DNA of 64,000 nt from Tetraselmis striata. Taxonomy: Eukaryota; Chlorophyta; Chlorodendrophyceae; Chlorodendrales; Chlorodendraceae. Of this stretch, positions 1-64,000 are shown in pieces. The stretch is taken from contig VCJN01000889.1 in the NCBI GenBank assembly GCA_006384855.1, positions 1-64,000 of the forward strand. Direction: 5' to 3'. Numbering within the stretch: position 1 is the first letter of the stretch; every line of letters begins with the position of its first letter. The translations under genes and the position numbers were made by a program. The notes below the pieces were generated by a model. The model was given only the letters and a program-made list of their open reading frames with translations. It had not been told where the DNA came from and did no database searches.

Positions 1-720
1 AGCGGGAGACAAACGATTAAGTCTTTGGCGTTTCATTCTGCTAGTTAACTCAATTTTGTGATCCCATGGCCGATGAACAGGCGGCCTGTTGATTGGACGC
101 AAAATTTCAGGAAAATCGTCATACAACAAATGACGAATAGCATCCTTATGCTCTGGTGTCATAGCATTGTCTGAATGCAGGTCAGGATCATCCTTTATAA
201 CCGACATTTCAACGACATAGAATTCAGCCAAAGAATTTTGCTTAGACGCACGAGCAGTTTTGCGCATAAACGTTTGTACCCTAGTGGAAGTAATCATGCT
301 ACATGCAGGAGTACGACCCACTATTACAACAGGTACATGGGTTTCATCCATTAGAGTCATTATACGTTCAGTACCATACTTAATGGTAACTTGCGCTTCA
401 TCAAGCCAAGTTAAACCAAATACAATGTCGAAGACTTTGAGCTCACGCAATATATAAAATACTCGATTCTCAAATACATGTCCTCCAACGGACAGAGACA
501 CAACAGTTGTATGGCAACATGAGACACGTTGACCATTAGCCAAACGGACATGTGTTTTGGCTTTCAACTTTTGTATCCGCAAGTTGTTTCTGCGCACGAA
601 GTCCTCAGATATAATATCTAAAGATGCCGCATTATTAACCAGTGCATCCACAACGGCGTCATCGTTAATAGTCACATTAACTTTCAACAATGGCATGGGG
701 TCATCCCAACGAGTCAAAGA
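1..720 (-). pseudogene. Retropepsin-like protease segment of the Gypsy-type fossil
   Basis: Read on the minus strand, the stretch near 655-600 gives DALVNNAASLDIISEDFV. This has the shape of the clan AA aspartic-protease core (D-[ST]-G-A-[ST] region, then hydrophobic residues). It is followed by a stretch in which FDIVFGLTWL corresponds to the second conserved protease strand (usually IL-G.DWL). The sequence then runs into PVHRPWDHKIEL, the usual lead-in to Ty3/Gypsy reverse transcriptase. The window ends there. Confidence 0.6.
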
Positions 721-744
721 AGCAATCTGAGGCAAACTTTGCCT

Positions 745-1698
745 TTACTTACTCCAAAATGATGGATCAGTCAGATTGGCAGCATCACGCTCATTTATAT
801 ACTCAGATGCACGTTCACCAATACTAATGCTAGAACCTGCAACTTTTGCAGAGTCCACGTTAAAACTCACATTTGGAGTTGTGACAGTTTTAGATACAAA
901 GTCATCAGGTAAAGCACAGTTAGCATCACTAACCAAATGTTAACCCCATACTTTGGCGGTCTAACATCTTCCTGGACTGTGGCATTTTTTATCAAACCAT
1001 CTGGTGAACAAAGATGTCTTTGCCGGGTATTGCTGCAATAGTTTCCAATGCTTTGTCAAAGCACTGAATCTATCAAATGCAGGCAATACAAACACTCCTA
1101 CAGTATGTTCTTTAGCTCTATTACGGCATTGCTCAAAATGCCTCGCAATAGACTCAGTCATATGCCATGGAGGGTGAATGAACACACGTTCATTTGACAA
1201 GTCGCGCGATAATATCGAATCTTGTTCTGAACAGAACGGCAGGTTTCGATGGGTATTCAGACCCTCATTATCCGCACACCCCTCCAGCGCAAACTGGAAC
1301 ACATCATGTAAGGGATCGAAGACTCTATCGGCCATTCGCCACTCGGCACTGACTGATCTAGGCGTACGGCGCCTGAGAGTCTTTACGCAACGATGAGTCG
1401 AAAATTTCCGAGCACCCGTTACATGGGCTACTGGCAAAGTCGTACAGGACTCGTGTACACTATTCGAGTTCTCATCAGTAGGCGAGTCAACATAGTTGTT
1501 ACTACAGTCAGAGATTACGACATCGTCACTCAAATATGTACTCGTCATAGGTATATCGTCATTCAGACGGCCATTAGTCAATAATGCAGATACCTCAGGT
1601 GCCAATGACATATCGGCAGCAGCAACTTCGCAATCATGCGACTCGACAGTTACTGGACAGCATGATGCAACACAAACATCATTTACATCCCTATCCAC
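745..1698 (-). pseudogene. Gag-Pol linker region of the Gypsy-type fossil
   Basis: Minus-strand coding-like sequence between the zinc knuckle and the protease-like segment: an acidic and Ser/Thr-rich stretch at 1698-961 and a shorter one at 936-745. No domain is recognised. Its position fits a Gag-Pol junction or protease N-terminal spacer. It is listed because it explains nearly 1 kb between two recognisable parts. Confidence 0.4.
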
Positions 1699-1728
1699 TG
1701 AGCTGTCATCAGTAGAATACGGGCACCC

Positions 1729-2113
1729 CTATTTCATCTTGGGGCAGTCTTTCAGAAGGTGAGCCTCACCACATTTAAAGCATGTTTTGGCAGCCATTTG
1801 CTCAGCATACTTCTCTGGCTCATGCAGTTTGACATGGTTAAGATAATCTATAATCTTCCTGTCAAGTGCCATAGAGGTCTTACTCTTCACCTTCTTGTTG
1901 CCGGACTTTTGTCGTTTGGCATTGGTGTTGCGGCGTCCATTACTTGCGCATGGGGAAGCATGTTCTCCATGATTACGCTTATTCATGTTGATGACCTTGG
2001 GTCTCTTCTTGGAGTCATGTCCACCATTGCCATTACCAGCATGATGTCCATTTACTATTGTCTTAGCCGCATTACCCAGTGGCTTGTTACTACCAACCAT
2101 TGCCGTTGCATAC
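1729..2113 (-). pseudogene. Nucleocapsid part with zinc knuckle (Gypsy-type fossil)
   Basis: A basic segment rich in Lys, Asn and His ends in a zinc-knuckle-like motif reading CFKCGEAHLLKDCPKMK (C-x2-C-x3-H-x4-C; the usual spacing is C-x2-C-x4-H-x4-C). This is typical of the nucleocapsid end of retrotransposon Gag, which binds element RNA. The upstream limit at 2113 is the junction with the inserted CACTA-like element, not a natural start. Confidence 0.7.
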
Positions 2114-2860
2114 ACTGTGAGATTTAGAAGTGACGCAAGTGTGCCCTACTGGTGACGAACGACGACATACGGGGACGATACGGCACGGACGAGGGACGTG
2201 GATTTCATACCGAGTAGCGACGACTATCGCGCGCGACCTGTAAAGTACTATATGAATTTCTCGTTTCCTTAATTTCATCAAATTGATATGCGCACGCGGG
2301 CTCGCGTGTCGCGCGCCGACGCGGAGCACCCGGGCTAAGTACAGGCGGTTGTACGCACTCACTGCACATCGCCGCACATCGCTGCACATCACTGCACAAC
2401 GCGGGGTCGCTGGCTGCCCCGGCCGCCGCGCCTTGGCGCCGCGCTGCCCCGCCGCGCGTTGGCGCCGCGCTGCCCCGGCCGCCGCGCGGTGCGCCACGCT
2501 GGCGGGCCGCGCCCCCGGCCCCTGCCAAGGAGTAATCACGATAAGTACTGGCACGGTGCGGCGACCTACTCTCGCGAAGCCCGTGCGTGCCCGCACAGCA
2601 ATGGTGCTTAGTTCGCGCGTAGCGTTGCGGCACAGCATGCATGTGCCGGCAGGGTGCCGGGAGTGCGTGGCAAACCATGATCGCAGGCGCTGGCATGCGA
2701 TCATGGCTTGCGCGGCAGTCACGGCGGAGGTGTGGGCCGGTGTCACGGAGGCGCTTTTATTACATTGCTGGGCATCACTTCGCCGTTGTGGGCGGTGCCC
2801 ACCACAAAACAGCTCCTGCCTCATGTTCTATACACATAAAATTCAGACTTTAGGGGGGCG
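2114..2860 (+). mobile_element. Short CACTA-like derivative inserted in gag of the Gypsy-type fossil
   Basis: It starts CACTGTGAGATTTAGAAGTG, close to the terminal repeat of the 8-kb element at 41584-49634. It stays similar to that element's left end for about 270 bp (CTACTGGTGACGAACGACG and much more). It then holds two to three units of the same GC-rich 30-bp minisatellite found at 43690-44217, here in the opposite orientation. Next comes a stretch sharing GCGGAGGTGTGGGC with 41909. The matching right terminal repeat was not found, so the right limit (about 2830-2870) is judged from where gag coding resumes. No coding capacity for a transposase: a non-autonomous deletion derivative. Confidence 0.65.
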
Positions 2861-2861
2861 G

Positions 2862-4554
2862 CTAGGGCACCTTCGTGAGGTCTGCCACAGTTGGACGCCG
2901 CGCCAAGTGTTCCCTGGAAGCTGTGAGGATAATGTGCCTCCTTGGGCTTACCGTTGGGAAATACCCCTCGCGCCACTTATGAATGGGTTCCATGTGCGCA
3001 AGTCTTGGCGGGGAAGTCGCGGTCCACGTCAAAGGGGCATAGGGGAGGAAAGACCCGACGTGGTGCGTGCTCCCGGGGATTGCCGCTCTGTCTGTCTCCC
3101 ACTTGTGGGCTTCCTTTGTGATGTCGGACAGGAACCGGCTGAATCTGTCCGTCTGAATCCATGTGTGAGTGAATCCATATGTGTTCTTTTTCTTTATATA
3201 TTGTTGCAGCTCATTGAGGGTCAATGCATGTCCTGCACGCTTCTGTTCAGTCACAAACTTATGAGCCATCTCCTTAAGTTTAGTATGACTTAGTGCAGAT
3301 GCAAACTTCAGGACTAGGAACTCATCAGGGAACGTTAGCCTTGTCCTTGCCATGATGTCATTGAAGGCATGCACAAACTCTCGATAATCCATTGGAGAGT
3401 CATGAGGGCCAGCCGACACCTGTTTAATGCCATCAAACTCAATGCATGCATCATGAACTATATCATGCATCAATGATGATTCTCTAACTGCCTAGTCGGG
3501 CGAAGCGAAGACGACTTTAAGTCGAATCCCTGCCACCAACGTTGAAAGTTTCCACTCAAAGTTTGCACTGCGCATATGCAAGTCCGGCGGTAGTCGTCGA
3601 CTTCAGTCCCACGGTACCAAACTGCTCCGGCAGTCCAGTAAGCCATACGTCCAGCTTAAGAACATCTTCACCATTCTGCTTAGGCTGAGCTTGAGCTGAT
3701 TTTCGCTGAGACTTAGTCAGTTGAGCATCAGGAGTCTCGTACCATGGTACATCAGTAATCATTATCTTGCTCATGTCAGTCGCCATCGGATCTACAACTA
3801 GATAACGATTCACGGCATCCCAGATAGGTGATTCACCATTATCATACCTAAATGCAAATTGCTGAGGGAGCTCTGGGTACGAACGATTCATCCAGAAGCC
3901 ATTTAGTACATACTTATAAATGGTCGACTAGGAATCACTCACAACAGTATGAATCATGAATGGAGGGTACCACACAGTAGTCGGAACATGCTTGCCGCGA
4001 CTGTTCACGGCAATGCTGACCGAGTACGAATCATCAAACTCTGGGTCCAGGGTGATACTCTCAGGAAAGGTACGCTCGACGCCAATCAGAGCATTATCGT
4101 CATCAGCATCTAATTCCTCACTAGCAGCACCTACTGGTGCAACTAAATGCGACAGGACTAGAGCATGTGACCTTTCTGGCGTGAGCATTTCACTGGCTAT
4201 CTGCTTGGATGATATCTTAGATGCATATAAGAAACATTTCATGCCATCTATGATGAGAACGTCAAACAGTTCTAAGTCGTCCTCAGAGATAAGCTGACCA
4301 CTTTCCTCGCGGAGTTTCCGCACAGCCGTGCCGCGCACAGTAATGTCGGATGCTGTCGACTTTCCGACTAGTATGAAAAGAGTCGATCTAGCATTTTGCT
4401 CAGTCGTTAAGATCATTTGACGTTCGACAGAGTGACCTTTACCATAAGTGGCCACTACGGCAGCACAAACCTTAGTAGTCGACAGGTCGACTGAACTTTC
4501 TTCGTTGAACAGTTGCTCTCGGCTTTTGCCAGCAGAATTCATCGACCCAGACAT
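2862..4554 (-). pseudogene. Gag region of the Gypsy-type fossil
   Basis: Three consecutive minus-strand coding stretches (4554-3928, 3891-3556, 3473-2862) follow the LTR and leader directly. They are hydrophilic and largely helical, without membrane segments. The last one carries a capsid-like stretch rich in charged residues (reading YREFVHAFNDIMARTRL, then LNELQQYIKKK). Assignment to Gag rests on position between LTR and the CCHC knuckle at 1729-2113, plus this composition. It is a fossil and is broken. The right end of the inserted CACTA-like element lies close to 2860. Confidence 0.6.
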
Positions 4555-4636
4555 GTCGAACTATTCAGTCGAGGTATCGCAGGTTGAGCAGTGGAAGCTA
4601 GAATAAGGAGCGCAACAACAGCTCGTCCGGAACCAG

Positions 4637-4891
4637 TGCGGCAGTCTCACCCCTCACACACGCAAAAGGCAAGACTGGCGTGAAAACACAGAGGCAATAG
4701 AGAAGAAAGAAACAATGGTTACAATGTTGTCACCACCCGCCGCTATTTATGCGTATGGCGAGCTCACAGCTAGCCACCACCAAGCGGCACGCGCACTGCT
4801 AAGCGCGTCACCGTGGAGAGTCGTGCCTTGAAGTGTCGAACATGAGGTCGTCGCTTAGAGACCTCCGCACAAGTAGTTGACACATCAGTTT
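4637..4891 (-). repeat. Gypsy-type 5' LTR, internal-side half
   Basis: On the minus strand this matches the right half of the solo LTR at 50433-50926 almost base for base over long stretches, including the shared run CACGACTCTCCACGGTGACG. The matching part ends with the dinucleotide CA. What follows leftward begins CTGGTTCCGGACGAGC, a plausible primer-binding site starting with TGG, although the tRNA was not identified. The other half of this LTR lies beyond the Copia insertion. Confidence 0.75.
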
Positions 4892-5393
4892 TGTTGGACC
4901 CATGGTACCCCGGTACCCTGAATCCACTTTTTCTCTCTGTGAAATTCGCATTTTTCAGTGAACAACTGACTGCCGTACATGTGCCTAATTTGGACCGTAT
5001 GGCAGAAGTACGGCACCCAACTGTTACCAAAGCATGGCACCTAGGCATCTTTGCCAGTTGGCCTTCTTAGACGGAGAGGTGTCCTTCCTGATTGACACCT
5101 AGCCGGCTGGTTTAAATTGCCAGCCTCGGCTCCTTGTAATTCAGTCAATTGCTTTTCCCATAAAAAATCCGACTCACCCTTTCTCTCTCGTGACAGTGCC
5201 ACTCAGCCATCACCACGGCGACAGCGACTACCTATCGTCCATTGCCCACGGCTCATAGCAGACCTTTGCCTTTCCAGCTTGCACCTTGCTTGCTGGCACT
5301 CGACGTGATTCGACGCGTGCACGCCGACTCTCGCCGACTCCCCCATCAGTGACAGTGCCACTCAGCCATCACTCCGACAACCCCCCTCCGACA
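4892..5393 (+). repeat. Copia 5' LTR
   Basis: Direct repeat of 11914-12414, with TG at the start and CCGACA at the end. AGTTT precedes it at 4887-4891. An internal ACGGCA/GTACGG-rich part and the run ATTCAGTCAATTGCTTTTCC are shared with the 3' copy. Confidence 0.93.
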
Positions 5394-5587
5394 GTTTTTT
5401 GGGCCCTCTCCTTTGGCTCGACGTCTTGCCCCGTGCTCGACGACGCTTGCCAGAGGCTTCAACCTGCGTGTATCTCGACCCTCGATAGCTTTCGACGATC
5501 AACGGCGACGTACGATGAGCTTTTTCTTTCCACCCGCCCACCCCTACAGTTATAAATCCTCAAGCACAAGTGCGCCATCCCTTCGCA

Positions 5588-6829
5588 ATGTCTACAAGCA
5601 TCAACACCGGCATGATGAACACCCCTCTAGCCAATCTGGCTCGGCAGAGTGCGATCAAGAGCGATCCTGGCCACGCCCCGCCACCTCCTGACTTCCGTGA
5701 TGATACCAGTTCTGACAACGCCTTCATCATGGACGGGGCGTCAGACAATGACTCAGGTGACATCCAACATATCAAGCCAACTGCAGTAAAGCCGACACTC
5801 GACCTCAGGAACGTCCCCATCTGGGACAGCACCATCTCTACGCGGGACAACGCTTAAGCCATCAAGATCGCTCTCGGCAGCGCTGGCTACTTGGACACCA
5901 CCAAGGGCAAAGGCACCCGTGAGGAGCAAATGATCCTTCTGGCAGCCCTACGCCACGCAACAAGGCATTATCCCATGGCACTAGCCATCGTCAACAACAT
6001 GAGCATGGATTCCAGGTAGTGTGGCTATACAGCATGGAAGGCTCTTCTTACTGAGCTCCAGGGCTCAGCCATGGAGGAGCGTAAGCGCTTGGAGGAGGAG
6101 ATCACAGCGGGCCAGCTCCCGAATGAGCCGGTTCATGTGTATGTTCGGCGCTACCAGAATCTCAGGGATCTGTTGAACAAGGCACATGGCCAGTGGACCT
6201 TGGAGTACGTGGCTACCAACTACCTCATGCCAGGCCTTCACCCAGACTACGATCATATCGTCGACACCACCATCTCGGCGGCCACTGTCAACGAAAAGCT
6301 GGCAACCATCATCTGCGCCGGATAGAACATGGAGGCGCGCAAGCGACAGCGTCAGCAGCGCGTCCGCGCGTGCCCACCCAACCTCAATTCCTACAACCCC
6401 AGGGACCCGCAGCACACCACCGGGCCCAACGTCGTCTGCAGACGGTGTGACCGTCCGGGCCATTCCCAACAGCAGTGTGTGGCCAGGCGCCATGCCAACG
6501 GCCTGCGTATCCTGGATGACACCACGCCGACCAGCACCATGAGCAACCCTCGCTATGACCGCCATCAGCGCGCGCCTGCGGAGCGTCGCGTCAACACCAA
6601 GTATGGTCACAACCCGCGCGACAAGTACCACCATCAGGCGCCGCCAGGCCATCAATTCTACAACGACAACCGCAACAATCAGGACAGGCCCCGGCGGCAG
6701 CAGCGTTGGACAAACCAGGGCGGCAACGACGGCATGCAGCGTCATCAGCAGCCGGTCGGCTTCGTCTCCCCGGCCGGGTCATCAGCAGGCCAACGACCCC
6801 TTCAACCAGCGGCCGACGGGACACCATGA
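5588..6829 (+). pseudogene. Copia gag with CCHC zinc knuckle
   Basis: The reading frame opens about 195 bp after the 5' LTR (MSTSINTGMMNTPLANLARQ). A UBN2-like Gag core follows (reading EPVHVYVRRYQNLRDLLNKA near 6130, then NYLMPGLHPDYD). A classical knuckle, CRRCDRPGHSQQQC (C-x2-C-x4-H-x4-C), lies at about 6436-6477. Downstream is an Arg/Asn/Gln/His-rich basic tail suited to nucleic-acid binding. Gag packages element RNA into cytoplasmic particles. Fossil, broken in a few places. Confidence 0.8.
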
Positions 6830-7344
6830 GGCCTACCCGTTCGTGGGAGTGTCCCCATCAGCACAACACCACAGCGGCATGCCCATCATGCTCACCTGCA
6901 ACACCGCCGCCCCAGGAGGGGCGGACACCGGAGCACATGAAGGGGGAGGGCGAGGACAGCGCGGAGGACGACTTACATGACCCATGGCACGTCCCCTACT
7001 CCGACTCTTATGACGACTTCGAGTCCCCATTCTCACACTCATGGCGTGTTCACCGTTGCCGCCCTGACCCCGACGTCTTCCGAATCTTCGATACCCCCGA
7101 CATCCCCCCCCCGCTGGAACGTTTACTCCCATCCTTCCCCCCTCGATCCCCCCATCCACCTATTCGACATCAATTGGCAACGTCCCCACCCCGTCCCCAC
7201 CCCAGCCCAACCCCTATGCCTCACTTCACCCACATTCCCAGCCTCAGCGGCGTTGGCATCCCACATTCTTCATTCGGAGCAAGGCGCCCTGCGTGGCGAC
7301 CCGCCACCAACACTACCGCTCCTCACCGCTGCGCCGATCCTCCC

Positions 7345-8480
7345 GCTGCCAACCTCTCTGGTCATCGACCATCTCTTTTCGCCATGCCATGGCCCATCGG
7401 CATCCGAAGTAGAGGCTCTGGTAGAATACGGCTTCACCATCCACAAGATCACCGGCGCCGACCCGTCGCCCGAGGCTCGTACTCTGTGGACGCATCGCCT
7501 ACATGTCATCAGCGACAAGTACCCGGATCGTCTGCCCCCTTCAACATTTCAGGACTGTCATGCCAGGACCCCCATGGACGTCAATAACATTACCATCGCG
7601 GAGCTAGAGTGCCTGCGTCCGGTCACCCTCATCGTGTCAGGCCCGCCGTGTCAACCATGGTCGCGCACTGGCTCACGCCTTGGCTAGCAGGACCATCGCT
7701 CTAGGGCCTTTGCTTCCGTCATCAATTTCATCCGTTTTTTACCTGACTACACAGCCCACATGGCGGTAGGGGCTCATTGCCCAAATGGCGCCTTTTTAAT
7801 TCCATTGGAATTTATTTCCCGGATTGTGCTTTTTTTATTTCCTGGAAATACTATTTCCAAAAACGTACCTTTTATTTCCGCAGTTTTTATTTCCTGGATT
7901 TGACAAAAAAATATTTCCAAAAACATATTTATTCCGCCCACACCGGTGCGCTACATTTTGGAGAATGTTCTAGTCACATTGGACTTCCCTAAGATACTCT
8001 CCTCACTTGGCACCGTCCGGCAACATCATGCGTGCGACCGCCTGCGGCTCGGCGGCTCACCGCGACACCCTCATGTGGACCAATATCGCTTCGCAAACAG
8101 ACGTCCGAGACTACATCGACAACATCAACGCCATCGAGCTCACCGACCCCGGCCCCTGCGCGTGGGACCTCTGTCTCTCCGAATTCCCCCTGTTTACTCC
8201 GGTGGTGACAACTGACTACTTTCCGAAGTTCGTCGCCCGCCCCGGCTCATACGCTTTTCGCATGCAAACCAACGGTCAGCCGGGCACTGGCATGGTCTAC
8301 GAACACGATGGCCCCTGGTCCTGGGCAGACAACGGCAGATGGTGCGAACCCCCTGCAGCTCTACGCGCTCGCGCCATGGGCTTCACCTTGGATGATCTGC
8401 CCACATCTCACCTTTCTGAGGCGACACTGCGCAAACTTCTCGGCGGAGTCATCGACCTCAACGTCATGCGCAACTACATC
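7345..8480 (+). pseudogene. Cytosine-5 DNA methyltransferase-like domain inside the Copia element
   Basis: Motifs of the C5-methyltransferase family appear in the right order. A motif I-like SAM-binding stretch (VIDHLFSPCHG, from 7360) is followed by an acidic residue after the next strand (GADPSPEA). Motif IV is VSGPPCQPWSRTG (near 7634-7672), with the catalytic Cys of PCQ. A motif VI-like stretch reads RYILENV (ENV at 7961-7969). A motif VIII-like stretch reads GSAAHRDTLMWTN (about 8046-8084). The C-terminal signature is ALRARAMGF (8358-8384) followed by LLGGVIDLNVMRNY, as in motif X. The family transfers methyl from SAM to cytosine C5. It lies between the gag knuckle and the retropepsin, inside both LTRs, so it belongs to the element. 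The fossil is interrupted. Confidence 0.8.
7775..7945. other. AT-rich segment within the methyltransferase-like region
   Basis: About 170 bp of strongly AT-rich DNA with repeated ATTTCC and TTTATT words, in sharp contrast to the GC-rich Copia coding around it. It lies between the motif IV part and the ENV motif. It could be a small secondary insertion or an intron-like spacer. No clear terminal repeats or target duplication were found. Confidence 0.5.
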
Positions 8481-8559
8481 AAGGCTGTCTCGGGCGCCGC
8501 CCCTTCCCCAGTCGTCATCACTGTCTGCCACACGTCATACGGCACCTTCATCACCAGCG

Positions 8560-9100
8560 ACGGCGAGGCATGGGTGCTCATCGACTCGATAGCATCCTCT
8601 CACGTCAACGCCCACCGCACCGACTACATATACTACATGGACCTTCTTGCGGCGGAGCAATTTCTGGTGGGCGGTTTCGGGCAACCGGCAGTCGGCATCG
8701 GCACCACGCTGGCGCCAACACTAGACATCACAGGCAGGCCACATACCATTGTGGCACCATACTCCCAACATCACCTCCAGTGTCGGTCTCACCAACATCG
8801 GCCGCCTTCTCAGCATCCATCAACTCAACAAGCAGGGCTACTCTTTCTACTTCAACCGCCTCCTCAACAACATGATCACCCCAGATGGCGGCAGTCATCC
8901 ACCTTCAGCCCCGTCCCGGCACCACATGCATGTACGGCATCAAGCTCCTTCCCATCCGCGATCCGTCTCATGGGGTCATGGCACTGCCATCTCCAACAGC
9001 CTCCTACTCCCTGTGGCATCTTCGACTTGGTCATCGTTGCGCGCCACATCGAGCTCACCCAACAACACGCCATCGGCATCCCGAAACTTGGATCGGCACC
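8560..9100 (+). pseudogene. Copia protease and GAG-pre-integrase region
   Basis: The stretch GEAWVLIDSIASSHV (about 8560-8606) has the form of the Copia aspartic-protease core, where W-[IL]-[LI]-D-S-G-A-[ST]-x-H is usual. About 430 bp later comes the GAG-pre-integrase signature LWHLRLGH (about 9016), preceded by a hydrophobic strand region. The domain order protease, pre-integrase, integrase is standard for Ty1/Copia. Confidence 0.75.
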
Positions 9101-9173
9101 GGAGGCCATATGCCCCGCGTACATCCAGGCCAAATCCCACCAGTAGTCAGTCAACCGTCAGCCCTCCCCACGC

Positions 9174-9913
9174 GTGGCGGCACCGTACATGCTCATGGTC
9201 ATCGACGACTGTAAGGGACCTTGTCCGTCGGTCACTGGCGCGCATCATGTCTTCGGCGCGGTGGATTCCTACACTGGAGTGGAGGTAGCGATCACCATGC
9301 GCACCAAGGACGAGGCCGTCCGCGCCATCCATCAACTTCATGCGGCGGTTCTCGGCATGGGTCACACCGTTCAACGCATACGTGCCGATCGCAGCAAAGT
9401 TTATACCGGCTCTCCGTTTCGTCAAGCATGTGCCGACCTCAACATCGCGATGGAGTTTACCGCATCCCACTCTCATTATCAGGCAGGCTTGGCGGAGCGC
9501 TCTTTCCGCACTATCGGTGAGTGTGCCCAAGCCATGCTCCTCCACGCCGGCCTCGACCGCACCTTCTGGGATTGGGCCTATCTTCACGCCGTCTATCTCT
9601 GCAACGCCACTGGAGCTCGTCCGTTAACGCCATACCTTACACGCTGATGACCGGTCGCAAGCCCGACATGGCCAACCTGCATGTTTTCGGCTGTGTGGCA
9701 TGGGTCAACATACCTGTGACTATGCGGGCAGCCAAGGGAAAAATGACACCTAAATCTTGGCCGGGCATCTACCTTGGCCACCATGAGGACTCCGCCGGCT
9801 ACCGCATCTACAACCCAGCTACCATGCGCGAAACAGTTACACGCGATGTCATCTTTGACGAGATGACACGACCCTTCTCCAACACACCGGCACTCTCTAT
9901 GCCAGTCTTCTAG
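9174..9913 (+). pseudogene. Copia integrase
   Basis: An rve-type core: the first acidic residue lies in FGAVDSYTG, the second in RIRADRSKVY, and the glutamate in QAGLAERSFRTI (the family usually shows NGxAER). It continues into the Copia-type C-terminal part, reading NLHVFGCVAWVNIP, KSWPGIYLGHHEDSAGYRIY and RDVIFDE. The enzyme inserts element cDNA into chromosomal DNA, leaving the 5-bp duplication seen here. Fossil. Confidence 0.88.
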
Positions 9914-10259
9914 CTCCCCGACGATGACCACCTGATGGACGAGCCGCAACCCTTGGACCAGCAGGAGGGGCCCCAAGCGCCGCCACCCATGCCACCATCA
10001 GCGGCGCTTGCCTCAGCGCAGGAGGGGCCCTCACCTCCGCAGCTAGAAGGGCAGTATCTTCCGCGTCATCATGAGGGGGACGCCACAGCACTACCAACTC
10101 CTCGCTCCAGTGAATCAGCGCACATATCTTCCCCTTATGTCGACCTCAGCGACTACCACCCCACACTAGTGGCATCCGCCATCGCGGAGGTTGTGCGCCC
10201 CTACCCGGCGCAAATGGCCGCCCTCGCCCTGCCAGCACCCATTGTCCGCGTGTCCAAGG

Positions 10260-11906
10260 CGCCGCGCAACTACAAGGAGGCCATCTCCAGCAATCACCCC
10301 GATGACTGGAAACATTCCATGGACCGAGAGATCGCCTCTATCACCAAGATGGAGACCTTTGTTTGGATCAGCATCCCTGAGCTTCGCCGTGACAACCCAT
10401 CAGCAATCACCATACAGACGGCGTGGGCCTTCGCGGAGAAACAAGACAAGGATGGCAACCTCATCAAGCGCAAGGCCAGAGTGGTTGTTCGCGGCGATCA
10501 ACTTACTGCCGGCGAGAACTATGATGACACTAAGACCTATGCCCCATTCGTCAGTTTCATTGCCTTGCGCACCACTATTGCTCTCGCAGTTCAACTTGAC
10601 TGGGAGATGTACCAGTTCGACGTCACCTGTGCTTTCCTCACCGCTAACCTCGATGCAGATGTCTACGTCTAAGCCCCCCCCCCCCCCCCCCCCGGCTACG
10701 GCCGCAAGGATCAGGCTTGGAAACTCGTTAAGGCACTCTATGGCCTGCCGTAGGCACCCAAAGGCATGGTTTCTGCGCTGTTCTTCTTTTCTCCGTGACT
10801 TCGGCTTCGTCAGCTCCGAGTGCGATCCTGGCGTATGGACGCTGCTCGCAGTCGATGGATCGCTGTTGACCATCCTATGCGTCTACGTCGAGGACGTCAT
10901 GCTGGCTACCTCCCCATCGTCCGCCATCCGGGAGCGTTTTCAGACTTCTGTCTTCGCTACGTTTGATGCGACTACTAACGGCCTATGCACCTGGCTTCTT
11001 GGCATGGCCATTGACCGCAAGCCGGGAGGCGTGATCCACCTCCATCAGGAGAAATACATCAACGACATCCTGACTACCTTCAACATGGCGGCGTGCGCGC
11101 CTCGCCGCCTGCCCTGCATGCCGGATACCGATTTTCATGACCCTACAGGCACGCCCCTCGACACCAAACCCTTTCCCTATCCCAATCTTGTTGGTAACCT
11201 TATCTGGCTGGCTGTGGCATCACGCCCGGACATTGCGTTCGTGGTCGGCCGAGGGTGCGCCTACATGGCGTCCCCCACCGAGCGTCACTGGCAGATCGCC
11301 GTATCGGTGCTGCGATACCTCAAGGGCACCCCCAACCATGGCCTTATTTTCCGGAAACAACTTGACAACGAGGCACCTGACTTCCTCTTCTTTGTGGACG
11401 CTGACTGGGCAGCCCTCATGCCCAAACGCCGCTCCACTATCGGCTATCTTGCCCTAGTGCACGGCACCCCAGTCGCCTACCGCGCGCAAGTTCAGAAGAG
11501 CGTGGCCCTGTCTACTGCCGAGGCGGAGCTCGTGGCGCTCTGCATGGCATGCAAATGTCTGGCGTTTATTCGCGTTCTTCTGCGCCAGCTCCACCACCCC
11601 ACCACTGACCCGGTACGGGTATGCGAGGACAATCAAGCGTGCATCGTTCAGGTGAAGCATGGTATGATTACAGGCGCGCAACGCCACATTGACCTCAAGT
11701 TTCAGTATGCAGCGCAACTCTGCCAAGACGGCGTCATCGACATGCACTACACGCCTACCGCAGACCAGCTCGCCGATTTCTTCACTAAGGCGCTGCCGCT
11801 GACTACCTTTCTTCATTTCCGCACTTTCTTGATGGGGTCATCCGAGGAGCCCTGTGTTGCCCCTATGCCGCCATCAGTCCTGCGCCTGCGGGATTCCACA
11901 GGATGA
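10260..11906 (+). pseudogene. Copia reverse transcriptase and RNase H
   Basis: RVT_2 begins after a short spacer: NHPDDWKHSMDREI, then KARVVVRGDQ, TYAPFVSFIALRT and YQFDVTCAFL. A poly-C run lies near 10674-10693. The catalytic loop corresponds to YVEDV near 10886 (family usually YVDD). Later landmarks are LVGNLIWLAVASRPDIAF, ADWAALMPKRRSTIGYL and STAEAELVAL for the RNase H-like domain. The end reads DFFTKALP, typical of Copia polyproteins. The last part (10780-11906) is open over more than 1 kb, matching the modest LTR divergence. Confidence 0.9.
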
Positions 11907-11913
11907 GGAGGGG
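11901..11913 (+). other. Polypurine tract of the Copia element
   Basis: All-purine-but-one run GGATGAGGAGGGG abutting the 3' LTR. Plus-strand DNA synthesis primes at such tracts in LTR retrotransposons. Confidence 0.7.
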
Positions 11914-12414
11914 TGTTGGACCCAGGGTACCCCGGTACCCTGAATCCGCTTTTTCTCTCTGTGAAATCCGCATTTTTCAGTGAACAACTGACTGCCGTAC
12001 ATGTGCCTAATTTGGACCGTATGGCAGAAGTACGGCACCCAACTGTTACCAAAGCACGGCACCTAGGCATCTTTGACAGTTGGCCTTCTTAGACGGAGAG
12101 GTGTCCTTCCTGATTGACACCTAGACGGCTGGTATAAATTGCCAGCCTCGGCTCCTTGTAATTCAGTCAATTGCTTTTCCCATAAAAATTCCGACTCACC
12201 CTTTCTCTCTCGTGACAGTGCCACTCAGCCATCACCACGGCGACAGCGACTACCTATCGTCCATTGCCCACGGCTCATAGCATCCCTTTGCCTTTCCAGC
12301 TTGCACCTTGCTTGCTGGCACTCAACGTGATTCGACGCGTGCACGCCGACTCTCGCCGACTCCCCATCAGTGACATTGCCACTAAGCCATCACTTCGACA
12401 ACCCCCCTCCGACA
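11914..12414 (+). repeat. Copia 3' LTR
   Basis: Direct repeat of 4892-5393 at about 97% identity with one 1-bp length difference. It is preceded by a purine-rich tract (GGATGAGGAGGGG, 11901-11913) and followed by the target duplication AGTTT (12415-12419). Confidence 0.93.
12133..12139 (+). promoter_or_regulatory. TATA-like box in the Copia 3' LTR
   Basis: TATAAAT about 220 bp into the LTR, upstream of the likely U3/R boundary. This is the only promoter-like element visible in the repeat; transcription start was not determined. Confidence 0.4.
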
Positions 12415-12679
12415 AGTTTATACACAAGTATACAACTGATGTTACATAGGCAGGTGCATTATTATGCATATATGCCCGCTACGCGTACGCACATGCGTAT
12501 TATCCCGTAACTACTACTGAACAGTGTACCGGTACCAGTAGAACTCATCTCATAATTCATCATCCACCATTACTCGTATTCTGGTGCGTGACACACGCGC
12601 GCACACATATGATACAACATGTACATGAATGATGCTACGATCATACAGTACCCGTACATAATATGCCATTATTGTCACA
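12415..12679 (-). repeat. Gypsy-type 5' LTR, outer half
   Basis: This matches the left half of the solo LTR at 50433-50926 on the opposite strand, starting TGTGACAATAATGG. Together with 4637-4891 it makes one LTR of about 515 bp, split by the Copia element. AGTTT is present at both joints (4887-4891 and 12415-12419), as expected for the Copia target duplication. Confidence 0.75.
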
Positions 12680-12851
12680 AAAGGAAGATCATGGGGCATG
12701 CCGAAAGGGGCAAGCCCAGCTTACCAATAGCGACTAAGGGGCCGTCGCATGGCGGGGGCACGGATCGCAAAGTAGCGACTAATGATGAGCACGACATGCT
12801 ACATGGTGTTGCATTAGTCCTTGATTGTAGGTATTGGACTTCATCTCGCAT

Positions 12852-13385
12852 TTCGAGGGTGTCCGAAACGCCGCCGGCATGCTTCGCTTTGTTCCTTTCG
12901 CCGTTTCCGAGTTCGGCTCGTTGGCCCCGCACGCCAAGGCCTTCTTGGTGGAGCTCGCGAAAGCTAGCCACACACACACTGGCCAAAAAATCGGCCAGCT
13001 CATGTTTGCGTGGCGCCGCCGTTTCTCCTTGCTCATCAACATGGCACATGCAGACAACGTTCTTGGCGGGGTCACGGCCGCGCGCGCGGCACGTGATGGT
13101 GCTCCTGCGCCTGCGTCGCGTCGCTTGTCGGCATGTGTTGCTATCACCCGGGTCTTTGGCTGCAAGCGTTCTCGCCGCAGCTGATGGCCTACCCCGGGGC
13201 GGTGGTCCCTTTGGTTCGTGGCAGCTTGGCGGTGGTCCCTTGGCTCCCCCTTGGGTATTGGCTCCCTGACCTCCTGCTCGACCTTGGTTTCAGGCTTATG
13301 TCTCTCTTTTGCTGGCAACCCTTCATAGTTGCTGTTAGTTCTGTTTGTAGTGCGCATCTGTTAAAGCCCAGATGTAAAAATCACT
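12852..13385 (+). mobile_element. 5'-truncated non-LTR retroelement copy (3' end), plus strand
   Basis: The C-terminal tail of a retroelement reverse-transcriptase protein ends at 13184. It reads GVRNAAGMLRFVPFAVSEFG, then EAFLVELAKAS-like residues and a basic end (CKRSRRS). Such tails (AE.RK..KY, F.PF..E..G) terminate many retroelement RT proteins in algae and protists. About 200 bp of 3' untranslated sequence follows, ending near an A-rich GATGTAAAAA. A second, inverted copy of the same element lies at 14288-14941. The 5' end is cut off. The RT clade cannot be fixed from this piece. Confidence 0.55.
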
Positions 13386-14287
13386 TTATCTCGCGTTTGA
13401 TATTTTGAAGGCTACCCCGTTACTCGTGTGAATTATAAAAGCGCAATTAACAAATCCACGCTAGAGAAGCAGTACTAGGAGATCAGCACGGGACGCCTGC
13501 AACCGCGTATTGGGACGATATCTGCCGTGGTTCAGGTATTGCTCGATAAAAGCACATCGAAACACGTATTCGTAGAAGCTCGCGCAGGGCAGCCGTTATT
13601 TGCCCGTGCCGTACGGGGCATGGGCACCGTTCATATATAGTCGCGGTACGGAATGCGGAAGCGTGTTTCAATACCAGTACCTATGGAGCGAACGCGCCAT
13701 CGGTTGCTGGTACCTGTAAGGATTACCCAGCGCCGCCCGCAATGCCACTCGGACACCAGCAGCACAGCAGACTGCCGGGGAAGCTCGTCACCTTGTACCA
13801 GCACACCAGGTACCGTGCGCCAGGATCTCCTATGCGGAGATACTGGTACGTGTACATGGAGATACTGTTACCTGTTACATGTACAGCAGTCGCTAGCCGC
13901 CGAGGATTAGCGGTGTATCATTTTATTTTCGCGACTATGATCATTTTTACCCCCATGTAGGATCGATCTTACTTCGGTCCGGGTAAGCGATTATACAGCG
14001 ACAACTACTGCCGACAATGAAATTAGCATGGATCTATATATTGAAAATTTGTACAGAATAATGGCTTTAATTGCAGTAGGAGTTGCTGTGTACATATCTG
14101 GATCCGGGGCCGAGATGTAAATCCTGCCCCCCGCTTGCTCATCCTACCAGTACTGTACGACCAATCTAGTCGCTATTATTACAATGGCGATCGCGTTGAA
14201 TATTTGAATGTATTACTTCAGATGACCGAAATATATGTTAAATATGGTCGAAATATCGGATAATACCAGGAGAACCAGGGTTATCCT

Positions 14288-14941
14288 TAATTACATCAGG
14301 GCTTTCACAGAAGCGCACTACAACAGAACTAACAGCAACTATGAAAGGTTGCCAGCAGAAAAGAGACTTAAGCCCGAAACCAAGGTCGAGCAGGAGGACA
14401 GGGAGCCAAGAACCAAGAAAGAGCCAAGGGAACCACGAAGTCACTTAGCTGCCAGGAACTTAAGGAACCCCCGCCCCGGGGTAGGCTATCAGCTGCGGCG
14501 AGGACGCTTGCAGCCAATGACCCGGGTCATAGCAACACATGCCGACGAGCGACGCGACGCAGGCGCAGGAGCACCATCACGTGCCGCACGCGCGGCCGCG
14601 ACCCCGCCAAGAACGTTGTCTGCATGTGCCATGTTGATGAGCAAGGAGAAACGGCGGCGCCACGCAGACAAGAGTTGGCCGATTTTTTGGCCAGTGTGTG
14701 CTTGGCTAGCTTTCGCGAGCTCCACCAAGAAAGCCTCGGCGTGCGGGGCCAGCGAGCCAAACTCGGAAACGGCGAAGGGAACAAAGCGAAGCATACCGGC
14801 AGCGTTTCGGACACCCTCGTCATACTTCTGGATTTTGCGGCGCTCTGCAGCCCGCAAAGCAGTCGTTGGATCCGAGGTTGACACGCCGAGGATAGGGGCA
14901 ATGGTGGTATCGACAGCAACCGTGTTTCCGCGGATGCCGCC
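14288..14941 (-). mobile_element. 5'-truncated non-LTR retroelement copy with 14-bp target duplication
   Basis: Inverted homologue of 12852-13385 that reaches farther upstream: NTVAVDTTIAPILGVSTSDP, then AAERRKIQKYDEGVRN and LRFVPFAVSEFGSLAPHAEA, to a basic C-terminus at 14489. The 3' untranslated part ends near TGATGTAATT (14288 side). It is flanked by ACCAGGGTTATCCT at 14274-14287 and 14961-14974, a 14-of-14 match, as expected from target-primed reverse transcription. Copy B of the surrounding segment (about 57060) lacks the insertion. Confidence 0.6.
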
Positions 14942-14996
14942 ATTTTATCTATATGATGCGACCAGGGTTATCCTGGTCGCATCATATAGATAAAAT
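14942..14996. repeat. Perfect 25-bp foldback at the 5' junction of the retroelement copy
   Basis: Arms 14942-14966 and 14972-14996 are perfectly complementary (25/25), with the 5-nt loop GTTAT. The right arm continues into unique flanking DNA. The left arm sits between the truncated 5' end of the retroelement and the target duplication, so it looks like an inverted copy of the flank made during insertion. Confidence 0.85.
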
Positions 14997-16130
14997 TACT
15001 ACTATAGTAGTTTTTTATCATTGTCGTCTGGGCCTCTGGGGGCAGTTTTAAAACAGCATTATTCAACGATATCCACCACTATTTACCGGTCGTAGCGACC
15101 GTAGTGGCGACAACTAATAAATACTACTGGTACTGGTACTCGTACTGGGACAGGTACCATCATACTGGAATCTTAGGCTCTTCGGATTTAGTTTCCTGGT
15201 TTAGCTGCCCCCCTTGGCCCCCTCTATTTTTTGCGGCTTGTGCACTTTGTTTGTCAGGGAAGTCCGGAACTGTTTAAAGTACTGACATGGGACATTTAAG
15301 CAGGCTCCCCTCTGTTAATGCCTCATTTGCATTGCTGCAAATGATGTAGGAGTGTAGTGCAATGAGAACATACCAAATATAGAATGCCAAACATGAAACC
15401 ACAATTACGGGTTGCTGTTGCTAGTTTCGAGCTGGTTTCGGACCTACGTCCCTAGCCCTCCCGACCTCACGGCCTACCGTGTACTTATTGCTCGCTGTCG
15501 CTGTCGATGCTCGTTGTCACTTTGTTGCTCGCTGTCACTGCTCTCCCGCAGTCAGTGCCACGCAGTCGGTGACTCGCTGTGGCTGTCACTCGTCACACTG
15601 CTCCCTGTCCAACCAATCATGCTCTATATGCATCCGGTCGGGGGCCATGGCAAGCACAGCAGCCTTGCCAAGGGGGCGTCATCCCACTTAACTGAGTAGT
15701 TGATCATACGGACTAAGCGGGGCAACGGACGGAGCACACCGAGATGGCCACGCCTCGTCCTCGTTGTTGTCCGCTATTGCAGGGCAAGGAGGGTGCATGA
15801 GGTTGTTGGGCGGTGGATAAGGTGGGAGTGACGGCGCTGCTGCGGGCCGCGGCACGGTTTATGATAGCGTGTGTGGCAGCGAGCAAGGGTGCGCGTGGTC
15901 GCGCACGTACTCATTTGCGGTTGTGAGCTCGCGCTTATGTACTGTTTCGTTCCCCGAAAAAGTTGCCTAAACAAAAAGTCCCCCCTCCCCTCCGATTATC
16001 GGGACATCGGCAGCTAAGCCAGGAAATCAACTCGGAAAAGCCTTACCCCGAGTGGTCGCCATTATTTTAGTCCATCGCCACTAAGCGGTTTCGATTATTT
16101 CGAGGATTGTTTATTTCGAATCGGCTCGTC
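14997..16130. other. Intergenic stretch without recognised gene
   Basis: Contains a GTAC-rich patch near 15119-15160, a Ser/Cys-biased low-complexity piece around 15480-15610 (CGCTGTCACT-type words) and no convincing coding frame. The middle part has no counterpart in copy B. Confidence 0.5.
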
Positions 16131-17049
16131 GTAAATTGCTGTATGTACGCGTAATAGCGACTGCTGCCTGCACTAAGGATCAATATACCAATCGTGCAGT
16201 TTTTTCCCGCTCCGGGACAGGTTTTCGCCCCCTCGTACAGTTTGCATACGGTAGCGCGTCGCGCAAATAAAGTGCATACCTACAAGGCCACGCGTGTGTC
16301 CACGCTTTACTTTTCCTTCACGCGCACGTCCACGCGTCGCGTGCGCGCTGCGCAGTCTCAATACACGCATGTGGCCGCCCGTACCGTATGATTTCATCAG
16401 CAGGAAAATGTCGCGCAATCTCTGACCCAGAGTACTGCAGATATCGTTTAGCGACTACATGAGAATATCCGCACATCGACTGATGCCCGCCGGTTGCAGG
16501 ATTAGGTAGCGACTAATTATTGCGTTACCATTGCGCCCGGTACAGGGTATTCGTAAGGTGCCGACTCCCTCCCCTGTCCTGCGCGAGGGACGGCGGCAGT
16601 GCGAGCGCGTCATCGTTCCGTACTTAGTACTGGTACTTAGTACTTTGTACGTGGTACTTGGTACATGCAGGGCTGGCGAGCCCGCGAGCAGCACATGCTC
16701 TAGTCGCGCTAGAGTAAGGATTGTGTCGTGCGCACTTTCCCGCTTCGGCATACAGTACCCGTACTGTTATCCGGCAGCGACGTAGCAGGAGGCACGCGCC
16801 CGGGCAGTGACATATTTACTGTTTAGCGACTTCCGGCCCCCCAACAGCTTCCTCTTAAAGTGCCGCCCAACCCGCAACAGTGCTCCCAAAATTCGTCACA
16901 TACAACACCTGCCACCACAGTGCGACTTGGCTCCCCGGCACCAACATCACTCGAGTTCAGCGCTGCTCCTCCCTAACGCGTGATGTGTGCTGCCTGCCTT
17001 CCAATTCGACGCGCCTCATAGCTCTCGCGCCCCCGCCACACCTCCAGCG

Positions 17050-17364
17050 ATGTCTGCCATCGCGGAGCACGAGCCCGCAGCGTGTGCGATGCGAGGACTT
17101 TCTATCGACCGAATTCCCAGCTTTGGGAGCGATGCAAGCTTTACCAGCGCGGCGCCGTCGCCGCTGTCGGTCGACGAGGCGGTGCACAAAATCGCGCGCT
17201 GCCGCGGCTTTTGCGAGCAGATAGCGGCGACCGCGGCGATGCACCCTACGCCCGTCACGACGACAGAGGTCAACCTTGCGCGCCTGTTTCAGCAAGCAAT
17301 GCAGGAGATACAGCAGCAGCTTCTCGGCATCGAGGACGACGTAGCTCGAGTGCAGGCAGAGTAG
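17050..17364 (+). CDS. Conserved 104-aa protein of unknown function, copy A
   Basis: Starts MSAIAEHEPAACAMRGLSID and ends IEDDVARVQAE. The copy at 58109-58423 has the same length and differs at only a few residues, although surrounding sequence shows many more changes and indels. The N-terminal third is Ser/Pro-rich (RIPSFGSDASFTSAAPSPLS). The rest is predicted helical: DEAVHKIARCRGFCEQIAAT, then an amphipathic stretch ending in FQQAMQEIQQQLLGIEDDVARV that could form a coiled coil. No membrane segment or catalytic motif is visible. The in-frame ATG at 16987 is possible but is not shared by copy B. It may be one exon of a longer gene. Confidence 0.55.
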   Translation: MSAIAEHEPAACAMRGLSIDRIPSFGSDASFTSAAPSPLSVDEAVHKIARCRGFCEQIAATAAMHPTPVTTTEVNLARLFQQAMQEIQQQLLGIEDDVARVQAE

Positions 17365-17380
17365 AGAGATACTGGAGCCA

Positions 17381-17581
17381 GTGTTCAACCCTTTCCTCAA
17401 AGTGGCGTTATCTTCTGGCCTCGCGCGCTACGCTTCAAACCAGAATTATACATACCTGTCACATATGCGCTCTACCGATGCTCTTAGTCTCGGCTCTGGC
17501 GCCGTTGCATCCTCTCGCTCCTCCGAGCCAGCCGAGCGCGCTCTTCGAATGGAAGCGGTTCTGGCGGAGCGTGAGCCGTAA
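17381..17581 (+). CDS. Possible downstream exon or small ORF, copy A
   Basis: 66-codon frame 16 bp after the 104-aa ORF, with a same-length counterpart at 58440-58640. Both begin MFN and share TYLSHMRSTD, an SGAV stretch and an EPAER...VLAERxP end. About a fifth of residues differ. Retention of length in both copies suggests coding, but it could be a relic of recent duplication. Function unknown. Confidence 0.3.
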   Translation: MFNPFLKVALSSGLARYASNQNYTYLSHMRSTDALSLGSGAVASSRSSEPAERALRMEAVLAEREP

Positions 17582-18540
17582 AGGCACGCGCAGTTCCGTC
17601 CTACCACGTCTGGACGCCCGGTAGAAGGCCCGAGACGGCTGGGACGCGTCTTAAGCCACCATCGCAGGCCGCGCCTTCCCTTTTGCTCTACCTGAAGACC
17701 CCAAGTTGTCCACTTCGGACTCCAAACCTTCACACATATATTCTTACCGCCTTTCGGCAATAGCGCGCTGCAATGCTAGCCAATAACCTTGTGGCGCGGA
17801 TGGGGGACAGCTCCTCTGTTGCGTTGACTACTACTGTAACTGTTCATTTTTCCATATTCGTTGGCTCGAATATTATCACGCATTTCGGTGTGCTTTTCAC
17901 GGCTACTGCGTTCCTATGCTAGACGCCTGCCCCGCTTCGTGGGATGCTCTACGCATGCCACCACTGCCACCACCCTGACTACCGACACCTCGAGATGTGT
18001 ACGTGCCTCCTTCCAGCATTAGTTGCGCGCAGAGAAAGTATAGGGGGCGGACGAGTATAGGCTATTTCCAGGATCAGCCACATGATCACTTCACGGGCAG
18101 GCTTATTCGGCCATACAGAACTGCCAGTTATTTCAATGAATCAATCCTTAATATCTAAGAATATGACATATGGTTACGAGAGGCTCGTCTCCGTAGAGAG
18201 CTCATATCGTTATCTCATTTTATGGACTCCGTAGTAGCGCCTATTTGTCCTTGATGATGGTTACAGTGTATGTAGTGCCAAGCGCGCAGAGGCCCCACAA
18301 GTCTCCTGACCGGCACCAAAAAGTGAGCGAGAAACGTCCGAGGACCTTGATTTGCGCACCGATGCCGACCTTGCCAGTGGCGCTCGACTGCTGGATACCG
18401 ATACGATTCACAGTGCACTTGGCGCAATTTCATAATTACAATGCGTCTATGCATGGCATGCTCGTTGCAGGCGGAGGTGCCAGTCTAATATTGTGTTTCT
18501 ATGATATAAATATATATGTATATATACTCATTATCACGTT

Positions 18541-19008
18541 TTGACGTGCACATGTGCATTCTATGCATGCCACATCAGAAGTGAATGCTCACCGCATACA
18601 TGCAGTGCTCCACCTATGCCATATGGCTGCGTTCTGTCCCATTCACATTGTTCAGTAGTGGGCTGCTTTGTCGCTTCCAAGAAACAAATCCAGGGTGCCA
18701 CTGTTGCCGCTAGCAGCACGGTCATGATGTTTATTTCCGACGCAAGTAACTGCTATAGTATGTATGTTAGAGATATGCATACGCGTGCATGTGAATGGGT
18801 GACAGCAAACGTTGAGTTGCAAGCACCGCGTCCCGATCGCTATCTTTTGAGCATTCATCAAGGATCTAAAATTACCTGGCATTGGAACAACCCGATAGAC
18901 GTGTATGATGCTGCTGCACTTCCCGTCGAAGAGCCACTGAGAATTCTCTTGCATCAATGGCGGCAATCTGCTGCCAGCAAAGCGCCAGATGAGCAATTGA
19001 TATCTTAG
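18541..19008 (+). CDS. ORF with conserved C-terminal exon, copy A
   Basis: The C-terminal part reads DVYDAAALPVEEPLRILLHQ followed by WRQSAASKAPDEQLIS. It is conserved in three places: here, at 59127-59399 and at 59714-59860. The upstream part of the frame, from 18541, is not preserved in the B copies and may be non-coding or intronic. The conserved end is acidic and amphipathic, with no recognised domain. It lies convergent to the RING-finger gene on the other strand, about 90 bp away. Confidence 0.4.
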   Translation: MTCTCAFYACHIRSECSPHTCSAPPMPYGCVLSHSHCSVVGCFVASKKQIQGATVAASSTVMMFISDASNCYSMYVRDMHTRACEWVTANVELQAPRPDRYLLSIHQGSKITWHWNNPIDVYDAAALPVEEPLRILLHQWRQSAASKAPDEQLIS

Positions 19009-19099
19009 ACTGTGGTTATAGTTTTTACTTATTGAGCACTGTCTGTGTGTGCGCGCGCGCTACACATTGAGCGTCCCGTTCCCAGCGAATATACCACAC

Positions 19100-19615
19100 T
19101 GACACAAAGCTGGCAAAGCTCTTGCGCGCGAATCAGCCACCCCGGCTTGTAGGCGCTAGTTGAGCTGCTCCTGCAGCTCCGCTTCTAGCTCCGCGGGGTG
19201 CCGCAGCCGCTGCTCAGCCCACTCTGCCGGGCCTCGTGCGGTCGAGCCCCTCCAGGTGCACCATCTGCCGTGCGGAGCTCACACAACTTCCGCCAGCAGT
19301 GCGGGCAGTAGATTGAAGCTTTGCAGGACATGAAGCTGTCTGCAAGGCGCGAAGCCAGGCGCTCCGTGATGTCTGTTTGCTGGTGCTGCGCAATGCCGGA
19401 GCACTATCTGAAGCACTATCTGCGGCTCCCAGGGCGCGCACACCATTTTTGCAAGTCTCAGCAAATGACAGGCAAGCACGTGCCGCTGCAAGTACACAGC
19501 TGGTAGATTTCACGAGGGCGGAGGGTATCTTGCAGCTACTGCGAAGATGAGCTGAGCGCACTCAGCTTACAGCTTGCAGCCGCACCTCGCCATCTTGGCT
19601 TCTCCATCATGCTGT
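19100..19615 (-). pseudogene. RING-finger gene remnant, copy A
   Basis: Minus-strand counterpart of the RING gene at 60030-60716. The N-terminal MMEKPRWR start lies at about 19610. Its following segment (KIPSALVKSTSCVLAAARAC, LSFAETCKNGVRAL) and the part after the finger (HQQTD-type linker, SCVSSARQMVHLEGLDRT) are present. About 230 bp holding CALC, CGHVFCGNC and the surrounding finger core are missing by comparison with copy B. The tail near 19230 also differs by one base in length, changing frame relative to B. It therefore cannot make a RING domain. Confidence 0.7.
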
Positions 19616-19969
19616 CCGCGATAAGGACGTCCTCCATTGAGGGCCATCGTGGGCTTGCACACGCCAAATTCTGTCAAGATACAAGAACGAGGCGGGGAAA
19701 ATGACTCAGGTAGGGCGTTGTGTTGCTTCCAAGACACTGCCGGAAAACACCAGAAGCGCTTGATTTGACACTCTCTCTTAAAAGCTTAGCATTGCAAACG
19801 CACAAACTCAACACAGTGATTAACCTTTACCATTATGAAGCAAATTTCAGATCATAAAATGTCGCATTGATTCACCGGCGCGCTGCGACATCGCAAATAC
19901 TAAGTCAACCTTGTGACTAGAAACGTGAAAGGTGGATGGACATGAAAGGACGGAGGGCATGTGAGCGCC

Positions 19970-20560
19970 TATGTGTGTGTGTGTGTGCATGGGGAAAGGG
20001 GATGGGAGGTGGGGGTGGTCTTGTCGGGACGTCTGATCGGGTTCAGCTATCACGAGCAGACCGGAAGCCAACATACCTTAGTCTACACATACATCTGCAA
20101 GCAGTCTACCCGAATTGTACATACATTGCCCGTGCCCGCACATAGAGCATCCACATCCTGCCCTGGACCCAGGTGCCCGCCCGCAAGCACACACACACAC
20201 ACACACACACCCCTCCCCCCCCCTCCCCCCAACACACGCACATATATGCAGCATTGTCCGGTGCAACATAGGACTATGAATATTACTTATAAACTTACAA
20301 ACATAAACTTGTAAACTTATTACTACAGGCTTTGGTGAAAGCTATAGACGTAGGTGTATGTTAGACCATCGTGTTTATGTGCGACTTAGAGAGTGGATGA
20401 GTGTGCATCACGACAGGCGGACGGATAGGTATGAGGAAAGAAGTATGCTGCAGGTATGCGCCGCACAAGGTGGGCGGCAGGGGCGCGGGGATTGTTGTGA
20501 TGGGGTGGGGGGGTGGGGGAGGGGGGGGGGGGGGGCGGGGGGTTACCCTTGGGAAGGTCT
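19970..20560. repeat. Simple-repeat cluster in copy A
   Basis: (TG)n near 19974-19988, (CA)n at about 20190-20212 followed by C-rich runs, and a G-rich block with an uninterrupted G run near 20519-20535. This block is largely absent from copy B, where the flanks are joined around 61090-61110. Confidence 0.8.
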
Positions 20561-22205
20561 TCGTCAGCTCTGTGAGCAGATTTTGCAGCGCTTCCTGTGG
20601 TAATGGCACTGAGGGTGGTCTTGTCGTGGTGTCTCTTCGCATGGATTTACGCACCACAGCAGGCAGCAAGGTACCAAGCACGCGTCAGCGCCTACTGGCT
20701 GTCATTGTAGTGGCACAAAATTGCGCAGATTCTGGGTAGGGGAGCTAACTCTAGCATTGCTTGAATGCCCGCAAAAGTACTGTGGTAGCACCTCCTAATA
20801 GTAATAATGCAAATCGAGAATAATGCGAAATCCCTGAAATAGTTTAGTGGAGATACTAGGCGATGAAGTGATGCCCGGGAGATAAAACAAAACAGTGAGT
20901 CGCGATGTACAAAATCACCCAGTGCATGCGCGCTAGCAGCCACCAGATAACCTACCACTTACATACATAAATATGTGTAAACGCGCAGGTGCCGGCGCAC
21001 ACAGTTGTAGACCAGGATGGGGCCAGGGTGGTGTCATTTTCAGCAATGTTTAGAGAGGAAAAATCTATATAACTCTGAAAGTTATTATGTACACCACAAC
21101 ACCTTCACGAGTGTACCGATACGGTGTTGCGAAGCAAATTGTCAGTTTTAATAAGTTGCAATCTAAATTAAATGGCACTGATTTCTCATTCAATGGTACT
21201 GTATTTCTCGCTCTAATCCCCCCCCCCCCCCCCCCCCCCGCGCACGCGCATGGCACCCCGGGCCTGCCCCGCGAGCTTTTAGAAGCACGTATCTCATCGT
21301 TTCGCGTTCTTCAGGTACAAACTGTGTTAAAATGACTATAAGGAGCTGGCGCCAAGCTGCGACTTGAACCCTGGCTGCATTTCAAGAGTACCTGGTGTGC
21401 CTTTCATGGGAGATTGTAGCAGCCGGCACCCTGTAGGCGCCCAGTGAAGCTAGGATGCGAGTTATCCCTTACATGTAAATATACAGGTTGGTCATGATCC
21501 CCCACTCGATTATTTACATGATCCCCCCCCCCCCCCCCCCCCCCCCCACACACTTTTCCCAGCAAGTCACGCCGCCCGCTACAGGCCGTATCACTATCAT
21601 CAGTGCCTTGCTGTCAGATCGTGTGGTTGCTATCGTAAGCAGCGCCTTCAGCACGTCGTTTCCGCGCACTGCTGTCGTCATTAGCGCCCTGTGGCGGGGG
21701 CGTGATGCGCGCTGCGCGCCGGCCAGGTAAACAGCAATGCGCCGCGCACGCCGCGCGCCAGACACGCCAGCGGCGGAGCCACGGCCATTTAATCCTAGAA
21801 GTAAAAACTTGGAGGGACGTAAACCAGTCATTACTTGAGTTATTACACACATGTGGGGGGGGGGGGGGGGGGGGGGGGGTAAACTCTCATCCTAGCAGTG
21901 AAGCCACCACGCCGCTGCCCGCGCCTTCGGCAGTTTCTGCCCGCTGCACGGCTTCGCTGCGCCGCAATGGTTTCCCGCAAGCAGAGCTGCTCTGTCCCAG
22001 GCAACAGTATCTGCATGGAGACCGACTCAGTTGGAGCCTTGGTTCTAATGACCCGCCGCGTCCCGTCCACTCAAAGCAAGCTGTCCCTGTCCCGATGCAG
22101 CCCGGGCACCTCAGCCTGGTGCGGCTGCCGCTGCTTCCCACACAGAGACACTTGTGCCTCCAAATTCAGCATCTCGCGTGCCTCGCTCAGATGGCTCGAG
22201 CGCCA

Positions 22206-22538
22206 TCAGCGCGGACAAGAGACTGGAGTGTCGATGGGGTCAGATGCCAGGCCGATGGCCGTCCACAACGACGCCGCGACAGTTTCGGGCCGGTGGTTCT
22301 GGTCTCTCGGGCAGTTATTGCTGCAGAATACATGTCCACAGACAAGCCCCACCGGCCGGAAGAGGGTGTCCAGGCAGATGGAGCACATGAGGCGCTTAGT
22401 TGGAGCAGGTGCAGGCTTGCCGCAGCATGGAGCCCTCGTGCGAAATGGCCACTGGTTATTATCGGAGACGCATATGGAACAGGTGAGCGCGCTCAGGGTG
22501 CGTGCGACCGCGCGCCGCCATTTTGGTTTATCCATCAT
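22206..22538 (-). CDS. RING-finger-like protein, third family member
   Basis: 110-aa minus-strand frame. It starts MMDKPKWRRAVARTLSAL, clearly related to MMEKPRWRPAPARKLSAL of the gene at 60716. A partial C3HC4 finger follows: CSIC, then LFRPVGLVCGHVFC and SNNC. Spacing in the last pair is one residue longer than in copy B (CGNC). The final CPxC pair of a RING is not in this frame: it ends ...PVSCPR. RING proteins recruit ubiquitin-conjugating enzymes, but this one may be degenerate or need splicing for its last zinc ligands. Sequence on the minus side downstream (about 22205-22150) reads SEAREMLNLEAQ-like helical residues. Confidence 0.5.
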   Translation of the reverse strand: MMDKPKWRRAVARTLSALTCSICVSDNNQWPFRTRAPCCGKPAPAPTKRLMCSICLDTLFRPVGLVCGHVFCSNNCPRDQNHRPETVAASLWTAIGLASDPIDTPVSCPR

Positions 22539-22599
22539 GCAGGCGGCCAGCAGAATGTCCTAGGCAGAACTCACAAACGCCCGGCTAGCGCATGCCATG

Positions 22600-24300
22600 T
22601 CCTGTCGGAAGGGAGCCAGGACCCGTGCCATGGGTGATTTCAGCCAGGGGTCCACATGGTCTAGGAATGTGCTCAAGTACTCTGTGTGCTTCCGGCCGGC
22701 TAGATGAGTCGGGAAAGGGAGAGGGTGGGTACGGGGAAGTACCCTGCGGAAGCCCCTTTGTGAGCTCTTCATGCAGAACCCGCACCTCCCTCTGCAGTGA
22801 CTCCGTGACGGGTTACTTGTCGCCTCCGAATGCAATGATATGGGCACCACCACAAGGCAGCAGCTTTAAAAAGTCGCTAGCGAATCAGTCACCCCCTAGC
22901 GTACGCTCTCTGGTCGTGACGGACTGTTGAGGAGGCTACCTCACCTTCTTCTTGTTTCGATATCTTTGAGAATTGCGTGAGAATACGTATCAATTTGTAT
23001 GACTCGATGCTTCAGGTCCTGCTGCGATGTATAACAACATATTATTTCACGCACAGATTTCAAAGGAATGGTCCTAAGGTTTGCCCCGAATCAAGATTCA
23101 CCAATGCATGACACATGTTACGTGAATTATAGCTCGCCTTATTGCGCCCAACCCTTTGCATTGATTTTGCAACCAAGCTGTGAGACGGAACTCGGAGTGT
23201 GGCACTCTGCCGCTAGGCAATGTACTATCCATGTCCGGCCTGGGAGCGAATTCCGCCAGGGGCCGCATGAATGCCGCCTCCAGCGCGCCCCTTCCAGGCA
23301 CGTGCTGCTCCGAGCCAGGTCTTAGCAGTGAAGGGGTAGATTAGCGTCTAAAGTACGTGTTAGGTCGAATAAGCGATAGCATGTGGACAACCAACATGCA
23401 CCATATTCAAAGGCATATGGCCCGGCTCTGCAGGCAATAACAATGACGGGGTCTACGCGTACTCAAGCCGAGCCCATTGTAGCACCACTACAGTAGATAC
23501 TTTCAGCAGCGCAAAAAGCCGCTGCTAGCGTGTGGTCAGATTTGTTGATCGTCCGAGGCAACGATTTTTCTCCTGACGTTTACAGTCGCGCCATATATAC
23601 GGTGACGACATAATATCGCAGGGGCTGCATCAGGAATAGCGCTCGCGCATGTCGCCCAATCAAGCGCCGTTCGCCGTTCGTCGTGTGGCGACTGGTTCGC
23701 CCAAGTACCGCGCGTTAACTGGAGCGGGATGAGGGTGTATGATAGCAGCAGGTTGTCGCCTTCCCCGCCAGTTGACACAGGCGACCTGACGACGGTAAGG
23801 TTGGATGGAGGTACAACATAGGTAGAGTGGTACGATGTGCCGCCGTTGCCGCGCGGTGGCCGCCGGGGGGTCGAGAACGGTGCCTGCTTCGCGACTACGC
23901 GCCGGTCATGTGATGAAAATGCGCATGCGCATAGCAGCCACGGTACCAAGGCAGACCTCGTCTAGAGGAGTTGGAAGCAACAGGAAAGCTTGGCTACTCA
24001 CGGAGCGCGCTGGCCGAGTTCCTAACCCTTACTGCTCGTCGTAAAATATATGCACGTTTGTGAGGCCGCTCGCGCCACCTCGTCCCTCCCTGTTTGTCGT
24101 ACTGAAATCCTTGCGCTATCGCCCACTTGGATGCAGGCCGTATCATGGGGCAGATGACTGCTAGGCACGAGTGTTGGAGTGAGTGCTCTGGCATGTTCTT
24201 CTGGCGATCTGCTGAAACAATAATGGTACTACCAATATCAGCCACTAAGCGGCGCTTCGCGCCGGGGATTTGTGGAGGTGCCCCTAATCCTTTCCTATTG
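22600..24300. other. Intergenic stretch without recognised gene
   Basis: Open frames here (for example minus 23949-23536 and 24392-23994) have no recognisable domain or repeat support and read like chance frames. Nothing further is supported. Confidence 0.4.
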
Positions 24301-24305
24301 GGTTG

Positions 24306-24365
24306 AGCCTTGTGCGGGATGCGGGCCGCTTTCAGCCGGCTTGTAGTGTTGATCTTTCGGGTCTT
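24306..24365. repeat. Left inverted repeat around the 225-bp array
   Basis: GTGCGGGATGCGGGCCGCTT and following bases match, in reverse complement, 25930-25985 over about 50 bp with a few differences. The pair could be the terminal repeats of a 1.7-kb element enclosing the tandem array. No target duplication is visible. Confidence 0.55.
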
Positions 24366-24463
24366 TTTATATACCCCGCCCGCCCACCGCATGGGCGGGC
24401 CCGACGACCGTCCTCGGCCCTCGGAATCGCGGGCCCTTCCTCCGCCTCAACACCCGGCTGGGG

Positions 24464-25705
24464 ATGGGGGCGGGGATCGCGCACGGGTGGCGCCTTGGTA
24501 GCCGTGGCCCCGCCCGTGCTGCCACTGCCGCGGAGGAGCAGTGTGAGCTGGACACCGGCGTCTTACGTCGTTTCTGGTCCGGTCAAGTCCCCGTTCGCTG
24601 TTCTTTGAGCACCCTCTCCCTTCCTATCCTGTCGGCGCCTCCACATCACCTTCGGCCTAGTGCCGCTATTGGAGTGGCCTGGGATGCTGTGCTGGGAAGG
24701 GAGTTCTACGTTTGGCGGAAGGGGACGCGACCGAGTTGGCGGCGGATCTGGCGCTGGGCGGAACAACGCGCGCTGGACACCGGCGTCTTACGTCGTTGCT
24801 GGTCCGGTAAAGTCTCCGTTCGCTGTTCTTTGAGCACCCTCTCCCTTCCTATCATGTCGGCGCCTCCACATCACATCCGGCCTAGTGCCGCTATTGGAGT
24901 GGCCCGGGATGTTGTGCTGGGAAGGGAGTTCTACGTTCGGCGGAAGGGGACGCGGCCGAGCTGGCGGCGGATTCAGCGCTGGGCGGAACAACGCGCGCTG
25001 GACACCGGCGTCTTACGTCGTTGCTGGTCCGGTAAAGTCTCCGTTCGTTGTTCTTTGAGCACCCTCTCCCTTCCTATCATGTCGGCGCCTCCACATCACA
25101 TCCGGCCTATTGCCGCTGTTGGAGTGGCCCGGGATGCTGTGCTGGGAAGGGAGTTCTACGTTGCGCGGAAGGGGACGCGACCGAGCGGGCGGCGGATCTG
25201 GCGCTGGGCGGAACAACGCGCGCTGGACACCGCCGTCTTACGTCGTTGCTGGCCCGGTCGGCTCTCCATTCCCTACTCGTTGAGCACCCTCTCCTTTCCT
25301 GTCATGTTGGCGCCTCCACATCACATTCGGCTCAGCGCCGCTATTGGAGTGGCCCGGGATGTTGTGTTGGGGAAGGCGTTCTACGTTTGGCGGAAAAGGA
25401 CGCGGCCGAGCTGGCGGCGGATCTGGCGTTGGGTGACCTGCGTCGGTTGCACGCCCGTGGCGCCCCGTTCTGGGTTTGGACCCCCCCCCCCCCCCCCCCC
25501 ACTTCCTCTCCTTGCTGCGAGACCTCTTACTTCGAAGCTCCTTTCCTGTCGGCGCCTTCACAACACATTCGGCCTTGTGCCGCTATTGGAGTGGCCCGGG
25601 ATTGTGTGCTGGGGAGAGCGTCCCTACTGCGTGGCGCGGCGGCTGGCTGGTGGCGATGCATGGTCGGTGGCTGTCATGGCGGTTCCCACCTCTGGTGGCG
25701 CGTAG
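24464..25705 (+). CDS. 413-codon open frame spanning a 75-aa tandem repeat
   Basis: One continuous frame runs through four complete 225-bp repeats and a degenerate fifth. Each repeat gives about 75 residues with the landmarks LDTGVLRRCWSGK, SLSTLSLPIMSAPPHHIRP, REFYVRRKGTRPSWRRI and RWAEQRA. The repeat length is a multiple of three, so an open frame in one unit stays open in all; openness alone is weak proof of coding. Composition is Arg/Trp/Pro-rich with no recognised fold. The antisense strand also stays open for 67 codons per unit. A long C run interrupts the fifth unit (about 25481-25500). Coding status uncertain. Confidence 0.3.
   Translation: MGAGIAHGWRLGSRGPARAATAAEEQCELDTGVLRRFWSGQVPVRCSLSTLSLPILSAPPHHLRPSAAIGVAWDAVLGREFYVWRKGTRPSWRRIWRWAEQRALDTGVLRRCWSGKVSVRCSLSTLSLPIMSAPPHHIRPSAAIGVARDVVLGREFYVRRKGTRPSWRRIQRWAEQRALDTGVLRRCWSGKVSVRCSLSTLSLPIMSAPPHHIRPIAAVGVARDAVLGREFYVARKGTRPSGRRIWRWAEQRALDTAVLRRCWPGRLSIPYSLSTLSFPVMLAPPHHIRLSAAIGVARDVVLGKAFYVWRKRTRPSWRRIWRWVTCVGCTPVAPRSGFGPPPPPPPLPLLAARPLTSKLLSCRRLHNTFGLVPLLEWPGIVCWGERPYCVARRLAGGDAWSVAVMAVPTSGGA
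24548..25447. repeat. Tandem repeat, 4 units of exactly 225 bp
   Basis: CTGGACACC recurs at 24548, 24773, 24998 and 25223, each exactly 225 bp apart, with high identity between units. A fifth, diverged and shortened unit runs to about 25660 (CCTGTCGGCGCCT, GCCGCTATTGGAGTGGCC). Confidence 0.95.
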
Positions 25706-25835
25706 CTGGATTTTCCTCTGGATTTCTGTTCGGATTTCTTGAATTTTGCAGCTTGCTCATGTAATTAATCTTTCGGGTCTGCTTTTAGTGGTAGAGTTAT
25801 TGATAATTGTTCTAAGAGCAGTATTAATTTTTAAA

Positions 25836-25985
25836 ACAGATCAAATCTACTAGCCGCGTAAAAGCGGGCCGCTGAATGCTGGTGTGCATTACAAAAAGGC
25901 CAGTAACAAACCCACCGCTAAAAGCAATATTAAAAGATCAGCATTACAAGCCGCCTAAAAGCGGCCCGCATCCCGCACGAGGCCG
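25836..25985. repeat. Right inverted repeat, present twice
   Basis: Two direct copies of a block reading GATCA...AGCCGC-TAAAAGCGGGCC (about 25842 and 25936). The outer one is the inverted partner of 24306-24365. The word CTTTCGGGTCT also recurs at 24354 and 25771. Confidence 0.5.
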
Positions 25986-26315
25986 CGCCGATCGGGCCGG
26001 TCGTCAGGTCTACGGGGCGGGCACGGCGCGAAACGTCAAGCCCGCCGCGTGTACCGGAACCGGACGCCGGCCACCGTCGTTCGACCGTCGCCCGTCCGTC
26101 GACGGATGCCGGGCCCCGGGTCGGCGGACGCGGGGCTGTATATGTGAGTGACAGGAGGCGGCTACACCATACCGGTACTATAAATCCTTACAGCATAATC
26201 AGCAGTAAAAACGCGCTGCGGGAGCGCATTATTTTGGCGTATCAGACGATATCAAGCGTGCCTAGGCGAGAATACACGTGCGTCCATTCAGAAACAACCG
26301 TTCTCATACCTGTAT

Positions 26316-26555
26316 CGTGAAATCAAACGAACGAATATCGAACATATGACGGTTCATTAACGAAGACACAGCACGCGAGGACGGAGGAGGACATCCGTGG
26401 TTTCTGTGATGTGTTTCCGGTATAGTTACACATAAGTTCGTCTTAGTTGCAGGATTTTACGGACTGTGGTACTAGCCCCTTGAAATCAAACGAGCAAATA
26501 TCGAACGTATGACGGTTCATTCACGAAGACGCAACACGCGAGGACGGAGGACGGA
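26316..26555. repeat. Two direct 75-bp repeats
   Basis: GAAATCAAACGA...ATATCGAAC.TATGACGGTTCATT.ACGAAGAC occurs at about 26318 and 26480, each followed by CGAGGACGGAGGA, with about 90 bp of unrelated sequence between. No gene was recognised from 26560 to 27230. Confidence 0.75.
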
Positions 26556-27231
26556 TGCCTCAGATCTCGTAACGAACCGCGGTGCTACCGCTATCGTTTC
26601 GCTCACATTTGGGAGATTTCGGACTGCCTCCTCCTTTTTCTCCGCTCAACCCAAGAGGTAGAGGAATAACACTCTCCGCGCGCAATGCAAGCGCGTCCGG
26701 ACTCCGGATCCGACCCAAGCACGACATCACTACTATTAGTATTGTAGAAGTCATGTATCACATGACTAGATTATCAGCATTCGAGAGCGCGCGCGCTCCT
26801 GTCCTAGGCTCGGGGCGCGCAGCTGTTTTACCCACTTCATTAGTCCCAGCAGATAATGCCCGGCTCACTACTCCCTCTGTGAGTAGCTCCGAGCACTTCC
26901 ACATTCCATCACTTCATCGGTTGAGCCGTTTAGGTTATGGGCCCTCACACGTTGTAGAAGTGTGCAAGTATATCTTGTCCCGGGATGGATCCGCCAGCCT
27001 CCGAGGCCGAGTCGAGTCTCTGAGATTCGAACACAATAACTCTGGTTGTGCATAGTTATTTGTTATTCGAAATAGACAGATGTGGATAGAAATCGAACAC
27101 TTACACCGGAGTCCTCACTTGTACCACGTTCTCTTTGGCTGACCTATATTGTCCGGGTGACTTATGCAGCTGCATGATATCATCGTCCGCCGGAGCGGGG
27201 TGTGGTGTGAGCGACGCGAAGCGCACAAGCG

Positions 27232-27623
27232 TGAGGTACAGTTTTGCCCTAATGCAATTAGAGGCAAGAAGGCAAAGGTTGCGAGGAAACAGTCTCGAAT
27301 GTTATACAGGATCATCAGCTGGATCAGCTATTTAGCGGCAGTCAGCAGCACATAGGCAGAGCAGTTCAGCGGTCAGCCTTGGGCATTGTGGAAATATAGC
27401 ATCGGGGAATGTCAGTAGCAGCATCGGGGAGTGTTAGTAGTAGCATCGATGATTGGGATTGATAATGATAAATGATCTGCGTACATGTTACAGTACGAGT
27501 TACAAGAGTACGGCTGGTAATGATATGATATAGGAAATGATGATAATATGAGATAAGTGGTTATGTGGGTATAGTGCAGAGTTAGGTGTAGGATTTGGTG
27601 TAGGGCTAGGTGTAGCCCTAACA
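27232..27623 (-). repeat. Chromovirus 3' LTR
   Basis: Direct repeat of 32293-32686. On the minus strand it starts TGTTAGGGCTACACC and ends ACTGTACCTCA. The purine-rich GAGGGGAAGGAA (minus strand) abuts it at 27624-27640 as a polypurine tract. Confidence 0.88.
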
Positions 27624-27704
27624 TTCCTTCCCCTCACGGAGAAACTAGCTACGGTATTTTCAAAGGGAAGCGGGCCGGATATTTGGAATGCAAGTTGCGG
27701 TAGT

Positions 27705-27990
27705 GTGGTGTGTGGAATTAGTCACGCAAGGACTGAGATTTGTTTGCATACATGTGTAGCATATCAACACGACGAAGACTTTGATATGGTTCCCATGACT
27801 CATGGGATCCGTCATAGCCTTGCCAACGCACTAGGAACAGAAGTGCAAGGCCGCGGGAGTAGTCAAGGTTATCATTGTTATATTCGATACGGTGGTCGAG
27901 GATTTGGTCTATGATGAATTCATCTGCTGGTAGAGCAGTTCAACCAAGGACATTGTCGGGTGGAACATCAGGGGAGTGACAGCGACGAAG
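27705..27990 (-). pseudogene. Chromodomain at the integrase C-terminus
   Basis: The minus strand reads FIIDQILDHRIEYNN, then LLFLVRWQGYDGSHESWEPY, the chromodomain pattern (aromatic cage, LV.W.GY....TWEP). Chromodomains of this kind direct integration toward marked chromatin. It ends just before the polypurine tract and 3' LTR. Confidence 0.88.
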
Positions 27991-28356
27991 GCGGGAAATG
28001 TGAAACACAGGGTGGCATTCCATTATGGGGGGTTAACGTATGTGGTAAGCTTGAGGTGAAATTTTACGAACAATGGGATAAGGGCCAATAAAACGTTGAC
28101 GGAATTTTCAGTTGGTTGATTTCGTAATAGGAGGTGTTCAGTGGACAACCATACCTTATCACCCTCAAAAAATTCTTCTGGTCGGGTACGGTTGTTTGCA
28201 TAAGCTTTTTGGTATTTATCGGCTAATTTGAGCTGTTCGGTTATAAGGGCATGAGTATCATGTACAGTATGTAAGAGGTCAAGGTGTGGATGGTTAGTAT
28301 TCGGGGTTTGGTGCAAGAGACTGGCAGGGGTTAACGGATTTAGGCCTTACACGGCT

Positions 28357-29056
28357 TCAAAGGGAGTTTGATTTGTGGCGGAGTGCATGGGTGGAGTTAT
28401 TATATGAGAATTCGGCAAGAGATAGGGCATTCAGCCAATCATCATGATTTTTATGCACAAAAGCGCGAAGTATTTGTTCAACAATGCGGTGGGTACGTTC
28501 AGTTTGGCCGTCAGTTTCAGGGTGGTATGAAGATGATATGTTTAACTTGGTCTTGAGAGAGCGGAATAAGGATTGCCAAAATGCGGAGGTAAAACGGGGA
28601 TCACGGTCGGAAATATACTGCGGCACATGCCGTGATGACGGTAGATGTTATGTAAAAACAGTTTGGCCCATTGCGGAGCGTCAATAGACATGTTGCGGGG
28701 AATAACGTGGGCTTGTTTAGAAAAGGTGCAGACAAAGGTTGCAATAGCATCATAGCCGTTTTGCAAAGGGAGACCTGTTATAAAATCAATTGAAATACTC
28801 TTTAAGATCGAGAGGCTTTTGGCAACGGAAATAATATACCGGGTGGTTTTTGGGTAGAAGCTTTAATGCGTTGACAGGTGGAGCAATGTTTGCAGTATTG
28901 TTGTATATCTTTGTTCATACGTGGCCACCAGAACGTTTTTGAAATATTGAGTAAAGTGCGTCGGGCGTCCGGGTGTCTAGCAGTATCATGATATTCGTGT
29001 ATTATAAAGTGCATGATTTGTTTATCGGCAGCAGGTATGCAGATTTTATCAGCCAT
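28357..29056 (-). pseudogene. Chromovirus integrase
   Basis: The HHCC zinc-binding module reads HEYHDTARHPDARRTL, then WWPRMNKDIQQYCKHCSTCQ. The catalytic core follows with SDRDPRFTSAFWQSL, SSSYHPETDGQTERTHR and NALSLAEFSYNNSTH, the hallmark Ty3/Gypsy integrase motifs (D, D and the E of DGQTER). A G/Y-W-rich linker follows (FFEGDKVWLST near 28150). Confidence 0.92.
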
Positions 29057-29210
29057 CCAATAAAGGTTATCGGTAGAGTCAAAGTTGACACCGACAGGTA
29101 TACGGGGCCTGAATAAGTTGCATCAATGCTATAGCCGTGGCGAATACGGTTAAGCAGTGAGGGGTCAGCTTGTAGGTGACACATAGACGAGAGAAAATCA
29201 TGCATATCCT

Positions 29211-30190
29211 CTAGTTCGTAGTAAAGTAATTTCTTCTCAGCGGCAAGGGCATCATGTTTAAGATTAGGTCGGCGGGATAGGGCGTCAGCTTCATTTTGAC
29301 TACCTTTGCGGTAAAGTATTGACAGAATAGTTTTTGAGTGCGGGTTGAGATGGCAAGATAAGGTGAAATGTCAGAGAGCCAGAGGGCGTGGCGGCGGCCG
29401 AGAGCAGCTGGTAAATGACGTAAGGTGGCATGATCAGTGATTACTGTATGTAATGCTAGCAGCACCTTCGACATAGCAGCGCCATTCTTTAAGCGTGCAG
29501 ACAACACCCAATAGTTCTTGGTCATATGTAGGATAATTTGTGTGAGCATGTTGTAGTATTTTGGCAAAGTAAGCGCACGGGCGTAATCTGTTGGAATCGG
29601 CTTTATGTAAAAGAACGGCGCTTAAAGCGTATGTACTGGCATCCGTGGATATGACGAATTCCGCGTCAGGACCGGTCTTAGGACTCATTAGTACAGGGGC
29701 AGAGCAGAGCGTGTGTTTCAGTGCATTAAACGCAGTGTATTGACGTACGCCCCACTCGAATTTTTTTGCGAGTAATGTCGTAAAGGGGTGCAGCTAAGTG
29801 ACAGTATTTGTGCATGTATCGGCGGTAAAAAATTTGCAAGAGCCCAGGAACTGCTGGACCTGCTGAACAGACCGCGGCGGGGACCAGTTTTTAACGGCGG
29901 AGACATATTATCTTGCAGAGGGACGTAGGCCAACTTTGCTGACCATGTGCCCTAAGTATTCGAGCTCGTGTTTTACCGAAAAAGCATTTTAGGTAATCGT
30001 AGTCGTATATCATTATGCGGCAGTAAGCTGAGTGTGATGTTAAGATGGTTGAGGTATTCGCCGAGAGAGTTGCTGAAAATTTAAACGTTGTCAAGGTAAA
30101 CGAGGATCAAGGTGTTTTGTGAGGCTGTAGAACATGGTTAATCCAGCGTTGGAAGGCAGAGGGGCGTTTGTGAGGCCAAAGGGCATTACT
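29211..30190 (-). pseudogene. Chromovirus reverse transcriptase and RNase H
   Basis: The RNase H part is clear at 29688-29434: FVISTDASTYALSAVLLHK, then YPTYDQELLGVVCTLKEWR, the Ty3-type TDAS...GAVL and Y...E.E.LA pattern. Thumb and RT pieces precede it at 30190-29718. The fossil is broken. Confidence 0.75.
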
Positions 30191-30197
30191 AGTAGCG

Positions 30198-30512
30198 TCA
30201 TATTCTTTTAGGATTGCGCAGAAAAAATACAGTATTTGGATCTCTTCGCTTTATCTCACAAGCCATAGCATTAGCGTGAACGATATCGACGTTAGATTCG
30301 CGGGACTGAGTAGGGCAGATTATTTCACTGCCATTGGGAAAAGTTAATTTACCGGCTGGCCAATCAATATCGGGGTTGTGTGTTTTTAGGAAGGACATGT
30401 TGAACGAGTTCTGTAATGTAGCAGTGATAAATTCAATTGTAGCCGTATAACCGTTTATATTAAACTTGAGGGTGCATGATTTAGCCGTGAGAGACAGGCG
30501 GTCATCAGCCAT
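30198..30512 (-). pseudogene. Chromovirus protease-like / RT lead-in region
   Basis: 104 codons reading NINGYTATIEFITATLQNSF, then FPNGSEIICPTQSR. The pattern of short strands resembles the beta-rich retropepsin region that precedes RT in Ty3/Gypsy elements. Weakly supported except by position. Confidence 0.4.
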
Positions 30513-31252
30513 GACGATCCGTATTTTATTATTTAGAGGTTGAGTAGGTAATTTGTTTAGGCGGACATACTGTTATCAATAAAGCAAATAGTAGCGCCGC
30601 TTATCGAGCATCATAGTAGCCGGCGGTAAAGCATGGTGTTCAGTTAGGGTCGGTTTGTGTAATAGCAGATTGTTGTCGTTCATAGACGTTATAAAGGCCT
30701 TTTCTGTTTTTAAGGGGTTGGTGCGACTTGACCCGGGTACGCAGGATGTATGTCTTACCTTGAGATTCGTAGCTGGGGGCTTTGTAGTCCTCAGTGGCCA
30801 TGACAGAATTTATGGCAGCAGTCTCACGTTCCTCGACATTGCTATCTGCGAGGTATACGTCAACTATCCACTGTGTGGGTGGCATTGGCAAGTCCTCAGT
30901 GGCAGATGTGGCAGTGTAGAACAAGTAGGTACCCGCGGGGTAGGAGTCGTTTGTACTTCTTCAGTATGGGGGTCCAAGATTTCCTTAAGTCAGAAGACCA
31001 GCGGGGCAAAATGATTATAGCACATGTGTTATAAGGTGATTTCTGGCGTTGAGTCTCAAAATGTTCGAGAATTGGTAATACTGATTCGTTGTCGTACGGT
31101 GGAGTTATTCGTACAGTATTAAAATTGCTGAAGTGGAGGTAAATGGTTTATCCTTATAGCAGTACTCATGGCAAACATCGTCAAACGCAGAGGCACAAGC
31201 GTCCAGAGTTATGGGACCATATTCAGAGTTTAGTCGAGACATTTCAGTTTTA

Positions 31253-31900
31253 TCAAAACGAGTAAGGATTAGAGTCAGGTGGGCAAGCAGCTGGTTGTTT
31301 TATATTCTTTTTAGCCTGCCGTTGTTTAGCGTACTGGCGTTGACGGAACCGGCGAATAGCATAACGTTTCTCAGTACGAGACATGCCCTCGGTTGGATTA
31401 TCCGCAGGGATGGCAAAGTCAGCGGCTGACATGGACCTACGAACATGCTCGCTGGTGAGCGCCACTGGTTCGTACGACTCGGTGGGCAATACTGAGGAGG
31501 CCTCAGCGTGCGCATCCGCCACTAGGGCGGCGCTAGCTGGGCTATTCTCGTCCGGATGCAGTGCCATTGGAGATCGGGCCTCAGAGGTCGGGGGATAACA
31601 CGGCGGAGCTGGGACAAATTCGATTGAATTACAATTCGAACGTCTGACAGCATACTCCGCCCCAGCCCGTCATTGGTCATTCAGGTTAATGGCCTTAAGA
31701 CCCTTAGAGGTTTCGGTGGCAGCCACTTTAGCTTGCCAAGCCTTTTTGTCAGCGAGCTTAGTCTCAGGGCAGACCATAACAGAATGGCCTACGTTACTAT
31801 AGCCAGAGCATATTTCAGTATAACGGCAATATCCGGCCAAGCCGGGAATCGGCCTCGTGCCTGAGCCAGAGGCCGTTGGCACGGCGCTTGGCAACAGCAA
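31253..31900 (-). pseudogene. Chromovirus gag region
   Basis: Two minus-strand stretches. 31900-31670 contains a zinc-knuckle-like CSGYSNVGHSVMVC (C-x2-[Y]-x4-H-x4-C, without a second Cys at the usual place). 31567-31253 is basic at its end (RFRQRQYAKQRQAKKNIKQ). Position next to the 5' LTR and composition support Gag. Fossil. Confidence 0.5.
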
Positions 31901-32292
31901 CCATAGCGGCGAACTCAGAGTCGACAGCTTCGAGGTGGCGACGAAGGGTGTCCAGGGTAGCAGCTGGAAGGCTCGGACGGCGTCGATCGTAGGGATGTCG
32001 TTGGCAGGGGGAGCGTGCGGACGCCGGGGGGGGGGGGGGGGGGGGGGGGGGCGAAGTGACGTCCATTGGCGATGCGTGCATGATGTCCGTGGCTAGGGCG
32101 CGGCTTGTTGGTTTGGCCAGCTAGGCCCGGATTACACGGGCTACCGGGCGGTGTGAATCTGCACTTCGATGGTTAGCGGCAGCGGCGGCGGCAGTGACAT
32201 GCTGGTCGTTCACGATGGCAGGTAGGGGGGGGGGTTCATACGCGGTGGAAGCGCGGCGGGGATCTTTAACCAGAGCTCGAACGAAACCAATG

Positions 32293-32686
32293 TGAGGTAC
32301 AGTTTTGCCCTAATGCAATTAGAAGGCAAAGGTTGTGAGGAAATAGTATCGAATGTTACAGGATCATCAGCTGGATCAGCTATTTAGCGGCAGTCAGCAG
32401 CACATAGGCAGAGCAGCGGCAGAGCAGTTCAGCGGTCAGCCTTGGGCATTGTGGAAATTTAGCATCGGGGAATGTCAGTAGCAGCATCGGGGAGTGTTAG
32501 TAGTAGCATCGATGATTGGGATTGATAATGATAAATGATATGCGTACATGTTACAGTACGAGTTACAGGAGTACGGCTGGTAATGACATGATATAGGAAA
32601 TGATAATAATATGAGATAAGTGGTTATGTGGGTATAGTGCAGAGTTAGGTGTAGGATTTGGTGTAGGGTTAGGTGTAGCCCTAACA
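32293..32686 (-). repeat. Chromovirus 5' LTR
   Basis: Partner of 27232-27623. Inward of it the minus strand reads CATTGGTTTCGTTCGAGC, where TGGTTTCGTTCGAGC may be the primer-binding site. Confidence 0.85.
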
Positions 32687-32759
32687 ACATGCATGCACCG
32701 GCGTTGCAGAGCGGGAGGTCATGCTGATTACTAGAGATTGCTACTCAGGTATGTGACAG

Positions 32760-35325
32760 ATGGCTTGGCCGACCGAACGCATTTCTTACAAGGACATGAT
32801 GGACGACGTCAATATTGATGGCAAGCAACTCACCAATTCGACCGGCGGGGCACACTCCTCTTTCCCCGGGACTTTGCATCACTGTCGACACTGGCAAGTC
32901 TCCGGCTGAATCTTTCGACCAACCGAGACTAGACCTAGTGGCAAGGTTAGAGCAACATAAATATGGTTTGGATAAGCGGCAGGACTTTCCACCACAGAGA
33001 GATGCAAAGAGAGATGCACGTTGTCACAAAACAAATGTCTCACAGTCAAACCGACTGTTATTATGGCCGAGCAACGTGACCTTATGGCTGACGTCAGACG
33101 GATGTTCGCGTCCATATATATCTCGTCAGACCCCGGCAGCTAGACAGACCATGATATATGCACCGCCACCGCCACCGCCACCGCCGCGAACCCCAGTCGA
33201 CAAAGCTACCGGATGGACAATGAATCAATGATGCTACCTCGGCATGTCCGCGCCCTATCGTGCACACGCAAAATGCCAGACTACTGGCGCGGCGGACCTT
33301 ATTGCCGACGGCCGCATCTGGGCCCAAGAAGGCCCACAATGAGGTATCGACCAGCTGGGTAGGGCACTGAAATTCACACCACCGATGCTCTGCCTTCACG
33401 ACGAGAAAACATATCTTCCTCTCCTTCATCAACATCTCCGTGCCGGAGGTGACCAACCAGATGGTTCTACTCGACCCAAACGATCAAAACATCGACCCAC
33501 AGCTCCAATCATACTTTTTCGACACGCTCGTCCGGATTGCCCAGCCACCATCCGAGTGCTACCTCGGAGCTCGAGAACCTCTCAGTCCACTGCGGTCAAC
33601 CGAGGTGCGATAGCATGGGACAACATGTGCCATCGTCTCGACAGATACGATGTCACTACTCGACAAGGTGGATCGCACACTCGACAAGAACTCGACGGAG
33701 TCACTTGTCAATTTCCTTGACCGCAAATGGGGGGCTATCCATGCGTACGAGGCAGCTATGGAAGTCATCGAGCAACTCCGCGACTCGTTGCTACTACCGA
33801 CAGCTCTCAATGCACTTCCCGCAAAATACGATATTATCAAGACAGTCGTTGCGGGGAATGTCGACTAACATCGGTGTAATGCGGCCGAGTTGTTCGCCGA
33901 ACTCCATGTCCACGCCAAATTGTGCTCCGCACCAGCTCGTGCAGCTCCAAAACCTCCAGTGAGTTGGTGTTGCAACATTCCTCGCAGTTCAGAAGTCGCG
34001 CAAAACTGCTCCATAGCATAATTCACAAGTCGTCGTGGTTCGGCAAGTGTGGATATTGTGGCGAGAAACACATGATTAGCCCGTATACTGCGAGTGACTC
34101 GGCGATTTTGAATTTTCAGCGCACCAATAAAGTCAAAACCCTGAAAATCAATTATCCCGAGAACTTTGAGTCTAACGCGTCGATAGGTGCTGCCCTCGCG
34201 GCGTTCAAGGACGACGACGATTCTTCAGTGTTGGCTGAGCAACGACACCAACGTCTACGACTAGCTGGCCCTCGAGGAGGAGAAGATGCTCCTCCGCGAG
34301 GTACCCACCTCCACCACTATTCCCTCAATCCTCGTGGCGTTATTCGACTCAATGACGCTCGAAATGTGAGCCAGGCGTGCATCGCCGACTTTACTTGAGC
34401 TCCCCAGAATGTCACGGCACACAACTCTGATTGAATTTTGAAATTATGAATCGATTCGGACAAGGGCAAACTTGGTGGCGTGTTTGAGCACTCTCATCGA
34501 GGGCAATGACACTGTAGTTATCATGGCAACACTAACCTCCGGTGGTTACTGCACCATGCGCATGCCAGTTGTTTACTGCCCATCTCTGCTCAATACGAAT
34601 TCGATGGGTGTAGGCAGACTACTCAGCGTGTCATATGGCTACAAAAACACCTACTAGTACTATCAAATTTCCGGGTGGGGCTTATTCTGGCACTGTGACC
34701 ATGGATGCAGGAGTGGTGCGCCTAAGAGGCCACAATGGCATGTACATGTTGGACCTTGCTCCGGCGGATGGAGCTGCTCCTACCCATGATGGACAGCAAG
34801 GTGGCATTGTCATGCTTAGTGCTTCAGTCAAGGACTCTACATTCCTATGTCACCAGAGATCCCGGCATGGGCACAACCCAGGCACAACATCACAATGGTG
34901 TATTTGTTGTACTTGCCTTCCCCTAGGATGTAAGAAATCTACCCTGTCATTCTTGTTTGCTCAACAAAGCCACAACAACCATGGCCAACCGCGAGCCAGC
35001 AACCTCCATGATGAGAGTTGCAGCCAACTCTCTATCGACACATTGGGTCCCATCCACATCCACATCACCAGGTGGCTATAACAGGAAGTCGATTCACATT
35101 ATAGATCGGTCCAACCAGCGATGTGGTAATTGTGGAACGGAGTTGGCCGGTGGTTGTCGACACTGTCGTTGGTTTGCAGAAGACACGCATATGTGTGTGT
35201 TGGATTGCACTCGGACATATATACAACACATTGTGATGCACCGAAACCATATGTTGCGGGCCACGGATAATCCGTCGGCAACAAAAGCGCAGAAGCGTCC
35301 GCCGGTGCTAGTTAAGTATGTGTGA
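32760..35325 (+). mobile_element. Ty1/Copia-like 5' fragment (gag to pre-integrase)
   Basis: Plus-strand coding relics in Copia order. The gag opens near 32790 (MMDDVNIDGKQLTNSTG). A UBN2-like core at 33650-33868 reads ESLVNFLDRKWGAIHAYEAA, then LPAKYDIIKTVVAGN. A knuckle-like CGYCGEKHMISPY lies near 34050. A GAG-pre-integrase-like part (34500-34760) reads VYCPSLLNTNSMGVGRLLSV and GMYMLDLA. No RT or LTRs were identified, and the relic ends by a G run at about 35354. It is more decayed than the Copia element at 4892 and is not closely similar to it. Several breaks. Confidence 0.55.
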
Positions 35326-35418
35326 TTTAAAGGGAGCTATTGTGTGTGTGTGTGGGGGGGGGGGGGGGGGGGGGGGGGGAGGCGCTAATAGTTGCCAGCT
35401 ACAATTCCTAGGTGCTAT

Positions 35419-37860
35419 CTAGTGGTGGTGGTAGTCGAGATCGAACAAGTTCGCATAGTGGAGTCTAGCCACTGGCGCGTTTGAGTCGATGTCCATCTCT
35501 ACGAGCTCGCGGGCTCGCTTGCGGCCCATACAGAGACGTGCTTGCACCAAGCGCATCTCTCGCGCCGCCTCAATCTTCATGGGGTCGTTGTTTTGGAAGG
35601 CCGTAAGGAAGGTCAAGAGCTCAATATACTCCAGGCGGAGCCTCACGTGATTCAAACAGTCTTGAGGCAGTACAATCCGCCGTCCCGCTCCTGGCCATGG
35701 AACTCTATGACGATCAACAGGTCGTTCCATGGCTCCCATTGTTCTAACACATTATTGTCACCGCCGAAAGTCTTGCCGAGCAGCGACTAAACCGCGCCGG
35801 GACGCTAGTGCCCACGAACTTTGTCGTGAGGGATGACGACGACGGGACGCCGCCAAGGTGCATGTAGTACCGATCGTACGTATACATGGGCAAGACCGCC
35901 ATTGGACACCACGGCATCGTCTGCGCAGCCTTCTAGCTAGTGTCGGGAACGGAGCGGCCTTCGTTGCGGGCGAGATCCACCGCAAGCCATAGGGGGCTCT
36001 CGGGGTTGCCACTACGGTCGGGGTTCCATGCCTCGTACAACACCATCTTCAGCTGCCTCTTGCTCTCGTCCAGGTCCTTCATGTACTTGTGCTCTCTGAC
36101 CTTACCCACGGAACGTGTAGGCTCCCAATCGCCGAGAGGTCGCGGCGCTCGGCCTCGGTGATGTTGTCGTGATGTCTTGACATGTCCAAAATCACCAAGT
36201 TGCCTTGGCCGGCGTCGAAGAACTACTTGATGGAGTAAACATTCGTTTTTCCATGTCCAGTGGTGGTCACGGGGTCCCACTCCAACCGCATGAGGCCGTC
36301 CATGACCTCAATCATACGTTCCTCGGCGGCTTCGGCGTTGTGGGGCAGCTCCGCCGCATTCCGGGCGTTGTGCGCAGCGGGGCCGGCTTCGGGCTACACG
36401 CAGTGCCCGTATCGGCCGTAGCTCCTCGAGCCGGGCACGGAGGGTTGTTGCGCGGCCAATCCTGCACCTCTTCAGCGTCTTCATGCCATAAGTTGTTGAA
36501 AGGACGCGACTCCTCCCATTGTTTCTCACGCGGATCCCGCGAGGTGTGAACCCACACCTCAATGTCGTCGGCACAGAACTCAAACTTCGTCCCCAAAAGA
36601 GAATGTGGCCCTCCATGTCGTCAAACCGTTTCTCGGCCTCGCCCTCGCTGAGTAAGACGAACTGTTTTGCCCCTTTCGTCTTTGCGCGAGTGAAAAATGG
36701 GGCGGCCAGGCAGGTAGGACGGCGTGCCCTCGGGCATGTACTTCATGAAATGCTGCGGGCCGTGGATATCCGTGCCTGACCACTAGGATATCACGATATC
36801 CGCCTGGACGGCATGTTTGATGGGCCTCTCATGCTTCCTCACCGAAAATTGGCAGGCATACGAGATGTTGAGGACATGGCCTTTCGTCGGGAGAGCGACA
36901 CCGGTAAACTCCTTCCATTTGATGACACTTTCGAGAATCTCAAAGCTGCACACTAGAGTGAACGCATGGTTGAGCTCCCAGAAGAGCTTTGGGGGGGTCC
37001 TGGCGGAGTTCTCCCCAAGCGCCGCGAGAATTTGCTGAGGACTTGGTCCACGCGCTCGTGGGTGTGCCTGCATGACATGCGATATGCAGTGAGTGGCCGC
37101 GCTACATATATAGTCAACCTAGCCGACGCGCACTGGAACGAGGGCGACCTCGATTCCATGGGTGAGTACTCACCCGACGGTGAGGAAGGATAGCACGACT
37201 TTCGCGACCACGCATGTGGCTACTAGCTACTCCGCGAAGTGCATCATATATATGTTCTTGCTCTCTCGGCAAGTGTTTTCCAGCTGGAAATGCACCTTAC
37301 GAAGCGGCTCTGATCCCTCTCCATAGCCTCGACGCTCGAGGTCCTTAAGGATTGTCAACTGCATAATCGTTCTTGTGCATGAGCTGTCGTGAGGAAAGAC
37401 GCAAGTGAGGCGTACACGTCGCCAGACGCATGCCGTTGTACTAGTCCGAGGAAGCTTGAGGAGCTTGTGTTTGACGATGTCCTTGGACCATGTCGCGGAG
37501 TGGGTAGTAGAGTCTTTGAGTCCATACCATCGATCTCACAGCATAGCATGTCTGGCCGCCGGCGGGACTCGAGGATGGCTGCCTCATCCACATGGAGGCG
37601 CTAATTAGTCATGCGCTCCCAGTGCTTGTCTCTCTTTTTCTTCACGATGCTGACTGTCACGGGGCAGTGCGAAGTCCGGATCAGCTCGGTGCACGCCAAC
37701 ACGCAAATCCGCATTTAGTGAATCGATATTGGGCTGGAGTCTTGACATGGGGAAGGTACGTGATCCATATGCGTTTGAACACTGAACGGAGACACGTTTC
37801 ACACCTGCGTGCATCGACAATCACCTTCAGGCGTGTCAAGTTTTGTCAATTGCGTTAGTT
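35419..37860 (-). pseudogene. Decayed intron-bearing gene of unknown identity
   Basis: Minus-strand coding-like sequence runs through most of this stretch in changing frames, so it is broken many times. Readable landmarks from its 5' side: KRIWITYLPHVKTPAQYRF (37.75 kb); VDEAAILESRRRPDMLC (37.59); a GTGAGT donor near 37175 and a TGCAG acceptor near 37070; WELNHAFTLVCSFEILESVI (36.98); FMKYMPEGTPSYLPGRPIFH (36.75); EVMDGLMRLEWDPVTTTGHGK (36.3). Farther on come LVILDMSRHHDNITEAERR, YTYDRYYMHLGGVPSSSS (35.9) and an end reading LHYANLFDLDYHHH. No family is recognised. It could be a host gene, a transposon gene or an old virus-derived gene. Confidence 0.45.
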
Positions 37861-38269
37861 TTGCGAGTATTGTATAAATATCCACTTCGGTTACGTGCTA
37901 GAACAGCATACTCCGGAGTCGAGGTCACCTTTGTTCAAACAGATGCACACAATCACGGTGAAATTTCAGGGGGGTGGGCGACAAGACTAAATTATTTGCG
38001 TGTCCTCGCTACTACTCAAGAGTACCCGTGTCGCGTGTTCTATGTGCGGGGTAGAATCGATTAAAGCGACTATCAGAGGAAAAAGTACCAGTTCCCGGGG
38101 GAGACGTATCCATAAGTACTACACGTAGATATCTCACCACCAATCACGAGCTGTTTGTCTACGAGTGATGTCATTATGTATTAAGTATCTCTCGTCCTCG
38201 TACACAAATCTAATTCATTCATACGGGATTCTTGCCCCGTCAACATCCCCGTACAGCGTCAACATACTA

Positions 38270-38323
38270 CAGTGACAACACCCGTATAGTAAATACCCGT
38301 ATAGTAAACACACCTGTATTGTA

Positions 38324-38354
<31 letters not shown>

Positions 38355-39548
38355 GGGCGGATTCCTTAACACCGGAGAACACCCGTATAATAAAGATACC
38401 CCTACAATAAAGATATCCGGGGGGGACACAATGGCCCACAACACACCGGTTTAGTAAATCCCCTGTACTTTACGACAGTTTCCGCTCCTGGCGGACGAGG
38501 CACGGCGCGGCCGCCGGACAAGGATAAACAGCGCAGGAACGGCTGTTGAAGTGCAATACAATACCTTCGTACAGAGTTGTACGAAGGTACTGTACTGCAA
38601 AATACGCCTCTGTCCCGTGCGGGCGGCGGGGCGGGCCTGCGGCTGGCCGCTGGTGCCACGTAGGCCCGTCGATCTGGCCGCTAGTGGGATCCATCGGCTG
38701 TACATGGCAGCCCCCCACTTGGCCCATTCTAATCTAGCGCATGTGTTGCTCTGTCTTGCAGCGCCGTAGCGCACGACGACGCAACAAACATGTGTGCGTA
38801 TGGCGAGCGCTGCGAGTTTGTTTGACGCGATGGTGGCGCGTCGGGATGTGCGAATGTACTGCACCACATGTGCCAGGGCGAGTACGAGGCGCAGTTTCCC
38901 GACTTGCTCGCCGACTTTGGGCTGAGGAAGCGCTGCCTCCCCCCTAACACGAGAGGTTCAGGGCAAAGCGCATGCCCCTGCTTCTGCTGCTACTACATAT
39001 GTAGTAGGGAGATCGCCCATGGGTCGCCTCGTTGGGTTCACAGGCTCGTTTTTGTCCCCCTCTCGTCGAGCGAGCTTGAGCATGGGGGGCTGCTCGCCAA
39101 CTGTGCCTTGTCGCCCACTGCATAGGCAGCATAAACCCATTTTCACACCGCTATACTAAACAATACACCCATATAGTAATCATACTATACGGGTGTGACC
39201 GGGGAGGGAGGTGCGCCGTCCGGCCGTGGCTTGGGGCGCTATTGGCGAGACATCCCCTGGTTGGCTTCATGATGATGGCTGTCCATGATGCCCACTCCCA
39301 CCACATGCCCCTCACAGGCACGACGGCATCGGCCATCAAGAAGGCGGCCAACCACGATTTCTTCATCGCCATGCGCAACCGCTCAATTGACCCGCCCATG
39401 AAGGGCAAGAAGGAGTACCCCAACGGAGGCGCCACCGCCATGAAGGGGCTATGCTTTGTAAATACCCCTATTGTAAACACAAATGTATAGAAAAGGTGGT
39501 AGGGGGGGGGGGGGGGACCCAACATTTACTATACGGGTGTTGTCATTG
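38270..39548. mobile_element. pogo-like (Tc1/mariner) TIR element, non-autonomous
   Basis: Terminal inverted repeats begin CAGTGACAACACCCGTATAG at 38270 and, on the other strand, CAATGACAACACCCGTATAG at 39548 (about 24 of 25 matching). Both are flanked by TA (38268-38269 and 39549-39550). The TA duplication and CAGT... ends fit pogo/Tigger-type elements. Subterminal copies of CCCGTATAGTAAA-like words recur at both ends and inside. No transposase was recognised. It contains G runs at 38330-38357 and 39502-39516. Short frames inside (plus 38868-39125, plus 39242-39490) have no recognised domain. Confidence 0.75.
38552..38599. repeat. Hairpin inside the pogo-like element
   Basis: 22-bp arms (38552-38573 and 38578-38599) with two mismatches around a GAGT loop, reading TACCTTCGTACA on the left arm. 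Possibly two abutting termini of another small element. Confidence 0.75.
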
Positions 39549-40780
39549 TACATCAAACGTATCAGCTTTGTATACCTCCTGAGGTGTCCGATAGACGGTA
39601 ATACACTGGTACTACTGCATATACCCGTGTCGCGCTTGCACGTGTACTACCGGTACATTAATTCTATTATACCCAATAAATGTGACGGTGACGCGTCAAT
39701 CGGGGAGGCGGCAGGGGCGGCGGGGCGCATTGCCGTGCGGGTCGGCGTCCTCAGTTGTGTCGTTGGCATGTGTCGCAGGAGTGGTAGTAACATGAGCATG
39801 AGTAGTAGTAGGAGCCTTGGTAGGAGTAGGTTGTGCTCCGAACCTGCGTCGTTTGTTGTTAGCGAGGGTGCTGAAGAATGTCGCCATCGCGCTCACGACC
39901 ATGCCACCGGCGCGTCACATCGCGCGTTCCCTGCGTATTAGAAGTAGCGAGAACACAGTCACGTGTTAGCTCGCATCGACCGTGTAACACGAGCGAGCTG
40001 TCCGAGCACCCGTGCGTTAATCTCTCACGTGTAGCGCGTCTTGATATCCAGGTACGCACATGCGTGCGAGGTGAAGCGCTGGCGGACGCACTCGGCCGCT
40101 GACCACCGATAATCGACGACCGTGGTCGGTCAATGATGCGGTGCTGCTGGTCTGGCACTCTAGCGACGAATAAGTTTGAATATGCAGTCGCAGGTGGGCG
40201 GCAGAGTCGCGCGGCGGAGAGGTTTAATACAACCGAAATGTACTCATACGTCATCCCGACATGACGCCAGCCATGCGCGCCGATAGTATAATTCCAGTGA
40301 TGGTGATTAGGATCCGGTAGGTGACTACTAATAAGCCGAGACCGCCATGCTACGACGGCCTCATGTGCTGCATGTAGACACTAAACCATTATCGTGATGC
40401 CATCACAACCCGGTCAAAAACGGAGTCGCGAATGCGCTCGCGGCATGCCGCGCTTGGGTATTCGCAGCACTCACACGCACCCGCGAACGGGTACCCGTAC
40501 GCAAGGTAGCGGCAACCGATCGAAGTAGGCGGGGCAGATTTATTCGCGAAATATTGCACTTTAGCCATTCTCATAGAGATATTGAATTGTAAATGTACCG
40601 GTTATACTACAAGAACTTGTAGCCATTGGTACGTAGTGTATTCCCCCCCCCCCCCCCCTGAAGTTCACCGTGGAAACGGGATATGGGAAACCGAGTACTC
40701 CATATGAGATTCCTTATTTGCAGCCACATGCAAGACAGTGCAAACACGCGTGGTGTGGTCGCGTTGGTTTCGCGTGTCCC
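39549..40780. other. Intergenic stretch without recognised gene
   Basis: Contains short AGTAGTAGTAGGAG-type repeats near 39800 and a C run at about 40645-40658. Frames here have no supporting motif. Confidence 0.4.
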
Positions 40781-40784
40781 ACAT

Positions 40785-41085
40785 AATGAACTCGAGGTCA
40801 CCTCGGTTCTGGTGAAGCTATGTAATAAACATGATCTCGCCGCAATTATGTTGTGCACCGTACATTGTGACCCGGACTCGAAGTCGCCTCGGTTCTGTCG
40901 CATGTAGTCCATGAGAACGATTAACCCGCAATGTTTCCTCTGATAATGGTCTAATCATCCCGGAATCAAGGTGATCTCGGTTCCGTTGATTATCCGTAAT
41001 ATTAGGGAGCACGTGTTTTTTCCGTGCATTAAAGTCCCAGTCCATCCCGGACTCGAGGTCCCCTCGGTTCAAACAGATGCACACG
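40785..41085. repeat. Four diverged tandem units of about 85 bp
   Basis: A word like ACTCGAGGTCACCTCGGTTC recurs near 40790, 40875, 40961 and 41048, about 85 bp apart, mostly preceded by CCCGGA. A fifth copy lies alone near 37916 and shares the extension CAAACAGATGCACAC with the last unit. Confidence 0.7.
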
Positions 41086-41104
41086 AAACGGGGTATGGCC
41101 TACC

Positions 41105-41485
41105 TTAAAGCCAGTAGGTGTCGTCGTCCATGTAGGTTATGTAGACCTTCTTAGCTTTGTTCGCCCAATAAGCTGGAAGATGCCACTCCTCGCGGTCCGA
41201 GGAAGGGTTGGGGATCTTTTCGGTTCTGCCGTGCTTTGGGCCGAAGTAGTCTTTCAGCCAAGCGTGTGTGGCTATGCGCGCCGCAATGTGGTACACGGGT
41301 GACTTATTGCGCGAGAGGCATAGGTCGACTAGGTCATCCACCTCCGCCCTGATCTTGCGGAGCCGGAGAAAGCCGACCTTGTGGATGAACATCCATGCCT
41401 CCTTATTGCACACCGCCCGTGGGAGATGCCGGTCCACGTTTAGACAATAACCGCAGACGGCGGTATTACTGCAGTCGGGCGTCAT
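41105..41485 (-). CDS. 126-codon ORF of unknown function
   Basis: Minus-strand frame with protein-like composition. It starts MTPDCSNTAVCGYCLNVDRH, continues with WMFIHKVGFLRLRKIRAEVD and WLKDYFGPKHGRTEKIPN, and ends KKVYITYMDDDTYWL. An N-terminal CGYC pair and a second Cys nearby could be a fragment of a zinc site. No family is recognised. It begins about 100 bp from the left end of the 8-kb CACTA-like element and may be a piece of a gene that continued beyond it. It may also belong with the decayed minus-strand gene at 35419-37860, but no shared motif was found. Confidence 0.4.
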   Translation of the reverse strand: MTPDCSNTAVCGYCLNVDRHLPRAVCNKEAWMFIHKVGFLRLRKIRAEVDDLVDLCLSRNKSPVYHIAARIATHAWLKDYFGPKHGRTEKIPNPSSDREEWHLPAYWANKAKKVYITYMDDDTYWL

Positions 41486-41583
41486 GATGGGTCACTCTAG
41501 AGTCCGCGTCTTGAGTGTTGCTGGCGATGGCCGGTCTACGGTCTATCGGTCATCAAAGTAATTGCCGGCGAGACCGCGGTCGT

Positions 41584-41605
41584 CACTGTGAGATTCAGAT
41601 GTGAC
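41584..41605 (+). repeat. Left terminal inverted repeat of the CACTA-like element
   Basis: 22 bp, exact reverse complement of 49613-49634. The next bases also show a shared GGTGACGAA further in. Confidence 0.93.
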
Positions 41606-42188
41606 GTAAATGTGCCCTACTGGTGACGAACGACGACATACGGGGACGATACGGGACGGACGAGGGACGTGGATTTCATACCCAGTAGCGACGACTATCG
41701 CGCGCGACCTGTAAAGTACTATATGAATTTCTCGTTTCCATAATTTCATTGATATGCGCACGCGGGCTCACGTGTCGCCCGCCGACGCGGAGCACCCGGG
41801 CTAAGTACAGGCGGATGTACGCACTCATTGCACATCGCCGCACATCGCTGACCGCACATCGCTGACCGCTGACCCCGCGGTGTGCGGCGATGTGCGGCAG
41901 GACGGGCGGAGGTGTGGGCGGATGTAGGTGGTACGGTAGGTGGTAGGCGGTAGGTGGTGTTCGTAGGTGCGCGTTTTTATGCAGCCGCCCTAACTTTTGA
42001 TGATTGTGTAACGCCCCAGAACGCGCATGAAGTATGGGGTCGCCTCACGGTCACCGCCGCTCACCGTTGAATCAAGCGCGGACAGCCGCGCACTCGCATC
42101 TGTGTTGCCTGCCGGTGGTGGGTTACATCCACCCCAACTCTCAACCCCCCCCCCCCCCCCCCCCCGCCCCCCGCGCGCGGCAGCAGGC

Positions 42189-44430
42189 ATGCCGGCAAAG
42201 GGATGGATAGCGAGTGTGTCGAAGGATGGCGTGTACTCATGCAAGCACTGCCGGGGCAACGTGACGGGCACTTGTGATAAGATGGCGCGAGAGCGGCACT
42301 TCCTAAAATTCCCGAACTGTAGCCACTCGTTGAAGCGTGCGGCTAAGTTGCGCCGCAAGGCCGCCTTATCACAAGCAGCAGCAGCAGGGGCGGCAGCAGC
42401 AGCAGCAACAACAACAGGGGCGGCAGCAGGAGTAGCTGCAGCCGTCGGAAACGGCCCGCCGGCGCCGGTCTCGGACGACGGCGGCTCGAAGGTGGACGAT
42501 GTGATGGGTGTGGGGGAGGACCCCGTTGGCGAAGACGGTATGGACATCGACGCGCCTGCGTGGCCGCCGGCGGGCGTGGAACCCGCGATGAGGGCGTGAT
42601 ATGGAAAGGCGATCCCGGCGACTTCTACATGAAGGTCATCGCCAAGAAGTTCCGGGGAGTATGGCACTACGGCGTGATAACCGGCGTCGTTACCGAGTGG
42701 GTGTTGGAGGACTACGGCGGGGCGACCCAGTGGCGCGCTGTTTTCGAGGACGGGGGCATTGTGGGCCTTCTGCGTTCAGAGGTGAGTGGGCCCGGCCTGC
42801 GTGCTGGTGGCACCACTCAACTGCGGTTGTATGGAATCACACGCACCCGCCCGGTCGGCGTGGCAGGTTGTGGAGGCTATGACGGCTGCCCAGGAGCACC
42901 CCCCTGTGGATGCGGACGGGGAGGCTCGCTTGGTAACCGTCCATGAAGGCGATGACTTGTCCAGTGAATCACGCACCTTGCCCGGCGTGCGGTCAACACA
43001 ACCCGGCTGGCGGAGGCCAAGCAGAACACTGGCTGCCATGGCGTGTACCATGTGCATGTGGTCCGGGGCTATGTCAGCATGGTCAACCTCTTCCCCCTCG
43101 CGCCGTTCCACCTGTTTTTTTTTGGCTTGGGAAGGGACTTCAGGAGGAAATTTGTCACCGTGCAGGGCCACATTGGATTCCGAGCTATGAAGCAGGAAGA
43201 CCGGCGCCAGGCTTTAGTCCCGATACCCAGCAACTTTGAACGCGGGTTGCGCCCTTCGTTTGCAGTGTCCAAGAATCGAAAGGTAAACCCCTCCCCCCCC
43301 CCCCCCCCCCCCCCCCCCGGGCGTGGGCGTGGGCGTGGGCGTGACGGCATTCCCCTCCATGACTGCAGGGTCAGGCAAGGTGACGGTGCAGCCCGGCTGG
43401 GTCATGGAGGACTGCTTGCACCACATGGAAACGTTTTCCATTATTAACGCCGGTCCGCTCCTCGAGGAGGCCCGGGTGAAGGCGATCATGCCCGAGAAGG
43501 AGCTCGCGTCCCCAGCGGTGGTGCGTTCGGTGTCACGACTGGCGGTGCTTGGGCACATGTACAAGCGCCTGCAAGGAGCTGCGTGGTTCGTCACGCGGTG
43601 GGGGTTGCAGAATGTGGTGACGGAGGAGGACGGCCCCGAGCGCAAGGCGCAGGTGGACGCGCTCACTAGGGAGGGGAGGACTCGATACCCAGCGCGGCGC
43701 CAAGGCGCGGCGGCCGGGGCAGCGCGGCGCCAAGGCGCGGCGGCCGGGGCAGCGCGGCGCCAAGGCGCGGCGGCCGGGGCAGCGCGGCGCCAAGGCGGCG
43801 CGGCCGGGGCAGCGCGGCGCCAAGGCGCGGCGGCCGGGGCAGCGCGGCGCCAAGGCGCGGCGGCCGGGGCAGCGCGGCGCCAAGGCGCGGCGGCCGGGGC
43901 AGCGCGGCGCCAAGGCGCGGCGGCCGGGGCAGCGCGGCGCCAAGGCGCGGCGGCCGGGGCAGCGCGGCGCCAAGGCGGCGCGGCCGGGGCAGCGCGGCGC
44001 CAACGCGCGGCGGCCGGGGCAGCGCGGCGCCAAGGCGCGGCGGCCGGGGCAGCGCGGCGCCAACGCGCGGCGGCCGGGGCAGCGCGGCGCCAAGGCGCGG
44101 CGGCCGGGGCAGCGCGGCGCCAACGCGCGGCGGCCGGGGCAGCGCGGCGCCAACGCGCGGCGGCCGGGGTAGCGCGGCGCCAACGCGCGGCGGCCGGGGC
44201 AGCGCGGCGCCAAGACAGCGCATACAGCGGAATCGGCGGAAAGGGATGCATTACAAGTTGTGGACGGCAGCCGCTGAAAACTATGCGGTCATGCCGCAAC
44301 AACCCCAGCACTGGCTTCTGGATACCTCTGATCTGGCTGGCGGCGGCGGGCTGCGGGATGCAGGGCCGCATGACTGAGGTGGCGGTGCTGGTGAGCCCAG
44401 AGAGTCTGCATGCGGCGGAGGCGGCGCAGC
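42189..44430 (+). CDS. Intron-containing gene of the CACTA-like element
   Basis: The first exon from ATG 42189 reads MPAKGWIASVSKDGVYSCKH, with C-x2-C, then H and C farther on (a BED-like finger), followed by a poly-Ala linker and an acidic stretch. The next coding part (42604-42781) reads AKKFRGVWHYGVITGVV and WRAVFEDGGIVGLLRSE, like the Tudor-type domain often seen in algal chromatin and transposon proteins. Intron 42782-42866 (GTGAGT...GGCAG) is phase 0 and leads to VVEAMTAAQEHPPVDADG. Another coding part (about 43035-43282: YVSMVNLFPLAPFHLFFFG) is followed by intron 43283-43391 with a long C run. Then comes PGWVMEDCLHHMETFSI, and the frame enters the 30-bp minisatellite. How 42599 and 43000 are bridged is unclear. 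Catalytic domain not recognised. Confidence 0.5.
42782..42866 (+). other. Spliceosomal intron in the CACTA-like gene
   Basis: Donor GAG|GTGAGT and acceptor GGCAG|GTTG, 85 nt. Frame is kept (LLRSE joined to VVEAM), both phase 0. Confidence 0.6.
43283..43391 (+). other. Spliceosomal intron containing a poly-C run
   Basis: Donor AAG|GTAAAC, acceptor GTGCAG|CCCGG, 109 nt, phase 0 (VSKNRK joined to PGWVMED). The long C run (about 43293-43318) starts about 10 nt after the donor and is followed by four GGGCGT units. Confidence 0.55.
43690..44217 (+). repeat. GC-rich 30-bp minisatellite, about 17 units
   Basis: Units of exactly 30 bp (GCGCGGCGCCAAGGCGCGGC plus GGCCGGGGCA), nearly identical. Variants are GGCGGCG and CAACGCGCGG. 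Read in the gene's frame it encodes a decapeptide repeat RRQGAAAGAA. Two to three units occur inverted in the short related element at about 2411-2490. Confidence 0.96.
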
Positions 44431-44799
44431 CGCATAGGCACTAGACAATGCTCTGAAGCGAGCCCCAATTGTCTGCCCAGCGCCTGCCCCAATGTAACGC
44501 ACCAGCTTGGCAGCAATTGGCAGCTCTTTTGCCCCCCCTCCACCCCACAGACACACTACCAATACCAGTTTCTCATCCCGGCGGGCAGTTGATGCGTATA
44601 CCCAGGCTTGTGCGTACGCGGTGCGGGGGGGGGGGGGGGGATCACTATAGCTAAGCTAGTGATGTGAGATATGAGTGCAGCAACAGATATTGTGCAAGAT
44701 ATAATAGGATGGCATGCAAGCGGGTCCCCGCTCTTCCACAATCATTGGCCCTGCTCCCTCTTGCCCCGCCCCCGGTGCCCTTTAGCTGCTCTCAGCATC

Positions 44800-45118
44800 C
44801 CGAGTGGGATGGGCGGGGCAGCGGTTGCTACCGAGTGAGGCGTAGCATCGTTTGCAGTAGCAACGCAGCCTTTCCGGTGTGACGCCGCCTGGATGTAACC
44901 CAGCAGTACGCGCAAAGTGCAAGTGCAAGCTGCTGATGGCGGGGATCCCGCGCGCGGGGGGGGGGGGGGGGGGGGCAGCGGCTGTGGGATAGGCGGGGCA
45001 GCGGTTGCTACCGAGTGAGGCGTAGCATCGTTTGCAGTAGCAACGCAGCCTTTCCGGTTGCATAGTGTGACACCGCTTGGATGTAACCCAGCAGTACGCG
45101 CAGAGTGCAAGTGTTACA
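44800..45118. repeat. Two direct 125-bp repeats
   Basis: GGCGGGGCAGCGGTTGCTAC and the following 110 bp occur at about 44810 and 44992. They are separated by a G run (about 44958-44976). Confidence 0.9.
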
Positions 45119-45155
45119 CGTCCGTGTGCCCCACCCAATGACATTGCGCCCGACC

Positions 45156-45800
45156 TCACTGACGGCATGTCTCGCTCTCCTTCAGCTCCTGGGCCGTCCG
45201 CCGCCTCACCCTGCGCACCCTACCAGCCGCGCGTGCCTTCTCGGAAGCCTCACACACGGCGGCGCGAGTCGCGTCGTGGAACGCGCCCCTGACATGGCGG
45301 AACTCCGCCCTCACCGTGCCCGTGGTCGGGCAGAGGACTGCCCGCTGATGGGTCGCCATGCATGGGTACTTGGGGCCGCACAAAGCCGGGGTGCCGTCGC
45401 AGCAACACTCCCAGTCCGTCCGTTGGCCGCAGTCCACGCATGACGGGCGTCCGGCCAGGACACGCACATGATAGTGCATGTGGCCGCCTCCCGCCACTGC
45501 TCGTAGTGCTCCGGTCAACATGGCGACGAGCAAGTCGGCATGTCCCGCAGGTGGCTGCGGGGCGGGTGGCGCGAGCGCAGCCTCGCTCGCCTCGACAACC
45601 CCCTCAGCCCGATCAGTCGCCTCGACCACGGCCTCCTCCGCCTCCTGACGCGGCGCACCAGGCGCATCATCGTCGCCTGGCAGGGCGTCCCCCCCCCGCA
45701 ACGGCGCCGTCGGCGGTGGCCGACGCCGTCGTGGCGGGGTGTTGTGAGGAGGTGGCCCTAGACATAGGTGGGGCCGGCACCGCCATGTGTTGCTCCACAT
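45156..45800 (-). CDS. Cys-rich ORF on the minus strand of the CACTA-like element
   Basis: 214 codons. The N-terminal half is Pro/Ala/Arg-rich low complexity. The second half has a compact Cys cluster: GRPSCVDCGQRTDWECCCDG, then TPALCGPKYPCMATHQ. The C-x2-C...C-x-C...LC...C...H pattern resembles the cysteine-rich C-terminal finger of PiggyBac-like transposases, but no PiggyBac catalytic core was found upstream on this strand. It ends with a basic helix (RRVRRRTAQELKESE). It may be a captured fragment. The plus strand over 45362-46303 is also open, so strand choice rests on the Cys cluster. Confidence 0.35.
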   Translation of the reverse strand: MWSNTWRCRPHLCLGPPPHNTPPRRRRPPPTAPLRGGDALPGDDDAPGAPRQEAEEAVVEATDRAEGVVEASEAALAPPAPQPPAGHADLLVAMLTGALRAVAGGGHMHYHVRVLAGRPSCVDCGQRTDWECCCDGTPALCGPKYPCMATHQRAVLCPTTGTVRAEFRHVRGAFHDATRAAVCEASEKARAAGRVRRVRRRTAQELKESETCRQ

Positions 45801-46768
45801 GCGGTGCGGTTCCTGACGCGACAGCTCCGTCGCACCAGTACCGGCGCCGGCACCCCACGCCTGCTGGGATTACCACCAACCGGCATGTTTCCTTTGGGAG
45901 GCGGTTCATCCGCGTCGGAGGTGAGCGGCGGTGCCTGTGTGGGTGTGAATACTGCCCGGCCATTAGGGCTCCCGCCGCCTGCCGCTCCGCCGACCCAAGC
46001 CGCGGCGTGTGCTGCGCCCCGCATAGTCGCCTCGAATATAATATACATGACGCGGGGACGGGGGGGGGGGGGGGGGATTCGTGCGTTTCGTATGTCGGCG
46101 GAAAGGCGTGCGAAGCTGCGGCTGGCGAAGGTGGTGGAAATAAGCGTGGCGGCGTCGGCGGCGTATTACCGTGCGTGCATGCGTGCGCAACCCCGCGGCA
46201 GCAAGCGCCGGACTCGGCGTGTGCCGGCGGCAGAGCTGCGAAGCCATGGACACGGTACGGGATGCCAAGTCTGGCTAAGCAACTGCCGAGGCTGGCGGCT
46301 TAACCCCCATGTCCGGCGGTTAAGGGACGGAAAGTGCGTAGAAGTTGATCGGCAAAGCGGGCATATAAGCCTGGCTGTGCTAGGTTCCTATTAAGTAATG
46401 GCGGTTTGTGCTAAGTAATTCGTAGGGGTGGACCATGCAGCGCAGGTAGGGGGCGGTATAAATGAGGCCGGGCACATATACTGCTCCACGAAACGACACT
46501 GTCGCACGTGTAGTTGAATAGACGCCCCCCCCCCCCCCCCCCGCCGGGTCGGCCCGCCGGGTCGGCCCGCCGACCCGCCACGGCATGTAATATCTGTCAT
46601 GCATCGCCGGGGTATGTGTGAGTGGATGCCCCGCCGCCACACACCCCCCCCTCACCCCCCCACCCCCCCATTTACACTTGTGCACTCATTAAGTTTGGGC
46701 TGGTTTCGGAGCAGTACATGTACGTATGTATATACATACAATGGAACGTAGGACCTGCGCGGAAAGAG

Positions 46769-47925
46769 GCGGGGCTGGCGGAGTGCGTTGGGGGTGCGTA
46801 GAGTAGCGTGTTGGTGAGATTCGGGGTGCATCGGACGCCGGATGCCCATCCACCCAGCGTAAAAGACGCGTACGTAATATTCACACTATATATATTCACA
46901 CGCAAATGTGTGAAAACCGGACATTCCGTGCCGGATGGGTGGGAATACGGCGTCCGATGCAGCCAAAACCCCAGGGACACGCTATTCTATGCACCGCCAA
47001 TGCACTCCGCCAGCACCGCCTCATTCTCTGTCGATTTCGAAAACGCCTTCACATTATCCACCGCTAATTGCAATTGCCACCGTGTAATGTTGTCACGATG
47101 TGCGCACACAACAACACTTACTACCGGTTCCGACGCGGATGGAGGCGAGGCTTGCGGAGTGCGTTGGGGGTGCGTAGAGTAGCGTGTTGGTGAGATTCGG
47201 GGTGCATCGGACGCCGGATGCCCATCCACCCGGCGTAAAAGACGCGTAATATTCACACTTTATTAACACACAAATATGTGAAAACCGGACATTCCGTGCC
47301 GGATGGGTGGGAATACGGTGTCCGATGCAGCCAAAACCCCAGGGACACGCTATTCTATGCACCGCCAATGCACTCCGCCAGCACCGCCTCATTCTCTGTC
47401 GATTTCGAAAACGTCTTCACATTATCCACCGCTAATTGCAATTGCCACCGTGTAATATGTTGTCACGATGTGCGCACACAACAACACTTACTACCGGTTC
47501 CGACGCGGATGGAGGCGAGGCTTGCGGAGTGCGTTGGGGGTGCGTAGAGTAGCGTGCTGCAAATAATTGGGGTGCATCGGACGCCGGATGCCCATCCACC
47601 CGGCGTAAAAGACGCGTAATATTCACACTTTATTAACACACAAATGTGTAAAAACCGGACATTCCGTGCCGGATGGGTGGGAATACGGCGTCCGATGCAG
47701 CCAAAACCCCAGCAACACGCTATTATATGCACCGCCAATGCACTCCGCCAGCACCGCCTCATTCTCTGTCGATTTCGAAAACGCCTTCACATTATCCACC
47801 GCTAATAATTGCAATTGCCACCGTGTAATGTTGTCACGATGTGCGCACACAACAACACTTACTACCGGTTCCGACGCGGATGGAGGCGAGGCTTGCGGAG
47901 TGCACTGGCGGTGCACAGACTAGCG
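46769..47925. repeat. Tandem array, about three units of 370-376 bp
   Basis: GGTGCATCGGACGCCGGATG recurs at 46825, 47201 and 47571 (376 and 370 bp apart), with long near-identical flanks. A fourth partial unit ends near 47925 (GCTTGCGGAGTGC). Confidence 0.95.
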
Positions 47926-48330
47926 GGAGACTAGATCCATTGTCGCTTATTTACAAGCACGGGCGGTGCTGCCAGACCTGATCGTCTACGGCCGATATAA
48001 TATTCACACTATATTAACATCGGTGCACACCGCCGCACACCGCCGCACACCGCCGCACAACGATGCGCGCGCACATTCGTCGCACACATTATCCCGGATT
48101 CACTCGCCGTATCCATTACGCCGTGCTACTTCAACAATAAACATTGCGAAATTACACCGACACAATGCCGCACCGACTAGCTCTTGACAATACGTGCATA
48201 TAAATAGTAGTGGCGCGCTGCTCCTCGCCTCCGATGTGTCGTTGACTGCTGCGGAAGGCGGTCGTCGACTGGGTGTTAGTTTCTCCACCTCGGCCGCCCC
48301 CCCCCCCCCCCCCCTTCACCGCTCACAGCG

Positions 48331-48921
48331 CCATGGCCGACCTCGCCCCCCCGGGCAAAAGTGGGCGGCGAGCCTTGTTGTCTCGAGTGTCCGCGCCGCC
48401 GGCATCGAGGAGGACGAGAAAGACATGAGGAAACGCGTGACAAGGTGGGCGCGCAACAAAACACTCCATCCTCCACATTAGCACGCACCCACTCGTGGCT
48501 AACTTGTGCCGCGCGCAGGTTCGTCCGGGAGCGCCGTAAGGCCCACCTCAACGCCAAGGCTTCCACAGTGCCAGCGGCGCAACTCGTGGTGGCCGAGGAG
48601 GCCGCATCCTCAGCCGCTTAAAGGCGAAACGATTGTGGCTTGTTGTGGGTGTCTGGGCACAGGGGGCGTCCCGACGCGAAGGTAAGGAAGCTCATGGCGG
48701 CGTCGTCGACGGCACAGCCTCCCGGGGTGGTGAAGACACTGAGGGATGACAAGAAGCGGAAGAGGCCAGTGAAGAAACGCCGAGGTAAGAAACTGACGGT
48801 CGCGGAGTCGGAGGCGCAGGCGCAGGCGCAGGCGGAGGCGGAGGCGGAGGCGGAGGCGGAGGCAGCGAGATCGTCGAAGCGGAGGGTCCCCCGGGCACGC
48901 AAGAACAAGAACAAGCAGTAG
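48331..48921 (+). CDS. Basic, repeat-tailed protein gene(s) near the right end of the CACTA-like element
   Basis: Coding-like pieces on the plus strand. GIEEDEKDMRKRVTR is followed by a GT...AG intron (about 48445-48518) and FVRERRKAHLNAKASTVPAA in a matching phase, ending at 48621. A second part (48640-48921) reads VKTLRDDKKRKRPVKKRRGK, then an Ala/Glu/Gln repeat (QAQAQAEAEAEA) and a basic end RARKNKNKQ. A C run and CTCACAG acceptor-like site precede ATG 48334. Charge pattern suggests nucleic-acid binding. No family recognised. Confidence 0.4.
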
Positions 48922-49612
48922 CCCCCGCCCCCTTACCCCCCTCCCCTCACTCCCCCGGCGGGAGCGGCGGCGGGGGGGGGGGGGGGGGGGCGGCGGGGGG
49001 ACCACGCCCGCCCGCCCCCCCACCCCCCCCCCGCCGGGCCACATTCCCCGATGGCAGCTGTCGCGAATATTGTAATTCAATCATTCTTCGGCAAACCGCT
49101 GCCTGCCCCCGCCCTCCCCCTCGCGAATATTTATGTAACGTGAGCACTCTTTGGCAAAACATGGCAGCAAAACCGCCCATCTGATGACCTTTGATCGGAC
49201 GGCTGGCAGGCCCGTTCAGCAGTACTAGCTATAATGTACACAAAATTCCCCACTTTGGCCGAATAGTACGGCTGCGATTTGCGCTCCCATGTACTAATAG
49301 TCGTAGTTATCCACAGGACCACTGTCCATCGTGCCCGGGTACCGGGTACCGGGTACTAGATACCCGGTACCGGCTCAATAAATATATCGCGTACTACCCG
49401 GTAATGCACGGACAACCTTGTACCTTGTACGTCAGTGCCATGTAACATTTTACCGGGCTCGTACGACTACCAGAATGATGACAAAAAGGATTTATCGCCC
49501 GCCGGCAATAACGCCGGATGTACTCGCACGTAACTGGATGGACGTGCCGCCACCAGCAGCAGCCTTCACGGATAAATAATAGTCGCTAGTAGTAGTGCTT
49601 CGTCACCTGTAT

Positions 49613-49634
49613 GTCACATCTGAATCTCACAGTG
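49613..49634 (-). repeat. Right terminal inverted repeat of the CACTA-like element
   Basis: 22 bp, exact reverse complement of 41584-41605, followed by the 3-bp duplication CGT. Confidence 0.93.
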
Positions 49635-50070
49635 CGTGCGCTAGAGGTGAGGTCGGTATTTATTCTGCATGTCAGCAAGGCAGCTGGGATAGTGCATCGT
49701 CCTATTGATCAAAGTAGTCGCCGGAAACGAGTTCAGACAAGTTAGGTTGCGCTACAGTCGGCATGTCTTGTCCCGGGTGCTGGCTCGTGTAGTGGGGTGA
49801 GGCGCATTTTCATGGTGACTCGTTATTACGATGGTGGTTACAGATGCTGGAAAAATGAATGTTGTGAGGAACGGCCCCGGCTGCCTCCCTAGTCTCTCAC
49901 AAACGCAATGCGTTTCTAGACAACCCCGGGCACAATCCGAGGTCTGTTGCTGGCAGTTGGAATCGTCCTCCAACTGCCACTTATTCATCCATGCAACTAG
50001 TCATTGTAACTATAATTTCGTAATATATCTTGTTCTTGGTCTTCTCTTGCCTCATCCCTCATCTCTACAG

Positions 50071-50414
50071 AAAACCGGTGTGGCCTTGGCCCACATGCCA
50101 CCACCAAACATGCCATCTCACCATTCATTATACAACAAACGAGGGTATTTCCAATGCAACAATGCTCCGAAACCAGTGTGGCAGTCTTTGCAATCGACGA
50201 GACTCACAAAGACAAACAATTAAATGCGATTGTGTGCAATGATGATATGCAGAGACGAGAGGCTGCAAGGTTTTCAAAATACAACAAATGTTACAAGTTG
50301 CCATCATCCATTGCTACAAATATTTTTGCTATAGTTGGGAGTGGTCGTCAGACCAAGCCGACCTCTAGCAGCACGCCCATTGCCAAGGGCGTCACCGTGG
50401 AGAGTAATACATAA
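50071..50414 (+). CDS. Possible 3' exon of an unrecognised gene
   Basis: A strong acceptor (TTGCCTCATCCCTCATCTCT followed by ACAG) opens a frame to a stop at 50414: FIIQQTRVFPMQQCSETSVA, then DETHKDKQLNAIVC, RREAARFSKYNKCYKLPSS and STPIAKGVTVESNT. Protein-like composition, no known domain. The first exon was not found. The solo LTR begins 18 bp after its stop. Confidence 0.35.
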
Positions 50415-50432
50415 GCCAACACATCAGAGTTG

Positions 50433-50926
50433 TGCTGTGACAATAATGGCACACTTTGTACGGGTACTGTATGATCGTAGCATCATTCATGTACGAGTAC
50501 CTGCTGTATCGTATGTGTGCGCGCGTGTGTCACGCGCCACAATACGAGTATTGGTGGATGATGAATCATGAGATGTGTCCTACTGGTACCGGTACACTAT
50601 TCAGTGGTAGTTACGGGATACTACGCATGTGCATACCCGTAGCGGGCATATATGTATAATGCACCTGCCTCTGTAACATCAGTTGTATACTTGTGTATAA
50701 ACTAATGTGTCAACTACTTGTGCGGAGGTCTCTAAGCGACGACCTCCTGTTCGACACTTCAAGGCACGACTCTCCACGGTGACGCGCTTGGCAGTGCGCG
50801 TGCCGCTTGGTGGTGGCTAGCTTCGAGCTAGCCCAACGTTATAATCATTGTTTCTTTCTTCTCTATTGCCTCTGTGTTTTCACGCCAGTCTTGCCTACTG
50901 CGTGTGTGAGGGGCGAGACTGTCGCA
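50433..50926 (+). repeat. Solo LTR of the left-edge Gypsy-type family
   Basis: 494 bp matching, in opposite orientation, the split LTR at 12679-12415 plus 4891-4637. GTTG precedes (50429-50432) and follows (50927-50930) it, probably a 4-bp part of the target duplication. No internal retrotransposon sequence is attached, so it is best explained by LTR-LTR recombination. It also shows the unsplit form of the site where the Copia element inserted in the left copy. Confidence 0.8.
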
Positions 50927-51580
50927 GTTGTCATTGTACGACAGTACATAATATATGCCCGCACTGTCAATAAAGAATGTATTTGACAATACATGCAGAC
51001 ATATTTATATATAACATATTAGGCCGATATACAGAATAGACAAGAATAGACAAGACAATACAATATACGAGTATTGTGCGCGTGACATGCTCGCACTCGT
51101 ACATGTATCGGTTGGACCCGTAGAATGTTATGTTTACTACCGTTGCCGGGTTTCCTTCCGCATGGCGCGTAATGCTCGCGTTCGCCTGCGACACGCCAAT
51201 CCACGTGATTCGCATGCGACGCGCGCAGCCACGCATCTTACCAAGCACGAGCATGGATCGTTGTACTACATGCGTGCTACCTCACCCAAATTAGACGTGG
51301 AAAAAATGCCGTGACAACAAGCACCGGTCAACTCCATCACATCGCAGTCAGTCGACCCCGCTCGAGGCAGTACTCTATAGAAACTAGCGGGCTCTCTGCT
51401 ATCCCCATCTTCCATCTTCGCGCCCTGCCTACCATGTGGCGGGTCGCGCCCGTTCCCCCTATCTCACTTCGTGCTTTCTCTTCTTGCGTGTTGCCGACAT
51501 GTTCCTACCCTATAAACCAATGTAACCCAAGCCAAGGCGCCTTTTAAACAAAAACACAGACCCCTCCCTTAGAAACCCCC
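50927..51580. other. Intergenic stretch without recognised gene
   Basis: AT-rich part with AGACAAGAATAGACAAGAC-type short repeats near 51040, then nondescript sequence; no supported frame. Confidence 0.4.
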
Positions 51581-51584
51581 AAGG

Positions 51585-52640
51585 TTTTTTTTCCGCCCCC
51601 GGGACATGACTGGCACCAGCGAAACCCTTGTAGCGTCTCTACGACGGCCGTTTAGGCAGCGAACCATTTACGGAAAGCCCTAGGTAGGCGACGCTCCGTT
51701 ATAGTCAACAAGCAAATTGCCGAAGCATTCTGCAAGAGTAATTGGAGGCAAGTGACGGAATTTCCAACATTGTTGGATCACCGTCTTAAACACTGCCATC
51801 AAAATACCCGGCACTGACCACGAAAGTCCGCCCTACCCGTTTGGGAGTCGGTCCATTCGAGTAATGCGAGTTAAGGCAAGCCCCAACCCGCGGAGCAAAG
51901 TATTTCGGGAGTGCGATACATGTCCAACAAAGAAGGCAATGTGAGGGAGGGCCCAACGCCAGAGCTAGAAAAACATTTCCATTCTCAGTAAAATCCAGGG
52001 CGCCGTGAAGGGAGGGGGGCACCCCGCCCAAAATAAAGGCAGTTAAGTCCTCATGTGTTGACGCAATAACATGACTACTTATAAAATCCCTGAACTCCGG
52101 AACTAACAACCCAAATTATAACGGTGATACCCCCACTGTGGGCACTCCACCAACATATGTTCGATAGTCTCAGATTCACCTCCGCCACATACATGACAGT
52201 GTTCAAGGAAGTGCTCAGGCATGGCATGAATCCGGGCCAATCGGCGGGCAGTGGGAATACTCGGGTGCGTACTTGTATCATAATGTGCAGCCCGGCCACA
52301 ACCCCCGTGGGGACATCCGCACCATACTGTGGCAACAGGTCTGACGCATAAGACGCCTAGACATATATACCCCAGGTTTTAGTGCGTGCTAACGATGCCG
52401 ACGATTCGTAACGCGCCCACACCGATGCCTTGACTAGTTTAGCGGCATCGCGCGCGGCTAGTGACCACCATTCAAGTGGAAGGTGCGCCCCCTCAGCTAG
52501 CCCTACGTTCGTCGCCCCCGGGGTGTCCCTGCACTCAAACTGTATTATTTGCGCCAAAGATAGCGCATGACAGGTTGCAAAAAGAATAACTGTCACAAAC
52601 ATATTTTTACAAAATAAATAAAGGTGTAATAAATTCAAAA
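51585..52640 (-). mobile_element. LINE (non-LTR retrotransposon) 3' end
   Basis: Minus strand: RNase H-side remnant (NVGLAEGAHLPLEWWSLAAR), a further stretch (GADVPTGVVAGLHIMIQVRT), then the LINE C-terminal zinc knuckle HCHVCGGGESETIEHMLVEC (C-x2-C...H-x4-C, about 52203-52130) followed by PQWGYHR. The 3' region ends in an A8 tail (T run 51585-51592 on the plus strand). The last 90 bp match the tiny copy at 53506-53597. Reading frames change several times and the 5' end is lost at about 52640. RT itself is absent. Confidence 0.7.
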
Positions 52641-53167
52641 TGTTGACCGGCGCCCGGTAAGGCGCTGCATGACAACTGCATCATGGTTGAGCTCATGCCT
52701 TATATGCCCTTAGCGGGGCCCCATCATGATGCTAGGGGTCGTTCGTCCCGCAATTTTCGCAGCGCTCCCGCCCATCACGCCCTAGCTAGCTGCTCGTGGC
52801 GTGCATCAGCAATCTTTTCATGCCGTGTGTGCCAGTGGCAGTCAAGCAGCCTCCTTCCCTCCCAAACCCCAAGCCCTGAACCAAGCATTCAAGACACTCG
52901 CAATCTGCTATAAATTTTCAATAATTATGCACAGTCTCCTACTCAGGAGGTCCCCGGATCGATTCTCTGCTCTGTCAGTTAAGGGCAATATCGACGGGGC
53001 CCGTGACCCGAATTTACGCGGTTGATGCGTTAGCCCTTCGGGGTTCGAATTAGGTAACTCTCCATGAAAGACTATGCCAGACCTACGACTGCATTTGCGC
53101 AAGAGGTCCAAGTGCTGGGGCGGTTTCTCCCGATGTCCCGGGGCAACCTCTATAGCGCTACGTTAAA
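52640..53167. other. Intergenic stretch without recognised gene
   Basis: No supported frame. A GGGGTTCGAATT word near 53038 resembles a tRNA B box, but no cloverleaf could be drawn around it. Confidence 0.4.
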
Positions 53168-53505
53168 GATGATATTTTGAATATTGAGACTACCCGGTTA
53201 CTGGTAAGAATAAAGAAAGCGCAATTAACAAATCCACGCTAAAAGCTGTCCTAGGAGATCCGCGACCGCGTATTCGGACGATATCTTCCATGATTCGGGT
53301 ACAAGTTGCTCGATAAAAGTGTGATTACATTAAACTCGATAAAAGTGCAATAACGAAACACGTATTCGTAGAAGCTCAAGCAAGCAGTGCACCCACCATT
53401 TGCCCGTACCGTACGGTTCTTGGGGACTATAGTACATATAGTACTCGCGGTACGGAATTATGCGGAAGCGTGTTTCAGTATCAATACTGGTAAGGATTAC
53501 TGCTT

Positions 53506-53597
53506 TTTTTCCCCGCCCCCTGGACAGGACTGGCAGTGAAACCCTTGCAGCGTCTCTACGACGCCCGTTTAGCAGGCAGCAATCCAGTTTATGATAC
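53506..53597 (-). mobile_element. 92-bp, extremely 5'-truncated LINE copy
   Basis: It matches the 3' terminus of the LINE at 51585-52640 (shared run CGTCTCTACGACG.CCGTTTA on the plus strand), with an A tail on the minus strand. It is flanked by GATTACTGCTT at 53495-53505 and 53598-53608 (11 of 11). Copy A lacks it at the matching site. Confidence 0.8.
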
Positions 53598-54619
53598 GAT
53601 TACTGCTTGTGTGAATTACAAAAATATATGGCGCCAGTAATAACAGATGCAGCGCTGAAAGTACAGAATTGGTACAAGTACTGTACCCCGATACACGCGC
53701 CATCGTCAGTACCGTAGTTACCCAGCGAGCACGCCGCCACAACAGCACTCGGATACCAGTCCAACAGGTACCGCGGGGGAGCTCGTCCCCTTGCCAGCAC
53801 AGGCACAGGCACTGGCGGTACCGTATACAGGTATAGCTAGGTAAAGGGTATAGGTGAAGGGACAGGTATAGGTACATGTAGAGAGGTACACCTACTGGTA
53901 CATGTATAAGCAGACCAGTCGCTACAATAATCATATAAGGATTAATGGATTATTAGTAGTGTATCAGTATTTTTAGCGACCATCTAGAGACATCTAGCGA
54001 CCATCTCGGGTGGTTTCCTGATCGCATTTTACAGCTGTAACTATATCTAGAGACAATACGGCAGTTCCGATTTATTGTTATGTTTTAGGACCCCATCCAC
54101 CTCTCAACATCACCCCCCTCAACTCTGTTTTATTAGGTCTGACAGTATGTAGTAGAACATCCATACCCTCATCTACATAAAACTCCCACTGGCGTGACTT
54201 TTCTGAACTCTTTCAATGCATGGCTGTGCGCAGGATGGTGTTCCCTGCCATGTGCAAGCATGAAACGGAGAGGGGGTGGGGCACTTTTTTGGAACCATTA
54301 GCAAATTACAGCCAGCATCAAGGCAACCCAACCATATGGTGGCCCTATCCACCCCTCTATGTAGTGTTGTGCTGCCGCTGACATGTGTATGTCGCTGCTA
54401 CTTGCTGCTATTGCCGTGGTTGCTCTGCCCTCTGCTCACCCATGCTACGCAATGCTGCCTGCCTATATGTAGCTTATGCAACTTCTCAGTATAGTTGGCT
54501 CCCCTCACGAGCACTTGGTACCCGTCCCACTCACAGGTTTTGCATAGGGGCAAAACTATATTGTAGCTCCCATATCAATCATGCCTCCATCTACATCACC
54601 TGCCCATCAGCGCAATGCA

Positions 54620-55660
54620 TCATCAGTGGGCGCAACATAGCATGGTAGACATTAAGATAACGCGCGGGGCAGATAAGGCGGGGTGGAAAGCAAGCCTCAC
54701 CCGATGACCCTGCGCACACGACGCATCAGGTGGGGATGTACTCCCGGGCCGCAAGCGGGGTTGTTCTTCTTGTGCGTAGTACTCAATCTCCACGGGGGTA
54801 GCACAGGTCATGTGTGGCAGGTGTGCATGTCAGGTGTGGCAGCAAGCCTCACCTGATGACCCTGCGCACACGACGCATCAGGTGGGGATGTACTCCCGGG
54901 CAGCAAGCGGGGTTGTTCTTCTTGTGCGTAGTACTCAATCTCCACGGGCGTAGCACAGGTCATGCGGTAATCGTTGACAAAGGAAGCATGATGAAGATGA
55001 TCCTCATCCAGGGGTTGCATGCCGCATGAAGATGTCAGAGTTCTGGGCATTTGCAAGGCCATTATTGGCGGCCAGCCACCTGCACCATAGGAGGGTCAGT
55101 GCCATGTAAGATGCAGTTGCTGATGTATTATGCATGACGTGTTGCATGCAAGGGGGGGGCAGAGTAGGAGCCCACCGCCAGTTTCCGATTCATGTCGAAC
55201 GAGAACTTGTTGGTTGGCACGTCATGCATTACCTTCCACATCTTCGTATGCAACCTGCGGGTGATGTCATACTAGTCTTGGGGCTGGCGCCTTCTACCTC
55301 CCGATGCGGTGGTGACTTGAGTCTATATGTGTTGCACGCATGATGCAGATGCTGGCGTCGGCTCTAAGGACGAGATGGCTGTCGAAGTCGGCAACCGCGT
55401 GCTCCAGGAGGTCGTGCAGAGTGTGCGTATCTATCCACTGCCTAATGAAGTCGAAGACACTCTTGCCCATGCAGGAGCATGCCTTCCAAGGCACACCATA
55501 GTAAGCTTCAGGCTGACCTCGTCGCCATCTGCCATCCTTGTCGACGATGGCGGGCCAAGTTGGGTCAGTGGGAGGTAGCCTGTGACTGTCCAGAGTGGCG
55601 CAGCGCCGCCGCCTTATACAATCCCCCTCGTAAGTCTTGCCATGTACATATCTTTCCATA
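54620..55660 (-). pseudogene. Decayed minus-strand gene of unknown identity
   Basis: Coding-like pieces in changing frames, from the 5' side: KDGRWRRGQPEAYYGVPW, then FDFIRQWIDTHTLHDLLEHA and DSHLVLRADASICIMRATH (55659-55294). Next come MWKVMHDVPTNKFSFDMNRK (about 55240) and DEDHLHHASFVNDYRMTCAT, followed by PVEIEYYAQEEQPRLLPGS (55062-54808). The last segment is duplicated at 54811-54623. No family recognised. It lies in the block unique to copy B. Confidence 0.4.
54692..54962. repeat. Direct duplication of about 120 bp, 150 bp apart
   Basis: GCAAGCCTCACC.GATGACCCTGCGCACACGACG through GTAGCACAGGTCATG occurs at about 54692 and 54841 with very few differences. It duplicates the end of the decayed minus-strand gene. 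Confidence 0.92.
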
Positions 55661-55699
55661 TCGCCACGTCAACACCTGCGGCGCCGACCGCCGAGTGGT

Positions 55700-56718
55700 G
55701 CAGTGGCGCATTTTTATGATATCATTAACTCAGAATATTCATCAGCGGCTTGAGATCTGATAGGGGGGGGGGGGAGGGGTGCCGGTTACGCTCGTGATTC
55801 CGCTCTGCACTAGTTCGAACCCTGCCGGGCCCCTCGGTGGAAATATAACTGAGGGGGGTAGGGGGGGCCCGATGCAAATGTTTTTAGGTTCTCCTACAAA
55901 CCCAAGTATAGTGGCTTACCGCGCGACCCGCATCCCGATAAAAAGGCAATGTACTAGCCCCACGCGGGCGATTTTTCCCCGCTTAGGGGCCCGCTAGGCG
56001 CAGCCCAATAGCAGAATATGGGAGCGTATTGATGGCCAGCCCCACCACATACCCTGGACGATGCCCTAGCATGTGACCATATGGACCCACCCGCTGACTC
56101 GGGGGCTGCATCCCTGCGCAGTATGGGTTGAAGCCCGGCTCTACCAATGGAGCATTGAATGCGAATAGCACCTGTAGGTGGGCTGGTTTCGGAGCAGGCC
56201 TTAATCGTAGTATTGGCCGTTTTGCGGGAACTTCTCACTTGCTTGCATGCCGACGGTGGGGAGAGCGCGCCTTTGTGAATGAGCTGTACGATGGTAGAGC
56301 TAACTTTTTGCGTGCATCCGTACATATACAACGCATATACGTGCAATATAAAAAATCGTGCCCTCGTGACATTGGGTTATCAAATTCATTACCAACCCTG
56401 AATATTGACACGCACACGTATGGCTTTTACAACGAGAGCACAACAAACGCCACTTAGGGCTCCCCCCACGCATGATGTCGTGTTCACGTACGACACAAGG
56501 AAGGGCGCGTCCGGAAACGAAGGTGAGGGCTGATAATGGGCCAATCTACAATTGATGCTTGACAAGGGGGGCAAGAGTTTTGTGGGCAGGTGTAGTACAG
56601 TATCGTTGGCCTGGATTATATATAGAGATACTGTTGCAAACGCACGCGGTGCGGCGATACCTGCTAGCTCAGGCCACCAGCCGCCCAGTACTGCTTTAGT
56701 ACTGAAATGAAAGTTTCG

Positions 56719-56749
<31 letters not shown>

Positions 56750-56770
56750 TTGCGCCCACCTCAGTTTCTC
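55700..56770. other. Stretch without recognised gene
   Basis: A short G run (about 55762-55774) and a C run of about 30 nt (56720-56750). A piece near 55800 reads AGTTCGAACCCTGCC, B-box-like, without a full tRNA fold. No supported frame. Confidence 0.4.
56720..56750. repeat. Long C run (example of about twenty such runs)
   Basis: About 30 uninterrupted C. Similar G or C runs of about 13-30 nt lie near 10674, 20519, 21218, 21522, 21854, 25481, 32028, 35354, 38330, 39502, 40645, 42147, 43293, 44626, 44958, 46062, 46525, 48297, 48973, 55762 and 57880. Confidence 0.95.
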
Positions 56771-58108
56771 CGGAAAATTTCGGTACCTTAAACATATCAT
56801 TTAATCGTAACTGCATAAATGCCGGGTGAAAATTAAATGATAGACTAATGTAATAATAATGATTTTAATCACAACAGCAGGAATTGGAATTGTGTAGTAG
56901 CGACTATCTGGATCCCGGGCCGGGGATGTAAATCATCCCGCGCACCTGCTCATCGTATATTTATACAAAGGTAGTAAGAAAAAAGCGATCAAGTTGATTA
57001 TTTGAGTATATTACATCAAGCCGAAATACATTAAATCATGTCAGAATGTCGGATAATACCAGCATAATACTACCGTAGTATTCATCATCGTCGCCTGTGG
57101 GCAGTTATTGTTTGGGACGGAAAAAGTCGCCAGCATTTAGTTAGGATGAATAGCGCCCAGGCCAGACTATTCAGACGGCGGTCGCATACGGATTTCTGGT
57201 TGTTTGTAATATTTACAGTCGCGGATGCTGTACGGGAACCCTCGGTCATGTTTATACTATGAATAATTATAAGTAAGTTATAATAGTAGCGATAGATATA
57301 TTAGATAAGTTGTAATGTGTGGGCGTCTTCTCCTGTTGCCGCCTTGTAGTTGCTGTAGAGGACCTTTCTGATTGTCCTTTTCTGGTGATTTCCTGATATC
57401 GCCTTCTGCTGCTAGCTCATGAAATGAATTGTAATAGTCGCGCAAATAAAGTGCATAGCTACACAAACACGCTCGTGTCCACGCTTCAAGGATTTTACTT
57501 TCTTTTACGCGCACGTCCACGCGTCGTTCTCATCAATACAGTACGGTACTCGCTATGAGATGTTACTAGTCGCTATATTAGCAACTACGTCGCGACTATT
57601 ATATCTCAGCAGGAAATGTAGCGCAATCTCGTCCGGACCAGAACATTTCGGATACCGTATATACTAGAATATCCGCAAATAATCACTGATGCCCGCCCGA
57701 TGCAGGAATTGAATGAGTATTTAATTATTGCGTTACGATCGCGCCTGGTATTCGAACGAAAGGTAGCTACTACCAGTACCTGTCCAGCACGAGCACGCGA
57801 GCAGCACTTGTAGTCGCGCTAGTATATCGCGCACCTTCCCACTTTGACAGGAGGCACGCGCCCGGGGATTAATAGCGACCCCCCCCCCCCCCCCCCCCCC
57901 TCGACAGACTCCATAAGTGCCGCGCAACTCGCAACAGTGCTGCCACAATTCGTCACATAACCACTTGCCACCACAGTGCGACTTGGCTCCCGCTGCGCCA
58001 CCATCACTGTTTGAGTTCAGCGCTGCTCCTCCCGCACGCGTGATGTATGCCGCCTGCCTTCCAATCGACGCGCCTCGTAGCTCTCGTGCCCTCGCCTCAC
58101 GTCCAGCG

Positions 58109-58423
58109 ATGTCTGCTATCGCGGAGCAAGAGCCCGCGGCGTGTGCGATGCGAGGACTTTCTATCGACCGAATTCCGAGCTTTGGGAGCGATGCAAGCTT
58201 AACCAGCGCGGCGCCGTCGCCGCTGTCGGTCGACGAGGCGGTGCACAAAATCGCGCGCTGCCGCGGCTTTTGCGAGCAGATAGCGGTGACCGCGGCTATG
58301 CACCCTACGCCCGTCACGACGACAGAGGTCAACCTTGCGCGCCTGTTTCAGCAAGCAATGCAGGAGATACAGCAGCAGCTTCTCGGCATCGAGGACGACG
58401 TAGCCCGAGTGCAGGCAGAGTAG
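58109..58423 (+). CDS. Conserved 104-aa protein of unknown function, copy B
   Basis: Same length as 17050-17364 and nearly identical, starting MSAIAEQEPAACAMRGLSID and ending IEDDVARVQAE. Visible differences are conservative or tolerated (H/Q, F/L, A/V). Both genes are preceded by a CCAG that could be an acceptor and followed by the same 16-bp spacer and a second small frame. The C-run at about 57880-57900 lies 200 bp upstream and is absent from A. Helical C-terminal half; no recognised domain. Confidence 0.55.
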   Translation: MSAIAEQEPAACAMRGLSIDRIPSFGSDASLTSAAPSPLSVDEAVHKIARCRGFCEQIAVTAAMHPTPVTTTEVNLARLFQQAMQEIQQQLLGIEDDVARVQAE

Positions 58424-58439
58424 AGAGATACTGGAGCCA

Positions 58440-58640
58440 GTGTTCAATTCTTTCCCCAAAGTGACGTTATCTTCTGGCCTCCCGCGCTACGCTACAATCC
58501 ACAATTCTACATACCTGTCACATATGCGCTCTACCGATGATCGAAGTCTCCGCTCTGGCGCCGTTGTATCCTCTCGCCCCGGGGAGCCAGCCGAGCGCGC
58601 TCGGCGACTCGAAGTGGTACTGGCGGAGCGTGATCCGTGA
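58440..58640 (+). CDS. Possible downstream exon or small ORF, copy B
   Basis: Counterpart of 17381-17581, same 66-codon length, ending RRLEVVLAERDP. A further coding-like stretch follows at 58745-58857 (LSTSEKSSKPLDAYIRTAC, then REQRAALLANNL) that is out of frame in copy A. Together these suggest a multi-exon gene in B that has decayed in A. Confidence 0.35.
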   Translation: MFNSFPKVTLSSGLPRYATIHNSTYLSHMRSTDDRSLRSGAVVSSRPGEPAERARRLEVVLAERDP

Positions 58641-59126
58641 AAGCACGCGCAGTTCCGTCCTACCACGTCTGGATGCCCGCTAGGAAGGCCCGAGACGGCT
58701 GGGACGCATCTTGAGCCACCCATCGCAGGCCTCGCCTCCCTTTTTGCCCTACCTGAAGACCCCAAGTTGTCCACTTCGGAAAAATCCTCCAAACCCCTTG
58801 ACGCATATATTCGTACCGCCTGTCGAGAACAGCGCGCTGCATTGCTAGCCAATAACCTCAGTGGGGCGCGGACGGGGGACAGCTCCTCTGTTGCGTGGAC
58901 TACAACTGTAACTGTTCATTTTTTCCATATATGCTCGTGCAATGAATATTATTCGCTGGCTCGAATATTATCACGCATTTTAGTTTGCTTTTCACGGCTT
59001 CGTTCCTGTGCTAGACGCCTGCCCCGCTTCGCGGGATGCTATTGTTGGTATATGTAGGCTCCTTTGTCGCTTCTAAGAAACAAATCCAGGATGCTATTGT
59101 TGTCCCTAGGAGCACGGTCATGATGT

Positions 59127-59399
59127 TTGTATCCGATGCAAGTAGCTGCTATTGTATGTATGTTAGATATCTATACGCGTACATGTAAATGGGTGCCAGC
59201 AAAAGTTGGGTTGCAAGCACGGAGTCGCGATCGCTTTCTGAGCATTCAGCAAAGATCTGAAAATGACATGGCATTGGAACAACCCGATATAGACGTGTAT
59301 GAAGCTGCAGCACTTCCCGTCGAAGAGCCACTGAGAATTCTCTTGCATCAATGGCGGCAATCTGCTGCCAGCAAAACAGATGAGCTATTGGTATCTTAG
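59127..59399 (+). CDS. Conserved C-terminal exon, copy B1
   Basis: Ends SENDMALEQPDIDVYEAAAL, then PVEEPLRILLHQWRQSAASK and TDELLVS. The first tandem copy in B. The two codons AP present in A and B2 are missing here. The upstream half differs strongly from A. Confidence 0.4.
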   Translation: MYPMQVAAIVCMLDIYTRTCKWVPAKVGLQARSRDRFLSIQQRSENDMALEQPDIDVYEAAALPVEEPLRILLHQWRQSAASKTDELLVS

Positions 59400-59713
59400 A
59401 CTGTGGTGACATTTGTTACTTGAGCATTGTGTGTGTGCGTGTGTGTGAGCGCGCGCTAAATATGTAGCGTCCCGTTCCCAGCGAATAGACCATTCACTGA
59501 CACAAACCTGGCAAAGCTCTTGCGAGAATCAACCACCTCCTCTTGCAGACTCCAGTTGAGCTGCTCCTTCGATAGTGATGTTTATTTCCGATACAAGTAA
59601 CTGCTATGGCATGTATGTTAGAATATGCATACGCGTGCAGGTGAATGGAAGACAGCAAAAGTTGAGTTGCAAGCACCGCGTCCCGATCGCTATCTTTGAG
59701 CATTCATCAAGGA

Positions 59714-59860
59714 TCTGAAAATGACATGGCATTGGAACAACCCGATATAGACGTGTATGATGCTGCTGCACTTCCCGTCGAAGAGCCACTGAGAATTCTC
59801 TTGCATCAATGGCGGCAATCTGCTGCCAGCAAAGCGCCAGATGAGCAATTGGTATCTTAG
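59714..59860 (+). CDS. Conserved C-terminal exon, copy B2
   Basis: Second tandem copy, about 465 bp after B1: ENDMALEQPDIDVYDAAALP, then VEEPLRILLHQWRQSAAS and KAPDEQLVS. It is closer to copy A over this exon (DAAAL, KAPDEQL) than B1 is. The duplicated unit (about 59105-59570 and 59575-60035) includes the shared 3' sequence CATTCACTGACACAAACCTG. Confidence 0.4.
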   Translation, partial: SENDMALEQPDIDVYDAAALPVEEPLRILLHQWRQSAASKAPDEQLVS

Positions 59861-60029
59861 ACTGTGGTGACATTTATTACGTGAGCGTTGTGTGTGTGCG
59901 TGTGTGTGTGCGCGAGCTAAATATGGAGCGTCCCTTTTCCAAGCCAATAGACCATTCACTGACACAAACCTGGCAAAACTCTTGCGAGAATCAACCACCC
60001 CCTCTTGCAGTCTCCAGTTGAGCTGCTCC

Positions 60030-60716
60030 TGCAGCTCCGCTTCTAGCTCCGCGAGCTCCGCGGGGTGCCGCAGCCGCTGCTCAGCCCACTCTGCCGGGCT
60101 CGTGCGGTCGAGCCCCTCCAGGTGCACCATCTGCCGTGCGGAGCTCACACAACTTCCGCCCGCAGTGCGGGCAGTAGATTGAAGCTTTGCAGGACATGAA
60201 GCTGTCTGCAAGGCGCGAAGCCAGGCGCTCCGTGATGTCTGTTTGCTGGTGCTGCGCAATGCCGGAGCGCAGGCAGTTGCCGCAGAAGACATGCCCACAC
60301 ACCAGGCCCACTGGTCGGAAGAGAGTGCCGAGGCAGAGGGCACAAGAGAGTTTGGGCATTGCTCAGAGGCGCTGCAGTCTGTATGAGAGCTGGGGGGCTC
60401 GTGAGGCATAGCCAGCGGTCGCAACTCATCCAGTAGAGGCGAGGTGAGGAAGGCACCCAGGCGCTTCTCACTGCAGCATGGCTCCACGAGCCGCCTCGCT
60501 CTGCGCGCTGCCACCGGCTGCACTATCCGCATCTTTCAGGGCGCGCACCCCATCCTTGTAAGCCTCAGCAAATGACAGGCAAGCACGTGCCACTGCAAGC
60601 ATACAGCTGGTAAATTTCCCGATGGCGGAGGGTATCTTGCCGCAGCTGCTAAAAGATGAGCTGAGCGCACTCAGCTTACGCGCAGGCGCAGGTCGCCATC
60701 TTGGCTTCTCCATCAT
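60030..60716 (-). CDS. RING-finger (C3HC4) protein, copy B
   Basis: Minus strand. The start is MMEKPRWRPAPARKLSAL (60716). A helical segment follows (SCMLAVARACLSFAEAYKDG, VRALKDADSAAGG) up to 60468. The RING (60359-60190) reads CALC, LFRPVGLVCGHVFCGNC and, after a 30-residue insert, CPHC: a full C3HC4 set. After it, another frame reads PAELAELEAELQEQLNWRLQ, a coiled coil. The frame from 60716 meets stops at 60468 and twice more before the finger, so an intron is required or the gene is partly decayed. A GTGAGA donor sits at the first stop. Such proteins are usually ubiquitin ligases. Confidence 0.55.
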
Positions 60717-61381
60717 GCTGATCGCATAAGGATGTCCTCCGCTGAGGGCTATTGTGGGCTTGCACACGCCGCATCCTGTCAAAATACAAGACAGAAGATG
60801 GGGAAAATGACGCAGGTAGGGCGTTGTGTTGCTTCCAAGACACTGCCGGAAAACATCACAAGCGCTTCATTTGACACTCTTTTAAAGCTTAGCATTGCAA
60901 ACGCACAAACTCAACACAGTGATTAACCTTTACCATTATGAAGCAGATTTCAGATCATAACATGTCGCATTGATTCACCGGCGCGCTGCGACATCGCAAG
61001 TACTAAGTCACCCTTGCAGCTAAAAACGTGAAAGGTGGATGGACATGAACGGACGGAAGGCATGTGATCGCCTATGTGTGTGTGTGCATGGGGGAAGAGG
61101 ATGGGAGGGTGGGTTACCCTTTGGAAGGTCTCTGTCAGCTCTGTGTGCAGATTTTGCAGCGCTTCCTGTGATTATGATGGCACTGGGGGTGGTCTTGTCG
61201 GGACATCTGATCGCATGGATCTACACACCACAGCAGGCAGCGAGGTACCAAGCACGCGTCAGCACCTACTGGGTGTCATGGCAGTGGCACAGAATCGCGC
61301 AGATTCTGGGTACGGAAACTCGCTGTAGCAGTGCTTGAATGTCGCCCTGACTACTGTGGTAGCGCCCCGGATCGATGGCGC

Positions 61382-61541
61382 AATGTTCGAGTTCCTGTCA
61401 TACTACATGCCCACCGAGCCTGCGTTGGATTTCACGCCAAGCTCTGTAATCGTTAGCGCCACTCATCACCGCAGCGCAAAGCGTCTTGCATCGTACCTAC
61501 AACGACATCGAACGAGCACGGCCGTGGCAGGAAACTCTTGA
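61382..61541 (+). CDS. Possible exon or short ORF in copy B
   Basis: MFEFLSYYMPTEPALDFTPS, then SVIVSATHHRSAKRLASYLQ to a stop at 61541. Protein-like composition without a recognised domain, and the corresponding part of A is too altered to test conservation. Confidence 0.2.
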
Positions 61542-62374
61542 TTTGATAGATATCTACAAGGCACTTCCAGGCTTGGGGCGACTTGCACCGGGTGAGCTGC
61601 AGGCTTGGCGAGCGTGGTTCGCTCCTCCTGTGCGCTGTTCCTGGGCGTAGTGTCCGAGGCCGTCGTTTCAGGGGGAGGGGGGGGGGCCTTAAAACGTTCT
61701 TGCATGGGCCGTAGTTATATACTGTTGTAGTCTAGTCAATGGAAGGAATATGTAATCGGGGAGAATAATGCGAAATCCCGCCAGAGATAAAGTTTGGTGG
61801 AGATACCAAGCAATGAACTGATGCCCGGGGATCAGCAGTGGTTAAACAAAGTAGTGGGTTGCGATGTATAAAACCACCCAGTGCATGCGCGCTATCAGCC
61901 GCCAGACGCCTTACCACTTAAAAACAGGTGCCGGCGCACACGGGTGTATACCAGGATGGGGCCAGGGTGGTGTCATTTCCGGCCGCTGCGCTGTGAAGAA
62001 AGCCCAGCAGTGTTTGGAGAGGAAAAATCTAAGTAACTCTGGAAGCCGTCAGCCCACAACAAAAAAGCAAACATGAGTACCAGGTATGCCGATTCGATGT
62101 TTCAAAATGAATTGTTATGGATTTCAATTGCAATCTTAATTAAATGAAACTGTATTCCTCTCTGTTACCCCCGCCCCCTGCCAAGGGAGCTTCTAGAGGC
62201 TTGTATCTCATCGTTTCAAGTATGGCGTTGTTCATTTAACACATTGTGTTGAATATATAAGGAGCTGGCGCCAAGCTGCGACTTGAACCCTGGCTGCATT
62301 TCAAGAGTACATGGTGTGCCTGTAATGGGCGATTGTAGCAGCCGGCACCTGTAGGCGCCCAGTGAGGCTACCAC

Positions 62375-62715
62375 ACCGCTGCCCGCGCCTTCGGCCGTTT
62401 CTGCTCGCTGCACGGCTTCGCCGCCCTGCAATGGTTTCCCGCAAGCATATCGTCCCACAAATACCGGTACCGTGTGAGTAACCCGTGGCGACGAGTAATA
62501 CGGTATTCGCTATTGTGGTGTTTTCAGCGCGCGTGATTTCTTTTTCGCCCGCGCCTTCGGCCGTTTCTGCTCGCTGCACGGCTTCGCCGCGCTGCAATGG
62601 TTTCCCGCAAGCAGATCGTCCCACAAATACCGGTACCAGGACCCGTGTGAGTAGCCCCTGGCGACGACGACTAACATGGTATGCGCTACGAGTAGTGTTC
62701 TCAGCGCGCGTGATT
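62375..62715. repeat. Tandem duplication of about 172 bp
   Basis: CCCGCGCCTTCGGCCGTTTC through GTCCCACAAATACCGGTACC and the GTGTGAGTA that follows occur at about 62380 and 62549. A single related copy is at 21920 in segment A. Each unit ends with TTCTCAGCGCGCGTGATTT-like sequence. Confidence 0.88.
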
Positions 62716-62719
62716 TTTT

Positions 62720-63450
62720 GCCCATGCGAGCGTGTTGTGCTGATGATGCGCCGTCTGATGAAGCATGATGCCGCCTGATGATATGATGCACGATCATGAT
62801 GATGCAATATGATCTCGATGATGCGCAGCCTTGTTACTGCGCAGTGCTGGTGCCGCACTCGTACTGTCTTGGGCGAGGCACGACTCGGCACCCGCCCGGC
62901 GCGCAGCATCACTCGAGAATAACGTCAGAAGCTTATTCTTATTCTTATTGCGGGGAATTTCATCGAAGTTCTGCGCGTGATGGCAGCTCGGGATCGGGAG
63001 CTCGCTGCATCGTCAGACAGGGCATATTTGTGAGCCATCCCGCTGCCGAGGTTGCACCGCGCGACCGCCAAGGTTGCGCGACTGCCGAGGTTGCAAGCAC
63101 GAGCTCGGGTGGCCCAGGAGCGCAACCGAGCGCGCTGTAGTCATCCGCCCCACTTTGCGCGGGCTGCAACGCCGCTTTTAAGAGGCATACTGAAATGCAG
63201 TACGTGTACTAGGTTAGATTTGTTGTCAGCGCGCTCTTTGTAATTCAAACGAGCCGGGGCGAGTCTATCTATGAAAGCTGAGGGTCGGTGTTGTGTGGGC
63301 ACGGGGCAGTCAATGGTCCCGGCGTGAAGACTTGCGACCTTCCGGCGAATTGAAGGTGGTCAGCCGGCAATGTCAACTGAAATAACACAGTAGACCCGCT
63401 TTCCTTACTCTATCTCGAATATCCACCTAGGTATGCTTGCTGAGGCGGCG
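62720..63450. other. Intergenic stretch without recognised gene
   Basis: A (GATGAT)n-like patch at about 62739-62825 and nondescript GC-rich sequence; no supported frame. Confidence 0.4.
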
Positions 63451-63452
63451 CA

Positions 63453-64000
63453 TCAGAGCTCCTCCGTGGGGCCGCCATCCGCAGTAAGCTGCCGGTAGAC
63501 CTTGCGGAACTTCGGCATTGGAATTGGTTGCTGCCAAGAGAGCTGCGCGGCCAGGGATGTGAGGCCCCAATCACACGCACATGTCAGGATCGCAAGGATA
63601 TGAAACACCCCCCACTTTCCACACAGCCCCCAGATAGCAGCACGGGGCGATTGGAAGCGGTGCGGTGAGCGTTGTGCACCTGGATGTTGTCCAGCACGTG
63701 AGCCTCCGTCCTGCGTTTCCCAACAAGGGCGAGCGCATGAGCGAGCTTTTGCCGTAACCCGGGCGTAAGGCACTGTGCACAGGAAAGGAGGGCGTGGCCT
63801 GCTGGGCGCGCCGCACTCACGTTTGCCCAACGATCACAGAGAGCAGCAGCGGCGCGCTCCGCGCCATCTGGAGCAGCTTGCCGGCGTCGGATGCCTGGAC
63901 GCTGAGCTGCGCGGAGGCCGTCAGGCGCGCCAGCATCTCCGCCTCCTGCTCTGGGCCCCTCCCCCCGGTCTGCCGCAACAAGCGCATACCACAGTCAGGC
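63453..64000 (-). CDS. 3' part of an intron-bearing gene, cut by the right edge
   Basis: The exon entering from the right edge reads (minus) MLARLTASAQLSVQASDAGK, then LLQMARSAPLLLSVIVGQT and ends at 63821 with a GTGAGT donor. A CACAG acceptor at about 63773 opens further coding-like sequence; one frame reads PGLRQKLAHALALVGKRRTE and HVLDNIQVHNAHRTASNRP. The last piece, LSWQQPIPMPKFRKVYRQLT followed by ADGGPTEEL, stops at 63453. Frames of the last two pieces differ, so at least one more intron is likely. No family recognised. This is the best candidate for an intact host gene. Confidence 0.5.

Follow-up and report, generated by a model that had tools for sequence, protein, structure and literature searches.

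A C5-cytosine methyltransferase domain in the Gag-Pol polyprotein of Copia retrotransposons from the green alga Tetraselmis striata

The window, a stretch of 64,000 nucleotides, corresponds to contig C703 of the 224,097,584-base assembly of Tetraselmis striata, a chlorophyte of the Chlorodendrophyceae. It carries a retrotransposon of the Copia type, which is beside Gypsy the other main superfamily of LTR elements. The element spans positions 4892-12414 and is flanked on each side by the 5-bp duplication AGTTT. Its two LTRs are 97% alike, with 491 identities, 14 mismatches and 2 gaps where they align (about 505 bases). Its features are as follows.

4887..4891, + strand: 5' target-site duplication AGTTT, read from the sequence
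4892..5393, + strand: 5' LTR (TGTTGG...CCGACA), starting with TG and ending with CA
5588..6829, + strand: gag region with an ATG at 5588, in several frames (decayed)
6437-6478, + strand: gag-type CCHC knuckle CRRCDRPGHSQQQC, in Pfam only sub-threshold
7334..8501, + strand: C5-methyltransferase domain, broken, as aligned to the L031 domain
8573..8770, + strand: protease / Pol beta-barrel region, limits approximate
9147..9647, + strand: integrase core (rve; Pfam, E 3.1e-8)
9914..11906, + strand: RVT_2 reverse transcriptase with the RNase H part, spread over two overlapping frames, the RNase H end by eye from homology to L031
11900..11913, + strand: purine-rich tract preceding the 3' LTR, read from the sequence
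11914..12414, + strand: 3' LTR, starting with TG and ending with CA
12415..12419, + strand: 3' target-site duplication AGTTT, read from the sequence

The integrase together with the RVT_2 reverse transcriptase identifies this as a Copia element. RVT_2 lies downstream of the integrase both here and in the family members tested, and it was RVT_2 and rve that we found in the T. striata elements, not the reverse transcriptase and recombination machinery of DIRS or Gypsy elements. The original prediction, that a C5-methyltransferase domain sits in a Copia element between gag knuckle and protease and inside LTRs with a shared duplication, was borne out on both counts, as RVT_2 and rve were found and the isolated domains of all five families described below (F1-F5) score over the PF00145 cut-off. 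Its domain limits of 7345..8480 gave the right location and were slightly too narrow.

The window copy is dead, a point that the original prediction had not seen. Its gag and Pol are split over several frames, and the Pfam matches in gag are both sub-threshold (Retrotrans_gag, E 0.018; zf-CCHC_5, E 0.04). The protease motif at 8580-8603 is mutated to DSI where DSG is expected, the reverse transcriptase reads YVED in place of YVDD, and the methylase is broken. In the homologous stretch of protein P0004, the Pol_BBD match reaches 20.3 of the 27 bits required and is thus below cut-off. An intact-looking member of the same family, F5, is found on contig C444 (L031), where a single Gag-Pol frame of 2130 amino acids includes an open methylase between LTRs that are near-identical (484 identities, 1 mismatch). 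Compared with L031, the aligned bases of the window methylase region are 95.6% identical (1519/1589), and the domains show 95%, 70% and 96% identity in three pieces. The window methylase contains a TAG stop at 7685-7687 and additional nucleotides at three places: 1 near 7735, 182 from about 7754 and 4 near 8013. The 182-nt insertion (7754-7935) is AT-rich with repeated TATTTCC and TTCCAAAAA words, and a second copy was not found among the loci compared. Just 3' of the 3' LTR, the window also carries inverted repeats of 373 nt (12854-13226 and 14447-14819, 94% complementary) and 110 nt (13236-13345 and 14322-14431, 90% complementary), which enclose a spacer of about 1 kb.

Motifs of the methylase domain could be located in the window from 7373 to 8477 in the order that is typical of C5-methyltransferases, just as had been predicted.

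7373-7420, + strand: motif I-like
within 7637-7663, + strand: PPCQPW
within 7961-7975, + strand: ENV
8046-8078, + strand: GSAAHRDTLMW
within 8367-8384, + strand: MGF
8436-8477, + strand: LLGGVIDLNVMRNY

The motifs so named agree in position with the profile alignment, in which the motif IV Cys, motif VI Glu and motif VIII Arg follow each other in C5-methyltransferase order. The profile check against PF00145 had a divided outcome: taken by itself, the broken fragment from the window stays below the cut-off of 22 bits (18.7 bits, E 0.0013), whereas the open L031 domain scores 40.2 bits (E 3.5e-10). The isolated F1, F2, F3 and F4 domains reach 49.9, 36.5, 22.6 and 32.4 bits, and all six isolated domains, including that of the additional element L046, exceed the cut-off of 22 bits (range 22.6-49.9); the F3 representative (L029), scored inside its whole polyprotein, reaches only 18.7 bits. 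An hhalign comparison of the six domains with seven full-length C5-methyltransferases aligned them across motifs I to VIII (98.9%, E 1.1e-17). A chance match of motifs was considered and is excluded by the L031 alignment and the PF00145 scores over cut-off. The domain is thus almost certainly a C5-cytosine methyltransferase by descent, as judged from these alignments, namely a divergent C5-METHYLTRANSFERASE which we do not call DNMT3.

Searches of the PDB with the domain profile recovered HaeIII (2e-9), a DNMT2-type tRNA methyltransferase (3.4e-8) and DNMT3A (4.8e-7), and the F1 domain as a single sequence matched the HaeIII methylase first and the tRNA methyltransferase DNMT2 next. Both the rank of DNMT2 in the single-sequence search and its better profile score compared to DNMT3A, as well as the frame that the methylase shares with the gag knuckle, would fit an enzyme that methylates element RNA (m5C) rather than DNA in the particle and, for example, favours packaging or hides the RNA. 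However, the best match is a DNA methylase, and DNMT3A matches the longest stretch (profile residues 82-194, compared to 80-159 for the DNMT2 types). We regard an RNA substrate as a serious but less likely alternative, at about one chance in five.

Methylase-bearing elements of five families, F1 to F5, were found in T. striata. The F5 element L031 is described above, and the representatives of the others are as follows.

F1: L009, frame of 2299 amino acids
F2: L032, frame of 2483 amino acids
F3: L029, frame of 2147 amino acids
F4: L030, frame of 2164 amino acids

Pairwise identity among F1-F5 is 30-51% in the methylase domain and 32-72% in the reverse transcriptase. The domain of L046 is 44% identical to that of F1, and by sequence this element looks like a further methylase-bearing family. 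Single frames of 2299 and 2016 amino acids show the Pfam order CCHC, DNA_methylase, Pol_BBD, gag_pre-integrs, rve, SH3 and RVT_2, with rve below the Pfam cut-off in these two frames; overall, rve is over cut-off in the window, L029 and L032 and under it in L009, L017, L030 and L031. In the representatives of F2 to F5, the methylase occupies the same place just upstream of the protease, with knuckles that are below the Pfam cut-off or were read by eye (the F1 knuckle is over cut-off). The L031 protease was placed by its DSG motif, as Pfam gave no Pol_BBD match there at E 0.05. From the end of the domain, as cut, to the start of the DSG/DTG motif, the gap is 16, 17, 16, 26 and 24 residues in F1 to F5, respectively. 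LTR pairs were aligned in L009, L026, L029, L030 and L031, and the target duplication was read in the window copy; for L032 and L033, in which the sequence examined ends close to the frame, no LTR pair was found. L033 (1561 amino acids), the one element read of an abundant Copia group that we term F0, has gag, protease, integrase and reverse transcriptase, and Pfam finds no methylase domain in it.

The methylase domain is, therefore, a standing part of the Gag-Pol polyprotein in a group of T. striata Copia elements. The original prediction would have failed had all other family members lacked the domain; instead, L031 has it at the same place, as do four more families. If a methylase gene had merely inserted once into a single retrotransposon copy and become a pseudogene, this would agree with the broken state of the window copy, but such a one-off event is refuted by the five families that carry the domain in open frames and at one common position, and we give it practically no weight.

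When the assembly was queried with the methylase domains of F1, F4 and F5, at least 117, 128 and 125 matches were obtained, respectively; the three sets overlap in part, and some loci appear as two or three separate matches. Among the matches listed for F1 and F5, at least 25 places carry the domain in an open frame of at least 2000 amino acids (F1, 6; F2, 2; F3, 10; F4, 2; F5, 5). For each reverse transcriptase, we asked whether the same strand has a methylase match located 0.8-4.5 kb upstream. One was found for 50 of 56 in F1-F3 and near relatives (all at least 58% identical to the F1 reverse transcriptase), 23 of 25 in F4, 15 of 22 in F5 (where 158 matches were obtained and the first 22 were used) and 0 of 94 in the F0-like group (50-51% identical to the F1 reverse transcriptase), where an unmatched reverse transcriptase does not equal a domain-less element, the methylase matches used being at least 117 for F1, 35 of at least 128 for F4 and 61 of at least 125 for F5. 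Among the six F1-F3 misses is C2171, where the domain is 9 kb away with opposite-strand frames in between. The count of 0 of 94 leaves out a 325-amino-acid stand-alone C5-methyltransferase frame of another kind, 2.7 kb upstream of the F0-like reverse transcriptase at C776:84595 and on the same strand, so that a methylase neighbour of some kind does occur in F0.

This frame belongs to a set of stand-alone, full-length C5-methyltransferase frames of 325 amino acids that we observed six times (L001-L006, on C1993, C776, C1647, C2337, C355 and C1455). Their neighbours are frames of similar lengths which gave no Pfam match where tested, and the units are perhaps another mobile or viral element. At a further locus (L007, C2385:454794-458405), a C5-methyltransferase frame adjoins frames for RNA polymerase Rpb1 and a DDE_3 transposase, possibly in an endogenized region of a large DNA virus. 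Finally, at 45 places (e.g. C1912:281412-282056), we observed an F5-related subfamily with 61-73% identity, in which the match to the domain is limited to roughly residues 1-214. In proteins P0027-P0031 of this type, the middle of the methylase runs, as read by eye, into the region after the integrase; protease and integrase seem to be deleted.

A protein search with the C-terminal piece of the window domain returned 21 proteins, all of them named T. striata, and the F1 domain matched three T. striata proteins together with P0025 and P0026. With the profile, which scored the best 8000 candidates by shared words, a list that does not contain P0025, there were 40 matches: 30 from T. striata and 10 weak ones to other C5-methyltransferases. 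P0025 (395 amino acids, from a 5499-base ENA contig) is the sole relative from outside T. striata among the search matches. Like the T. striata elements it has a methylase fused to Pol_BBD, and it shares 45% identity with F1 across 63% of the query; it begins just before motif IV, and a reverse transcriptase was not seen. Viral contigs scanned with the window fragment gave no match, and a scan with the profile gave 32 loci with identities of 27-38%, almost all of them confined to query residues 73-231; we take these loci to be ordinary C5-methyltransferases.

To follow the history of the domain, we compared a methylase tree with a Pol tree built without the methylase domain. The split between F1, F2 and F3 on one side and F4 and F5 on the other has a support of 100 in the Pol tree and 99 in the methylase tree, and the grouping of F4 with F5 has 100 and 96. 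In the methylase tree, F1 joins F2 with a low support of 60. P0025 groups on the F4-F5 side. An outgroup for the reverse transcriptase was sought in viral contigs and the PDB and none was found, so that the Pol tree is unrooted; with one family that lacks the domain, one gain followed by loss in F0, one gain with F0 at the root, and two gains are indistinguishable. One reading, at odds clearly below even, is a single capture before the F1-F5 split, after which the methylase would have been kept as a Gag-side component of the particle and methyl-tagging of the cDNA would be a basic step of the life cycle, with F0 as the family without it.

How well the domain is maintained can be read from its residues. 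Across 38 copies selected for a full-length domain, the catalytic Cys of motif IV is kept in 36, with L039 and L045 as the exceptions, and all 38 have the motif VI Glu of ENV; both residues serve C5-methyltransferase chemistry. The canonical forms of motif I and motif X are FxGxG and GN, as is also seen in the A5 consensus. In every family, the SAM-binding motif I is degenerate and reads C-x-G-x-x, not F-x-G-x-G, with the second glycine absent (CAGAT, CSGAT, CAGAL, CCGGT and CHGPS); that it is non-canonical in the whole lineage went beyond the original prediction. Motif X reads G-[AG]-[CV]-[IV]-D-x-N, without the usual Asn of GN, and in F4 CCE replaces PCQ. The degeneration of motifs I and X in all families and the loss of the Cys in two copies are what one would expect if the domain were catalytically inactive and had been retained as an extension of Gag that binds nucleic acid or has a structural role. 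Set against this is the retention of Cys and Glu across families that are only 30-51% identical in the domain, and we consider inactivity a serious but less likely alternative at roughly one in four, slightly ahead of an RNA substrate.

Selection was assessed by dN/dS (NG86). In ten within-family comparisons of the domain, we obtained 0.215 and 0.272 for F1, 0.34 and 0.476 for F3, 2.84, 0.35 and 0.279 for F4 (the value of 2.84 resting on 8 and 1 changes) and 0.313, 0.259 and 0.327 for F5; the four of these pairs with dS of about 0.1 or more range from 0.21 to 0.31. Between families, dN/dS was 0.28-0.39 in three of four pairs (dS 1.6-1.8), with one pair saturated. When L026 and L020 were compared with L009 region by region, dN/dS was lowest in gag (0.16 and 0.14, respectively), followed by the methylase domain (0.22 and 0.21) and protease-integrase (0.33 and 0.29), and highest in the linker that precedes the domain (0.70 and 0.67). 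The domains of L016, L017, L018 and L012, which are close to L009, gave 0.42-1.05 on 4-11 changes and are little informative. On these values, the methylase domain is apparently under purifying selection in the Copia families.

A second set of 15 pairs was taken from the F1 copies L016, L019, L020, L021, L026 and L053. The five pairs with L016 gave 0.19-0.21 and the four pairs of L021 with the others 0.27-0.42; the six pairs among L019, L020, L026 and L053 gave 0.78-1.40 on 10-18 changes. We also observed that L016, L019, L020, L024, L026 and L028 lack Pol from residue 1628 on, including most of the reverse transcriptase. The junction 1627/2119 is common to all but L024, which resumes at 2146, and in L016, L020 and L026 gag, methylase, protease and integrase are open over 1767-1806 amino acids; the L053 frame equals that of L026 in length. 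These copies are a non-autonomous series that dropped the reverse transcriptase and kept the methylase. The high dN/dS among L019, L020, L026 and L053 suggests that selection on the methylase may be relaxed once the reverse transcriptase is gone. Separately, dS of L020 and L026 against L009 is 0.187 in the methylase and 0.06-0.07 in gag, linker and protease-integrase, which might reflect an exchange of the methylase between subfamilies through template switching.

CpG observed/expected ratios are 0.81-0.82 in F1 (five elements), 0.81 in F2, 0.89 in F3, 0.97 in F4 and 0.90 in F5, and the window copy has 0.92; outside the elements, the remainder of the window has 1.0 and the pooled flanks have 1.06. 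CpG depletion was rejected as a sign of self-methylation, because the F0 element without methylase is also at 0.81. Of the C>T singletons among eight F1 copies, CpG sites account for 23 (against 903 unchanged sites) and other sites for 46 (against 2782), an odds ratio of 1.54 (p 0.12). Thus, neither the CpG ratios of F0-F5 nor the C>T singletons of the eight F1 copies gave a methylase-specific CpG signature. A non-CpG target is possible. The missing signature adds weight both to methylation of RNA and to an inactive domain, and together with the degenerate motif I it counts against activity; catalysis on nucleic acid appears likely, at close to two in three.

As a whole, we propose, with a probability of roughly 0.55, that the methylase is packaged as part of Gag-Pol, freed by the protease and methylates the cDNA of the element. 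The domain would be made within Gag-Pol and, probably, given its place in the single Gag-Pol frame, packaged into the virus-like particle. The products of Copia Pol are released by the element protease, which would free the domain along with integrase and reverse transcriptase. Inside the particle, the domain would meet the genomic RNA and the new cDNA. Less certainly, it might methylate the new element cDNA before integration, and the new copy would then reach the nucleus already marked as resident DNA, in line with the protecting or marking role that the original prediction had tentatively raised; cDNA as the main substrate is the likeliest of the readings, though at slightly under an even chance. 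A variant of this mechanism with a different benefit is that the methylase restrains the element, in that self-methylation silences new copies, harms the host less and lets copies persist. Many near-identical copies do persist in the assembly, and slower retrotransposition to the benefit of the host has been raised for other retroelement methylases in the available text of PMC5890265; we rate such restraint as improbable, well behind the marking of cDNA.

That retroelements can carry methylases was known, as the original prediction had stated. According to the available part of PMC5890265, DNMTs are present in LINE and DIRS elements of Symbiodinium and in a Gypsy element of Klebsormidium, while abundant Copia elements of Symbiodinium are without a DNMT domain. 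KnitGypsy-Dnmt3 of Klebsormidium nitens resembles the T. striata elements as an LTR element of a green-lineage alga with a methylase in the polyprotein frame and under purifying selection, but it is of the Gypsy type, with the domain in Pol and classed as Dnmt3 (PMC5890265, in part); the T. striata elements have a Copia reverse transcriptase and the domain between gag knuckle and protease. SymbioDIRS-Dnmt3 likewise has its methylase in a retrotransposon polyprotein, cDNA methylation has been proposed for it, and two of its domains methylate CG de novo in yeast; unlike the T. striata elements, it is of the DIRS type with a tyrosine recombinase instead of a Copia integrase (same source). SymbioLINE-Dnmt shares with our elements a methylase of an orphan lineage that is not clearly Dnmt1, 3 or 5, and differs as a LINE with the methylase in ORF1 and CG depletion relative to domain-less elements (same source), a depletion of a kind not found in the T. 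striata elements.

One sentence in the available text of PMC12344493 (2025), citing PMC5890265 (2018), places some DNMT3s in LTR Copia and DIRS elements. This names Copia elements as carriers, but details are absent from the text and the cited paper reports Gypsy; Copia may be meant as such or be a slip for Gypsy. 'Tetraselmis' does not occur in the main text of that paper as available. According to PMC9998398, again in its available part, three Tetraselmis species have transcripts of DNMT6, and DNMT5a is reported from T. astigmata. A description of methylase-bearing Copia elements of T. striata was not found in the open-licence PMC literature, judged mostly by listing. The suggestion that this may be a new case thus holds for the superfamily, with that single Copia mention as a caveat: new, relative to the LINE, DIRS and Gypsy carriers in the available text of PMC5890265, is a methylase in Copia elements that is extensive and Gag-side.

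Hosts silence transposons by cytosine methylation, a relation that is turned around when the elements bring their own enzyme. The cases in the available text of PMC5890265 come from dinoflagellates and a charophyte; here, the carriers are at least five deeply separated Copia families of a chlorophyte. Young full-length copies, a Gag-side place that predicts packaging and a related element without the domain make the role of the enzyme directly testable. Moreover, if a single capture before the F1-F5 split should be true, F0 would be a natural control inside one culturable alga.
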